Shown: positions 1-51,343 of the stretch, in pieces
Layout of the letters: each line of letters starts with the position of its first letter
Position numbering within the stretch: the first letter of the stretch is position 1
NCBI GenBank assembly: GCA_017302655.1
Contig: JAFLDE010000021.1
Span: 1-51,343, forward strand
Reading direction: 5' to 3'
DNA: 51,343 nt
From: Burkholderiales bacterium
GTDB lineage: Bacteria > Pseudomonadota > Gammaproteobacteria > Burkholderiales > Burkholderiaceae_C
Program-made: the position numbers and the translations under genes
Notes under the pieces: model-generated
Database searches by the model: none
Told to the model about the DNA's origin: nothing
What the model saw: the letters and a program-made list of their open reading frames with translations, nothing else

Positions 1-1559
1 CTGCGCAGCGCCGCATGGCCGGGCAGGCGGAAGGTGGCCACCACTTCAGCCAGCTTTTGCGCCTGATCGCGCAGGCTCTGTGCGGCAGCGGCGCTTTCCT
101 CCACCAGCGCCGCGTTCTGCTGCGTGGCCTGGTCGAGTTGAGCGACGGACTCGTTCACATTCCCAATACCTGCGCTCTGCTCGCCGGTGGCGGCGCTGAT
201 CTCGCCAATGATGTCGGTGACGCGCTGCACGTTGCCGACGATCTCGGTCATCGTGCTACCGGCGTCCGCCACCAAGCGCGTGCCGTTGTCCACCGACTCC
301 ACGCTGGCGCCGATCAGGCTCTTGATCTCCTTGGCCGCCTCGGCGCTGCGCTGGGCCAGCGAACGCACCTCGCCCGCCACCACCGCAAAACCCCGGCCTT
401 GCTCACCGGCGCGGGCGGCCTCCACGGCAGCATTCAACGCCAGGATGTTGGTCTGGAAGGCGATGCCGTCGATGGTGCCGATGATGTCGGCGATGCGTCG
501 GCTGCTCTGGTTGATGCGCTCCATGGTGCTCACCACCTCGGCCACCACCGAGCCACCCCGCTCGGCGCTGGTGCTGGCCTGACTGGCCAATTGGCTGGCG
601 GTGCGCGCGGCATCGGCCGTCTGGTTCACCGTGGCCGTCAGCTGGTTCATGGCCGAAGCGGTCTGCTGCAGGCTGGCCGCGGTCTGCTCGGTGCGATGGC
701 TGAGGTCCTGGTTGCCGCTGGCCACTTCCGAGCTCGCGGTGGAAATGCTGTCGGCGGCCTGGCGCACCTGACCGACGATGGATTGCAGCGAGCCCTGCAT
801 CTCCGACAGCGAACGCGACAGCTGACCGGTCTCATCCTGGCCCAACGCCTGGAGCTCACCCGTGAGGTCGCCCTCGCGCACCTGCTCGGCAAAGTCCTGG
901 GCCTTGCGCAGCGGCACCACGATGCTGCCCGAGATGGCCCGCCCCAGCACCAGCATGAGCCCGATGCTGATGAGGGTGAGCGCGCCGGTGACCATCACGA
1001 CGGTGCCCAGCGCGTCGGCAAAGCCTTGCTTGACCTTCTGGGTGAAACCCTGCACCAGGCTGAGCGTTTCCTCAAAGATCTTGTCGGCCTGCACATAGCC
1101 GTCGCGGCCGGCGCGCATCAGGGTGTTGGCGGCTGGTACATCGGCTCCTTCGAGCTTGGGCAGCGACGCAGCGATGTTGTCGTGATAGCTCTTGATACCG
1201 GTGCGCGCCGTGGCCACCATCTGCTTGACCTTGTCGTCGCGCAGTCGCCGCTCCAGCTCGCCGAAGTCCTTCTCAACAGCCTGGTAGGTTGCCTCCCACT
1301 GTGCGACGTATTCCTTCACCTTGGCCGCGTCGGCCACATTGATGACGATGTCCTTCTCGTAGCGCCGCAAGGTGGCCATCCCGGTGCGAATGAGGCCCGC
1401 ATGCTGGGCCGCTTCGACGACGTGGAAGGCGTACTGCTGGAAGCGCTCCTCCACCGACTTCATCGAGTAGGCGCCGAAGCCGCCGATCACGACGATCACC
1501 AGGGCGAAGAGCCCGTAGACGACCGAGAGGCGCTTGCGGATGTTCAGGCTGCGCAGCAT
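1..1559 (-). CDS. Methyl-accepting chemotaxis protein (3' end cut by window edge)
   Basis: Membrane chemoreceptor that would signal to CheA/CheW. The start is the ATG at 1559 ([12 protein letters not shown]), followed by a first membrane segment, a periplasmic four-helix-type sensor region, a second membrane segment (about residues 195-215), a HAMP domain and a long methyl-accepting coiled coil. The conserved hairpin tip is seen with [20 protein letters not shown] and [15 protein letters not shown]. The reading frame is still open at base 1 (last residues RLPGHAALR), so only the extreme C-terminus is missing. It lies about 100 bp downstream of a CheY-like gene on the same strand, so the two may be co-transcribed. 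The ligand cannot be told from sequence. Confidence 0.93.
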
Positions 1560-1662
1560 GTGTTCTCCATGAGCACTGGGATTCGTGCACTCTAGTCATT
1601 GCAGGCCCCGATGCGGCGTACTGCACCCCTAGGGTTAGCCCGAGCCTTCGCCCGGCCACCCA

Positions 1663-2025
1663 TCACAAGCTGCGGCGCACCACGTCCAGCAGTTCGAGCG
1701 GGCTGAAGGGCTTGACCAGATAGGCGTCCGCGCCCGCTTGGCTGGCGGCCTCGCGGTCGGCCATCTGCGCCCGGGCGGTCAGCATCACGACCTTGGCGCG
1801 ACTCAGCACCGGGTCTTGCTTGAGCAGCCGGCACAGCTGCAGGCCGTCCAGGGCGCCGGGCATCATCACGTCGAGCAGGATGAGGTCCGGCCGAACGCGC
1901 TGCGCCTCGGCGAGGCCGCGTTCGCCGTTTTCGGCCTCGTGCAGCGCGTAGTCCTCGAACTCCAGCGTCATGCGGATCAGTTCGCGGATCTCCGCCTGGT
2001 CTTCAACGATCAACACGCAGGTCAC
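1663..2025 (-). CDS. CheY-like single-domain response regulator
   Basis: Stand-alone receiver domain of about 120 residues. It begins VTCVLIVEDQAEIRELI, with acidic pocket residues in VED, the phospho-acceptor Asp in LILLDVMMP, the conserved Thr in VVMLTAR and the Lys in YLVKPFSP. There is no output domain, so it probably acts by protein contact. I chose GTG at 2025 because GGGAA lies just upstream and the fold begins there; an ATG at 2064 is an alternative. Longer starts would run into the divergent antiporter promoter. It sits upstream of the chemoreceptor on the same strand, suggesting a chemotaxis-like signalling role. The cognate kinase is not in the window. Confidence 0.85.
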   Translation of the reverse strand: MTCVLIVEDQAEIRELIRMTLEFEDYALHEAENGERGLAEAQRVRPDLILLDVMMPGALDGLQLCRLLKQDPVLSRAKVVMLTARAQMADREAASQAGADAYLVKPFSPLELLDVVRRSL

Positions 2026-2107
2026 GTCGGTTCCCAAGGTTGCTTGGCCCGAATGATGCGGCATCCACCGTTCCGCAGAAAGCGGCCTCGCTACCATCCG
2101 CCCGTCC

Positions 2108-4105
2108 ATGACCGGCCTCTCGCTCGCCCTTCTCTACCTCGTGGCCGCTGTGCTCGGTGTGGTCGCCTGCCGCAGCCTGAAGCTGCCGCCCATGCTCGGC
2201 TACCTGGTGGTCGGGGTGCTGATCGGGCCCAACGCCGCCGGCCTGGCGCCCGACACCCCTGGTCTGCGCTACCTGGCCGAGTTCGGCGTGGTCTTCCTGC
2301 TCTTCGTCATCGGGCTGGAGTTCAACCTGCCCAAGCTGCGCGCCATGCGCACCCTGGTGTTCGGCCTGGGCTTGCTGCAGGTGCTGCTGACCATCGCCGG
2401 CGCCATCCTGGGCAACACCCTGCTGGGCTGGCTGTGGTTGCATGTCACCGGCGAGGCCTGGCGCCTGTCCTGGGCCGGCGCGTTGGTGCTCGGCGCCGCG
2501 TTCGCCATGAGCTCCACGGCCATAGTCGTCAAGCTGATGGCCGAACGGCTGGAGTTGGAGAGCGAGCATGGTCGGCGCGTCATCGCCGTGCTGCTGTTCC
2601 AAGACCTCGCGGTGGTGCCTCTGCTGGTGCTCATTCCGGCCCTGGGCGGCCCGGCTGACGAGATGGTGCAGGCGCTGGGCTGGGCGGCGGCGAAGGCCGT
2701 CGTCGTGCTCGGCCTGCTGCTCTGGGGCGGCCCACGCCTGATGCGCTGGTGGCTCGCGGTGGTGGCCAAGCGCAAGAGCGAGGAGCTGTTCATCCTCAAC
2801 CTGCTGCTGGTCACCCTGGGCTTGAGCTGGATCACCGAGCACGCCGGGCTGAGCCTGGCGCTGGGCGCCTTCGTGGCCGGCATGCTGATCGCCGAGACGG
2901 AGTTCAAGCACCAGGTGGAGACCGACATCCGGCCCTTCCACGACGTGCTGCTCGGGCTGTTCTTCATCACCATCGGCATGAAGCTCGATTACGAGCCCAT
3001 CCTGCAGCAATGGTGGCTGGTGGGCCTGTTGGCGCTGTTTCCCACGCTGGGCAAGTTCCTGCTCATCGCCACGCTGGCGCGAGGCTTCGGCGCCGCGCCG
3101 GGGGTGTCCTTGCGCAGCGGTCTGTATCTGGCGCAGGCCGGCGAATTCGGCTTCGTGCTGCTCGGCCTGGGCGCCGAACAACATCTGGTGGGTCACGAGT
3201 GGCTGAGCCCCATCCTCGCGGCGATGGTGCTGTCGATGCTGGCCACGCCCTTCATCGTGATGTACGCCAACCGCATCGTCATGAAGCTCTCCAGCAGCGA
3301 CTGGCTGATGCAGTCGGTGCAGTTCACCACCATCGCCAAGAAGGCCTTCAAGGCCGATGCCCACGTCATCATCTGCGGCTTCGGGCGCAGCGGCCAGAAC
3401 CTGGCGCAGATGCTGGAAGGCGAGCGCATCCCCTACATGGCGCTGGACCTCGACCCCGACCGGGTGCGCCAGGCCGCCGCCGCCGGCCGCTCGGTGGTGT
3501 TCGGTGACGCCGCCCGCATGCAAGCCCTGATGGCCGCCGGCCTGAACCGCGCCAGCTGCGTCGTCATCAGCTACCACGACACCCCGTCGGCCATGAAGGT
3601 GCTTCGCCAAGTTCGCGCGCACGCACCCACGGTGCCGGTGGTGGTGCGCACGCTGGACGACGCCGACCTCGATGCCCTGCGCGCGGCCGGTGCCACCGAG
3701 GTGGTGCCCGAGGCCATCGAGGGCAGCCTGATGCTCGCCAGCCATGCCTTGGCGCTGGTCGGGGTGCCGATGCGCCGCGTCATTCGCCTCACGCGCGACG
3801 CCCGTGATGCGCGCTATGGCCTGCTGCGCGGCTATTTCCACGGCGCCGACGACGACGGTGTGGAAGACCGAGAGCAGGCGCGCCTGCGTCCGCTCACCCT
3901 GCCCGCCGCCAGCCGGCTCTCCGGCCTGCCCCTCGGTGACCTGCTACTGGCCGAGCAAGGGGTGCAACTCGTCTCGCTGCGGCGTGCCGACGGCCATGTG
4001 CTCAACAGCCCGGGCGAGGATGCCCTGGTGGCCGGCGGCGACACCTTGGTGCTCTCCGGCACCCCGGAATGCCTGGCGCGTGCCGAGGAGCGACTGTTGC
4101 GATGA
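2108..4105 (+). CDS. Monovalent cation:proton antiporter-2 (KefB/KefC-type) with TrkA-N and TrkA-C domains
   Basis: Inner-membrane CPA2 exchanger of 665 residues, family role K+ (or Na+)/H+ antiport. About 12-13 membrane segments occupy residues 1-390, including the family stretches LKLPPMLGYLVVGVLIGPN and FLLFVIGLEF. A Rossmann RCK/TrkA-N domain follows with HVIICGFGRSGQNLAQ (GxGxxG) at about 420, then a TrkA-C domain at the C-terminus (PLGDLLLAEQGVQLVSLRR). The start codon is 2108. It is divergent from the response regulator and its stop overlaps the start of the GGDEF-EAL gene (ATGA), indicating translational coupling. The KefB versus KefC assignment and glutathione gating are not resolved. 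Confidence 0.92.
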   Translation: MTGLSLALLYLVAAVLGVVACRSLKLPPMLGYLVVGVLIGPNAAGLAPDTPGLRYLAEFGVVFLLFVIGLEFNLPKLRAMRTLVFGLGLLQVLLTIAGAILGNTLLGWLWLHVTGEAWRLSWAGALVLGAAFAMSSTAIVVKLMAERLELESEHGRRVIAVLLFQDLAVVPLLVLIPALGGPADEMVQALGWAAAKAVVVLGLLLWGGPRLMRWWLAVVAKRKSEELFILNLLLVTLGLSWITEHAGLSLALGAFVAGMLIAETEFKHQVETDIRPFHDVLLGLFFITIGMKLDYEPILQQWWLVGLLALFPTLGKFLLIATLARGFGAAPGVSLRSGLYLAQAGEFGFVLLGLGAEQHLVGHEWLSPILAAMVLSMLATPFIVMYANRIVMKLSSSDWLMQSVQFTTIAKKAFKADAHVIICGFGRSGQNLAQMLEGERIPYMALDLDPDRVRQAAAAGRSVVFGDAARMQALMAAGLNRASCVVISYHDTPSAMKVLRQVRAHAPTVPVVVRTLDDADLDALRAAGATEVVPEAIEGSLMLASHALALVGVPMRRVIRLTRDARDARYGLLRGYFHGADDDGVEDREQARLRPLTLPAASRLSGLPLGDLLLAEQGVQLVSLRRADGHVLNSPGEDALVAGGDTLVLSGTPECLARAEERLLR

Positions 4106-6453
4106 ACAGCCTCAGCCGCTGGTGGCGTGCGGCCTGGCGGGTGCCAGGCGCCCATGCCGCCGACCACGATCGACACCGCGCGCTGCGCCTGCGCGACATC
4201 AGCCAGCACATGCTGGTGGCCGCCGCTGGCACGCTGTTGCTGGCCCTGCTCAGCCAGAGCCTGCCTTGGGGCGAGGGCAGGGGCCAGCAGATTCGGTGGG
4301 CCTGGACGGCGGTGCTGCTGGCCGACGTGCTCGCGCATGCCTGGGTGTGGTGGCGCTGCGGGCGTGCCGCACCTGCAAGCACCGGGTCGGCCGTCTGCCT
4401 CACGGTCACGGTGCTGAATCTGACCATCACCGGGGTGGCCTACGGCCTCATGGCCAGCTATCTGATGGGCGTGCTTGATGAAGCGCTGCGCCTGACCATG
4501 ATCGGCGTTGCCGCCGCCTTTCTGTCGGCCGGCGCCTGGCTGTTCGCACCGCACGCCGCCTGCGGCTTGGCCTGGGTGCTGAGCTTCGGCCTGGGCCTGT
4601 CACTGGGCATTGCGCTGACCGATGTACCGGGCGCCGCGCTGGCGGCGGCCCTGGCGCTGCCCTACACCGCCTTCCTCGCCGTCATGGTGTTGATGTCGGC
4701 ACGCCAGCGCCTCGCCATGCTCGCGCAGCAGGACGAGAACGAACGCCAGCGCGGCATGCTCGACCTGCTGCTGCGCGACTTCGAAGCCGGTGCCAACGAC
4801 TGGTTGTTCGAACTGGACGAGATGGGTCGCTTGAGGCATGTTTCGCAGCGCTTGGCACAGGCGGCCCAGCAGCCCGCGCGCACGCTGCGCGGCCAAGCCT
4901 TGATCGAGGTGCTGCGCGGCATCGGGGCCGAGCAGCTCGACAGCCTGGCGCTGGCGCTGCGCCGTGCCCGCCCATTCGGCGACCTGCTGCTGCCCTGGGG
5001 CACCGAGGGCGAACGCAGCTGGTGGTCGCTCAAGGCGCGGCCCTTGTTCGACGAGGCCGGCGAGCTTTGCGGCTGGCGCGGCGTGACCAGCGACGTGACG
5101 GCGCTGCGCCGTCACGAGGCCGAGCTGATGCGCCTGGCCACGCGCGACACGCTCACCGGCCTGGCCAACCGCCATCTGTTCTACCAGCAGCTCGGCGAGC
5201 GCCTGCCGCAGGGTTGCGCGGTGCTGCTCGTCGACCTCGACAACTTCAAGCAGATCAACGACACCCTCGGCCACGCCGCGGGCGACATCCTGCTGCAAGA
5301 GCTGGCGCGCCGCTGGCAGCCGCTGGTGCCGCCCTCGGCCCTGCTCGCCCGTCTGGGTGGCGATGAGTTCGGCCTGCTGATGCCGCTGGACGTGGACGTG
5401 GACCGGCTTGCGCTGACCCTGCAGCTGGCGTTGCGCTACCCGCTGCGGGTGGCCGAGCGGGACCTGCACATCGGCATCAGCATGGGCACCGCCTGCGTGC
5501 CGCTGGATGCCCTGGATGCCGAACGCCTGCTCGGGCGCGCCGATGTCGCACTCTACGCCGCCAAGGCCGGCGGTCGAAGCCGCCTGGTGCACTTCCAGCC
5601 CGAGCTCGAGCAGGACGCAGAGCGCCGCCTGCACCTCAGCTCCGACTTGCGCGAAGCCCTGCACGCGCCCGATGGCGGCCTGTTCACGGTCTACCAGCCC
5701 AAGCACGACCTGCGCAGCGGCCGCCTCGTCGGCTTCGAAGCCCTGGCCCGCTGGCGCCATCCGCGCCTGGGCATGGTGCCGCCATCGGAGTTCATCCCGC
5801 TGGCCGAGGAGTGCGGCCTCGTGCTCGAGCTGGGCGAGCGCGTGCTGCGCCAGGCCTGCGCCGACGCCTCCCAATGGCCCGGCCCTTTGCTGGTGGCCGT
5901 GAACGTGTCGGCCCTGCAAGTGGAGCGCGGCAGCCTGCTCAAGCTGGTCACCGAAGCCCTGCAGGACAGCGACCTGGCCCCTCAGCGCTTGGAGCTGGAG
6001 CTGACCGAGTCGGCCTTTCTGGGCGGGAGCGACAAGCTGCCCGGTCTGCTGGCCGAACTCCGCCAGCTCGGCGTGCAGGTGGCGCTGGACGACTTCGGCA
6101 CCGGTTACTCCTCGCTCGCCTACCTGCAGTCGCTGCCGCTGGACACCTTGAAGATCGACCGCAGCTTCGTCATCGACCTCGCCGCCGAAGACGAAGCCGA
6201 GCGACCCTTGGGCAAGCGCGGCGCCATCGTGCGCACCATCATCCAGCTGGCCGATGCCATCGGTGCGCGCACCGTGGCCGAGGGCGTGGAGACCGAGGCC
6301 CAGCGCCAGTGCCTCATCGACCTGGGCTGCGAGACCGGCCAGGGCTTCCTCTTCAGCCGCCCTCTGGCCGCCCGCGAGGCCAGCGTGCTGGCCAACCACC
6401 CGAGCCCGCCCGCGCTGCTGCCCGGCGCCGGCCCCTGGGCCGGGCTGCACTGA
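4102..6453 (+). CDS. Membrane-anchored GGDEF-EAL cyclic-di-GMP protein
   Basis: Predicted c-di-GMP turnover enzyme, 783 residues. It has several N-terminal membrane segments (about residues 30-215), a PAS-like region (about 225-340), a GGDEF domain with DTLTGLANR and intact GGDEF at 419-423, and an EAL domain starting near 525 with EAL at 546-548. EAL catalytic motifs look complete: VNVSALQ, LELTES, DDFGTGYSS, LKIDRSFV and VAEGVET. The position of the inhibitory RxxD before GGDEF reads PSAL, so no I-site is seen. The ATG at 4102 overlaps the antiporter stop. Phosphodiesterase activity is the safest guess; net activity cannot be read from sequence. Confidence 0.94.
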   Translation: MNSLSRWWRAAWRVPGAHAADHDRHRALRLRDISQHMLVAAAGTLLLALLSQSLPWGEGRGQQIRWAWTAVLLADVLAHAWVWWRCGRAAPASTGSAVCLTVTVLNLTITGVAYGLMASYLMGVLDEALRLTMIGVAAAFLSAGAWLFAPHAACGLAWVLSFGLGLSLGIALTDVPGAALAAALALPYTAFLAVMVLMSARQRLAMLAQQDENERQRGMLDLLLRDFEAGANDWLFELDEMGRLRHVSQRLAQAAQQPARTLRGQALIEVLRGIGAEQLDSLALALRRARPFGDLLLPWGTEGERSWWSLKARPLFDEAGELCGWRGVTSDVTALRRHEAELMRLATRDTLTGLANRHLFYQQLGERLPQGCAVLLVDLDNFKQINDTLGHAAGDILLQELARRWQPLVPPSALLARLGGDEFGLLMPLDVDVDRLALTLQLALRYPLRVAERDLHIGISMGTACVPLDALDAERLLGRADVALYAAKAGGRSRLVHFQPELEQDAERRLHLSSDLREALHAPDGGLFTVYQPKHDLRSGRLVGFEALARWRHPRLGMVPPSEFIPLAEECGLVLELGERVLRQACADASQWPGPLLVAVNVSALQVERGSLLKLVTEALQDSDLAPQRLELELTESAFLGGSDKLPGLLAELRQLGVQVALDDFGTGYSSLAYLQSLPLDTLKIDRSFVIDLAAEDEAERPLGKRGAIVRTIIQLADAIGARTVAEGVETEAQRQCLIDLGCETGQGFLFSRPLAAREASVLANHPSPPALLPGAGPWAGLH

Positions 6454-7163
6454 TGCGCCGCCGCCTGATCCTCATGCGCCACGGCGCGGTGCGCTACTTC
6501 GAGCCCGACAGCGCGCGGCCGCTGCCTCCCGAAGACGTGCAGCTGACCGCCGAGGGCGAGGCGCAGGCGCGCGCCGCAGGCAGCCTGCTGGCCGCCGCCG
6601 GGGTGCGGCCCGACCGCATCGTGCACAGCGGCCTGCCGCGTACGCGGCGCACCGCCGAGCTGGTGCAGGCGGCCTGTGGCGGACCCACGCCGGAGGTGCG
6701 CGAGGCCTTTCAAGAGATTCACGGCGGGCGCCTGCGCGACATCGCGCCCGCCGAGCTGCGCGACGCCTTCACCGCGTTGCAGCGCGGCCCGCTCACGCCC
6801 GACAGCCGCTTCCTGGGCGGCGAAAGCCTGCACGAGCTGCAGACCCGCCTGCTGCCCGCCTTCGAGCAGCTGCGCGCGGAAGGCGAATGGGACTGCCTGC
6901 TGCTGGTGGCGCATGGCGTGGTCAACGCCGCGCTGCTGTCCTACCTCGTCAGCGGCGGCGGCCGGCAGGTGTTCGGCGGCTGGCAGCAGAACCCGGCCTG
7001 CCTCAACCTGATCGACTTGGGCGGCCGGCCCGGTGACGACCTGCTGCGCGCCGTGAACCTGAACCCGACGGACTGGCTGCAGCCCTGCGAACGGGTCAGC
7101 ACCATGGAGCGCTTGTTCGAGGAGTTCAGCGCCTGGCGGCGCCGGCACACCCCCCTTTCTTGA
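6453..7163 (+). CDS. Histidine phosphatase (phosphoglycerate-mutase-like) family protein
   Basis: Histidine phosphatase superfamily member, 236 residues. The phosphohistidine motif is at the N-terminus (LILMRHGAVRYFE), the second Arg lies in SGLPRTRRTAE, the catalytic Glu is probably in FQEIHGG, and the second His is in LLVAHGVVNAALL. The ATG shares one base with the stop of the upstream GGDEF-EAL gene, so the two are likely coupled. The substrate is unknown; the family includes cobalamin, sugar-phosphate and phosphoprotein phosphatases. There is no signal peptide, so it is expected in the cytoplasm. Confidence 0.88.
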   Translation: MRRRLILMRHGAVRYFEPDSARPLPPEDVQLTAEGEAQARAAGSLLAAAGVRPDRIVHSGLPRTRRTAELVQAACGGPTPEVREAFQEIHGGRLRDIAPAELRDAFTALQRGPLTPDSRFLGGESLHELQTRLLPAFEQLRAEGEWDCLLLVAHGVVNAALLSYLVSGGGRQVFGGWQQNPACLNLIDLGGRPGDDLLRAVNLNPTDWLQPCERVSTMERLFEEFSAWRRRHTPLS

Positions 7164-7234
7164 AGGGGTGGGCGGCGGCATACGTGGCATGCCGAGGCAC
7201 AGTGCGCGCCTGTCCACTCAGGGAGCCCGAGCCC

Positions 7235-8092
7235 ATGCAACGCCGCCACCTCCTGCTCGTCCTGCCGGCGCTCGCCACCAGCAGCGGCTGCGCGCTGAAG
7301 GAGATCCATCTGCAGGAGAAGAACTTCCTGCCCGACGCGCCAACCCCCTGGATCAGCGAGCAGATTCAGCGCCGCAACGTCGAGCTCGCGGTGGAGGACG
7401 GCGTGCTGCTGCGTGGCTGGCACCTGCAGCACCCGCAGCCGCGCGCGCTCCTGATGTACTTCCTCGGCAACGGCGACAACGTGCTGGCCTACAGCGGGCA
7501 GATCCACGAGATCGCGCACCACTTCCAGGTCGACGTGCTGGTGCTCGACTACCGCGGCAGCGGCGCCAGCACGGGGAGCAAGGGCCTGCTGAACCTTCGC
7601 AGCGACGCCTTACGCATCCACGACGCGCTGGCGCGTCCGCTGGCTGACCGGCGCGGCGGCCTGCGCATCGTCTGCTGGGGCTACTCGATGGGCAGCATGC
7701 CGGCCATCCACCTGGCGGCCCACCGACCCGTGGCCGGCCTCGCGGTGCTGGCAGGGTTCTCCGACTTCCCCGATGTGCGCGACAGCCTGGTGCAGAAGGC
7801 ACCTTGGTACGCGCGTGGCTTTGTCAAGTTCAGCTGGGAGCCGGTGTTCGAGCAGCGTCCGCAGCCGGTCGACGAGATCGCCCAAGTGCGCGTGCCGACC
7901 TTCCTGTTCCATGGCGAGGCCGACACCCTGCTGCCGGTGAACCTGGGCGACCGGCTGAACGCAGCCGCAGGCCGGGCGACCTGGAAGCGCTACGTGCGCG
8001 CCCCCAAGGTGGGCCATACGCGCCTGCCGCTCTTCAAGGGCGAGGCCCGCGAGGGCCTGGACGCCTGGTTGGCGGAGTCCCTCAAAGGCTGA
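7235..8092 (+). CDS. Alpha/beta hydrolase, exported and possibly lipid-anchored
   Basis: Serine hydrolase of the alpha/beta fold, 285 residues. The N-terminus MQRRHLLLVLPALATSSGC looks like a signal peptide ending in a weak lipobox. The nucleophile elbow is GYSMG (Ser at about 151), the acid is probably the Asp in HGEADTLLP, and the His is in VGHTRLP. The ATG at 7235 has AGGGAG about 8 bases upstream; the longer frame from 7160 is less likely. The family resembles bacterial ABHD-type hydrolases of unknown substrate. Its end overlaps the convergent nuclease gene by 11 bp. Confidence 0.87.
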   Translation: MQRRHLLLVLPALATSSGCALKEIHLQEKNFLPDAPTPWISEQIQRRNVELAVEDGVLLRGWHLQHPQPRALLMYFLGNGDNVLAYSGQIHEIAHHFQVDVLVLDYRGSGASTGSKGLLNLRSDALRIHDALARPLADRRGGLRIVCWGYSMGSMPAIHLAAHRPVAGLAVLAGFSDFPDVRDSLVQKAPWYARGFVKFSWEPVFEQRPQPVDEIAQVRVPTFLFHGEADTLLPVNLGDRLNAAAGRATWKRYVRAPKVGHTRLPLFKGEAREGLDAWLAESLKG

Positions 8093-9479
8093 AGACGCTG
8101 CCGGCCAAGGGCGCCTTGGCGGTCCAGCCGAGCTTCTGGTGCAGCAACGCGGCAAAGCCCTGTGCCGTTTGGGCCTCGCCGTGCACCACAAAGGTCTGCG
8201 CTGGCGGCTTCTTGAAATGTCCGCACCAGGCCAGCAGCGCGGCTTGGTCGGCATGCGCCGAGAGCCCGCCGATGGTGTGGATGCGGGCGCGCACGCGCAC
8301 ATCGTCCCCCAGCACGCGCACCTGCTTGGCGCCGTCCACCAATCGCCGGCCCAGCGTGCCCTCGGCTTGGTAGCCAACGATGGCCACCGCCGAACCCGCG
8401 TGCCCAAGGTGGTGCCGCAGATGGTGCTGGATGCGCCCGGCATCGCACATGCCGCTGGCAGCCAGGATGATGGCACCGCTGTGGATGCGGTTGAGCGCCA
8501 TCGACTCCTCCACCGACTGCGTGAAGCGCAGGTCCAGCCAGTTGGCATTGACCTCGCGCGCGGCCAGCAGCGCGCGCGTTTCATCGTCCAGGTAGTCGAA
8601 GTGCTTCCAGGTCAGCTGGGTGACACGGTCGGCCATCGGTGAATCGACGAACACGCGCAGGCGCGGCAGCCGGCCTTCGCGCACCAACTGGGTGAGCAGC
8701 AGCAGCAACTCCTGCGTGCGGCCCAGGGCGAAGGCCGGCACGATGAGATTGCCCTTGCCACGGGTCAGGGTCTCGTCCACCACCTGCACCAGCTCTTCCA
8801 CCGTGTCCGTCATCGGCCGATGCAGGCGGTTCCCGTAGGTGCTCTCGATGAGCAGCACATCGGCCTCGTGGATGGCGGCTGGGTCGCGCACGATGGGCCG
8901 GCCCGGCTGACCGAGGTCGCCGCTGACCACCAGCTTGCGCGTACGGGCGCCTTCACTCAACCAAATCTCCAGAATGGCCGAGCCCAGGATGTGCCCGGCG
9001 TCCTGGAAGCGCATGCGCACCGCCGGGTGCGCTTGCAGCGCGTCGCCATAGCCCACGCCCTGCAGCTGCTTGAGGCTCTCCTCGGCCTGGCGCACGGTGT
9101 AGAGCAGGCGTGTTTCCTGCACCGGCCGGCCGCGCTGGCGGCGACGCTGCATGCGAGCCCAGCTGCTTTCCTGGATGTGCGCGGAATCGAGCAGCATCAC
9201 GCCAAGCAGGTCGGCGGTGGCGCGGGTGCAAAGAATCGGCCCCTTGAAGCCCATCGCCACGAGGCGCGGCAGCAGGCCGCTGTGGTCGATGTGCGCGTGG
9301 GTGAGCAGCACGAAGTCGATGCTCGCCGGGTCGAAGGGCCAGGGTTGGTGGTTGCGCGCCGCTTGCTCGCGGCCGCCCTGGTGCATGCCGCAGTCCACGA
9401 GAAAGCGGGCGCCCCCCGCTTCGACGAGAAAGCAGGAGCCGGTGACCTCCTGCGCAGCGCCAAGAAAGCTGATCTTCAT
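8082..9479 (-). CDS. Beta-CASP metallo-beta-lactamase-fold RNA nuclease
   Basis: Predicted zinc-dependent RNA nuclease of the CPSF73-like, YsfR/TTHA0252 type, 465 residues. The metal-binding motif HAHIDH is at 61-66, with further metal ligands in DAGHILGSA and VSGDLG. The beta-CASP part carries LLIESTYGN, VPAFALGRTQE, the ASGMCDAGR motif and the C-terminal SAHADQ. The start is the ATG at 9479 (MKISFLGAAQEVTGS). It is convergent with the hydrolase. Before the island inserted it probably lay directly downstream of mnmE on the same strand. Confidence 0.93.
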   Translation of the reverse strand: MKISFLGAAQEVTGSCFLVEAGGARFLVDCGMHQGGREQAARNHQPWPFDPASIDFVLLTHAHIDHSGLLPRLVAMGFKGPILCTRATADLLGVMLLDSAHIQESSWARMQRRRQRGRPVQETRLLYTVRQAEESLKQLQGVGYGDALQAHPAVRMRFQDAGHILGSAILEIWLSEGARTRKLVVSGDLGQPGRPIVRDPAAIHEADVLLIESTYGNRLHRPMTDTVEELVQVVDETLTRGKGNLIVPAFALGRTQELLLLLTQLVREGRLPRLRVFVDSPMADRVTQLTWKHFDYLDDETRALLAAREVNANWLDLRFTQSVEESMALNRIHSGAIILAASGMCDAGRIQHHLRHHLGHAGSAVAIVGYQAEGTLGRRLVDGAKQVRVLGDDVRVRARIHTIGGLSAHADQAALLAWCGHFKKPPAQTFVVHGEAQTAQGFAALLHQKLGWTAKAPLAGSVFSL

Positions 9480-9525
9480 GCAGCCAGTATGCGAAGCGCC
9501 GGGCTGCCCGCCTTGCGCTGGCTCA

Positions 9526-9684
9526 GAGCTTGTGAATGAATCCCGGGCGTCCGAGCAGGCCGTCCGGGAGATGCGGAACAAGACGCAAAGCGCAGCCGTG
9601 GCGCGGGCTACAGCGAGCATTTGCAACGCAGTGCCGCGCCTTTCGGGCGGTACGAGCGGGTGTCAGGGATTTGTTCACAAGCTC
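9526..9684. mobile_element. MITE-like element with 19-bp terminal inverted repeats
   Basis: The left end reads GAGCTTGTGAATGAATCCC and the right end, reverse complemented, reads GAGCTTGTGAACAAATCCC, a 17/19 match. TCA flanks both ends (9523-9525 and 9685-9687), consistent with a short target duplication. There is no room for a transposase. It sits only a few bases beyond the ancestral mnmE stop codon at 9690. Similar short repeats are common in Burkholderiales, but I cannot count copies from one window. Confidence 0.6.
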
Positions 9685-9689
9685 TCAGG

Positions 9690-9707
9690 CTACTTGCCGA
9701 TGCAGAA
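9690..9707 (-). repeat. Left attachment site: displaced copy of the mnmE 3' end
   Basis: On the minus strand this reads TTCTGCATCGGCAAGTAG, which codes FCIGK-stop exactly like the end of mnmE. It differs from the mnmE copy (TTTTGCATCGGAAAATAA) at four positions, all synonymous or stop-to-stop. Its GC-rich codons fit the host better than the copy now attached to mnmE, so this is probably the original host end pushed 19.6 kb away by integration. The shared block TGCATCGG would hold the crossover. Confidence 0.8.
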
Positions 9708-9767
9708 AGGTGACTTAGGTTGCAAGTGCTTGTTCGGCAATCCTGTACACCCATCCGCTCCGGTCGC

Positions 9768-9787
9768 TTGGACCCATTCTTGGACCC
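9768..9787. repeat. Left-end integrase arm-type direct repeats
   Basis: Two TTGGACCC copies start 12 bp apart (9768 and 9780). The same octamer or its core occurs several times at the right end of the island, twice with the same 12-bp spacing. Their position just inside both borders suggests arm-type binding sites for the island integrase. Confidence 0.6.
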
Positions 9788-9909
9788 GATCTCGTGCGGT
9801 GTGCAGATAGCAATTGGCGAGGCAGTCTTGTGGGCATAGGCTTCTCGACGGACTGAACCCAGCAGGGTGTGAACGGATGGGCGCGGCAGGACCTCGAGCG
9901 GCCGTGTAG

Positions 9910-11046
9910 TCAATCGTGCCCAAGTTGCGTGTGCGGGCCGAGGTCGTACGCGATCCAGCGACCGCCGCCAAGGTGCTGCAGATGCGCTCGAAAGTTCTCA
10001 TTCACCCGAACCGAGTAGTGATCCCGGCCATGCTTACGCCAAGGCTTGAGGTTGAGGCCGTGAAGTAGCCGGTTCTCGATCAGCTTGGCCTTCGTGGCAG
10101 CCCACCTTTCGCTCAAATGCGACAGGCGCCCTGCGAGGGCCTTAGAGACAGCGCTCCCGTCTTCCACTTTTTCCACTGGTGGCAGAACTAAGGCCCGGGG
10201 CAACCATGTATGGAGCTTCGAGGGATAGATCACGAACTCGGGGCACAGCGATGGCTTCGATAGAGACACTGGAGTGGCCTCAATCCAATGAGCCAAGTCA
10301 GGGCGCTGTACTGCCCTGAGAGGCTTCTGATCGACCACCACGCCCGCCCACTCCGCGGCCAGGCTGAGCCTTGGTTCTTCGAACCGTGCATACGCACCTG
10401 GCTGCAGCAACATGAACTCCGACGCGAACTCTTCGATGCGCACACCTGCCTTCTTTGACCAATCCCAGACTTGGCGGTTGGCGAGCGCCTCCTCGACGAA
10501 GTCGGAACACTGACCTCGCAGAAGACGCCGTGTTGGCGACCAGAGATGGCGCCCTAACGTCGCTTCAAACATCAAGGTTTGCAAGTCGGCACGAAAGTGA
10601 AAACGCTCGTGCTCTCGCAGGAAGTTGAGCGCCAGCTTACGAGGACGTCCATAACCGGGGTAGAACCGAGCGATCAGAGACTCAACGTAAATCAAGCCTT
10701 GCTTCAAGTAAAAGATGCCCCACTGCCCCGGAAACGGGTCTTGGTTCACGATGCGTCGCGACTTGTAAAAAGCGAGTGCCTCGAATCCGCGATGCCGGAT
10801 GCCGCCCTCAAAGGCCTCCATGTCCGAGGCATCTAGGATGCGGGAGTCGCGACTCCGCGCTTCGGCGTCAATGAAGTCAGCTGCAGCTTCGTCCTCATCA
10901 ACGGAGAAGATGTGGTCTCCCTCATCTGGCTGCACAGAACCTATGGACTGCTCGTCCTCCTCTGTGAGGTAACCATCCGGCTCACTAACGGGCGGCGGGA
11001 GCCGCGACAACACGGTCTGGAAAAGCTTCTCCGCTGAGTTCGCCAT
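9910..11046 (-). CDS. HExxH (gluzincin-like) protein with RelE/HigB-like C-terminal domain
   Basis: Unrecognised island protein, about 378 residues from the ATG at 11046 (MANSAEKLFQ); an ATG at 11097 is possible. The N-terminal 65 residues are acidic and probably flexible. A zincin motif HERFH lies at 146-150, with a candidate third ligand Glu in VEEALAN about 36 residues on. The last 45 residues (KPWRKHGRDHYSVRVNENFR through IAYDLGPHTQLGH) resemble the end of RelE/HigB-type toxins. No antitoxin-like gene is adjacent. GC is lower than in the chromosomal genes, which fits acquired DNA. Function is open: a protease-linked toxin, an effector or a defence protein are possible. Confidence 0.75.
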   Translation of the reverse strand: MANSAEKLFQTVLSRLPPPVSEPDGYLTEEDEQSIGSVQPDEGDHIFSVDEDEAAADFIDAEARSRDSRILDASDMEAFEGGIRHRGFEALAFYKSRRIVNQDPFPGQWGIFYLKQGLIYVESLIARFYPGYGRPRKLALNFLREHERFHFRADLQTLMFEATLGRHLWSPTRRLLRGQCSDFVEEALANRQVWDWSKKAGVRIEEFASEFMLLQPGAYARFEEPRLSLAAEWAGVVVDQKPLRAVQRPDLAHWIEATPVSLSKPSLCPEFVIYPSKLHTWLPRALVLPPVEKVEDGSAVSKALAGRLSHLSERWAATKAKLIENRLLHGLNLKPWRKHGRDHYSVRVNENFRAHLQHLGGGRWIAYDLGPHTQLGHD

Positions 11047-11263
11047 GAGCTGCGAGTCCCTCTCGATTTCTGCTGCCCGATTTGACCTGCACCACATCCG
11101 TCATCGCTAGCTTCGGCCGCCTGTCGACCGTCTGCCCGCTCGCAACTGGACCTGGCAAGTCAAACAGCGGTTGCCCCGAGGCGAGTGGCGTTTAGCGAAT
11201 GACAACAGCCGCAGAGCATGCCACCAAGCATGGGTGCAGCGCTTCGCGCTTTCTGCGCCCTCA

Positions 11264-11953
11264 CTAGCATCCAGCGAACCTGTACAGCTGCGCTGGCCGA
11301 TGCGCGCCGCCTGAGCGCATCTCGCCCTGCAGGGCCTCCACTTGTCCTGTGGCCTCCACCCTTCGCCGGAAGGTCACCTTGTCCAACTCCCTCCCCAGCA
11401 CCGCAGCCGAGAACGCCTGCAGCTCCGGCAACGTGAAGGGCTCCTGCACCCACCCCGGCGGATAGTCCAAGGCTTCGATCTGCGCCCGGGTGGCCTCCAC
11501 GGCCTTGTCGATCAATTCGCCATGATCAAAGGCTAGCGGCCCATGGTCCGCTAGCCCTCCCACCGCTCGCCACTCCAGCGCCTGAACCCGCTTGCCAGGC
11601 GTCACAGCCAACTCAGGCTGCACCAGGCTTCGGTACACCACGCTCAGCGCCCAGGGCGCCCGCGGGTCGCGCTCAGCACCGCCCACTGCGCACAACTGGT
11701 GAAGGTTCGGCAGTTCGCGGCCGAGACGCTCTCGGGCCACCCGCTGAGCGGCCCCCTCCAAGGTCGCGTCCTCGTCAATGCGAAGCACGCCACCCGGCAG
11801 CCCGAGCTTCCCGGCATGCGGCTCCTCCGCGCGCCGGCTGAGCAGCACTTGCAGCTCACCTTGGGCCACGCACAGCACCACCAGCTCCGTGCGCACAAAG
11901 GGCATCGGATGTCGCTTGGTCGGCGTGATCGTTTTGTTAGTTGCGCTGCGCAT
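11264..11953 (-). CDS. Nudix-domain protein with C-terminal winged helix (NrtR-like)
   Basis: Nudix fold (about residues 17-150) followed by a NrtR-type winged helix, FTLPELQAFSAAVLGREL through RRPAQLYRF. The Nudix loop reads GGVLRIDED then LEGAAQRVARERLG; against the usual REUXEE core the second catalytic Glu is Arg, so hydrolase activity is doubtful. This matches NrtR regulators, which bind ADP-ribose and control NAD genes, but no NAD gene is nearby. The longest start is 11953; ATG at 11905 (MPFVRTELVV) is equally plausible. It is divergent from the HD-domain gene, whose promoter it may control. Confidence 0.85.
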   Translation of the reverse strand: MRSATNKTITPTKRHPMPFVRTELVVLCVAQGELQVLLSRRAEEPHAGKLGLPGGVLRIDEDATLEGAAQRVARERLGRELPNLHQLCAVGGAERDPRAPWALSVVYRSLVQPELAVTPGKRVQALEWRAVGGLADHGPLAFDHGELIDKAVEATRAQIEALDYPPGWVQEPFTLPELQAFSAAVLGRELDKVTFRRRVEATGQVEALQGEMRSGGAHRPAQLYRFAGC

Positions 11954-12006
11954 CTATCTCGTGCATACTTCGTTTCAGTGGACAACTAAGTGTAGGAGCA
12001 GAAGCC

Positions 12007-12510
12007 ATGAACCTCAACGACCGCACCCTGCCTGGCAGCCTGGAGCGCGCCATCGAGATTGCCGCCGTCGCGCATGCAGGCCAAACCGACAAGGGTGGCG
12101 CGCCCTACATCCTTCACCCCCTTCGGGTCATGCTGAAGCTCACCGACCCGCGCGCGCAGATCGCCGCCGTGCTCCACGACGTGGTGGAAGACGGGGAAGG
12201 CTGGGATTTCGAGCGCCTGGCAAACGAGGGCTTCGATGCCGAGGTGATCGAGGCGGTTCGGGCGGTCACCAAGCAAGCCAGCGAGATAGCGCCAGAAGAC
12301 GCCAGCGCCGACGAGAAGGCCCAGCTGTACCTGGAGTTCATCCAGCGTGCCGCACGTCACCCCGTCGGCCGCCTCGTCAAGATTGCCGACCTCGAGGACA
12401 ACATGGACGTTTCGCGACTTCCGCAGGTCATCTACGCCGAGGACGTGCAGCGGCTCGACCGCTACCGGCAAGCCCTGGATTGGCTGCTCGCGCCCGACTA
12501 CCGTCACTGA
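12007..12510 (+). CDS. SpoT/MESH1-like HD-domain phosphohydrolase
   Basis: Small HD hydrolase of 167 residues resembling the (p)ppGpp hydrolase half of RelA/SpoT. Seen motifs are AHAGQTDKGGAPYILHPLRV, the metal-binding HD in AAVLHDVVEDGEGW, then AVTKQ and VKIADLEDNMD. No synthetase or regulatory domain is present. The ATG at 12007 has GTAGGAG upstream. It is 21 bp upstream of a PPP-family phosphatase on the same strand and divergent from a Nudix-NrtR protein. A role in clearing alarmone-type nucleotides is inferred from the family; the true substrate is unknown. Confidence 0.85.
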   Translation: MNLNDRTLPGSLERAIEIAAVAHAGQTDKGGAPYILHPLRVMLKLTDPRAQIAAVLHDVVEDGEGWDFERLANEGFDAEVIEAVRAVTKQASEIAPEDASADEKAQLYLEFIQRAARHPVGRLVKIADLEDNMDVSRLPQVIYAEDVQRLDRYRQALDWLLAPDYRH

Positions 12511-12531
12511 GAAGGGCAGAAGGAGAGCGAA

Positions 12532-13464
12532 ATGAACTACGACGTCATCGGCGACATCCACGGCCACTACGAGAAGCTGCTGGCCCTTCTGCAGAGCCTG
12601 GGCTACCGCAAGCGCGAAGGCGCCTTCCGGCACCCGGACGGCCGGCAGGCCATCTTTCTGGGGGACCTCATCGACCGCGGTCCTTTGCAGGAGGAGGTGC
12701 TGTACACGGTGCGGGACATGATCGAAGCCGGCTCCGCCCGCTGCATCATGGGCAACCACGAGTGGAACGCCATCGGCTACTTCACTCCCGTCGGAGGCGG
12801 CGAGTACGGCAAGGCGCGCAACGCCAAGAACCTCAAGCACCACCATGTGTTCCTGGACCAGGTCGGCCTGGACAGCGCCCGCCACAAGGCTTGGGTGGAG
12901 TGGTTCAAGACCCTTCCGCCGTTCCTGGACCTGGGCGGCATCCAAGTGGCGCATGCCTGCTGGCGTGAGTCGGAAATCGCCACCATCCGGGCAGGCATGC
13001 ACGATGGCAAGCTGACCGAGCGATTCCTCGCCGAATCGTTCGTCAAGAAGCCCGCGCCCACTGCCGCACGCCTGGCGATGGACCTGGTGACCAAAGGGCC
13101 CGAAGTGAAGCTTCCCGACGGGAAGGTTTTCTACGACCACGAGGGCACGCCGCGGGATGAGATCCGCCTGCAGTGGTGGAAGGAGGAGGCGCGCACTTAC
13201 CGCAACGCGGCCATGGTGCCGACGCTGCAAGTTCCCAGCATCCCCGACAAAGCCTTGCCGGACTCGGTGGTGATGGGAACTGACAGCGAGAAGCCGGTGC
13301 TGGTGGGCCACTACTGGTTGAGCGGCCGGCCCGAGGTGCGCAACGGCAAGGTGGCGGTGCTGGACTTCAGCGCCGCGGGTCACGGACCGCTGGTGGCTTA
13401 CCGCTGGGACGGGGAACAGGTGCTGAGCAACGACAAGCTGGTCGCCGTGGGCGGCTGGTACTAA
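12532..13464 (+). CDS. PPP-family metallophosphatase (ApaH/serine-threonine phosphatase-like)
   Basis: Calcineurin-like phosphoesterase, 310 residues, with the full metal-binding set: GDIHGHY, FLGDLIDRGP, MGNHEWN, VAHACW and VGHYWL. This pattern is shared by ApaH (diadenosine tetraphosphatase) and PPP protein phosphatases, and sequence alone does not separate them. An insert of about 130 residues lies between the two C-terminal His motifs. The start is preceded by GGAGAGCGAA. It follows the HD hydrolase by 21 bp and is probably in the same transcript. Confidence 0.88.
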   Translation: MNYDVIGDIHGHYEKLLALLQSLGYRKREGAFRHPDGRQAIFLGDLIDRGPLQEEVLYTVRDMIEAGSARCIMGNHEWNAIGYFTPVGGGEYGKARNAKNLKHHHVFLDQVGLDSARHKAWVEWFKTLPPFLDLGGIQVAHACWRESEIATIRAGMHDGKLTERFLAESFVKKPAPTAARLAMDLVTKGPEVKLPDGKVFYDHEGTPRDEIRLQWWKEEARTYRNAAMVPTLQVPSIPDKALPDSVVMGTDSEKPVLVGHYWLSGRPEVRNGKVAVLDFSAAGHGPLVAYRWDGEQVLSNDKLVAVGGWY

Positions 13465-13477
13465 ACGGGGTGTGGCG

Positions 13478-13903
13478 ATGAACGAGCTCCAACTTCGACA
13501 AGAGGCTCATCGCCTCGCTCGTCAGGCCCTGAACCAAGCGGCCGGTCGGGATCTCTCGCCTTCTCAGCTGAGGCCCACGGTGTGCCTGATGGAGCACCGG
13601 GTAAGCCATGCGGACGTTCCTGAAGGGACACAGTTGATCCCCATGCGGCATGGGGTGGCCACCCAACTCTTCGCGCGAGGATTGCGAGAGCCGGTGTCCC
13701 TGACGCACTTGAAAGGACTCTGGTGGGTCGCTCACGTCGATGCGGCGCACAAACACAGCGACATCGAGTTCGGTGGCGCTTACTGCACGGTGGTGGCGAG
13801 CACGATGGATCTCATCCACCAGTACTCGTCGGGCTATGTGGAGGTGACGCAGGGGCCCTTTGATACCGCCGAAGAGGCACAGGCCGCGATGCCGTCCTGG
13901 TAG
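13478..13903 (+). CDS. Hypothetical protein
   Basis: Not recognised. About 141 residues, cytoplasmic, with no membrane segment. The sequence includes RLARQALNQAAGRD and a Trp-containing core (LKGLWWVAHVDAAHKHSD). The ATG at 13478 is 13 bp after the phosphatase stop, with an upstream in-frame GTG at 13472. Tight spacing suggests it belongs to the HD hydrolase-phosphatase transcript. Confidence 0.7.
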   Translation: MNELQLRQEAHRLARQALNQAAGRDLSPSQLRPTVCLMEHRVSHADVPEGTQLIPMRHGVATQLFARGLREPVSLTHLKGLWWVAHVDAAHKHSDIEFGGAYCTVVASTMDLIHQYSSGYVEVTQGPFDTAEEAQAAMPSW

Positions 13904-13926
13904 CCGGCGCGCCAAGGAAAGCAGCA

Positions 13927-14373
13927 ATGGAAGGACTCAGCGCGTGGATGGCGCTACTTGGCGGCCTGCTGGTGGCCTTCATCCTTTACGGGAGGCCATC
14001 AAGTCGAAGACGCGCCTTGATCGAGCGGCTGCGAACTTGGGTGCGAATGATCACAACAACGGGTGGCGATGACCCGGCAGCCGCACGTTCACCCACTAAC
14101 GCACCGTTGAACTGGCTGCGAAATCTTTACTGGATCGCGGTGGTCGCTGTTCCTGTGCTGACTGGCTTCTTCCACTTGCCGCCACACACGGCAACCTTGC
14201 GGGAGCAACTGGCCCACAGTCTGACCGTTTTCGGTTACGTGCTCTTAGTGTCACGAGTCGGCAGTGGGTTTCAGCCGAAGGACCAGCGAGCGTTATTCAT
14301 GTCGAGGGCCTGGACATGGGCCGGAGCGCTATTGGCGTGTTCCTTGTGGATGAACTTGGCGCTTGACTATTAG
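13927..14373 (+). CDS. Hypothetical membrane protein
   Basis: Not recognised. 148 residues with about four hydrophobic helices: residues 5-21, about 68-82, a segment around SLTVFGYVLLVSRVG, and a C-terminal one (WTWAGALLACSLWMNLALDY). AAGGAAAG precedes the ATG. It is the last plus-strand gene of the left cargo block and converges on the zinc-ribbon gene with a 15-bp gap. Confidence 0.65.
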   Translation: MEGLSAWMALLGGLLVAFILYGRPSSRRRALIERLRTWVRMITTTGGDDPAAARSPTNAPLNWLRNLYWIAVVAVPVLTGFFHLPPHTATLREQLAHSLTVFGYVLLVSRVGSGFQPKDQRALFMSRAWTWAGALLACSLWMNLALDY

Positions 14374-14388
14374 CCAGTAGGCGCTGCG

Positions 14389-14925
14389 TTACCGGCGCAA
14401 GTGCGGGAATGCGGTCAGAACACCCGCGACCCAAATCCGCATGCGTGCTGCCTCGATTTGCTGGATCTCCGTGCGCAGTCGGTGAAAGGTGGACCAGTGC
14501 ATGCCAGTCGGCTTGACGAGTGGGTCAGCACCAAGCCTTCGCTCTAGCCGCCGCTGCCGTCGCCAGCTCCGCGAGATTGCATCGGCCGCCTGGCTTCGGT
14601 AGCTCACTTCAGCGCAATGGCGGCAGACATAGCGCTGCCCACGAAGCACCAAAACCCCAACTCGCTTTGCGCAGCCGGGGCAAAGGAACCACCACCGGGT
14701 CCCGCCGTAATGGCATGGCGTGGACGTCAGGGCGATCTCTTGGGCCGCCACCAGGCGGGCATGTTCAACGCGAACTCCGGGCTCTTCCGTGCCTGCGTTC
14801 CATCCCTTCAGCCGAGCTCGGCTTGCAGCTCGCAAGACATCACGCACCCGAATTCGATCGTAGGACTCGATGTGCTTTCGCTTGGCCGGCCGACCTGCGC
14901 CGCATCTCACTCCACCCCTGGGCAT
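14389..14925 (-). CDS. Zinc-ribbon protein of mobile-element type
   Basis: Basic protein of 178 residues. It has a zinc-ribbon-like pair of Cys knuckles, FLCPGCAKR and YVCRHCAEV, about 18 residues apart, followed by an Arg-rich helical tail (SRSWRRQRRLERRLGAD). The N-terminus is also basic (GAGRPAKRKHIESYDRIR). Such proteins recur in integrative elements, and the basic ribbon suggests nucleic-acid binding. Function is not established. Confidence 0.7.
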   Translation of the reverse strand: MPRGGVRCGAGRPAKRKHIESYDRIRVRDVLRAASRARLKGWNAGTEEPGVRVEHARLVAAQEIALTSTPCHYGGTRWWFLCPGCAKRVGVLVLRGQRYVCRHCAEVSYRSQAADAISRSWRRQRRLERRLGADPLVKPTGMHWSTFHRLRTEIQQIEAARMRIWVAGVLTAFPHLRR

Positions 14926-15415
14926 GGTTCGGCTCTGTGTATGAAATCGAAATCAATAGGCAGTTCGAGCCACCTGCCCCCTCCATCGACACGCCTCAGG
15001 CACTGATGCGAGGGCTTGGATGGTGATGCACAGGCAAGGCACGGTGTTCCCCCGAAACCCGCGGCGGGCATGGCGCAGGGGTCTACCCGAAGCCATGTGC
15101 GCCCATCGCAGACTCCGAACTGAACTGATCGTCCGGAAGCTGGCAGAGCCCGGAGGCCCGAGCCAACGAATCGAATCGTGCTGCGTGCCGTCACGGTTCC
15201 GGTGATGCCGCGGTCAGCCTCCCAAGTCACCCCCGCGCGTTGATGGCGCCGTAGGCTGTGTCGATGGTGGTGATGGGTAGGCCCGCATGCAGCCCCAAAT
15301 CCCCACACCCCTGGCAACACTGCAAAGGTGTTCAGAAATCGAACAAGAGGCTGCAACTGACCGAAGGAATCGCCACACTGCCCGAACATCAACAACGGCA
15401 AGCACTTGCGCGCTT
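14926..15415. other. 490-bp island stretch without a supported gene
   Basis: The only long open frame (minus strand, 14907-15419) has a composition unlike a real protein, with His runs, scattered Cys and no family signature, and it overlaps the zinc-ribbon gene. I see no tRNA-like fold, CRISPR unit or clear iteron array. Given its place downstream of the Rep-like gene it could hold an origin or a non-coding RNA, but nothing in the sequence proves this. Confidence 0.4.
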
Positions 15416-16009
15416 TCACGCAGCAACCCTTCGCTTCAGAATTCGAAGCTTGTCGCCATCGTCTTGTTCAGTTTTTGAATCGACGAATCCTTCCTCCGCT
15501 TCAGAGTCTGAAGCTTTCTGCTTCAGCTTCTGATCCTTCAATGCGTTTTCCCCGGCTGGGCGCTTCGCGGCCAAGTGCGCCTTTGCAATCGCAGCTTTGG
15601 CTTCGCGCACCGAAGTCCAGGCCCGCCAGTCCTTGGTCGCTTTGCAGGCGGGCAAACCCAACTTAGGAAACTCCCAGCACGGCTTGTCGGTGAAGCGGAA
15701 CAAGTTGCAGACCTTGCCTCCAGCAGCAATGCCGCCCTGCCGCGTCTTGGCCATGAGGCCCACGGTTTCCAACTCCCGCAGCGCCCGGGCGATCGTGGCC
15801 GACGAACGAAAGCCCGAGTGCTTGAGCGTTGCCGCAGTGGCATCGATGTTGCCGTTGTTGCTCCCCTTGAGCTTGATCCGAAGCTGGACGTAAAGCGCTC
15901 GCGTGCTGAATGGCAGCGCCAGCCAAGCTGGCGAGTTCACGATGCAGTCGTACAGCCGGGCGTGCGCGCCCATCTCGTCCTTCTCGAACCGGCCCGCATC
16001 CTTGCCCAT
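15416..16009 (-). CDS. Winged-helix replication-initiator-like protein
   Basis: 197 residues. The first 120 look like a winged helix-turn-helix: ARLYDCIVNSPAWLALPFS, LYVQLRIKLKGSNNGNI, then a recognition-helix stretch FRSSATIARALRELETVG and a wing (MAKTRQGGIAAGGKVCNLF). The tail is charged and repetitive. This layout is common for phage or plasmid-type replication or regulatory proteins in AlpA-containing elements. It is 3 bp downstream of the small ORF at 16013-16219, so it belongs to the AlpA operon. The 3' end carries palindromes. Confidence 0.7.
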   Translation of the reverse strand: MGKDAGRFEKDEMGAHARLYDCIVNSPAWLALPFSTRALYVQLRIKLKGSNNGNIDATAATLKHSGFRSSATIARALRELETVGLMAKTRQGGIAAGGKVCNLFRFTDKPCWEFPKLGLPACKATKDWRAWTSVREAKAAIAKAHLAAKRPAGENALKDQKLKQKASDSEAEEGFVDSKTEQDDGDKLRILKRRVAA

Positions 16010-16012
16010 GGC

Positions 16013-16219
16013 CTACCCCAGCGCCAACCGGCTCAGGTAGCAATACAGCCCCCAAGCCTCCGGGCGCGTCAACTGCGCCAAGTCCGCAGCAGCACCGAGG
16101 TGAGGGTAGCGATCGAGCAGCGTGATCAGCCGGTACAACCAGTCAATGTCCCTCTCTTCGGGAACAAAGCCAAGCTGCCGGCGCAACGCCTGGCGGTGCA
16201 TTTCATCCGCCCTAGCCAC
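16013..16219 (-). CDS. Small hypothetical protein
   Basis: 68 residues (MARADEMHRQALRRQLGFVP), probably helical, of unknown function. Its start overlaps the end of alpA by 8 bp and its stop is 3 bp before the Rep-like gene. This packing is the main evidence that it is real. Confidence 0.6.
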   Translation of the reverse strand: MARADEMHRQALRRQLGFVPEERDIDWLYRLITLLDRYPHLGAAADLAQLTRPEAWGLYCYLSRLALG

Positions 16220-16478
16220 GGCTCCACCCCGCGTTGTTCAGCGCTTCCCCGCGGGCCGCTTCCAGCCGCTTCACCAGGGCGCGAATCTCCTCTTCGCTCT
16301 TGCCGGCGATCCGCGCGGCATTGATCGCATCCACTTCATCAGACGGCCAAGCCACCGACCGGGCGCCCAGGCTCACCGGGTGCGGCCACAGGCCTTGGGC
16401 GATGCGGAGGTACAGGGTGCTGCGGCTGTAGCCGCAGCGGGCCTTCACGGTCGGAAGCCGGAGGAGGACATTGCGCAT
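16212..16478 (-). CDS. AlpA-family transcriptional regulator/excisionase-like protein
   Basis: 88-residue helix-turn-helix protein with the AlpA pattern: LLRLPTVKARCGYSRSTLYLRI, then GLWPHPVSLGARSVAWPSDEVDAI. In P4-type elements AlpA relatives activate integrase expression or assist excision. The ATG at 16478 (MRNVLLRLP) is preferred over the longer frame from 16538. It heads a tight three-gene operon with a small ORF and the Rep-like protein, about 68 bp after the HTH-containing gene. Confidence 0.88.
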   Translation of the reverse strand: MRNVLLRLPTVKARCGYSRSTLYLRIAQGLWPHPVSLGARSVAWPSDEVDAINAARIAGKSEEEIRALVKRLEAARGEALNNAGWSRG

Positions 16479-16546
16479 GGTTGGACCTCGTTGGTTGAGA
16501 GGCCTCCATTGCGAGGGCGGAACCCCCCTTCCGGGCAACTGCGCCT

Positions 16547-17383
16547 CTAAGCCCTTGATTTCCTTGCGCGGGCGGAACGCTTTTTTTCGTCGAGATGCGC
16601 CTGCGTGCTCAGGTCTTGCAGCTGATCGAAGGGGCCAGCCGGCCTCTTGATCGATGCCCTCGGTGGACTTGCCGTGTCTGCGCGCGATTCCCTGAGCAAT
16701 CTTCTGACCCTGCTGTCGCTGATCCCCTCCTCCTCTGCCAGCGTCCTAGTCGGGTTGGGCACCTTGCCAGCCAGCTCGCGATGGCGCTGCTTCAGCCGAG
16801 CACTTCGCGCCTGCTTGTCCTCCGGCGCGAGCGGCTTGGTGCCTTTCCTTCCCAGGTCTTCGCGCTCGATGACTTCGATCTCGGCCACGCTGAAGAAGCC
16901 CTGCTCAATCGGCGGAAGGCGCCGGTTCATCGGTCCGCTGCCTTCCGTGCCCCCCGTGACCGGGTGCAGGTCCTGCAGCCTCAACTCGGCGATCTTGGCT
17001 TTCACGAACGCCTTGGCATCCAAGCGCGGAACCTCTGCCCACCTCGCAATCAGTGCCGCCCCACTCATGTACCGATCCTTGGGCGTGAATCGCTCCACAT
17101 CTCTCGAAGCGAACCACGCGCCCATCAGCGTGGGCATGTAGTCGAAGCAGGGCTCACCAGCCGCATCAAATCCATCTGGAAAGCGAAGCCGACGTTTGCG
17201 CCCGGGGCGCTCCCAGAACTCATAGGCCTTCAGCCCACCCGCCTCGGGACCCAGCCAGATCCAGATCGCCAGTTCCTCAGGCGTTGCGGACATGCGCCTC
17301 ACAAGAATCTGCATGGCCATCGGATAGGGCACGTAACGGGGAATCCGTTCGCTCTGGGGGGATGAAGGGGTCATGCCTGGCAT
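16547..17383 (-). CDS. Island protein with C-terminal helix-turn-helix
   Basis: Not assigned to a named family. About 278 residues from ATG 17383 (MPGMTPSSPQ; 17374 is an alternative). The N-terminal half is Trp/Pro-rich and globular (IWIWLGPEAGGLKAYEFWER). The C-terminal third has a probable helix-turn-helix, RTLAEEEGISDSRVRRLLRE, and an Arg/Lys-rich end. It is the first gene of the minus-strand operon, facing the defence operon across a 161-bp intergenic region with two inverted repeats, so it is a candidate regulator of both directions. Confidence 0.65.
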   Translation of the reverse strand: MPGMTPSSPQSERIPRYVPYPMAMQILVRRMSATPEELAIWIWLGPEAGGLKAYEFWERPGRKRRLRFPDGFDAAGEPCFDYMPTLMGAWFASRDVERFTPKDRYMSGAALIARWAEVPRLDAKAFVKAKIAELRLQDLHPVTGGTEGSGPMNRRLPPIEQGFFSVAEIEVIEREDLGRKGTKPLAPEDKQARSARLKQRHRELAGKVPNPTRTLAEEEGISDSRVRRLLRESRADTASPPRASIKRPAGPFDQLQDLSTQAHLDEKKRSARARKSRA

Positions 17384-17439
17384 GCCGGTCTCGATTTCAC
17401 GATCACACCCTGATGCTATGTTTTTGGCCCCCCGCCACT

Positions 17440-17470
17440 CTGGGACGTTCGGTCCATCCGTGCGTCCCAG
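17440..17470. promoter_or_regulatory. Inverted repeat, possible operator (8-bp arms)
   Basis: CTGGGACG at 17440-17447 is mirrored perfectly by CGTCCCAG at 17463-17470, with a 15-bp spacer. It lies centrally in the divergent region 17384-17544. It could bind a dimeric regulator or form a hairpin in the 5' leader of the defence operon. Confidence 0.4.
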
Positions 17471-17473
17471 TCC

Positions 17474-17497
17474 ATGCGTCGTCACACGGCAACGCAT
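17474..17497. promoter_or_regulatory. Second inverted repeat, possible operator (6-bp arms)
   Basis: ATGCGT at 17474-17479 and ACGCAT at 17492-17497 form a palindrome with a 12-bp spacer, directly after the first repeat and about 48 bp before the NYN start codon. Paired palindromes suggest two operator sites, but arms this short could occur by chance. Confidence 0.3.
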
Positions 17498-17544
17498 AGA
17501 TCGCACCAATGCCAGCCCCTAGGATTGCAAAGACAGGGAGAAGC

Positions 17545-18366
17545 ATGACCACGAAAACTGCCGCCTCGGCCGAGGCCCGCGTCGCCGTCCTGGTCGACTG
17601 CGACAACACCAGCCCCGAGATCCTTGAGCATGCGCTGCGCGTTGTCGCGCAGTTCGGCCGCGTCGTGCTCCGCCGTGGCTACGGCAACCACGCCACGCTG
17701 GCCAACAAGTGGCAGGAGGCCCTGGTGCGCCAGGCCTTCACGCCCTGCCTGCAGTACACCTACGCCGCGGGCAAGAACACCTCCGACATCGCGCTGGCCC
17801 TGGATGCGCTGGAGGCCTTGTTCGATGACCGTGCGGACACCTTCTGCCTGGTGACCAGTGACTCCGACTTCGCCTACCTGTGCCGAAAACTGCGCGAGCG
17901 GGGCGCCACCGTCCACATCGTGGGCGAGGCCAAGACGCCGGACGCGCTGCGCAACGCGAGCGACCAGTTCTTTGAGTGGGCCAAGCCAGCGCCGCCGGAG
18001 GCGGAAGCGCCTGCCGCCGGCGCCAGCGCAAAGCCGAACGACCCCAGGCCCGAAGCACCGAAGGCCGACCCCGCCAAGCCCACACCCAAGCGGCGCCCGC
18101 TCTTCGTGGTCGAGGCCGTCAACCTGATTGCGGCGAACTCTTCCGACGGCAAGGTGCACATGGGCGCCTTGGGTCAGTATTTGAAGCGGACCGACCCCGC
18201 GTTCTCACCCCAGACCTACGGCCACTCTGGCCTGCTGGACATGGTGCGCACCTACGAGCTGCTCACCCTGCAGCAAGAGGTCGGCGGCAACTGGACCGTG
18301 CGCCTGGCGCCGCCCGCAACACCCGCTGCTGCACCCGCAGCCCCGCATTCCACGAATCCCGACTGA
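17545..18366 (+). CDS. NYN-domain nuclease with OST-HTH/LOTUS domain
   Basis: 273 residues. The N-terminal NYN (PIN-like) domain has Asp residues placed for metal binding: VLVDCDNTSPE at about 16-26, GKNTSDIALALDAL, and VTSDSDFAYL near 107. A linker rich in Ala, Pro and Glu follows, then an OST-HTH/LOTUS-type RNA-binding domain (about 185-260: NSSDGKVHMGALGQYLKRTDP, YGHSGLLDMV). The family is expected to cut or bind RNA. The ATG at 17545 has GGGAG upstream. Its stop is 7 bp before hsdM, so it is the first gene of the restriction operon, which is not a standard position for this family. Confidence 0.9.
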   Translation: MTTKTAASAEARVAVLVDCDNTSPEILEHALRVVAQFGRVVLRRGYGNHATLANKWQEALVRQAFTPCLQYTYAAGKNTSDIALALDALEALFDDRADTFCLVTSDSDFAYLCRKLRERGATVHIVGEAKTPDALRNASDQFFEWAKPAPPEAEAPAAGASAKPNDPRPEAPKADPAKPTPKRRPLFVVEAVNLIAANSSDGKVHMGALGQYLKRTDPAFSPQTYGHSGLLDMVRTYELLTLQQEVGGNWTVRLAPPATPAAAPAAPHSTNPD

Positions 18367-18373
18367 ACTCCCG

Positions 18374-20806
18374 ATGGCGATCAAGAAGTCCGACCTTTAC
18401 TCCTCCCTCTGGGCCAGCTGCGACGAACTGCGCGGCGGCATGGATGCCAGCCAGTACAAGGACTACGTCCTGTTCATGCTGTTCATCAAGTACATCAGCG
18501 ACAAATACGCCGACTCCGACGACTTCGCACCGCCGGTGGTCATCCCGGCTGGCGCCAGCTTCAAGGACATGATTGCGCTCAAGGGCAAGAGCGACATCGG
18601 CGACAAGATCAACACGCAGATCATTCAGCCGCTGATCGACGCCAACGCTCGCCTCGCGCGCAGCGACTTCCCCGACTTCAACGATCCCAACAAGTTGGGC
18701 GAGGGCGATGCCATGGTGCAACGCCTGAGCAACCTGATCGCCATCTTCCAGAAGCCCGAGCTCGACTTCTCGAAGAACCGCGCCGAGCACGACGACATCC
18801 TCGGCGACGCCTACGAGTACCTGATGCGCCACTTCGCCACCGAGAGTGGCAAGAGCAAGGGCCAGTTCTACACGCCCTCCGAAGTCAGCCGCGTCATCGC
18901 CAAGGTCATCGGCATCGCTCCCGGCAACACCTTGGCCAGCACCACTGCCTACGACCCGACCTGCGGCTCGGGCTCGCTGCTGCTGAAGGTGGCTGCTGAG
19001 GCCGGCAAGCACATCACGTTGGAGGGCCAGGAGAAGGACGTGACCACCGCGGGCTTGGCGCGGATGAACATGATCCTGCACGACTTCCCGACGGCCAACA
19101 TCCTCAGCGGCAACACGCTGGCCAACCCGAAGTTCCTGGACGGCCTGCAGCTGCGCACCTACGACTACGTGGTCGCCAACCCACCGTTCTCCGACAAGAC
19201 CTGGAGCACCGGCCTCACCCCGTCGAACGATGCCTTCCAGCGCTTCGCCTGGGGCGAGCCCCCTGCCAAGCAGGGCGACTACGCCTACCTGCTGCACATC
19301 ATTCGCAGCATGAAGGCCAACGGCAAGGCCGCTTGCATCCTGCCGCACGGCGTGCTGTTCCGCGGCAATGCGGAAGGCGTCATCCGTAAGCAGTTGCTCA
19401 CCAGCGGCATCCTGAAAGGGATCATCGGCCTGCCGGCCAACCTCTTCTACGGCACCGGCATCCCCGCCTGCATCCTGGTGCTGGACAAGGAGAACGCCGC
19501 CGGCCGCAAGGGCGTGATGATGGTCGACGCCAGCAAAGGCTTCATCAAGGACGGCAACAAGAACCGCCTTCGCGAGCAGGACATCCACCGCATCGTGGAC
19601 GTCTTCATGCGCCAGGCCGACGTGCCCCGCTACGCCCGCCTGGTGCCGCTGGCCGAGATTGCTGACGCGCGGAACGACTTCAACCTCAACCTGCCGCGCT
19701 ACATCGACAGCAGCGAGCCCGAGGACCTGCACGACATCACCGCCCACCTGCGCGGTGGCATCCCGGCGCGCGACCTGGACCACGCGGACAGCCCGCTGGC
19801 CCCCTACTGGCAGGTGCTGCCCGGTGTGCGCCGCAGCCTGTTCGAACCCACGGGTCACGCGGGCTATGTGCAGCTCACGCTCCCCGTGGCGGAACTGAAG
19901 GCGGCCATCGGCGGCCACGCGGAGTTCCAGGCCTTCAACCAGCAGGCCACGCAGCGCTTTGCCCATTGGCGCACCGCCGCCACCGAGCGCCTGAAGGCGT
20001 TCGAGGCCGGTGGCCACCCCAAGGCGCTGATCGAGACCCTGTCCGAGGACCTGCTCGCGGGCTTCAAGGACGCGCCCCTGATCGATGCCTACGACGTCTA
20101 CCAGCACCTGATGGACTACTGGGCCGCCACGATGCAGGACGACGTCTACCTGATCGCTCTAGAGGGCTGGGCGGCCAAGACCAGCCGCATTCTGGAGACC
20201 GACAAGAAGGGCAAAACCAAGGATCGAGGCTGGACCTGCGAGCTGATCCCCAAGCCCTTCATCGTGGCGCGCTACTTCGCCGAGGAACAGGCCGCCCTCG
20301 ATGCGCTGCAGGCCGAGCTGGACGCGGCCGTGGCCAGCCAGGCCGAGCTTGAGGAAGAGCAAGGCGGCGAGGACGGCATCTTCAATGGCTACGACAGCAT
20401 CACGGCCGTGGCGGTGAAGGAGCGCATCCGCGAGATTGGCAAGGACGCCGATGGTGCCGAGGAGTTGAAGCTGCTGAAGACCTGGCTGGAGCTGAGTAGC
20501 CTGACCGCCGCGCTGAAGAAACAGATTCGCGATGGCGACGCGGCCTTGGACGCGCTGGCCCACGACAAGTACCCGGTGCTCACCCTGGCCGAGATCCAAT
20601 CGCTAGTGATCGACGACAAGTGGATGGAGACGCTTGCCGGCACCGTTCAGGGCGAACTCGACCGTGTTTCACAGACGCTGACTGGCCGAATTCGGGACCT
20701 TGCAGAGCGCTATGCGAAGCCGCTGCCGACACTCACCACGGAGGTAGCCGTGCTAGCCGCTCAAGTGGACGCCCACCTCTCAAAAATGGGGGCGGTATGG
20801 CCGTAA
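18374..20806 (+). CDS. hsdM: Type I restriction-modification methyltransferase subunit
   Basis: N6-adenine methyltransferase subunit of a type I system, 810 residues. It has the N-terminal HsdM helical domain (MAIKKSDLYSSLWASCDELR), SAM-binding motif I DPTCGSG at 194-200, and catalytic motif IV NPPF at 269-272. A long C-terminal extension includes a coiled-coil segment near 640-670. With HsdS it methylates the recognition site; with HsdR it also forms the nuclease. It is translationally coupled to hsdS, whose start overlaps its end by 10 bp. Confidence 0.96.
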   Translation: MAIKKSDLYSSLWASCDELRGGMDASQYKDYVLFMLFIKYISDKYADSDDFAPPVVIPAGASFKDMIALKGKSDIGDKINTQIIQPLIDANARLARSDFPDFNDPNKLGEGDAMVQRLSNLIAIFQKPELDFSKNRAEHDDILGDAYEYLMRHFATESGKSKGQFYTPSEVSRVIAKVIGIAPGNTLASTTAYDPTCGSGSLLLKVAAEAGKHITLEGQEKDVTTAGLARMNMILHDFPTANILSGNTLANPKFLDGLQLRTYDYVVANPPFSDKTWSTGLTPSNDAFQRFAWGEPPAKQGDYAYLLHIIRSMKANGKAACILPHGVLFRGNAEGVIRKQLLTSGILKGIIGLPANLFYGTGIPACILVLDKENAAGRKGVMMVDASKGFIKDGNKNRLREQDIHRIVDVFMRQADVPRYARLVPLAEIADARNDFNLNLPRYIDSSEPEDLHDITAHLRGGIPARDLDHADSPLAPYWQVLPGVRRSLFEPTGHAGYVQLTLPVAELKAAIGGHAEFQAFNQQATQRFAHWRTAATERLKAFEAGGHPKALIETLSEDLLAGFKDAPLIDAYDVYQHLMDYWAATMQDDVYLIALEGWAAKTSRILETDKKGKTKDRGWTCELIPKPFIVARYFAEEQAALDALQAELDAAVASQAELEEEQGGEDGIFNGYDSITAVAVKERIREIGKDADGAEELKLLKTWLELSSLTAALKKQIRDGDAALDALAHDKYPVLTLAEIQSLVIDDKWMETLAGTVQGELDRVSQTLTGRIRDLAERYAKPLPTLTTEVAVLAAQVDAHLSKMGAVWP

Positions 20807-21972
20807 GAGCTGAGGAGATGAAGAGAGGCGCAGCCAGCCCGCCGGAGTGGCGCAACTGCGATATCTCTGATTTGTGCCAGCTACAGAGAGGCTTTGATTT
20901 GACCGAGGCGACTCGTAAACCGGGCTCCGTCCCGGTGTACTCGTCGTCTGGACTCGCGTACTTTCATAGCGAGGCAAAACTGCAGCCCCCAGCCGTGATC
21001 ACTGGCCGTAAAGGGTTGCTGGGCACTGTCTACTTCGTCGAAGAGCCGTGCTGGCCCCATGACACAACACTGTGGGTTAAGGACTTCAAAGGTAACGACC
21101 CACGCTTTGTTCAGATTTTCTTGAATGAGTTTGGCCTTGAGCGCTTTGACGCTGCAACCTCAGTGCCTACGCTCAACCGAAACAATGTGTTCGGTGTACC
21201 GATCCATTTGCCCCCTGTATCCGAGCAGCGACTCATCGCGGCTGCGATTGGCGATGTCGAAGCACTTCTGACCGGCCTCGATCGCCTCATCGCCAAGAAG
21301 CGCGACCTCAAGCAGGCCGCCATGCAGCAACTCCTCACCGGCCAGACCCGGCTTCCGGGGTTTCAGGGGGTGTGGGCAATGAGGCCGCTGAAGGCCGTCG
21401 CGGAGATCAGCGCCGGAATCAATAAGCCGATCAGCGAGATGGGAGCCGGCGCTCTCTACGTCACTGTTCAAGACCTCTATGACGGGACCTCGATTCGCAC
21501 TGATCGATTGAGCCGAATCAAGGTGTCGCCAGCGGAAGTCGAAGCTAAGGGCCTTGTCGCGGGTGACATCGTCTTTGGAAAATCCTCAGTCAAACGGGAA
21601 GGGATTGGTTACCCCAGCATCTTTCTTGGCAGCGCAGAGCCCACTGTTTTCTCCGGTTTCACCTATCGCGCACGCGCACGCAATGGCACTGCCGATGCGA
21701 AATATCTCTTCTTCGCGCTACGAGCTGAAGGGACGCGCCGCTGGCTGATCGACAACTCTCAGGCTTCCGCGCTAACGAACATCAATCAAAAGATCGCTGA
21801 CGCCATACCGATTCAGATGCCGCCAACTCTTGGGGAGCAAACCGCGATTGCCACCGTCCTTTCCGACATGGAGGCCAACCTCGTCGCTCTTGAAGCTCGC
21901 CGCGACAAGACCCGCGCACTCAAGCAAGGAATGATGCAAGAGCTTCTGACCGGAAGGACTCGCCTGGTATGA
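20797..21972 (+). CDS. hsdS: Type I restriction-modification specificity subunit
   Basis: 391 residues with the classic two-half layout: target-recognition domain, conserved helix, second target-recognition domain, second helix. The helices are seen as [20 protein letters not shown] and [20 protein letters not shown], each ending in QLLTGQTRL or ELLTGRTRL. The recognition domains look lower in GC than hsdM and hsdR, as is usual for these variable parts. The start at 20797 (GGGGGCGGT upstream) overlaps hsdM; an ATG at 20818 is possible. The DNA target cannot be predicted from sequence alone. Confidence 0.93.
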
Positions 21973-24900
21973 CGCCGCCCCTCCGCCCCGAACGGGTGAC
22001 CCAGAGCCGCGTCATCAAGCGCCTGACGAACCCCACCGCCGCTGGCGGCTTGGGCTACGCCAACCTCGGGGACTGGAGCAAACGCGAGGGCAACCGCTGC
22101 ATCGAACTGGAGCTGCTTCGCGCCAACCTGAAGCAGCGCGGCTACTCCGACGCTCACATCTCGCAGGCCCTGCAGAAGCTGATGGCGGCGGCGGATGTCA
22201 CCGGCATCACGCTTTACCAGGCAAATCTGCGCACCTACCAGCTGCTGCGCTACGGTGTGCCGGTGCAGGTGGCGGCGGGCGCGCCGCACGAGACGGTGCA
22301 CCTGATCGACTGGGCGACGCCGGCCAACAACCAGTTCGCGCTGGCGGAGGAGGTGACGCTGAAGGGCGGCGATGACGGTGGCCATGTGCGCCGGCCCGAC
22401 CTCGTGCTCTTCATCAACGGCCTGGCCGTGGTGGTGATTGAGCTCAAGCGCAGCTCGGTGGACGTGGCGAACGGCATCCGTCAGCTGATCAGCAACCAGG
22501 AAGGCATCTTCAACCAGGGCTTCTTCAGCACCGTGCAGCTGGTGCTGGCGGGCAGCGACTCGCAAGGCCTGCGCTACGGCACCACGGGCACGCCGGAGAA
22601 GTTCTTCGTCGAGTGGAAGCACCACCTGAAGACGGGCGAAGGCTCCCCGCCCGCGGAAGGCGAGCTGCTGGATGCGCCCCTGAGCCAGATCCTGGAGCCC
22701 ACCCGGCTGCTGGACCTGATCCGCAACTTCGTGATCTTCGACGCCGGGCAGAAGAAGGTGCCTCGCCTGCATCAGTACGAAGGGGTAAAGGCTGCGCAGG
22801 AGCGCATCCGCAAGCGCGAGGGGGGCGTCATCTGGCACACCCAGGGCAGTGGCAAGAGCATCCTGATGGTGCTGATTGCCAAGTGGCTGCTGGAGCACGA
22901 CCCCGAGGCGCGCATCCTGGTGGTGACCGACCGCGACGAGCTGGACAAGCAGATCGAAGGCGTGATGAAGAACGCCGGGGTGATCGGGGCGGAGGCGCCG
23001 TCGCCGCGCATCCAGTCGCGCCGGGAGTTGGTGGAGAAGCTGGGCGCTGCCTCACCCCGCCTGATGTGCGCGCTGATCCACAAGATCGACGTGGCCGACC
23101 TGAAGGGCGAGCCGCCAAGGATTGCCGGCCGCTTCTTTGTGTTCGTGGACGAATGCCACCGCACCCAGGGTGGCGACATGAACAAGCAGATGAAGCGCTG
23201 GTTGGCCAGCGCCATCTTCATCGGCTTCACCGGCACGCCGCTGCTGCGCCGCGACAAGCAGACCACGGCCGAGGTCTTCGGCACCTTCATCCACACCTAC
23301 AAGTTTGACCAGGCGGTGGCCGACAAGGTGGTGCTGGACCTGAAGTACCAGGCGCGCGATGTGCCGCAGCGCCTGACCTCGCGCCAAGCCATCGACGACT
23401 GGTTCGAGAAGAAGACGCAGGGGCTGAACAACTTCCAGAAGTCGGTGCTGCGCAAGCGCTGGGCCACGATGGAAGAGCTGATGAGCGCGGGCGAGCGCAA
23501 GCAGCGAATCATTGCCGACATCGTTCACGACTTCGGCGTGAAGCCGCGCCTGAATAACGACCGCGGCACGGCCATCCTGGTGGCGGCCTCGATCTACGAC
23601 GCCTGCCACTACTTCCGCCTGTTCCAGAACACGGGCTTTGGCGCCTACTGCGGGCTGATCACCTCGTACGAACCGAACCACAACGCGATCTCGCAGGAGC
23701 CATCGAACAGCGACGAGCGCTACAAGTTCGACACGTACACGAAGCACGTGCTGGCGCCTGGTCAGACCACCGTGCAGTACGAGACCGAGATGAAGCGCCG
23801 CTTCATCGAGGAGCCGGCTAACCTGAAGCTGCTGATCGTGGTGAGCAAGCTGCTGACGGGCTTTGACGCGCCGAGCTGCACCTACATCTACCTGGACAAC
23901 GAGCTGCGCGACCACAACTTGTTCCAGGCCATCTGCCGCACCAACCGCCTGGACGGTGACGACAAGGACTACGGGCACATCGTTGACTACAAGGAGCTGT
24001 TCAGCAAGGTGCAGGACGCGATTGCTGTCTACACCTCCGACGAGCTGGACATCGAGGCTTGCGGCGACGACGCCAATGTGGTGGTCAAGGATTGGCTGGA
24101 GGAAGGCAAGGCCAGGCTGGATGGAGCGCGCGAGGCACTGATCTACCTGTGCGCGCCGGTCAAGCAGCCGCAGGGGATTGAGCAGCACATCCACTACTTC
24201 TGCGGCGATGCCGCCAACCCCGCGGCGCTGAACGACACCGAGCCGATGCGGATCGCCTTCTACAAGGCCGTGGCGGCCTATGTGCGCGCCTACTCAGACC
24301 TGGTGGCGCATCTGCAGGAGGCGGGCTACAGCGCCGCGCAGATCGGTGCCTTTGAGAAGGAGACGGACTTCTATGCCGAGGTGCGGGCGGCGATCAAGAA
24401 CCACTCGGGCGAAGAGCTGGACATCAAGCCCTTCGAGGCGGACATGCGCCACCTCATCAACACCTACATCCAGGCCGATCCGGCGAACCTGCTGGGGGAC
24501 TTGAGTTCGCTGTCGCTGACCGAACTGATCATCGAGACCGGCATCCACGACGCGATTGCGAAGAAGCTCAACGAGAAGGGCAAGCTGTCGCGCGACGCGA
24601 TCGCTGAGGGGATCATCAACAACGTCCGCAAGACCATCGTTCGCGAGCAGCTGACCGACCCCAAGTTCTACGAGGAGATGTCGAAGCTGCTGGAGGACCT
24701 GATCGCGCAGAAGCGCGACGAGACCGACGACTACGAGCAGTTCTTGAAGAACGCCGAGGCGCTGGTGAAGAAGCTGGCCCAGGTCAAGGGCGAGAACGAG
24801 GTGCCGGCCGAGTTGCATGGCAACAAGGAGGCGACCGTGCTCTACAACAACCTGCCGGCCATCTTGGCGGCATCAGCGCCACCGGACATGGTTTCCGAGC

Positions 24901-25100
24901 CCGTGGCCGAGTACGGCGACCAGTGCCTAGTCCTCGCCTTGAAGCTGGACAAGGCGATGCGCGAAAAGGCACCTGCCAATTGGAAGGGCGACCAGGCAAA
25001 GGAGGCCCATGTTCTGAATGCGATCTTTCCCATCATGGGCAAGAACAAGGCCGCCACACTGGCGGTCTTCGAGATCGTCAAGCACCAGCCGGGTTACTGA
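21969..25100 (+). CDS. hsdR: Type I restriction endonuclease/translocase subunit
   Basis: 1043-residue restriction subunit. The PD-(D/E)xK nuclease site is visible as RRPD (Asp about 144) and VIELK (Glu158, Lys160). The SF2 helicase core has Walker A TQGSGKS at 291-297, DECH at 394-397 and GFTGTPLL. The C-terminal helical region contacts HsdM. The start overlaps the hsdS stop as ATGA. No frameshift or missing catalytic residue is seen, so the system looks functional. Confidence 0.96.
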
Positions 25101-25798
25101 TGGGTGAAGTGATCGAGCTGGGCGCGGTGAGGATTCAGCTCACCCGCAAGCGCGTCAAGCATGTGCACTTGACCGTGCACCCGCCCGACGGCCGGGTGAC
25201 GCTGGTAGCACCGCCGAACACGCGACCCGAGGTGGCGCGCGCATACGCGATCTCGAAGCTCGGGTGGATCAAGCAGCAGCAGACAGCGCTGCGTAGCCAG
25301 GCCCGGGAATCGCCGCGCCGCTACGTCACGCGGGAGAGCCATCAGCTCTGGGGGCGGCGTCATTTGCTGACGGTCATCGAGGCGGATGCGAAGCCCTACG
25401 TGAAGCTCGACCACCGACGCATCAAGCTGGCGGTGCGGCCGGGAAGCGACGCCACCAAACGCGCCGAGGTGATGCACGAGTGGCACAAGCAGCTGCTGCA
25501 CGCCGAGATCCCAGCCCTGATCGCCCGCTGGGAGAAGAAGCTGCGCGTGAAGGTGTCGGGCTACTTCCTGCAGCGCATGAAGACCAAGTGGGGCAGCTGC
25601 AACCACCGCGCCGGGAACATTCGGCTGAACACCGAGCTGGTGAAGAAGCCGAAGGACCTGGTCGAGTACGTGGTGGTGCACGAGATGCTGCACCTGCTAG
25701 AGCCGACGCACAACGAGCGCTTTGTGGCGCTGCTGGATCGCTGGTGGCCTCAGTGGCGGGAGGCGCGGCGGGAGTTGAACGCGCTGCCGCTGAGTTAG
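25100..25798 (+). CDS. YgjP/DUF45 (WLM-like, SprT-related) metallopeptidase
   Basis: 232 residues. The zinc motif HEMLH is at 194-198, with the third ligand probably the His in PTHNERF, and the family signature KWGSC is at 163-167. Its ATG shares a base with the hsdR stop, so translation is coupled. DUF45 genes are often found beside type I restriction systems, but their role is not established; regulated proteolysis of a complex subunit is one idea. No signal peptide is seen. Confidence 0.92.
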   Translation: MGEVIELGAVRIQLTRKRVKHVHLTVHPPDGRVTLVAPPNTRPEVARAYAISKLGWIKQQQTALRSQARESPRRYVTRESHQLWGRRHLLTVIEADAKPYVKLDHRRIKLAVRPGSDATKRAEVMHEWHKQLLHAEIPALIARWEKKLRVKVSGYFLQRMKTKWGSCNHRAGNIRLNTELVKKPKDLVEYVVVHEMLHLLEPTHNERFVALLDRWWPQWREARRELNALPLS

Positions 25799-25869
25799 CC
25801 CGACCTCGGCCCGAGACCTACGTTCCGTTGATCTGCATGGACACTCCACTACCTACAAAGGGGGGAAAG

Positions 25870-27543
25870 ATGGCCGTACCACTAGAGGCGACCAAGATCG
25901 AACCATCGCAAAGATCGGATCGGCTACCAGCAACCAAGAAAGTGGACGCAACGGGCGAGGCAGTTGGCAGCCTCACGCCCGAGTTAGTCATCGCTCTTTG
26001 CGGCCCGATCGGCTCGCCGCTACACGAAACAGCCACGCAGATCGAGAACACGCTCAGGGAGTTCGGCTACAAGTCAGTGACGATTCGCCTGAGCAACTTG
26101 ATTCGGCTGAATGCAAAGAAGGTGAACGAGCAGCTGGACACGAGTACCAAGTTCGCAGAAATCACATCGCTGATCAAAATCGGTGACCGACTCCGATCGG
26201 ACTATGGCAGCGATGTATTGGCCAAGCTGGCCATCGCAAAGATCAGCGCCGATCGTCAAAGCCAGTTCGGCGCTTTCGAGGATGTGGCCGACGAGGCAAG
26301 CAAACAGCCGAAGGAGCAAATCAAGAGCCAACGGATCTGTCATGTGATCGACTCTGTGAAGAACACCGCTGAGCTCGACCTGCTGCGACTGATCTACGGC
26401 GATGCACTCTTTGCCGTCGGGGTGTTTTCGCCGATGGAGCTCCGGCAAACCAACCTTGAACGCCCCGGACAGCTGTCGCATGGAGAGATCGGCAAGTTGA
26501 TCGACACAGACTCTGGGGAAGAGTTCTCGCATGGGCAGTCTGTACGGTCCACGTTCCCGAGGTGTGACTTCTTTCTGCGCGTTGATCACTCCGTTGTTGG
26601 CCCATCGGAGGCAAGGGCAATTGCTCAGATCAACGAGCGCATCAGACGCTTCTTTGACTTGGTTTTCCGAACGGCGGTGGTAACCCCGACTGCGGACGAG
26701 ACCGCGATGTACGCCGCGACTTCCGCTTCGAGGAACTCTGCTTGCCTCTCACGTCAAGTCGGGGCAGCGGTGACAAGCGCCTCTGGCGAGCTGTTGGCGG
26801 TGGGCTGGAATGATGTGCCGCAGGCCGGCGGTGGCCTGTACGGCATGCGTTCACTGGCGACACCCGCCAACGATGGAAGGGTGGTTGAGGACAGGCGCTG
26901 TTTTGCCGAGGCCGGTCGCGTGTGCCGCAACGACGAAGAGAAGAGGGCAATCGCGCAGAAGGTCGTCGAGAGCTTGATCAAAGGCTCATTCCTCAAGGAA
27001 GAACAGAAGCAGGGGGCTGCTGACGCGATCCTTGGTGACTCTCGAGTTAAGGACCTCATCGAGTTTTCTCGCGCAGTACACGCCGAGATGCATGCCATCC
27101 TTGGGGCGAGTCGTGTCGCCGGCGATAGGGTGATCGGCGGCAAGATATTCGTGACGACGTACCCCTGCCACTCCTGCGCAAGGCACCTTGTCGCCGCTGG
27201 CATCGCCGAGATTCAGTACATAGAGCCGTATCGAAAGAGCCTCGCGACCCGGCTCCATGCGGATGCGTTGACTGAGTCGACCGATGCGCAGGGAAAGGTC
27301 CAGGTTCGGCAATACGACGGGATCGCTCCTCGCCGCTTCATTGACATGTTCGAAGGCGGTATTCGAAAGAAGAGCGGGGTGCTAGCATTGACAGGTCGTT
27401 TAGAGGCCCCCCCTCTGACGCAAGTCAGCCTCAAGGCAATTCCGCGGCTCGAACAGGTTGTGGTCGCGGAGGTCGCGACGAAGAACCTGGAAGTTCTCGG
27501 CCTTTCGACAGAAAAAGGTCCCGATGGCAAAGCTACCGCATAG
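25870..27543 (+). CDS. Antiphage dCTP/cytidine deaminase (DCD/AvcD-like)
   Basis: 557 residues from ATG 25870, chosen for the strong GGGGGGA ribosome site; an ATG at 25837 is possible. The N-terminal half is P-loop-NTPase-like with a degenerate loop, ALCGPIGSP, near 43-50. The C-terminal half is a zinc cytidine deaminase with VHAEMH at 403-408 and PCHSCARHL at 432-440. This layout matches phage-defence deaminases (DCD, AvcD) that drain dCTP/dCMP during infection. It is 71 bp after the DUF45 gene. No room for a long upstream AvcI-type RNA exists in that gap. Confidence 0.92.
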   Translation: MAVPLEATKIEPSQRSDRLPATKKVDATGEAVGSLTPELVIALCGPIGSPLHETATQIENTLREFGYKSVTIRLSNLIRLNAKKVNEQLDTSTKFAEITSLIKIGDRLRSDYGSDVLAKLAIAKISADRQSQFGAFEDVADEASKQPKEQIKSQRICHVIDSVKNTAELDLLRLIYGDALFAVGVFSPMELRQTNLERPGQLSHGEIGKLIDTDSGEEFSHGQSVRSTFPRCDFFLRVDHSVVGPSEARAIAQINERIRRFFDLVFRTAVVTPTADETAMYAATSASRNSACLSRQVGAAVTSASGELLAVGWNDVPQAGGGLYGMRSLATPANDGRVVEDRRCFAEAGRVCRNDEEKRAIAQKVVESLIKGSFLKEEQKQGAADAILGDSRVKDLIEFSRAVHAEMHAILGASRVAGDRVIGGKIFVTTYPCHSCARHLVAAGIAEIQYIEPYRKSLATRLHADALTESTDAQGKVQVRQYDGIAPRRFIDMFEGGIRKKSGVLALTGRLEAPPLTQVSLKAIPRLEQVVVAEVATKNLEVLGLSTEKGPDGKATA

Positions 27544-27742
27544 CACCCCCAACCAGCTCGAGTTGCGACTCTTGGTTGATCTCAAAGGACGGGCGGCGGA
27601 GGTTCAGGGGGGCGACTCCCAGGCAAGCTCATCGCCGACAGATCCACTACAAGAGCAAGTTGCGTCTGAGAGCGATCGCTCCGTGTACCGGATGATTGCG
27701 AACGATTACTTCAGCAGCCTGCGGAACGCTGAGATCACCTGA
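27524..27742 (+). CDS. Small hypothetical protein overlapping the deaminase gene
   Basis: 72 residues (MAKLPHSTPNQLELRLLVDL), unknown family. AAAAAGG sits 5-11 bases before the ATG, and the frame overlaps the deaminase end by 20 bp. The N-terminus looks helical, the middle is rich in Ser, Gln and Glu, and the end has a Tyr/Phe-containing helix (VYRMIANDYFSSL). It could be an accessory or regulatory partner of the deaminase. Size and lack of family make it uncertain. Confidence 0.5.
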   Translation: MAKLPHSTPNQLELRLLVDLKGRAAEVQGGDSQASSSPTDPLQEQVASESDRSVYRMIANDYFSSLRNAEIT

Positions 27743-27876
27743 CCTGCACTCGCTGCGCTTCTGCAAAGACGCTGTAAACGCCGCACAGCTAGCTCAAGGT
27801 GAGCCTACAGCAACTCGACGAAACTTGGACGAGCATTGCTTGCTTCAGCAACTGGCGCAGTGGAAAGGCTCAGCCG

Positions 27877-29091
27877 TCATGATGCGATCGCCTTGAATCG
27901 ACCCAGCACGATCCGTCCACCAGCGTGCAACTGGTCGATGTAGTCGGCCCAGAACTGCAGCATCTCCCGCCGCTGCGGTTCGTACTCGGCGCGGTTGTAG
28001 ACGCCACGAACGCCGCCGATGGTGTGGTTCAGGGCCTTCTCCACCACGTCCGAGGCCCAGCCGTTCTCGTGCAACAGCGTAGAAGCCGTACGGCGCAGGT
28101 CGTGGATGGTGAAGGCCGGAATGTCCTGCCCTTGAAGCGACTTCTTCAGCGCGTTGTTGATGGCGTTGTGCGCGAAGGGTTTGGTGAGGCTGCCACGCCC
28201 GGGCAACACCAGCGTGCTGCCGCCAGCCAGCGCTTGCAGCTCCAGAAACAGCCCCACGGCCTGGCGGGAGAGAAACACGATGTGGGGCTTGCCGGTCTTC
28301 GAGTTCTCGGCAGGGACGTGCCACTCGGCTTGCTCCAGGTCCACATGCTCCCAACGGGCCAGCAGCAGTTCGGACTTGCGGACCATCGTCAACAGAATCA
28401 GGTGCAGGCCGATCTTGAATTGGCGGCGAATGTTGGACTCGAAAGCTGCCACCAAGAAGGTTCGAATCTCGTCGGGTGACAGCGACCTGTCGCGGGACTT
28501 GGCCTTGTGGACATGGCGCATGGGCAGCGCCAGTACCGGGTTCATGTTCACCAACCCGGCCGTCATGGCGAAGTCGAACAGTCGCTTTAGCACGCCCCGG
28601 ATGTTGCCCGCCGCGGCATCGAAGCCTTCGTCCTTCTTCTTCCAGATGATGGCTCGTACGTCCTCGGTGGTCACGTCGCGAATGGGTTTGCTGCCGATGG
28701 CCGGCACGATCGCCTTGTCGAAGTAGCGGCGCGGGATGGTGATGTCCTTCCGGTCCTTGGCCACGATTTCGCGGAAGAAGCGCTCGCCGAAAGCGGCTAC
28801 GGTGGTGGCGTCGGCTGCTGCCTGCTTGGCAAGCTGCTTCTGACGGGCGGGCGACTTGTCCATCGCCGCCGCCTGGGCGGCCTCGTCGCGCTTGACACGA
28901 GCGTTCTTTAGCGTGAGCGCCGGGTACTTGCCCAAGGTCAGCTTCTCTCGCTTGCCGGCCACCCGGTAGCGGAAGCGCCAAACGATGCCGCCGGTCGGGA
29001 ACACCTCCACGTACAGCCCGCGCTCATCGGCAACGGTGTAGGGCTTGTCGTTGGGCTTGAGCGCCTTTAGCGCGGTGTCGGTCAGGGCCAT
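27877..29091 (-). CDS. int: P4-type tyrosine integrase
   Basis: 404 residues. It has an N-terminal DUF4102 arm-binding domain (ADERGLYVEVFPTGG, WRFRYRVAGKR), a SAM-like core-binding domain, and a catalytic domain with Arg238 (MVRKSELLLARW), Lys in SKTGKPH, HDLRR (His330, Arg333), LNHT (His356) and Tyr365 (VYNRAEY). All catalytic residues are present. The start codon faces the right attachment site in mnmE about 185 bp away, the usual arrangement for this family. It would catalyse integration and excision of the island. Confidence 0.95.
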   Translation of the reverse strand: MALTDTALKALKPNDKPYTVADERGLYVEVFPTGGIVWRFRYRVAGKREKLTLGKYPALTLKNARVKRDEAAQAAAMDKSPARQKQLAKQAAADATTVAAFGERFFREIVAKDRKDITIPRRYFDKAIVPAIGSKPIRDVTTEDVRAIIWKKKDEGFDAAAGNIRGVLKRLFDFAMTAGLVNMNPVLALPMRHVHKAKSRDRSLSPDEIRTFLVAAFESNIRRQFKIGLHLILLTMVRKSELLLARWEHVDLEQAEWHVPAENSKTGKPHIVFLSRQAVGLFLELQALAGGSTLVLPGRGSLTKPFAHNAINNALKKSLQGQDIPAFTIHDLRRTASTLLHENGWASDVVEKALNHTIGGVRGVYNRAEYEPQRREMLQFWADYIDQLHAGGRIVLGRFKAIAS

Positions 29092-29103
29092 CAGTGCCTC
29101 ACT

Positions 29104-29191
29104 GGGTCCAAGTAGATCAATCTACCGGGTCCAATCGAAGACTTGGACCTTTACTTGGACCCAAGTGACGCCGGCTGTTGTTGGGTCCAAG
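29104..29191. repeat. Right-end integrase arm-type repeats
   Basis: The TTGGACC core occurs five times between int and the border: inverted at 29104, 29127 and 29183 (GGGTCCAA), direct at 29143 and 29155. The two direct copies are 12 bp apart, the same spacing as at the left end. A further TTGGAC is at 29265-29270. The region also contains the likely int promoter, so binding could self-regulate int. Confidence 0.65.
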
Positions 29192-29276
29192 TGGACAGTG
29201 TAGGACGGTTTTCACCATCCAAACCAGTCACTTACAGACTTCACAAAGACTCCGGAAGGCCACCTTGGACTAAACT

Positions 29277-29294
29277 TTATTTTCCGATGCAAAA
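29277..29294 (-). repeat. Right attachment site within the mnmE 3' end
   Basis: Reads TTTTGCATCGGAAAATAA on the minus strand and forms the last codons (FCIGK-stop) of mnmE. Its AT-rich codons are unlike the rest of the gene, consistent with element-derived sequence supplied by attP. It matches the left copy at 14 of 18 positions. Confidence 0.8.
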
Positions 29295-30662
29295 CCGGCT
29301 GAAGATCTCGCCCAGCAGGTCGTCGGCGCTGAACTGGCCGGTGATGGCACCGAGCTGGTCGTGCGCCAGGCGCAGCTCCTCGGCCACCAGGTCGAGCGGG
29401 GGCTGGCGCAGGGACACCTGCTCCAGCGCCAAGACCAGGTGCTCGGCCGTGCCGGCCAGCGCGCGCACATGGCGCTCGCGGGCGATGAAGAGGCCCTCGG
29501 GCAGCGCCTGCCAACCCACGCGGCGCAGCAGCTCGGCGCGCAGCCGCTGCAATCCCTCGCCGGTCTGCGCGCTGAAGGCCAGGGCGCCTTCGGGCGCGGC
29601 CTGCGCACAGGCGGCGTCGGCCTTGTTGTAGGCGTGCAGCAGGTGGCGCTCCAGGTTGCCGTCGTGGGCGGCCAGCTGCTCGCGGATGCGCGCGTCCTCG
29701 CGCTGGTAGTCGGCGTCCTGCAGGCGCGTCAGGTCGTGCAGGAAGAGCACCACGTCGGCGTCGGCGATGGCCGCCCAGCTGCGCTGCACGCCGATGCGTT
29801 CCACCATGTCCTCGGTGTCGCGCAGGCCGGCGGTGTCGGTAATGTGCAGGGGCACGCCGTCGATCTGGATGTGGCTTGCCAATGCGTCGCGGGTGGTGCC
29901 GGCTATGGGCGTGACGATGGCCAGCTCGGCGCCGGCCAGCGCGTTCAGGAGGGCGCTCTTGCCCACGTTGGGCTGACCGGCCAGCACCACCTTCAGGCCC
30001 TCGCGCAGCAGCGCGCCCTGGCGGGTGCGCGCCAGGATGGCCTGCACGCGCTCGAGCAGACCTTTCAGCTGGCCCTGCACGTCGGCCTGCTGCACGAACT
30101 CGACGTCCTCCTCCTCGGGAAAGTCCAGCGTGGCCTCGACGAACAGGCGCAGCTGGATGAGGGCGTCGCGCAGCTCGTTCACTTCGCGGGACAACGCGCC
30201 GTCCAACGCCCGCGCGGCGCTGCGCGCGGCGGTCTCGGTGCTGGCGTCGATGAGGTCGGCGACGGCCTCGGCCTGCGCGAGGTCCAGCTTGCCGTTCAGG
30301 AAGGCGCGCTGCGTGAACTCGCCGGGCTCGGCCAGGCGCGCGGCTGGCAGCAGCTGCAGCACGCGGGCCAGCAGCAGCTGCAGGATGACCGCCCCGCCAT
30401 GCGCCTGCAGCTCCAGCACATGCTCGCCGGTGTAGCTGTGCGGAGCAGGGAAGTGCAGGGCCAGGCCGTGGTCGATGGGGCTGCCATCTTCGGCCTTGAA
30501 CGGTCCGTAGTGGGCGTGGCGCGGCTTCAGTTTCGCGGCGGTGAGGGCCTCGGCCAGTTCCAGCAGTGGTTGCGGGGAGGACACGCGGACGATGCCCACG
30601 GCGCCGCGGCCGGGGGCGGTGGCGATGGCGGCGATGGGCGCGCTTCTGGTGGCGAGGTTCAT
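29277..30662 (-). CDS. mnmE: tRNA uridine-5-carboxymethylaminomethyl modification GTPase
   Basis: 461-residue MnmE/TrmE. It has an N-terminal tetrahydrofolate-binding domain ([20 protein letters not shown]), a helical domain, an embedded G domain with [20 protein letters not shown] and NKAD, and the invariant C-terminal FCIGK containing the functional Cys. With MnmG it modifies wobble uridine of some tRNAs. The ATG is at 30662. The island inserted at its 3' end keeps the protein sequence intact. Confidence 0.97.
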
Positions 30663-31200
30663 AGGCAAGAGCCCGCAGGGGCTGTCCACCCCTGCACCCG
30701 GACCCCCTTTCTTTGGTCGCGCCCAAAGAAAGGGGGGAAAGAAATGCGCTTGGAATACCCAAGCGGTACTTGGTCTGCCTTCGACCGTCGCTTGAGTGCC
30801 CCTGCGAAGACCTGCCCGCCGGTCGGCCCGGGTACGGGCCGAGCCAGGTCCTCGGCGGCAACGAGGACTGCGGGCGCCACTGGGGGCGCGATGCACTCGG
30901 TGCCACGAGCCCGGTGCGCCATGCCCCGTCTCTCCGCTCCGTCCATCACCGCTGGATCGTGGCCTGCCACCTTGTTGAGTCCGGGCCGTATTCCGGCCCG
31001 GCGGTTAGCGCCTCGGTCGTTGGTTTGCTCGTTGGGCTGATGGCAGTCTGAGCGATGCAGCGCCTGGCCCGACGCCCCTAGGGCGAGGGCCGCATTCGAG
31101 CGCATTTCTTTTCCCCCCTTTTCTTTGGGCGCGACCAAAGAAAAGGGGGTCGGGGTCTGGGGGTGAAGCCCCCAGATTCGGGCTCTCTCGCAAACACCCA
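30663..31200. repeat. Intergenic element bounded by about 80-bp inverted repeats
   Basis: The left arm (30669-30749) and right arm (31100-31185) are imperfect inverted copies. Each contains a strong hairpin: CCCCCTTTCTTTGG at 30703-30716 pairs with 30723-30736, and the 15-bp version at 31114-31128 pairs with 31135-31149. The 350 bp between them has no supported gene. The left arm starts only 7 bp before the mnmE ATG, so it forms the mnmE leader and may influence its expression. Similar hairpins are frequent between Burkholderiales genes. Confidence 0.65.
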
Positions 31201-31905
31201 TCACGGAATCCCCAGCACCTTGTGCGTCTGCACCGACAGCCGCCACTGCGGATGCGCCAAGCAATAGTCAATCGCCGCCCGGGTGTTGCGCGCCTTCAAG
31301 AGCCCATCCATCGGCTGCAAGAAGAAATGCTGAAAGTCCAAGGAAGCAAAACGCTCCGGCATCGCCAGCGGCTGCGGATACACCAGCTTCAACTCATGGC
31401 CCGAAGTCAGCACCACCGGCGCATCCGCCTTGGGGCTGACGCAAATCCAGTCCAGCCCCGCCGGCGCCGGCTGCGTTCCATTCGTCTCCACCGCCACCTC
31501 AAAACCCCGCGCATGCAGCGCGTCAATCGCCGCAGCGTCCAGTTGAAGTAACGGCTCCCCCCCGGTGCACACCACGTAGGGTCTGCCCCCAGGTCTCGCT
31601 GCGCTTGCCCGCCCCCCGAGGGGGTCCGACAGGCTTGGGGCGGCCCGGCGCCCGTCGGGCCCGCCCCCCGGCCAGCGCGACGCCACCCAGTCCGCCAGCG
31701 CCTCAGGGGTGGCGAACTTGCCGCCGCCCTCGCCATCGGTACCCACGAAATCGGTGTCACAAAAGTTGCAGACCGCCTGGGCGCGGTCCTGCTCGCGGCC
31801 GCTCCACAAATTGCAGCCGGCAAAGCGCAGGAAGACCGCCGGCCGCCCGGCCTGCGCGCCCTCGCCCTGCAGCGTGTAGAAGCATTCCTTGACCGCGTAC
31901 GTCAT
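31201..31905 (-). CDS. queE: 7-carboxy-7-deazaguanine synthase
   Basis: Radical-SAM enzyme of queuosine/7-deazaguanine synthesis, 234 residues. The iron-sulfur cysteines are C31, C46 and C49, in the QueE-specific CX14CX2C form. The SAM-site GGEP lies in YVVCTGGEPLLQLD. Between about residues 80 and 108 there is a Gly/Arg/Pro-rich insert whose DNA (31582-31668) is palindromic and repeat-like; removing it would give a more usual length. The start overlaps the stop of the MFS gene (ATGA). Confidence 0.93.
   Translation of the reverse strand: MTYAVKECFYTLQGEGAQAGRPAVFLRFAGCNLWSGREQDRAQAVCNFCDTDFVGTDGEGGGKFATPEALADWVASRWPGGGPDGRRAAPSLSDPLGGRASAARPGGRPYVVCTGGEPLLQLDAAAIDALHARGFEVAVETNGTQPAPAGLDWICVSPKADAPVVLTSGHELKLVYPQPLAMPERFASLDFQHFFLQPMDGLLKARNTRAAIDYCLAHPQWRLSVQTHKVLGIP
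31582..31668. repeat. Palindromic repeat inserted in frame within queE
   Basis: The stretch contains nested GC-rich palindromes (CCCCCCGAGGGGG and GGGCCCGACGGGC type) and runs read as a low-complexity Gly/Arg/Ala/Pro peptide. It resembles short repeats normally found between genes in Burkholderiales. It lies in a surface-loop position between the iron-sulfur region and GGEP. Confidence 0.5.
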
Positions 31906-33083
31906 GGGCGCAAGTGTCGCTGGCCGAGCGCCAGCAGGCTGCCGGTGAAGAGGATGGCCGCGGACACCGCGAGGCCCTGGCGCAGGCCGCCGGCACCGTC
32001 GGACACCAGGCCGACCAGGGTCGGCCCGGCGATCTGCCCGGCGGCGAAGACCACGGTGAAGGCGGCAATGCCGGCGGGCCAAGCCGCAGGCGGCAGGTTG
32101 TGGCGCACCAATGCAGTGGTCGACGCCACCACCGAGAGGAACACGCCACCGAACAGCAGACCGGACGCCAGCAGCACCGCCGAGCCTGTGGCCAGGGGCA
32201 AGAGCGTGGCCACCCCCAGCAAGGCGTTCAGCAGGGCCATCGGCCGCCCGTCGCGAAAGCGCGCCAGCAAGGGCGCCCACAGCCAGGACGACGCCAGGTT
32301 CGCCAAACCCAGCAGGCCGAAGAACACCGCCACCTGCGCCTCTCCCGCGCCCTGCTGACGCACCAGGGCCACGATGAAGGTCATGTAGCCGATGTAGCCC
32401 AGGCCGAAGCACAGGTAGCCGGCCAAGCCGAAGCCGAAGTCGCGCCAGTTCCAGGCCCGTGTGCCGACTTTGCTGCCCACGCCTTGTGCCGCCAACGCGC
32501 CTCCGGCCAGCGAACGCGTGCCCGCCGCCATGGCCCAGCAGGCCGCCAGCGCCAGCAAGGCCAGCAGCGCCCAGGCCCAAGGCCAGCGCACGGGGTCGGC
32601 CAACAGCGGCGGCAGCGCGAGCGAGGCCGCCACGATGCCACTGCCGGTGCCTCCGTAGTACAGCCCCAGCACCAGTGCGGGCCGCGCACCTTCATGGCTG
32701 CCCAGGCGCGCCGCCAGCAGGCCGCCGGCCACGAAGGTCAGCGCCGAGGCCGCCCCCAGCAGCAGCCGGCATGGCAGCAGCCAGGCGAGTTGCCCCGAAG
32801 CCGCATGCAAGACCAAGCCCAACACCGCCACGCCGCCACCGACCAGGAAAAGCGTGCGTGCCTCGAAGCGGCGCAGCAGCAGCGGCATGGCCAGCGCGCC
32901 CAGCAAGTAGCCGGCCGCGTTCACCGTGTTCAAGAGGCCGGCCGTGGCGTAACTCCAGCCCAGTTGCTCGCGCATCGGTGGCAGGAGGAGCGCATAGGCG
33001 AAACGCGCCAGCCCGAGGGACAGGCCGGCGCCCAGAGCCAAGGCAAAAGCGGTGCGGAGCCAAGCGGGCATGTAACCAAGCAT
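31902..33083 (-). CDS. MFS transporter, YbfB/YjiJ type
   Basis: About 393 residues with 12 predicted membrane helices. The first carries LGLARFAYALLLPPMREQLG, characteristic of the YbfB/YjiJ major-facilitator group. The substrate is unknown. Start choice is uncertain between 33092, 33083 and 33071. It overlaps queE by 4 bp and precedes it, so the pair form an operon, and it is divergent from the DsbD-like gene with about 50 bp between starts. Confidence 0.88.
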   Translation of the reverse strand: MLGYMPAWLRTAFALALGAGLSLGLARFAYALLLPPMREQLGWSYATAGLLNTVNAAGYLLGALAMPLLLRRFEARTLFLVGGGVAVLGLVLHAASGQLAWLLPCRLLLGAASALTFVAGGLLAARLGSHEGARPALVLGLYYGGTGSGIVAASLALPPLLADPVRWPWAWALLALLALAACWAMAAGTRSLAGGALAAQGVGSKVGTRAWNWRDFGFGLAGYLCFGLGYIGYMTFIVALVRQQGAGEAQVAVFFGLLGLANLASSWLWAPLLARFRDGRPMALLNALLGVATLLPLATGSAVLLASGLLFGGVFLSVVASTTALVRHNLPPAAWPAGIAAFTVVFAAGQIAGPTLVGLVSDGAGGLRQGLAVSAAILFTGSLLALGQRHLRP

Positions 33084-33133
33084 GCCTGACATCCGACATG
33101 GGGGTTCACGAACGCCTAGAGTTCGCCCCGCCC

Positions 33134-35227
33134 ATGAGATTTCTCCTTCCGCTGCTGGCCTTGTTGGCCACCCTGAGCGCCCCGGCGCAGGTTCTGAAGA
33201 CCCCACAGACCACCACCGAGTTGCTCGCCCATGCCCCCGAGGGGGTGGCGCCGGGCAAGCCGCTGTGGCTGGGCCTGTCGATCCGCCATGCGCCGAAGTG
33301 GCACACCTACTGGCGCAACCCGGGCGATTCCGGTCTGCCCACGCAGCTGAACTGGACCCTGCCCGAGGGCGCGCAGGCGGGCGGCATCCACTGGCCGGGG
33401 CCGCACAAGTTGCCCTTCGGGCCCTTGATGAACTACGGCTACGAAGGCGACTTGCTGCTGCCGGTGCGCGTGGAGCTGCCGGCCAAGCTGCCTCCCGGGC
33501 CGCTGGCGGTGAAGCTGTCCGCCAACTGGCTGGTGTGCGAGGAACAGTGCATCCCCGAGCAGGGCGAGTACGCCTTGCGCCTGCCGCAGGGCCAGGCCGT
33601 GAACGCCCATGCCGCGCGCTTCGAGGCCGCGCTGGCGCAGGAACCGCGCCCGCTGTCCGCGCAAGTCGCGGCCCGTGTGGACGGGCAGCACCTGGTGCTA
33701 CAGGTCAGCGGCCTGCCGGCAGAGTGGAAGGCGCGCCAGAACCAGCCGGTGCAGTACTTCGCGCAGGACGCCGGTGTCATCGACCACGCCCAGGCCGAGC
33801 AGGCGCAATGGCAGGGCGACACCCTGCAGCTGCGCGTGGCCCTGAGCCCGCAGCGCAGCGAAAGCCCAGCGCAGCTGGGTGCGGTGCTGCGCCAGGGCGA
33901 GCACACCGGCAGCCTGCAGTTCGCGCTGGCCGGCGGCTGGAACCCAACCGCGGGCACCGCCGCGCCTGCGGGCGCTGCAAATCCGACCGCCTCAGACACA
34001 AGCGGGGGCTCCACCAGCCTGCTGCTCTCGCTGCTGTTCGCCTTCGTCGGAGGCCTGTTGCTCAACCTGATGCCCTGCGTGTTCCCGGTGCTCAGCCTGA
34101 AGGCGTTGGGCCTGGTGAACGAGGCGCCGCATGAACGCCATGTCGGCGCCGCCGCCTACACGGTGGGCGTGGTGCTGAGCTTCCTGCTGCTGGCCGGCCT
34201 GCTGCTGCTTCTGCGTGCCGGGGGCGACCAGATCGGCTGGGGCTTCCAGCTGCAGCAGCCCTGGGTGGTGGCCGCGCTGGCCGCGCTCTTCACCGTCATC
34301 GCGCTGAACCTGTTCGGGGTGTTCGAGTTCGGCACTTGGGCGCCTTCCAGCCTGGCCGGCTGGCGAGCCAGCAAGCCCTGGGTGGATCAGTTCGCGACGG
34401 GCGTGCTCACGGTGGCGGTGGCCTCGCCTTGCACCGCGCCCTTCATGGGCGCGGCCCTGGGCGCGGCGCTCACCCTGCCCACCGCGGGCGCGCTGGCGGT
34501 GTTCGGCGCGCTCGGCCTGGGCCTGGCCGCACCCTACGCCGCCGTGGCACTGGTGCCGGGCCTTGCGCGGCGCCTGCCGCGCCCCGGTGCCTGGATGGCG
34601 CGCCTGCGCACCCTGCTCGCCTTCCCCATGCTGGCCACCGTGCTGTGGCTGGTGTGGGTGCTAGGAACGCAGCGCGGGCTGGACGCCGCCACCGCGCTAC
34701 TGGCCCTGCTGCTCGCCTTCGCGCTGGCCGCCTGGGCCTGGGCGCAGGCGCACCAGGGCAGCACCGGCTGGCGCATGCTGGCGGTACTGAGCCTGGCAGC
34801 GGGTCTGTGGTGGTCCTGGCCGGCGCTGAATGCTCCGGCGGTCGGCCCGGATGCGGCCAACGCCCCCACACAGCAAACCTGGCAGGCCTGGAGCCCCGCC
34901 AAGCAGGCCGAGCTGCTGGCCGCCGGGCAACCGGTGTTCGTGGACTTCACCGCGTCCTGGTGCATCACCTGCCAGTTCAACAAACGCGGCGCGCTGGCCG
35001 ACGCCGCCGTGCTGGCCGACTTCCAGGCCCGGGGCGTGGCGCTGCTGCGCGCCGACTGGACGGTGCGCGACGCCACCATCACCGCCGAGCTGCGACGCCT
35101 GGGCCGCAGCGGCGTGCCCGTGTATGCGCTGCACCAACCGGGCAAAGGCGAGCCGATGCTGCTGCCCGAAATCCTTTCCGCCGCCGGCGTGCGCGAGGCG
35201 CTCGCCACCTTGTCCCCACGTCCCTAG
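33134..35227 (+). CDS. DsbD/ScsB-family transmembrane thiol reductase
   Basis: 697 residues. A signal peptide (MRFLLPLLALLATLSAPAQ) is followed by a periplasmic DsbD-alpha-like domain with CEEQCIP, then about eight membrane helices with the electron-transfer cysteines in LMPCVFPVLS and ASPCTAPFMG, and a C-terminal thioredoxin domain with SWCITCQFNK. The family passes electrons from cytoplasmic thioredoxin to periplasmic proteins. The CxxxCIP motif and CITC site favour the ScsB-like branch over classical DsbD. The redoxin gene 11 bp downstream is a likely partner. Confidence 0.9.
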   Translation: MRFLLPLLALLATLSAPAQVLKTPQTTTELLAHAPEGVAPGKPLWLGLSIRHAPKWHTYWRNPGDSGLPTQLNWTLPEGAQAGGIHWPGPHKLPFGPLMNYGYEGDLLLPVRVELPAKLPPGPLAVKLSANWLVCEEQCIPEQGEYALRLPQGQAVNAHAARFEAALAQEPRPLSAQVAARVDGQHLVLQVSGLPAEWKARQNQPVQYFAQDAGVIDHAQAEQAQWQGDTLQLRVALSPQRSESPAQLGAVLRQGEHTGSLQFALAGGWNPTAGTAAPAGAANPTASDTSGGSTSLLLSLLFAFVGGLLLNLMPCVFPVLSLKALGLVNEAPHERHVGAAAYTVGVVLSFLLLAGLLLLLRAGGDQIGWGFQLQQPWVVAALAALFTVIALNLFGVFEFGTWAPSSLAGWRASKPWVDQFATGVLTVAVASPCTAPFMGAALGAALTLPTAGALAVFGALGLGLAAPYAAVALVPGLARRLPRPGAWMARLRTLLAFPMLATVLWLVWVLGTQRGLDAATALLALLLAFALAAWAWAQAHQGSTGWRMLAVLSLAAGLWWSWPALNAPAVGPDAANAPTQQTWQAWSPAKQAELLAAGQPVFVDFTASWCITCQFNKRGALADAAVLADFQARGVALLRADWTVRDATITAELRRLGRSGVPVYALHQPGKGEPMLLPEILSAAGVREALATLSPRP

Positions 35228-35238
35228 GAGTGTTTCCG

Positions 35239-35838
35239 ATGTTCCGCCGTACCCTCATCGCCAGCAGCCTCCTGCTGGCCTCCGCCGTGCAAGCCGCCAC
35301 CGTGGGCCAGCCGGCCCCCGCCTTCACCGTGGCCGACACCAGCGGCAAGGCCGTCAACCTCGCCGATTTCAAGGGCAAGACCGTGGTCCTGGAGTGGACC
35401 AACCCCGGCTGCCCCTTCGTGCAGAAGCATTACAAGCCGAGCAACATGCAGAACACGCAGCGCGGCGCCACCGGTGATGGCGTGGTCTGGCTGACCGTCA
35501 GCAGCACCAACCCGCAGGCCAAGGACTACAAGAAGCCCGCCGAGCTGGCCGCCTGGATGGGCGAGCAGAAGGCCGCCGCCACGCACACCTTGATGGATGA
35601 CGACGGCAAGGTCGGCAAGGCCTACGGCGCGCGCACCACCCCGCACCTCTACGTCATCAACCCGGCGGGCACCCTGGTCTATGCCGGGGCCATCGACAGC
35701 AAGCCGACCGGCAACCCGGCGGACATCGCCACCGCGACCAATTACGTGAACCAGGCCCTGGGCGAGTTGAAAGCCGGCAAGGCGATCAGCCAGCCGACCT
35801 CGCAGCCCTATGGTTGCTCGATCAAGTACGCGAGCTGA
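35239..35838 (+). CDS. Periplasmic redoxin (AhpC/TSA-thioredoxin family)
   Basis: 199 residues with a signal peptide (MFRRTLIASSLLLASAVQAA) and a thioredoxin-fold redoxin domain. The active Cys lies in NPGCPFVQKHY, the form seen in periplasmic peroxiredoxin-like redoxins. A second Cys is near the C-terminus (YGCSIKY). TAGGAG precedes the ATG. It is co-transcribed with the DsbD/ScsB-like reductase, which could regenerate it. Confidence 0.9.
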   Translation: MFRRTLIASSLLLASAVQAATVGQPAPAFTVADTSGKAVNLADFKGKTVVLEWTNPGCPFVQKHYKPSNMQNTQRGATGDGVVWLTVSSTNPQAKDYKKPAELAAWMGEQKAAATHTLMDDDGKVGKAYGARTTPHLYVINPAGTLVYAGAIDSKPTGNPADIATATNYVNQALGELKAGKAISQPTSQPYGCSIKYAS

Positions 35839-35857
35839 TTCTCGGAAGACATGAAAT

Positions 35858-35889
35858 CCGCCACGCGCTGTCGCGCCGGCGGGCTTTTC
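35858..35889 (+). terminator. Probable intrinsic terminator after the redoxin gene
   Basis: CCGCC at 35858-35862 pairs with GGCGG at 35878-35882, with GCG/CGC pairing inside, followed by a TTTT run at 35885-35888. It lies 20 bp after the redoxin stop. Confidence 0.45.
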
Positions 35890-35918
35890 TCGTCTGAGGG
35901 GGGAACAGGAGCACGCTC

Positions 35919-36137
35919 ATGACCGCCCACCCCACCGACACCCCTTGGAACGAATTCGCGCGGCTCTGGTTGGCGGCCTCCGAGCCAACCCGCGCGCCGC
36001 GCCGTCGGCGCAGGCTTCAGTCGCGGCCCTTGCCGTGCCCGTTGCCGTGCCCCTTGCCAGACCCCTCGTCGTGTCCCTTGCCCCGGCCGCGACCTTCCAT
36101 CACATGGCGCTCGTACCAGGCGTCGTCCACGAAGTAG
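35919..36137 (+). CDS. Possible small Arg-rich ORF
   Basis: 72 codons starting MTAHPTDTPWNEFARLWLAA, preceded by AGGAG at good distance. The second half lies antisense to the C-terminus of the minus-strand secreted protein and reads as a Pro/Arg/Cys shadow, which argues against it. Only the first 33 codons lie in otherwise empty DNA. Confidence 0.25.
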   Translation: MTAHPTDTPWNEFARLWLAASEPTRAPRRRRRLQSRPLPCPLPCPLPDPSSCPLPRPRPSITWRSYQASSTK

Positions 36138-36415
36138 ACCGGCACGCCGCAGGCCTCGTAACGGTGGCAATGCTTGGACCACTTCTTCTGGTGACCCGGC
36201 GGCACCCACAGGTAAACCGGCGCGTGCTGCACGCGCGCCGGCCGCACCAGCACCGGCGCCGCCACCACCACCTGCGGTTGCGGGAAGCGGCCGATGTCGA
36301 TGCGGCCATACACACCCGGCTGGGAAATGCCGATGGACACGCCGACATCGACGTCGACGGCTTGCGCCGGCATCGCGGCTTGCATCAGCAAGGTGGCTAG
36401 AAGAACGGGTTTCAT
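36017..36415 (-). CDS. Secreted hypothetical protein with Gly/Lys/His-rich tail
   Basis: 132 residues. There is a signal peptide (MKPVLLATLLMQAAMPAQA), a Val/Pro-rich middle (PQPQVVVAAPVLVRPARV), a conserved-looking core with VYLWVPPGHQKKWSKHCHRY and VYFVDDAWY, and a low-complexity tail of GKGHG-type units. Proteins of this kind are frequent in Burkholderiales and have no known function. The His-rich tail could bind metal, which is only a guess. Confidence 0.75.
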   Translation of the reverse strand: MKPVLLATLLMQAAMPAQAVDVDVGVSIGISQPGVYGRIDIGRFPQPQVVVAAPVLVRPARVQHAPVYLWVPPGHQKKWSKHCHRYEACGVPVYFVDDAWYERHVMEGRGRGKGHDEGSGKGHGNGHGKGRD

Positions 36416-36585
36416 GGGGGCTCCACTGGGTGGGACGAGGGGATTGTTCCGCCTAACGTCTGCGGATGGCGAACGGTTGGCCGACGCTCACCGTCGCTCA
36501 CGAAGCGCTCCTGCCGAGTCAGCGCCAAGCCCAGGGCGTTGAAAGGCTCGACGTCGCCGCACTGGGGTGGCCAGATCCATGCGCC

Positions 36586-37530
36586 TTAGTTGGGAGGTGT
36601 CGGAGCTTCCAGCCAGGGCTGCAGCCGCGACCAGATCCAGGGCAGCAACAGCAGCGAGACCACGGCCGCGCCGGTATTGAACAAGGTGTGCACCAGCGCG
36701 ACGCGCTGGCCGGCCGCCAGCTCCAGCGCCAGCACGGCGGCGATGACCGGCTGCAGCAAGGTGGCAAAGAGCAGCACGCCGAGCACGTTGAACGCCGTGT
36801 TGCACACCGCGAGCTTGCGCGCCAGCGCTCCCAGTTGCGCGCTGGCCAGCAGAGCTGTGGAGGTGGTGCCGACGTTGGCGCCGGCCACCATCCACACCGC
36901 GACCCCCGGCGCGATGACGCCCTGCGCGACGCTCAGCACCGCCAGCCCGCTGACCACCGACGAGGACTGAACCAAGGCCGTGAGCAGCACGCCAAAGCCC
37001 AATGCGAGCAAGGGGTGGTCCAGGTAGAGGCGCAGCGAGGCCACTTCGGGGTGCTGGGCCAAAGGCGCGAGCGCCGCCGCGATCCAGTCCAACGCTAGGA
37101 AGATCAGGCCGAAATAGAACAGCACCTTGCCCTGCGCTCGCCAGCGCTGCGGCGCCAGCATGGACCACAGCCCGCCGATACAGACGAAGAGCGGCCCGAG
37201 GCCGGCGATCTTCAGCGCCACCAGCCAGGCGGTGAGGGTGGTGCCGACGTTGGCGCCCACCATCACCCCCAGCGTGGCGCGCGCGCCGATCACTCGCCGG
37301 TCGGCCAGCGTCACGGACATGGAGCTGACCGCCGAGGAAGACTGCAGCAGCGCCGTGCTGAACGCGCCGGTGAAGGCGGCGCGCCCGTCGCTTCGCGTGA
37401 GCCGCGCCAGCCAACCACGCAGACTGTCCCCGCCTAGGCGTGTCAGCTCATCCGAGAAGGCTTCCAGCCCGTGCAGGAAAAGGAGCACCGCGGCCAGCAC
37501 GGTGATGGCCAGTTGCAGGGCGTCAGGCAT
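36586..37530 (-). CDS. Na/Pi-cotransporter (PNaS) family membrane protein
   Basis: 314 residues with two inverted membrane repeats, each carrying the family QSSS signature: ALLQSSSAVSSMSV and ALVQSSSVVSGLAV. Each is followed by GANVGTT. There is no C-terminal PhoU-like domain. The role is sodium-coupled phosphate transport by family. It is last of a three-gene operon, starting directly at the stop of the YbdK-type ligase gene. Confidence 0.9.
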   Translation of the reverse strand: MPDALQLAITVLAAVLLFLHGLEAFSDELTRLGGDSLRGWLARLTRSDGRAAFTGAFSTALLQSSSAVSSMSVTLADRRVIGARATLGVMVGANVGTTLTAWLVALKIAGLGPLFVCIGGLWSMLAPQRWRAQGKVLFYFGLIFLALDWIAAALAPLAQHPEVASLRLYLDHPLLALGFGVLLTALVQSSSVVSGLAVLSVAQGVIAPGVAVWMVAGANVGTTSTALLASAQLGALARKLAVCNTAFNVLGVLLFATLLQPVIAAVLALELAAGQRVALVHTLFNTGAAVVSLLLLPWIWSRLQPWLEAPTPPN

Positions 37531-38658
37531 TCAGATCACACCAGCGAATCGCTGCAGCGCCGCTTCCACCATGCCTTCCACGCTGCCGCTGCGCCGGCGT
37601 TGTTCGCGCAGCCATTGGGCGCCATTGCCCACATAGACGAGCTGCTGCACGTGGTCGAGTGCCGCCTCGGCGCCGAGGGCCTCAGCGTGCGGCTGCAGGT
37701 GGCGCAGGGTGCGCAGCACGTCCTCGCGCAGGCTGATGGGCTCGTAGCTGCGCGGGTGTACCACCTGACCGTCGAGCCCGAAACGGCAGGCCTGGAAACG
37801 GTTGTAGGTGTAGACGAGGTAGTCGTCCTCAGCGGGCAACTCGCGCTCTTGAAGCAAGGCATGGCACAGGGCCTGCAGGTAGCCGGCCAGGGCCGCGGCG
37901 GTCTGCACATCGAGCGGGGTGTCACAGACGCGCAGCTCGATGGTGCCGTACTCGGGCTTGGGGCGGATGTCCCAGTAGAAGTCCTTCATCGACTTCACCA
38001 CCCCGGTGTGCGTCATCTTGCGGAAGTAGTCTTCCTCAAATCGCGCCCACTCCAGCACGAAAGGCGCACGGCCACTCAAGGGGAAGGCGAAGACCGAGTT
38101 CAACCGTGCGCTGTGAAAGAGGGTGTCCTGGCCCTGCACAAAGGGCGAGCTGGCCGCCAGGGCAATGAACTGCGGCACGTAGCGGCTCAGCGCATGCAGC
38201 AGGAACAGGGCCTCGTCACCGCTGCGGCAACCCACGTGCACGTGCTGCCCGAACACGGTGAACTGCTGCGCCAGATAGCCATAGAGCGCCGAGACCTCGC
38301 GATAGCGGGTCTTGGGAAAGATGCGCTGCTCGCTCCAGCGCTGGAAGGGGTGTGTGCCGCCGCCGGCCAGGCCGACATTGAGGCGCCGCCCAGCGGCCAG
38401 CAGGGCTTCGCGCATGGCCTGCAACTGCGCCAGCAGCTCATCGTGCCGGGTGTGGATGCCGGTGGCCACCTCGATCATGCTCGTGGTGATCTCCGGCGTC
38501 ACTTGACCGGGGAAGGGGGCGCGCGCCAGCAGGGCCAGCATGTCCGTGCTGACGGCGCAAAGGTCCTGATCGCTCAGGGAGAGGAGCTGCAACTCCAGCT
38601 CCACCCCGAGGCTCAGCGAATCCGAGTCCTTGAAGGGCAACAGTCCGGCCTCACTCAT
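37531..38658 (-). CDS. ybdK: YbdK-type carboxylate-amine ligase (GCS2 family)
   Basis: 375 residues of the glutamate-cysteine ligase 2 family: LGVELELQLL at the N-terminus, PEITTSMIEVATG, then GGGTHPFQRW and FGQHVHVGC. E. coli YbdK shows weak glutamate-cysteine ligase activity; the native substrate is uncertain. The start overlaps the upstream antiporter stop by 4 bp and its stop abuts the Na/Pi transporter start, so the three are co-translated. Confidence 0.92.
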   Translation of the reverse strand: MSEAGLLPFKDSDSLSLGVELELQLLSLSDQDLCAVSTDMLALLARAPFPGQVTPEITTSMIEVATGIHTRHDELLAQLQAMREALLAAGRRLNVGLAGGGTHPFQRWSEQRIFPKTRYREVSALYGYLAQQFTVFGQHVHVGCRSGDEALFLLHALSRYVPQFIALAASSPFVQGQDTLFHSARLNSVFAFPLSGRAPFVLEWARFEEDYFRKMTHTGVVKSMKDFYWDIRPKPEYGTIELRVCDTPLDVQTAAALAGYLQALCHALLQERELPAEDDYLVYTYNRFQACRFGLDGQVVHPRSYEPISLREDVLRTLRHLQPHAEALGAEAALDHVQQLVYVGNGAQWLREQRRRSGSVEGMVEAALQRFAGVI

Positions 38659-39842
38659 CGTCGCCCCCCGTCACCCTCTCCGCCCCAGCGCAGTGCCCAG
38701 CGCGTGCACAGTGGCCCGGCAATCTCCAGCACCAGCGCGGCCGCCGCCAGCGGTGCCAGTCGTTCCAGCAGGCCGATCTGCAGATGCTGCGACTGCTCCA
38801 GCAACAGCAGCACAAAGGCCGAGAGCGGCATCAGACCCAGTCCGGTAAGCGCACCCTTGCGCCAGTTCACACCGGTCAGCGGTCCGAATGCAGCCATCAG
38901 CGCGGGTGTGAGCAAGAGCCGCGTGGCCACGATGCCCAGCCCCACGACCAGGCCGGCGCCCACATGCGCCAGGTCGAGCTTCGCGCCGAGGTAGACGAAA
39001 AGCGCCACGCTGAGCAACTCCCCCAGGCCGCCAAAGCCACGCTCGCTGCGGCTGAAGACGACGCGCCGGTGGCGCGCTGTCAAGCCCAGCGAGAGCGAGG
39101 CAACGATGGGCGACAGTTGCAGGCCGTGGGTGAGCGCCACCACTGCCACCACCGCGAGCGCGTAGGGCAGGGTGGCGTCGGGCGCCTCTGCCGGCAAGCG
39201 CAGCAGCGCGGTGACCACCAGGCCAGCCAACACGCCCAAGCCCAGCGAGAGCAACAGGGACCAGGCGCCGGTGTAGATCGCCGCGGTCAGGCTGCCCGAG
39301 CTGTTGAACACATGCACCGCGAGCACGGCCTTGAACACCAGCACGGCCAGCACGCAGGCAACCAAGGCCAGATGCAACAGGCGCTCGGCGATCTGGCCAC
39401 TCGCCCGCTCCTCGTTGATGACGCGAACCAGCGCCGCTGGTGAGGTGGCCATGCCCAGCGCCCCCATCAAGGCACAGCTGGCGGCATCGAAACCCAGTGA
39501 GCGGGCCAGCAGTCCGATGGCCACGAAGCTGAGCAGCCCATCGAGCAAGGCACTCAAGCCCAGCCAGGGGTTGTGCGCGAACCAGCGCAAGTTGATGCGG
39601 TGGCCCAGTTCGAACAGCAGCAGACCAAAGCCGACATGGGCCGCCAGGCTCATGGTCTCGGAGGGGGGCAACCAGCCGAGCTGGGTGGGCGCGGCCAGCA
39701 CGCCGACCAACGCATAGCTGCTGATGCGTGGCAGCCCCAGCAGCCGGTAGGCTGCTTCCCCACCTGCCCAGGCCAGCAACAGAATCAACGGCCAGGCCAG
39801 TTGGGGCAGGGCCGCCAGAACTTGCGGGTCACTGAACACCAT
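38655..39842 (-). CDS. Cation:proton antiporter (CPA2) lacking a TrkA domain
   Basis: 395 residues with about 12 membrane helices and the CPA2 pattern (LPRISSYALVGVLAAPTQLG, GLLLFELGHRINLRWF). It ends at the membrane domain, unlike the KefB/C-type protein at 2108, so nucleotide gating is not expected. Ion choice is unknown. It is the first gene of the antiporter-YbdK-Na/Pi operon. Confidence 0.9.
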   Translation of the reverse strand: MVFSDPQVLAALPQLAWPLILLLAWAGGEAAYRLLGLPRISSYALVGVLAAPTQLGWLPPSETMSLAAHVGFGLLLFELGHRINLRWFAHNPWLGLSALLDGLLSFVAIGLLARSLGFDAASCALMGALGMATSPAALVRVINEERASGQIAERLLHLALVACVLAVLVFKAVLAVHVFNSSGSLTAAIYTGAWSLLLSLGLGVLAGLVVTALLRLPAEAPDATLPYALAVVAVVALTHGLQLSPIVASLSLGLTARHRRVVFSRSERGFGGLGELLSVALFVYLGAKLDLAHVGAGLVVGLGIVATRLLLTPALMAAFGPLTGVNWRKGALTGLGLMPLSAFVLLLLEQSQHLQIGLLERLAPLAAAALVLEIAGPLCTRWALRWGGEGDGGRR

Positions 39843-39878
39843 GCGGGCAGTGTGCCCGAGGCTCCGGAAAGCTGCTGA

Positions 39879-41831
39879 TCAGGTGCCGATCAACCCGCCA
39901 TCGAGCCTGCGGATGGCCAGCGTGGCACTGCGCGGCCGCCCATCGGGGCGCTGGTCGGGCCAGTTGGAGAACAGACGCGGGTTGGCGGGATCGCTGATAT
40001 CGCCCGGGGTTTCGCCAGGGTGCTGGATGTTGACGAACATCGTGCGGCCGTCAGGTGACATGTCGGCGCCGGTGATCTCGCAGCCCACCGGGCCGACCAG
40101 GAAGCGCCGGATCTCGCCGGTCGTCGGGTCCGCCGCCAGCATGGCGTTGTTGCCCAGGCGCGCGACTTCCTTGGGACCGATGTCGCCACCGCCGGCCTCG
40201 CGACGCATGTAGGCCACGCCAGCACCCATCTCGGAGCTGCTCATGTCGGTCTGGATCCAGAGCAAGCCCCGTGCGTCGGCGAAGAGACCGTCCGGGCAGG
40301 CGAACCCGTCGCCCTTCATGCGGCCTTGCGCTTCGGCGCGCGGCTCGCGCGGGTCGCCGGCCAGCACGAAGTGTGACCAGGCGAAGCCCTCGCCGTCGAA
40401 GTCGCCTTCTTCCTTCCAGCGAATGATGTGACCGCCGACGTTGTTCGCGCGCGGATTCGCGGCGTCCACCCCGGGCCGGCCGGGTGCGCCACGCTGGCTG
40501 TTGTTGGTCAGCGTGCAGTAGACATGGCCCTCGCGATCGACGGCGATCCACTCCGGCCGGTCCATCTTGGTGGCGCCCAGGCGGTCGCTGGCCTGGCGTG
40601 CCTTGATCACCACCTCGCCCTGATCGGCGAAGCCGTTCTGGGCGCTCAGTCCGCCCTGGCCGTGCACCAGCGGCAGCCAGCGTCCTCGGCCGTCGGCATC
40701 GAAGCGTGCCACGTAGAGCGTGCCGTGGTCGAGCAGCGTGGCGTTGGCCTTGAAGCCGCCGGGCCGCACGCGATCGCGGCTGACGAACTTGTAGATGTAC
40801 TCGAAGCGCGCGTCCTCGCCCGAGTAGACGACGGCACGGCCATCGCGGGTCATGGCGACCGTCGCACCCTCGTGCGCGGCGCGGCCCATGGCCGTGCGCT
40901 TCACGGGCACGCTGTCGGGGTCGTAGGGGTCGAACTCGACCACCCAGCCGAAGCGGTGCGGCTCGTTCGGATGATCGGCGGTGATGAAACGCTCGTCATG
41001 CTCGAACCAGCGGTAGCCGTACTGCTCGCCCGCGCGCATGCCCCAGCGCTGCTGGTGGGCGCTCGGGCGATTGGGCCCGAGGAAGTAGCCGATGAAGTTC
41101 TCTTCCCCTGCCAGATAGGTGCCCCAGGGGGTGCGACTGGCAGCGCAGTTGGCGAAGGTGCCCAGGACACGGGTGCCCTGCGGATCGGCGGCGGTACGCA
41201 TCAGCACATGGCCAGCGGCCGGACCGCCCACTGCGTGCGGCGTGCTGGCAGTGATGCGCCGAGCAAAGCGCGAGGGCAGCACCGGCTGCCAACTGCCGTC
41301 ACTTTGGCGCGCCATTTCAGTGACCGAGAAACCGTGCGCGGCCTGGCTCTTGGCCACCTGCTCGGGGCCCCACACCTTGCCGCCATCGGGGAAGAGCAGG
41401 CCGTGATCGGCGTACTCGTGGTTCATGACCAGCAGACCGCGGTCGCTTCGCCCATCCAGCGGGAAAAACCCCATGCCGTCGTGGTGCATGCCCATCTGCG
41501 CCGCCTGGTCGGCCGCGCTGTTGCTGCCGTCGAAGCGGAAAGCGGGCAGCCGGCCCGGCAGGCCTACCGGTGCGCCCCAGGGCTGAATCACCTGGGCCAC
41601 GTAGCCCTCTGGCACGGTGACGCTGTCGGCCCCGGCGAGCGGCACGCTCTTGAAACCGAGTAGGGGCGCTGCAGACTTGGGCGCCACGCCGGCACAGGCA
41701 CCGAGCAGCGAACTCACAGCCACGCCAAGCCCGCCACGCAGCCAATGGCGGCGTGCCGGGTCGCTCAGCGAATGAAAGCCAGGGTTGGCGGAGGCGTTGC
41801 TGGCCTCCATGGTGCTGAAGTCTTTGGCCAT
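39879..41831 (-). CDS. phoX: PhoX-family alkaline phosphatase
   Basis: 650 residues. The N-terminus has a Tat-like signal (RRHWLRGGLGVAVSSLLGAC), with a possible lipobox Cys at 46. The rest is the PhoX (DUF839) beta-propeller, including LVMNHEYADHG, GTYLAGEENFIGYF, KMDRPEWIAVD and CPDGLFADARGLLWIQTD. PhoX enzymes release phosphate from organic esters using iron and calcium. The ATG at 41831 has AAGGA upstream. I did not find a clear Pho box in the 168-bp upstream region. Confidence 0.94.
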   Translation of the reverse strand: MAKDFSTMEASNASANPGFHSLSDPARRHWLRGGLGVAVSSLLGACAGVAPKSAAPLLGFKSVPLAGADSVTVPEGYVAQVIQPWGAPVGLPGRLPAFRFDGSNSAADQAAQMGMHHDGMGFFPLDGRSDRGLLVMNHEYADHGLLFPDGGKVWGPEQVAKSQAAHGFSVTEMARQSDGSWQPVLPSRFARRITASTPHAVGGPAAGHVLMRTAADPQGTRVLGTFANCAASRTPWGTYLAGEENFIGYFLGPNRPSAHQQRWGMRAGEQYGYRWFEHDERFITADHPNEPHRFGWVVEFDPYDPDSVPVKRTAMGRAAHEGATVAMTRDGRAVVYSGEDARFEYIYKFVSRDRVRPGGFKANATLLDHGTLYVARFDADGRGRWLPLVHGQGGLSAQNGFADQGEVVIKARQASDRLGATKMDRPEWIAVDREGHVYCTLTNNSQRGAPGRPGVDAANPRANNVGGHIIRWKEEGDFDGEGFAWSHFVLAGDPREPRAEAQGRMKGDGFACPDGLFADARGLLWIQTDMSSSEMGAGVAYMRREAGGGDIGPKEVARLGNNAMLAADPTTGEIRRFLVGPVGCEITGADMSPDGRTMFVNIQHPGETPGDISDPANPRLFSNWPDQRPDGRPRSATLAIRRLDGGLIGT

Positions 41832-41999
41832 GCGTTCCTTCTTTTCGGAGGGCACGCAGTGTGACGAGTGTTTGTGAAACTGCACGGACTTGGCCAGCTG
41901 CCTAGGGTTCACCCCTCCCCTGGATGAGTGGCTGACGCCGTGCACTAATTCACGCGAATCGCTATGGTAAATCCCTAACCTTTTTGGGGAATTGCTGCT

Positions 42000-43559
42000 A
42001 TGCGTTCGATGCTTGCTTGCGGCCGATGGCTCGCCTTGGCCTCCCTCACCGTCGTGGCCTCCGCTGCCCAGGCAGCTAGTTGGTGGGGCTTTGAGGGCAC
42101 TGCCCAGAAGGACAACTTCTTCCTGGATGGCGCCTTCCGGCCGCCCGACACCATGGGCGCCGTCGGCACCACGCAATTCATGGAAACAAGCAACGGCAGC
42201 GTGGCCATCTACGACAAGAACACCGGTGCCCTGCTGCTTCGCGAGAAGGCCAGCGCGTTCTGGCAGCGCATGGGTCTGTCGGGCTCCGCCGGCGACCAGC
42301 GCATCCTCTTCGACCATTACACGCAGCGCTGGATCGCCAACGGCTTCTGCGCGCAAACGAACGAGGTCTGCATCGGTGTCAGTGACACCTCGAATGCACT
42401 GGGCACCTGGAAAGGCACCAAGATCACCACGGCTGCCAACAACGTGGCCGATTACCCAACGCTGTCGGTGACGCAGAACGGCGTGCTCATCGGGGTGAAC
42501 AACTTCGCGCCCAGCTTCACGGGCACGACGCTGTACAGCATCCCGAAGGCTGACCTGTTCGGCGGTGCGCCAACGGTGGCAAACATGTCGTCCTTCACAA
42601 CCTCCTCGGCCGCGAGTGACCGCGGTTTCGCGATCCAAGGCGTGACCAACTGGACAGGCGAAACAGGCAATGCCCACAACGTCTTAACCGTGAGCCGAGA
42701 CCAGTTTGACTTGCTTGCCTACCGCGTCAACGGCGTGAGCGCAGCCGGCGCGACACAAAGCGCGGTGGTGGACCTGAATCGCCCGGGCTACACCTTCAAC
42801 GGCCGTGGGCGCCAGCCCGACACCCTGCCCGGCCAGGCGAACAACACCGGCAACCGCTTGGTGGACGCGCTGGACGACCGCTTGTCCGGTATGCCGGTTC
42901 AGGTGGACGGCAAGATCATCGGCATCCACACCGTTACCCCCACCGGCGTACCCAGCGCCAACGCCTTCACCGAGTTGCGTTGGTACGTCCTGGACGCCAC
43001 CAGCTTCGCCACGCTGAGTCAGGGCACGATCAGCGGCGGCAACTACGACTACTACCAAGGCTCGCTGGCCGTGAATGCCACGGGCGATGTGGTCATCGGC
43101 TACAACCGCTCGGGCTCCCAGACCACCGACTCGGATGGCGATGGCAAGGCCGATGGCCGCATCACCTTTGCTGGCTTGCAGATGAAGCTGGATGGCGCGG
43201 GCAACCTGACGCAGATCGGCAGCGAAATGGTGTTCCGCGTGAGTGACGTGGGCGACTACCGCTGCGGCGCACAGAACACTGTGGACAACGCCTGCCGCCA
43301 ACGCTGGGGTGACTATGCGCAGGTGACGGTCGACCCGAACAATCCAAATGTGTTCTACGCCATCGGTGAGTACGCGGCGAGCTGGGCCGATTTCAGCGCG
43401 GCACAGAACGGCTCGCTTATCCGCGCGAACTGGCACACCTACGTGGCGGCGGTGAACATTGCCGGCGCAATTCCTGAACCCGGAACCTACGCGCTGATGG
43501 CCTTGGGACTCTTGGCCGTGGGCGCGCGCGCACGGCGTCGCCAAGGGGCTGCAGCATGA
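42000..43559 (+). CDS. PEP-CTERM secreted protein
   Basis: 519 residues. There is a signal peptide (MRSMLACGRWLALASLTVVA), a long beta-rich extracellular region with repeated WxxF/Y and Asp-containing blades (TTDSDGDGKADGR could bind calcium), and a C-terminal PEP-CTERM sorting signal: IPEPGTYALMALGLLAVGA then RARRR. The signal is recognised by exosortase, linked to exopolysaccharide export. No exosortase is in the window. It is translationally coupled to the next gene. Confidence 0.9.
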   Translation: MRSMLACGRWLALASLTVVASAAQAASWWGFEGTAQKDNFFLDGAFRPPDTMGAVGTTQFMETSNGSVAIYDKNTGALLLREKASAFWQRMGLSGSAGDQRILFDHYTQRWIANGFCAQTNEVCIGVSDTSNALGTWKGTKITTAANNVADYPTLSVTQNGVLIGVNNFAPSFTGTTLYSIPKADLFGGAPTVANMSSFTTSSAASDRGFAIQGVTNWTGETGNAHNVLTVSRDQFDLLAYRVNGVSAAGATQSAVVDLNRPGYTFNGRGRQPDTLPGQANNTGNRLVDALDDRLSGMPVQVDGKIIGIHTVTPTGVPSANAFTELRWYVLDATSFATLSQGTISGGNYDYYQGSLAVNATGDVVIGYNRSGSQTTDSDGDGKADGRITFAGLQMKLDGAGNLTQIGSEMVFRVSDVGDYRCGAQNTVDNACRQRWGDYAQVTVDPNNPNVFYAIGEYAASWADFSAAQNGSLIRANWHTYVAAVNIAGAIPEPGTYALMALGLLAVGARARRRQGAAA

Positions 43560-44131
43560 AGCTTGCCACCCTGTGTCTGGCGATAGCAGCGGTTCTGACT
43601 GCCAGCTTTGCGGGTCCGGCGTCGGCCGGTCCGCCGCCATCAGCGCCAGAAACATGCACGCACACCACCCTGTCGATCCTGCCGCCGCCGGCCTGTATCG
43701 GCTCCTTCTTCGGTGAATTGGACGGTAGCGCAGATGAATTGGCGCTGCTGCACAGCACCTGGAATCTGACCTTTGACTACCTAGGGCGCAGTGACGAAGC
43801 CGACTTCGGCCCGTTCGCCAGCAATCCCCAGGTGGCCTTCAACGGGTCCTTGGCCTTTGACGAGAAGCACTCCGGCCAATTCGTCCTCGGTTTGGTGAGC
43901 GCGGGAAAGCACAGCTTCTACCTGATCAACACCAAGCGGAACGTCGGCGGCCTGGTCTTCGACAGCCTCGAGGGCGTGGCCACCACGCCGCAAGGCAACC
44001 CCTTCCCGCTCGACTACGCCGCACTCTTCGTGGCGCAGGTGGCGGCCATCCCGGAACCGGGTTCGGTCTGGATGCTGATCGCCGGCTTGGGCTTGGTCGG
44101 TCTGCACCGTCTGAGCGCGCGCCGCGCGTGA
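43556..44131 (+). CDS. PEP-CTERM secreted protein
   Basis: 191 residues with a signal peptide (MKLATLCLAIAAVLTASFAG) and a PEP-CTERM tail (IPEPGSVWMLIAGLGLVGL then HRLSARR). The mature part is short, about 140 residues, with LHSTWNLTFDYLG and FYLINTKRNVGG. Its start overlaps the upstream PEP-CTERM gene by 4 bp and the next gene overlaps its stop. Confidence 0.88.
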   Translation: MKLATLCLAIAAVLTASFAGPASAGPPPSAPETCTHTTLSILPPPACIGSFFGELDGSADELALLHSTWNLTFDYLGRSDEADFGPFASNPQVAFNGSLAFDEKHSGQFVLGLVSAGKHSFYLINTKRNVGGLVFDSLEGVATTPQGNPFPLDYAALFVAQVAAIPEPGSVWMLIAGLGLVGLHRLSARRA

Positions 44132-44457
44132 TCACGCTGGCCTCCGCGTTGTTAGGGGTGGTGCTGATCGGCCCGGTCTGTCCTGGCCCGGAGATCGAAG
44201 GCAAGCCCTGTCCGTCCATTCCCTGGGCTGCGGTGCGCGTGCGTTTGAGCCCCGAAGGCGAGCTGGCGGGTCGCCAGCCCTTGGAGGTCAGCACGGATGC
44301 ACAAGGTCGCTTCAGCGCACCTGCGCTGGGGTCCGGTGCTTGGCGGGTGGAGGTGCTGGTCGGAAAGCCGACCCGCTGCCTCAGCCAGTTGATTCAGATC
44401 CCGAGGCCTGCAGGGGCGCCGCCCCTGACTCTGGAGTGCGACAGCGGCAGGCGCTGA
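44128..44457 (+). CDS. Secreted small protein with carboxypeptidase-regulatory-like fold
   Basis: 109 residues starting at GTG (GTGA overlap with the preceding stop). A hydrophobic N-terminus is followed by a single beta-sandwich-type domain (VRVRLSPEGELAGRQPLEVSTDAQGRFSAPALG, broken here by spacing in the alignment I used) and four Cys that could form disulfides. No sorting signal is present. Overlap with the two PEP-CTERM genes suggests a shared extracellular role. Confidence 0.7.
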   Translation: MITLASALLGVVLIGPVCPGPEIEGKPCPSIPWAAVRVRLSPEGELAGRQPLEVSTDAQGRFSAPALGSGAWRVEVLVGKPTRCLSQLIQIPRPAGAPPLTLECDSGRR

Positions 44458-44482
44458 TGCGCTGTCTGCCGCTGGAAGTCCA

Positions 44483-44719
44483 TCAGCCCGGATTGCGGCC
44501 CGGCAGATGGCGGAAGGTGATGCGGCCCTTGCCGAGGTCGTAGGGGCTCATCTCCAGCGCCACGTGGTCACCCGCGAGGATGCGGATGTGGTGCTTCTTC
44601 ATCTTGCCGCTGGTGTAGGCCACCAGCTGGTGTCCGTTTTCCAGGGTCACGCGATAGCGCGAATCCGGCAGGACTTCATCCACCTTGCCGCGCATCTCGA
44701 TCAGTTCTTCTTTGGCCAT
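44483..44719 (-). CDS. infA: Translation initiation factor IF-1 (second copy type)
   Basis: 78 residues covering the whole OB-fold: [56 protein letters not shown]. Several Burkholderiales carry an extra infA beside csp genes outside the ribosomal-protein operon, and this location fits. It lies downstream of csp on the same strand, separated by a strong terminator. Confidence 0.96.
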
Positions 44720-44731
44720 GTCTTTCTCCAG

Positions 44732-44763
44732 AAAAGAAAACGCCCGGGGCGAAGCCCGGGCGT
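44732..44763 (-). terminator. Intrinsic terminator after the cold-shock gene
   Basis: Read on the minus strand, ACGCCCGGGC pairs with a perfect complement around a short loop (44740-44763) and is followed by TTTTCTTTT (44732-44740). It lies 30 bp after the csp stop and just before the infA start, so infA probably depends on readthrough or a promoter inside this gap. Confidence 0.85.
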
Positions 44764-44792
44764 GAAATCAGTCGCAGTGTGCGCGAGCCAAA

Positions 44793-45005
44793 TTACAGCG
44801 GGCGGATGTTGGCTGCCTGCGGGCCCTTTTGGCCGGGCACCACATCGAATTCGACGCGCTGGTTTTCCTGCAGGCTCTTGAAGCCCTTGCCGGTGATGGC
44901 GCTGAAGTGGGCGAACAGGTCTTGGCCGCCGTTGTCAGGCGTGATGAAGCCGAAGCCCTTGCCGTCGTTGAACCACTTGACGGTGCCGGTTTGCGAAGTG
45001 CTCAT
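44793..45005 (-). CDS. Cold-shock protein
   Basis: 70 residues, single cold-shock domain with both RNA-binding motifs: KGFGFI and DLFAHF. The start is [20 protein letters not shown]. It acts as an RNA chaperone, with temperature or growth-phase control often through the 5' leader. The upstream leader and DUF2242 gene end are separated by about 110 bp. Confidence 0.96.
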
Positions 45006-45118
45006 GAATTGCTATTTCTATCCAAGTTGAAACGGGGTCGATCGCTGAATTGCACTGCCCCATCACAACGAAACGCAGACTCAAGAGCGGCAAAGCGACC
45101 TGGATTGTGACGGAGAAC

Positions 45119-45673
45119 CTAGCCGCCTTCCGACTTCACCTTCAACAGTTGTTGCACCAATGCGAAGAAACGGTCGTAGAACACGCCAGCGGGGATGGTT
45201 TCGCTGGCCACTTTGACCAGCGAGTCCTCCGAGGAGCCGACCGGCACGCTGATGGAGCCGATGGCGCTCACCCCCACCGAGGCCGCGGTGGAGGTCTTCT
45301 TGAGCACATAACGGTCCTGCTGCGCGCTGACGAACATCGTGGCCGTGCGCTCGCCTTCGCCCGCGCAGACGATGTGGAAGCTGATCTCCACATGCACTTC
45401 GCCCTCGGGCTGGAAGCGCTTGGCGCCCTGCACGAGGCGGGTTTCGGCGCGGCTCACGACATAGCCCTGGCTGAGCAGGGCGCGGCGCGCCGCCTCGCAG
45501 GCCTCCGCCACCGGCGCGTCCACCAGGCGCGAGTGCTTCTCGTCGGCCTGGAAGGTTTCGCGGGTGTAGACGGGCTCGGCCGGCCGGCCGAGCAGGTTGC
45601 CCGGCTTGGTGGCGGCACAGCCGCCCAGCAGGGCGGCCATGACGAGCAGGCATGGGAGCGAACGAAGATTCAT
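45119..45673 (-). CDS. DUF2242 lipoprotein
   Basis: 184 residues with a lipoprotein signal (MNLRSLPCLLVMAALLGGC, lipobox LGGC). The mature part matches the DUF2242 pattern: VYTRETFQADEKHSRLV, SRAETRLVQGAKRFQPEGE and SVPVGSSEDSLVKVASETIP. The family is typical of betaproteobacteria and has no known function. It is divergent from the sodium:solute symporter gene. Confidence 0.85.
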   Translation of the reverse strand: MNLRSLPCLLVMAALLGGCAATKPGNLLGRPAEPVYTRETFQADEKHSRLVDAPVAEACEAARRALLSQGYVVSRAETRLVQGAKRFQPEGEVHVEISFHIVCAGEGERTATMFVSAQQDRYVLKKTSTAASVGVSAIGSISVPVGSSEDSLVKVASETIPAGVFYDRFFALVQQLLKVKSEGG

Positions 45674-45743
45674 GCGGGAGCAACGCGGCGCCCCGGGTCA
45701 GCGCCTACGGGGACTGTACGGGAGGCCCAACAGAATCCAAGTC

Positions 45744-47198
45744 ATGTCCGCTGCTTTGCTGCTCGCCGTCGTCATCGCCTATTTCGCGCTGCTGTTCGGC
45801 GTCGCCCATTGGGCCTCGCGGCGGGGGGGCGCAGTGGGCAACGAGGGCTTTTTCGTCGGCAACCGCAAGAGCCCGTGGCTGCTGGTCGCCTTCGGCATGA
45901 TCGGCACCTCGCTGTCGGGCGTGACCTTCATCAGCGTGCCGGGCGGCGTGGGCAGCGGCGCCTTCGCCTACTTCCAGATCGCCCTGGGCCAGACGGTCGG
46001 CTACGCACTGATCGCTTTCGTGCTGCTGCCGCTCTACTACCGGCTGAAGGTCACCAGCATCTACGAGGTGCTGGCCACGCGCCTGGGGGGCGAGGCGCAG
46101 CGCACTGGCTCGATGTTCTTCCTGGTCTCGCGCCTGCTCGGGGCCACCGCCCGCCTGTACCTGGTGGCCCGCGTGCTGCACGACGGCGTGCTTCAGCCGC
46201 TGGTGCCCACGCCCCTGCCCTTCTTCGTGACCGCCTTCGCGCTGGTCGCGATGGTGTGGCTCTACACGCGCGAAGGCGGGGTGAAGGCCATCGTGTGGAC
46301 CGACACCCTGCAGACCAGCGGGATGCTGATCGGTCTGGTGGCCTGCAGCGTCTGGGTGCTGCAGGCGCTGAACATGGACCTTGCCGACGCCTGGCACGCC
46401 ATGACGCGGACCGGGCTGAACCAGGTCATCCACGAAGACCCGATGGCGCGGAACTTCTGGATCAAGCAGTTCCTGGCCGGCATGGCCATCGCGGTGGCGA
46501 TGACCGGGCTGGACCAGGAAATGATGCAGAAGAACCTCTCGGTGCCGCGCCTGGCCGACGCGCAAAAGAACGTGCTCTTGATGAGCGCGTTGATGCTCGG
46601 CGTGGTCTTCCTGTTCCTGTGGCTGGGCGGCCTGCTGCACCTCTTTGCCGCGCAGGCCGGCATCACCGCCAGGGGAGACGCCCTCTTCCCCACCGTGGTG
46701 CTGCAACACCTGCCGCTGCTGGCGCAGATCGTCTTCGTGCTGGCCCTGGTGTCTGCCTTGCTGCCCAGCGCCGACGGCGCGCTGACCGCACTCACCGCCA
46801 GCACCTGCCTGGACCTGCTGCGCTCGAAGGACCGCCCTGAGGCCGAGCAGACCCGGCTGCGCACACGTGTGCACTTGGCCTACGCGGCGGCCTTCCTGCT
46901 GCTCGTCATGCTGTTCCGCTGGGTGGACAACCCCAACATGATCCTGCTCATCCTGAAGCTGGCAGGCTACACCTACGGGCCGCTGCTCGGGCTTTTCCTG
47001 TTCGCCATGACGGCCAGCCACCGCCAAACCCGCGCCGTGCTGCCCATCGCGTTGACCGCGCCGCTGCTGTGCTGGCTCATCGACCGCCACCAGGCCCAGC
47101 TCTTCGGCGGCTGGCAGATCGGCCTGGAGCTGCTGCTGCTCAATGCCGCCCTCACCTACGCCGGCCTGAGGCTGGCCTCCAAGGGAAGACACCCATGA
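45744..47198 (+). CDS. Sodium:solute symporter family protein
   Basis: 484 residues with about 13 membrane segments and SSF features: FFVGNRKSPWLLVAFGMIGT, SGVTFISVPGGVG, and ALLPSADGALTALTAST near helix 8-9. The substrate is unknown. The ATG at 45744 (MSAALLLAVVIAYFALLFG) is the natural start. The last codons overlap the SDR start by 4 bp. Confidence 0.92.
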   Translation: MSAALLLAVVIAYFALLFGVAHWASRRGGAVGNEGFFVGNRKSPWLLVAFGMIGTSLSGVTFISVPGGVGSGAFAYFQIALGQTVGYALIAFVLLPLYYRLKVTSIYEVLATRLGGEAQRTGSMFFLVSRLLGATARLYLVARVLHDGVLQPLVPTPLPFFVTAFALVAMVWLYTREGGVKAIVWTDTLQTSGMLIGLVACSVWVLQALNMDLADAWHAMTRTGLNQVIHEDPMARNFWIKQFLAGMAIAVAMTGLDQEMMQKNLSVPRLADAQKNVLLMSALMLGVVFLFLWLGGLLHLFAAQAGITARGDALFPTVVLQHLPLLAQIVFVLALVSALLPSADGALTALTASTCLDLLRSKDRPEAEQTRLRTRVHLAYAAAFLLLVMLFRWVDNPNMILLILKLAGYTYGPLLGLFLFAMTASHRQTRAVLPIALTAPLLCWLIDRHQAQLFGGWQIGLELLLLNAALTYAGLRLASKGRHP

Positions 47199-47938
47199 AA
47201 AACGCCGTGGTGACCGGCGCGGGCAGCGGCATCGGCCGCGCCTGCGCACAAGCCTTGCTGAAGCAGGGCTGGCAGGTGGCGCTGCTGGGTCGGCGGGCGG
47301 AGGCCTTGCAGGAAACCGCCGCCGGCTTCGGGGCGGCGGCCTGGGTGCAGCCCTGTGACGTGAGCAACGAGGTCCAGGTGCAGGCCGCCTTTGCCGCCCT
47401 GCGCGAGCGCTGGGGACGGCTCGACCTTTTGTTCAACAACGCCGGCGGCGGCCTGGGCGCAAGGCTGCCCGACGAAGTCAGTGGCAGCGAGTGGCGCGCC
47501 GTCGTCGACGTGAACCTGAACGGCGCCTTCTACTGCCTGCGCGAGGCCTTCGCGCTGATGCGTGCGCAGCGCCCGCAGGGCGGCCGCATCATCAACAACG
47601 GCAGCCTGGCCGCCTACGTGCCCCGGCCGCAGACGATTGCCTATGCGGCCACCAAGAGCGCGATCAGCGGGCTCACCCGCGCCGCCGCCCTCGACGGCCG
47701 CGTGTATTCCATCGCCGTCGGCCAGCTCGACATCGGCAACGCCGCCACGCCCTTGACCATCGGTCTGGCGAACGGCCCCGGTGCCCTGCAACCCGACGGC
47801 ACGCGCCGCCCCGAGCCGCAGCTCGACCTGGATTCCGTGGCGCAGACCTTCCTCGCCATGGCTGAGCTGCCGCTCTCGGCCAACGTGCTGTTCAGCACCG
47901 TCATGGCGACTCAGATGCCCTTTGTGGGCCGCGGATGA
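47195..47938 (+). CDS. Short-chain dehydrogenase/reductase
   Basis: 247 residues, Rossmann-type SDR. The cofactor motif is TGAGSGIG at the N-terminus, NNAG is present, and the catalytic set is a Ser in NNGSLAAY, then YAATK. The Arg in GRRAEAL suggests NADP preference, which is uncertain. It overlaps the symporter upstream and the J-domain gene downstream. Confidence 0.92.
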   Translation: MKNAVVTGAGSGIGRACAQALLKQGWQVALLGRRAEALQETAAGFGAAAWVQPCDVSNEVQVQAAFAALRERWGRLDLLFNNAGGGLGARLPDEVSGSEWRAVVDVNLNGAFYCLREAFALMRAQRPQGGRIINNGSLAAYVPRPQTIAYAATKSAISGLTRAAALDGRVYSIAVGQLDIGNAATPLTIGLANGPGALQPDGTRRPEPQLDLDSVAQTFLAMAELPLSANVLFSTVMATQMPFVGRG

Positions 47939-49044
47939 GCCGCCTCCTGACCATCCCACAGCCCGCCAGCGCGGCGCTGCGCCCGGCGCAGCGCAAGTTC
48001 AACCAGTTGCAGGAGAAGATCGCCGCCGCGCGCAAGCTGCTGCAGGCCTGGGACGCCGCGCTGCCAGCCTTCACCCGGCTGCATCAGGAGCGCGTGCGGC
48101 CGCTGCGCCTGGAGGCCGAGCGCCTGCGCCGCGACATGGCCGAACAGCTTGACGCGTGGTGCCAGGAGAAGGGCTGGGCGCAGGGCGAACGCGCGCTGAT
48201 GGCCACGCTGATCAGCGAGCTGGCCCGCGAGGCGCTGGAGCAGCACGAGCTGCCGGCGGCCGAGCGCCCGCGCTGGAAGGAGCTGCACGACCGCCATGCC
48301 GAGCTCGGCTTCGACGCGCAGAACAGCCACGAGATGGAGGTGCTCAAGCGCATGTTCGAGGCGCAGACCGGGCTGGACCTCGGCGACGAGGCCTTCGACA
48401 CCGAGGCCGACCTGCTCGCCCATGTGCGCGAACGCCTGCAGACCGAGAGTGAACAGCGCGAGGAGCAGGCGCGGCGACAAGCCGAAGCGTCCCCGCCACC
48501 CCCCAAGCGCCAGAGCGCCGCGCAGAAGAAGCGCGCCGCCGAAGCCGCTGCCGTGGCCGCTCAGGCCAAACAGTCACTGCGCGAGGTGTTCCGCAAGCTG
48601 GCCAGCAGCCTGCACCCGGACCGCGCCACCGACGCGGCCGACGCCGCCCGCCGTACGGCGCTGATGCAGCGCGCCAACGCCGCCTACGCGAAAGAAGACC
48701 TGCTGGCGCTCTTGAACCTGCAGCTGGAGATCGAGCAGATCGACGCCGCCCGCCTGCGCCAGGCCAGCGATGCGCAGCTGCAGCACTTCAACGCCGTGCT
48801 GCAGGAGCAGTTGGAGGAGCTGCAGGCGGAGATCGCGATGCGCGAACGCCGGCTGGTGGCCGACCACGAGCTGAGCCCGCGCCGTGCGCTGCACCCCGAG
48901 CGCCTGGCCGCGGTGGTGGCCGACGCGGTGGCCGACTGGAACGCCGAGCTGTTCCACGCCGGCCGCGAACTGGGCCTGCTCGTCACCCGCGAGGGCACCA
49001 AGCGCTGGCTGAAGAAGCTCAAGGCCGAGGCGCGCCTCGGCTGA
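47935..49044 (+). CDS. J-domain protein with long coiled-coil regions
   Basis: 369 residues, mostly charged helix. A short J-like domain (about 215-260) carries the HPD motif in FRKLASSLHPDRATDAADAAR. Preceding residues 20-200 are coiled-coil with an Ala/Arg/Pro-rich linker. The HPD triad suggests contact with a DnaK-type chaperone. The ATG overlaps the SDR stop, and its end is 3 bp from the convergent isomerase gene. Confidence 0.85.
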   Translation: MSRLLTIPQPASAALRPAQRKFNQLQEKIAAARKLLQAWDAALPAFTRLHQERVRPLRLEAERLRRDMAEQLDAWCQEKGWAQGERALMATLISELAREALEQHELPAAERPRWKELHDRHAELGFDAQNSHEMEVLKRMFEAQTGLDLGDEAFDTEADLLAHVRERLQTESEQREEQARRQAEASPPPPKRQSAAQKKRAAEAAAVAAQAKQSLREVFRKLASSLHPDRATDAADAARRTALMQRANAAYAKEDLLALLNLQLEIEQIDAARLRQASDAQLQHFNAVLQEQLEELQAEIAMRERRLVADHELSPRRALHPERLAAVVADAVADWNAELFHAGRELGLLVTREGTKRWLKKLKAEARLG

Positions 49045-49047
49045 GGC

Positions 49048-49689
49048 TCAAGTCTTCAGCACACCCTGCAGGTAGCTGGCGATGGCGTCGTCCTGGCAGT
49101 TCGGAAAAAACAGCTGCTGGAACTTCTCGCCGGCGATGGTGGCCTTCAGCAGGTCCTGATCGATGCTCTTCAGCACCGTCAGCATGTCCTTGCACGAGGC
49201 TGCCTTGAGGCCGGCGAGGATGCCGCGGTTCTTCGCCATGATGGCGGCGCGCTCCTTGGGGTAGCCGACGCCACGCTCGTGTTCGAAGAGCTTGCGGTAG
49301 CAGTCCTGCAGGTTCAGCTCGGCGGCCCAGCCGAATCCCTTGGCGTAGGGCATGGACAGGCAGTTGCCGTCGTTGATCTGGCCGAAGAGGAAGGCGTCGG
49401 TGGGGTCGATGACCAGACCGCAGAACACGCCGGGCATGCTGTTGCAGGCCAGCATGGAGCCCATGCCGGTGCCGCAACCGGTGACGACGAAATCGGCCGC
49501 CTTGCTGTTCAAGAGGATGCCGGCCAACAGGCCGTTCATCACGTAGGTGAGCGAAGCCTTGTCCTCCGGCGTGTACATGCCGTAGTGGTGAACTTGGTGG
49601 CCCAGCGGTTCGACGACGGTCTTCAGCGCGTTGTGGACGATCTCCGACTTCGCGGCCTGGCTGTTCTCGATGATGAGAGCGATCTTCAT
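49048..49689 (-). CDS. RpiB/LacA/LacB-family sugar-phosphate isomerase
   Basis: 213 residues. The family phosphate and substrate loop is visible as GCGTGMGSMLACNSMPGV, with an N-terminal MKIALIIENSQAAKSEIV. It is longer than typical RpiB (about 150) because of a C-terminal extension. The reaction is an aldose-ketose phosphate isomerisation; the sugar is not known. The start ATG at 49689 is preferred over 49746, though I see no strong ribosome site. Confidence 0.88.
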   Translation of the reverse strand: MKIALIIENSQAAKSEIVHNALKTVVEPLGHQVHHYGMYTPEDKASLTYVMNGLLAGILLNSKAADFVVTGCGTGMGSMLACNSMPGVFCGLVIDPTDAFLFGQINDGNCLSMPYAKGFGWAAELNLQDCYRKLFEHERGVGYPKERAAIMAKNRGILAGLKAASCKDMLTVLKSIDQDLLKATIAGEKFQQLFFPNCQDDAIASYLQGVLKT

Positions 49690-49925
49690 GGGAGGGACTT
49701 TCGGAATGACGAGGGGCCGACACGGGCCAAGCCGTGCCGGCTGCATGGGGACCGTGGCAACCCGAGCCAGAGGGCTCCGGGGCCGGTCGTCATGCCAGGT
49801 GCAAGCCCCGGGGGATGGGGCAAGACGGCGTGGTCATCAAGAAGTTCCACCTGGCCAACCGCGCCACCCCGTGCGGGGTGGCTGGCGCTGGCGGCATTCT
49901 GCCGTGGCGCGACGAAGGCTGCCGG

Positions 49926-50570
49926 TCAGGGGGTCTGGGCCAGGGCTGGCGCGGGCTCGCGGCGCAAGCGCGACAGATCGAAACCCCGGCTGCGCAGCAG
50001 CGCGTCCACCTCGGTCCATTGCGCGGCATCCAGCTGTGGCGTGCGGGCCAGCACCCACAGGTACTGCTGCGAGGGCTCGCTGACCACCGCCCATTGCTGA
50101 CCGGGGCCGAGCTGCAGCACGTCGTACTGGCCCCAGCCCACGCCCAGCCAGCGCAAGGCGGTGGGCAGGAAGTTCACCTCCAGCGAAGCGGGGGCGAGCA
50201 TGCCGTCGCGGGCCTGCGCGCCATCGCGTGGGCGGGCCACACCTTCGGTCTCGTCCCAGCCGTCCTTGGTGCGGCAGCGGTTCAGCACCGTCACGCGCCC
50301 GTCGGGCCGAAGCGTGTAGGTGGCGCTGGTGCTGTCCAGGCATTGCGCCTGGAATCGGTTGGGGTACAGGGCCACCTGGTGCCAGCGGCCCATGTAGGCG
50401 GCGAGGTCCAGCTGCGCCAGGGGCTGCGTGGCTGCGCCCGCTGATGCTGGAACCTGGGCGTGCACGGCCGCGCTGGGGCTCATCAGCAGCGTGGCGAGCG
50501 AGGTCGCCGCTGCAGCGGCAGCCAGCCAGCTGCCGGCCCAGGGTCGTTCTGCAGTGGACGCCTCAGTCAT
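49926..50570 (-). CDS. Lipocalin (Blc-like)
   Basis: 214 residues. An N-terminal hydrophobic segment (SWLAAAAAATSLATLLMS) looks like a signal anchor. The lipocalin signature is LAAYMGRWHQVALYPNRFQ, with YDVLQLGPGQQWAVVSEPSQ and WVLARTP as later strands. Bacterial lipocalins bind lipids at the outer membrane; no lipobox Cys is seen here. Its start overlaps the stop of the upstream MipA/OmpV gene by 8 bp. Confidence 0.9.
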   Translation of the reverse strand: MTEASTAERPWAGSWLAAAAAATSLATLLMSPSAAVHAQVPASAGAATQPLAQLDLAAYMGRWHQVALYPNRFQAQCLDSTSATYTLRPDGRVTVLNRCRTKDGWDETEGVARPRDGAQARDGMLAPASLEVNFLPTALRWLGVGWGQYDVLQLGPGQQWAVVSEPSQQYLWVLARTPQLDAAQWTEVDALLRSRGFDLSRLRREPAPALAQTP

Positions 50571-51343
50571 GGGCCGAGGCCTCCGAGCGCATCCAGGTGT
50601 AGGTCAGTCCCAGGCCCACGGTGCTGCCGGTGGTCTTGCGCACCAGCGGGCTGGCTTCGTTGGCGGCGCCGGCCACGCTGTCCAGCCGGGCGAAGCCGAA
50701 GATGCGCCAGTCGCGCCCCAACGCGCGCGTGGCCGACACCGACAGGCGCCAGGCCACCAGGCCGCTCTGAGCCGCGTAGGCGGCGCGGCCGGGGCGGGCG
50801 TCGAGCGCGCTCACGCCGTAGAAATGCTCGGCCAGCCGGCGGTCGGCCACGATGGCGCTCAAGCCGGTGCTGTAGCGCCAGCCCCCCTTGGCCTGGCGCT
50901 GGAACAGCAGCTCGGGCTCGAAAGCCATGCCGCGGTGGCGGCCGCTGTCGTTCAGGTCAAACACGCCGCGCACCGGCAGGTCCAGGCGCCAGCTTCCCGC
51001 ATGGCCGCCGCCCTCGCCCAGACGGATCTTCAGCCGAGGCCCCAGCTCCACCAGGGTGCCCAGTTCGCGCATGCCCTGGCGGGCCTTGATCTCGTCGTCG
51101 CCGCCACCGAAGGAACCGGCCACGCCCACGTCCAGCTCATAGCGTTCGGTCTTGAAGGCGCGCAGCCCGGCCGTCTCGCGGTCAGCGCGCAGCACCCTGC
51201 CGCGGTAGATGAAGTACGGCAGCACCAGCGCGCGGTTCAGGTGTTCGTCGGCCCCCGGATAGGCCTGCTGCGACACGCCGAACACCGCGCCGCCCAGTTC
51301 CCACAGCGGCGGGCCGCTGCGCGCGGGTTCGGCGGCCAGCGCG
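50563..51343 (-). CDS. MipA/OmpV-family outer-membrane protein (5' end beyond the window)
   Basis: The visible part, about 260 codons, is a beta-barrel of the MipA/OmpV family: AVFGVSQQAYPGADEHLNRA, LVLPYFIYRGRVLRADRE, GVSALDARPGRAAY and a C-terminal strand ending GLGLTYTWMRSEASAHD. The frame is open to base 51343, so the signal peptide and start lie outside. The family acts as scaffold or porin in the outer membrane. It is followed directly by the lipocalin gene. Confidence 0.88.
   Translation of the reverse strand, partial: ALAAEPARSGPPLWELGGAVFGVSQQAYPGADEHLNRALVLPYFIYRGRVLRADRETAGLRAFKTERYELDVGVAGSFGGGDDEIKARQGMRELGTLVELGPRLKIRLGEGGGHAGSWRLDLPVRGVFDLNDSGRHRGMAFEPELLFQRQAKGGWRYSTGLSAIVADRRLAEHFYGVSALDARPGRAAYAAQSGLVAWRLSVSATRALGRDWRIFGFARLDSVAGAANEASPLVRKTTGSTVGLGLTYTWMRSEASAHD

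Follow-up and report, generated by a model that had tools for sequence, protein, structure and literature searches.

The window analyzed here, a stretch of 51,343 nucleotides from a Burkholderiales bacterium, contains seven + strand ORFs with successive gaps or overlaps of 7, −10, −4, −1, 71, and −20 bp (Table 1). This layout had been described in an earlier note on the same DNA, and every element of it was re-found. Catalytic signatures (NPPF, PD..ELK, GSGKS, DECH, HEMLH, HAE, PCHSC, DCDN, and SDSD) are present. The description of the locus as defense-related is upheld, and the peptidase previously called "DUF45" is YgjP-like (Pfam, 2.1e-55).

Table 1. Features of the locus, with positions numbered from the first letter of the window
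Feature	Position	Strand	Basis or remark
Left-hand island genes, divergent from NYN	16212..17293	-	AlpA-like regulator 16212-16478 (by eye); unknown 16547-17293
NYN-LOTUS (LK-nuclease + OST-HTH), lead gene of restriction operon	17545..18366	+	Pfam NYN + OST-HTH
HsdM, type I N6-adenine methyltransferase	18374..20806	+	N6_Mtase + HsdM_N
HsdS specificity subunit, two target-recognition regions	20797..21972	+	Methylase_S, two stretches
HsdR restriction/translocase subunit	21969..25100	+	HSDR_N + SWI2_SNF2; TIGR00348 above cut-off
YgjP-like/M48-type zinc metallopeptidase, last gene of restriction module	25100..25798	+	YgjP-like 2.1e-55; HEMLH
Intermodule gap, 71 bp	25799..25869	+	Composition step; without upstream ORF ending in W (AvcI-locus type)
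AvcD-type anti-phage dCTP deaminase, second module	25870..27543	+	NF041025, PADLOC dCTPase
72-residue AvcD companion ORF (P0007)	27524..27742	+	Conserved position downstream of AvcD
QLELRL, small-ORF codons 11-16, putative DnaN-binding motif	27554..27571	+	Past avcD stop codon
Integrase of island, tyrosine-recombinase type	27877..29091	-	ORF named from its sequence; adjoins mnmE 3′ end
mnmE (trmE), chromosomal; 3′ end borders island	29277..30662	-	Named from its sequence

The genes look like two adjoining modules, one for restriction (17545-25798) and one comprising a deaminase and a small ORF (25870-27742). GC3 is 0.87-0.91 in the NYN gene, hsdM, hsdR, and ygjP versus 0.69 and 0.67 in avcD and the small ORF, with the step falling at the 71-bp gap between ygjP and avcD. 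Because hsdS is likewise low in GC3 (0.65), composition alone cannot define the modules. A simple scan of the 71-bp junction retrieved neither a promoter-like nor a + strand terminator-like site, and co-transcription across the gap may still occur; the same scan found no promoter-like site anywhere in 17300-28000, which fits neither a one-operon nor a two-module view. Both modules most likely belong to an integrative element that borders mnmE at its 3′ end. As to an attachment-site copy, the mnmE 3′ end has no second copy within the window.

The restriction module and its lead gene

HsdM, HsdS (two recognition regions), and HsdR (nuclease and motor motifs) are all intact. Type I enzymes use HsdM2S to mark the DNA of the host and HsdR to cut phage DNA that lacks the mark; the predicted subunits of the window would act in this manner. 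An Escherichia coli island with the gene order HTH-M-S-darT-darG-R-M48 served for comparison. The window's HsdM is 52% identical to its counterpart there (827 alignment columns), HsdR is 43% identical, and the M48 peptidase in the matching position shares 37% identity with YgjP. The order of this island agrees with the RRDM (RptR-RMS-DarTG-M48) layout given in the published description (PMC12255303). The module at 17545-25798 belongs to the RRDM family of type I restriction operons, with NYN-LOTUS in the lead slot of RptR. Its ygjP gene trails hsdR with a 1-bp overlap, as is also seen in three related loci (L031, L034, and L039), and the peptidase encoded by this recurring trailing gene would perhaps turn over restriction subunits.

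The lead protein matches NYN (1e-31, residues 12-144) and OST-HTH/LOTUS (1.2e-9, residues 191-250) in Pfam. Its residues D18, D20, N21, D81, D106, and D108 are invariant in 30 aligned rows, and its predicted structure resembles the MARF1 NYN domain and VPA0982. Both domains, the PIN-like fold, and the conserved acidic residues were thus found, as in members of the NYN-LOTUS family. A 2010 survey portrays bacterial NYN + OST-HTH genes as perhaps standalone, having no conserved neighborhoods that tie them to other known systems of RNA processing (PMC2848206).

Examination of 80 loci carrying related NYN genes revealed that the gene lies directly 5′ of the first type I gene, on the same strand, in 17 (gaps −41 to 51 bp), and the adjacent type I operons comprise three architectures. 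These restriction-linked loci are scattered on a quick tree, with at least nine label changes. The other 63 loci have no adjacent type I gene, a few of them (such as L047, L049, and L076) having a contig end within 0.7 kb. When the search was anchored on hsdM, none of 20 other genomes with a related hsdM had an NYN gene within 1.5 kb upstream of it. The link between NYN and type I restriction is recurrent, not obligatory. Linkage to hsdMSR in relatives, which the earlier note had set as a test, holds in part for the NYN gene: the position directly before type I genes recurs, and the 20 sampled relatives of the window's hsdM lack the NYN gene. Within the window's own NYN clade, seven rows have a window-type hsdM and one does not, and at least four surroundings are represented (the window; L031; L034; L035/L039). 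Two loci, L037 and L079, have same-strand genes 46 and 100 bp ahead of NYN, so the transcript may start with a gene other than NYN. A literature search, with most subscription papers outside its scope, retrieved no report of NYN-LOTUS recurring with type I restriction.

In the slot of RptR, NYN-LOTUS would most likely serve as an RNA-level controller or as an RNA-cleaving back-up tied to operon expression. Two other roles were weighed. The anticodon nucleases PrrC and RloC combine ABC-ATPase and anticodon nuclease domains. According to PMC2610378, PrrC is silenced by its linked type I enzyme, and NYN-LOTUS could form a comparable second line, an RNase silenced by the restriction complex and freed by phage anti-restriction so as to stop translation. 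An RNase-type fold with invariant acidic residues and recurrence beside type I genes of three kinds are in keeping with such a function, but only NYN and OST-HTH domains were found, without an ABC-ATPase, the nuclease activity is a predicted one, and 63 of the 80 loci have no type I neighbor; we regard it as unlikely.

A somewhat less doubtful role, although still on the improbable side, is that of a free-standing housekeeping or accessory gene behind which restriction operons insert, owing to a shared promoter or an insertion hot spot. The 63 unlinked loci and the 20 hsdM relatives without NYN agree with this proposal, as does the placement of NYN facing gyrB-dnaN-dnaA in L038, L043, L044, and L046 (genes named by eye). 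It is at odds with the location of the window's NYN gene on an integrative element, with the four or more surroundings of its clade, and with the three type I architectures that follow NYN. The gyrB side was also considered as a common site of restriction-linked NYN genes and rejected, as the two shared a contig only in L038 among 14 genomes. L038, the sole genome with gyrB proper and NYN on one contig, shows no restriction genes, although the assemblies are drafts and NYN and gyrB may be adjacent across contig ends.

The deaminase and its small companion

The second module encodes an AvcD, scoring 451 bits against the anti-phage dCTP deaminase model NF041025 (cut-off 400) and 536 bits (2.9e-161) against PADLOC dCTPase. 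H404, A405, E406, P432, C433, and C436, which make up the HAE and PCxxC zinc site, are invariant in 10 aligned rows. AvcD enzymes drain dCTP/dCMP during phage infection and are restrained by an unstable RNA, which disappears once transcription ceases; the predicted deaminase of the window would likewise drain dCTP/dCMP upon infection. AvcID is described in PMC10511110 as a dCTP/dCMP deaminase with an RNA antitoxin, AvcI. The window's avcD is not preceded by an ORF ending in W like those of AvcI loci, and only 71 bp are free there; an AvcI-like RNA might still overlap the 3′ end of ygjP. A viral scan using the window's AvcD alone gave no match, and searches of plasmids and phages with other AvcD queries added nothing new.

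The small ORF P0007 has no Pfam, NCBIfam, PADLOC, or PHROGs family, and its low-confidence structural model (mean pLDDT 69) displays a disordered N-terminus and a helix at residues 49-71. It is more than a chance ORF because relatives have an ORF in the same place. In the window's AvcD clade, a small ORF follows avcD in all 13 loci and carries a QLxLx[F/L]-like motif near its N-terminus, the first two positions of the motif being Q and then L or M in 13/13 aligned rows, whereas identity to P0007 over the whole ORF is 12-32%. Across 70 ORFs downstream of AvcD, the motif occurs in 17 versus 1.08 expected in shuffles, with a pattern that was written after its sighting in about a dozen loci. As background, it occurs within the first 30 residues in 3 of 1076 neighbor proteins and in none of the 152 of at most 110 residues. 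A Pantoea-E. coli comparison provides weak coding evidence for the small ORF, with only four codon differences, three of them synonymous.

Clamp-binding peptides in their hexapeptide form read Q-L-x-L-x-L/F, and Hda carries its clamp-binding motif N-terminally. The host encodes an Hda-like protein (best match TIGR03420, below cut-off) whose first residues, MSARQFPLDL, include the comparably built motif QFPLDL. P0007 displays Q-L-x-L-x-L/F in a predicted disordered stretch, at its N-terminus, unlike the C-terminal pentapeptide QL(S/D)LF given in PMC9690074. Judged from sequence, QLELRL is a putative sliding-clamp (DnaN) binding motif, and we infer that P0007 binds DnaN and controls AvcD. It would occupy the place that AvcI RNA holds in classical AvcID, with its C-terminal helix binding AvcD and QLELRL binding DnaN, so that AvcD would be held or tuned by the state of the replication fork and released when a phage takes over replication.

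A different function for P0007, that of a separate toxin blocking DnaN rather than regulating AvcD, takes its precedent from SocB, which inhibits replication via a clamp-binding motif (PMC9690074). The small ORF, however, tracks a single clade of AvcD, and the small companions of the remaining clades are of different kinds, mostly without the motif; a toxin is quite improbable.

The distribution of companions was charted on a quick tree of 46 AvcDs labeled by companion gene, which required 9 label changes compared with 26.8 in shuffles. The window's clade, with the QLxL ORF in 13/13, has an SH-aLRT value of 87 and is not starred. Another clade has a downstream ORF of 172-202 residues in four of five members, and a further one has a third type of small ORF in seven of eight. 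Among the remaining 20 AvcDs, an upstream ORF ending in W accompanies 10 and the QLxL ORF one (L180).

Unification of the downstream small proteins with the upstream AvcI-locus ORFs as one family was rejected, since 600 shuffled decoys scored equally high in reciprocal HMM searches; hhalign assigned the pair a probability of 8.6%. By eye, the two groups resemble each other in a VVxF motif, a charged stretch, and a C-terminal helix. The downstream ORF of L180 ends in ARKLSW, like the upstream ORFs of AvcI loci.

Two probable modules and their relation to known systems

The earlier note had further proposed that the seven genes form one joint system, with NYN, restriction, peptidase, and deaminase cooperating. 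The common strand, the short gaps, and a 71-bp junction free of promoter-like and + strand terminator-like sites are what such a composite would display. Linkage of the deaminase to hsdMSR in relatives had been set as a test beforehand, and the deaminase fails it. When 50 other AvcD loci were compared with the window, their flanks, often short and ranging from almost none to 7 kb, contained nothing matching hsdR, ygjP, or the NYN gene and only one distant hsdM-like match (L195). In the other direction, no AvcD match was found in the 80 NYN loci, among which only L031, L034, and L039 show the operon end (1.1-1.4 kb past ygjP). With linkage absent in both directions and a drop in GC3 at the 71-bp gap, the joint operon is unsupported, and cooperation of all the genes is very improbable. 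We instead favor, with a probability of roughly 0.55, two independent anti-phage modules side by side on the island, namely an RRDM-family operon and AvcD with a clamp-motif small protein.

A broader proposal is offered tentatively, at somewhat below even odds. Each AvcD clade may come with a small partner gene of its own, and that of the window may have swapped AvcI RNA for a clamp-binding protein such that nucleotide depletion is switched by fork state and not by transcription shut-off; separately, members of the NYN-LOTUS RNase subfamily may recurrently head type I operons. If true, replication would be a second trigger for AvcD beside the stop of transcription. A literature search with most subscription papers, probably including the first on AvcD, outside its scope listed none that describes a protein partner for AvcD. 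For the NYN-LOTUS family, which the 2010 survey thought possibly standalone (PMC2848206), the recurrent neighborhood offers an initial clue to function.

Several known systems share parts of this locus. The lead protein has the same domain architecture as bacterial LK-nuclease/NYN + OST-HTH proteins and MARF1/Limkain b1, but its subfamily recurs before type I restriction operons, unlike the picture in that survey (PMC2848206). EcoprrI-PrrC likewise encodes an RNA nuclease together with a type I system; the window's nuclease is of another type and lies upstream of hsdM, and its silencing by the enzyme is conjectural. With SocAB and Hda, P0007 shares a short clamp-type motif of the form Q-x-x-L-x-L/F, here on a 52-94-residue deaminase companion for which binding is putative. 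AvcID contains a deaminase of the same equivalog family, whereas the window is without the upstream ORF of AvcI loci and instead encodes, behind AvcD, a small protein bearing a motif of the clamp type (AvcID: PMC10511110). The RRDM island of E. coli has the M-S-R order, the trailing M48 peptidase, and a small lead gene in common with the window; in PMC12255303 that lead gene encodes the repressor RptR, which the window lacks, having NYN-LOTUS in this place. RRDM also places DarTG between hsdS and hsdR, which in the window overlap by 4 bp without DarTG, and the window adds AvcD and its small ORF 3′ of the peptidase.

Gene content, borders and the two modules

The seven plus-strand ORFs (checked by coordinate) and all six gaps between them are as the earlier note gave them, and its family assignments are upheld: an NYN + OST-HTH/LOTUS protein, HsdM, HsdS, HsdR, a YgjP-like peptidase and an AvcD-type anti-phage dCTP deaminase. 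The enzymes of the locus carry catalytic signatures as sequence motifs; the last ORF has no match in family scans. That these are defence genes stands, but the proposal that they form one joint system gives way to two stacked modules. To their right, an integrase gene sits at the mnmE 3′ end (27877-29300); no second attachment copy and no left island border were found within the window.

Features of the locus and of related loci (L numbers are our handles for loci of relatives)
Feature	Position or loci	Strand	Remark
Restriction module	17545-25798	plus	NYN-LOTUS, hsdM, hsdS, hsdR, peptidase
avcD	25870-27543	plus	deaminase module
Small ORF	27524-27742	plus	deaminase module, 72 residues
Integrase gene	27877-29091	minus	right of modules; named from own sequence
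mnmE 3′ end	29277	minus	right of integrase; named from own sequence
Small island-type genes	left of modules	minus	named from own sequences
Downstream ORFs of alphaproteobacterial-type AvcDs	L142:5586-6104, L143:5614-6153, L150, L151		overlap avcD
Upstream ORFs, avcI-type loci	L140, L141, L144, L145, L148, L149, L154, L163, L164, L182, L194		
Third small-ORF kind behind avcD	L152, L153, L155, L156, L185, L191, L195		LxxQ...A...W-like (by eye), without clamp-type motif
Small downstream ORF	L180:1822-2025		QLDLDF start, ARKLSW end: features of both companion types (by eye)
RadC-like (JAB) protein	L045:3382-3894; L063		by eye; next gene after NYN in L063

GC3 is 0.87-0.91 for NYN, hsdM, hsdR and the peptidase, versus 0.69 for avcD and 0.67 for the small ORF; that of hsdS is also low (0.65). 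The window's AvcD is rare, with matches in 3/300, 7/398, 3/321 and 2/120 genomes of four overlapping samples (E limit 1e-60 for the first two and 1e-50 for the other two; the first three counts include the window's own genome). Fifty other AvcD loci, several of them near-duplicates and with flanks that reach 7 kb at most and are nearly absent at viral contig ends, hold no hsdR, YgjP or NYN match and one distant hsdM-like match (L195); a peptidase gene at the window's distance would be detectable wherever any upstream sequence is present. On two alphaproteobacterial plasmids (L142, L143), multiubiquitin-domain and ThiF-family genes lie near AvcD.

The NYN-LOTUS gene and its neighbours

The predicted model of the NYN-LOTUS protein (mean pLDDT 83) matches MARF1 NYN and VPA0982, and its acidic residues are invariant across 30 aligned rows; on these grounds of model and sequence the protein is likely a nuclease.

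Relatives were gathered from one genome per species, the best 80 of 96 being kept (65-83% identity), and a home-made gene caller located NYN in 72 of these loci; the other eight (L065, L072, L090, L095, L100, L101, L106, L109) gave no tblastn hsdM match. A type I gene follows NYN directly on the same strand, at a gap of -41 to 51 bp, in 17 of the 80: the window's hsdM type in seven (L031-L035, L039 and L052, which stops at a contig end), a second hsdM type in eight (L036, L048, L061, L078, L079, L104, L105, L107) and hsdR first in two (L037, L040), with hsdM fragmentary in L032, L033, L035, L048 and L107. In the other 63 no type I gene adjoins NYN; a few of these loci end less than 0.7 kb from it. 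No hsdM/hsdS cluster member lies upstream of NYN in the linked loci, and same-strand genes precede it by 46 bp (L037) and 100 bp (L079), so NYN adjoins type I genes but may not open the transcript. On a quick 94-row tree with many open forks, the linked state changes at least nine times, and the linkage was therefore gained or lost several times. Viewed from hsdM, a fixed set of 300 genomes of the window's order contains 20 others with the window's type (hsdM E up to 1e-150). All 20 lack NYN in the 1.5 kb upstream, and none of the six other NYN-subfamily genomes of that set is among them.

Other surroundings include a helicase and Mrr-type nuclease followed 12 bp later by NYN in Xanthomonas, an N6-methylase divergent from NYN on a Polaromonas plasmid, and, at the relative G049, a SNF2 helicase and Eco57I/MmeI-type methylase ~1.6 kb downstream, a pair that we take to be DISARM-like. 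Stand-alone NYN genes are convergent with gyrB-dnaN-dnaA in L038, L043, L044 and L046 (names by eye). The RadC-like protein, convergent with NYN in Pseudomonas, starts QLSLAF or QLSFSF. In its available text, PMC2848206, a domain paper of 2010, describes bacterial LK-nuclease/NYN + OST-HTH genes as possibly standalone and as lacking conserved-neighbourhood links to other known systems for RNA processing.

The deaminase and its companion ORFs

Downstream ORFs of at least 35 codons, starting between 70 bp before and 160 bp after the avcD stop, were collected for 50 AvcD genes including the window's and scanned for Q[LM]x[LF]x[FLVIY] or Q[LM][SDE][LFM]F. The motif occurs in 17 of 70, where 500 shuffles of the residues gave 1.08 on average; since the pattern was written after about a dozen loci had been seen, this is an enrichment and no blind test. 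Among the 19 loci first examined afterwards (L173, L174, L179-L195), three carry it: L173 and L174 inside the window's AvcD clade and L180 outside. Among 1076 neighbour proteins, three have it within the first 30 residues and 58 anywhere.

The quick AvcD tree holds 46 rows (L164, L165, L167 and L193, near-copies or fragments, omitted). In the window's clade (13 rows; SH-aLRT 87, not starred) the motif ORF is present in 13/13, its place and motif being conserved. The window's QLELRL, residues 11-16, lies past the avcD stop and is thus not a by-product of ORF overlap; in the predicted model the N-terminus is disordered and residues 49-71 form a helix. A clade of five has a 172-202-residue downstream ORF in four, two of which hold QLSLF (L142) or QLSFNL (L143); these two, the only ones scanned, have no Pfam match. 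A clade of eight has a different small downstream ORF in seven. In the remaining 20 rows, an upstream ORF ending in W occurs in ten and a QLDLDF ORF in L180. Altogether 11 loci, with two near-identical pairs, have this upstream ORF (~55-80 codons, AxKxxW-like end), and none has the downstream motif; the coincidence at L143 of the motif with an upstream ORF ending in W we judge to be chance. In L157, L179, L180, L181, L183 and L189 the contig begins at avcD or shortly before it, which leaves their upstream side unassessable.

Comparison with known systems

The restriction module represents a variant form of an already known type of island, and its lead gene is both unusual and recurrent. Its order is that of the E. 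coli RptR-RMS-DarTG-M48 (RRDM) island: an E. coli chromosome picked by DNA similarity to hsdM reads HTH-M-S-darT-darG-R-M48, with M, R and peptidase identities to the window of 52, 43 and 37%. The available text of PMC12255303 gives this arrangement of seven ORFs too, led by the repressor RptR. The S-R interval, filled by darT-darG in E. coli, is empty in the window; in NYN-led relatives it is occupied by a Schlafen-AlbA_2 protein in L031, by a YhcG/DUF1016 nuclease in L034 and by AAA + McrC genes in L036. The lead slot is variable as well: L112 has a gene for a Fic protein there, 17 bp upstream, and L123 one for a ribbon-helix-helix protein. AAA + McrC genes (assigned by family scan in L036, by clustering in L078 and L107) follow hsdM in these three type I operons, the same NYN subfamily leading.

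The deaminase module belongs to a known kind of deaminase defence, of which it forms a subtype; the literature searched gave no description of its companion protein. An N-terminal QLxLxL/F form of the clamp motif exists, as in Hda, and the host's own Hda-like protein begins MSARQFPLDL. The motif is N-terminal in the window's small ORF, whereas the review PMC9690074, in its available text, gives QL(S/D)LF as the clamp motif of bacteria, at the C-terminus, and allows that much variation may be tolerated. The small protein may couple the deaminase to the replication machinery, in which case it would bind both clamp and AvcD; the direction of control would likewise belong to this proposal. AvcID switches when inhibition of host transcription leads to loss of AvcI, a labile RNA described as non-coding (PMC10511110, available text). 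No AvcI-type upstream ORF is seen in the window's clade (12 of 13 rows assessable), which instead has a small protein with a clamp-type motif behind AvcD, in contrast to the upstream ORF of AvcI-type loci.
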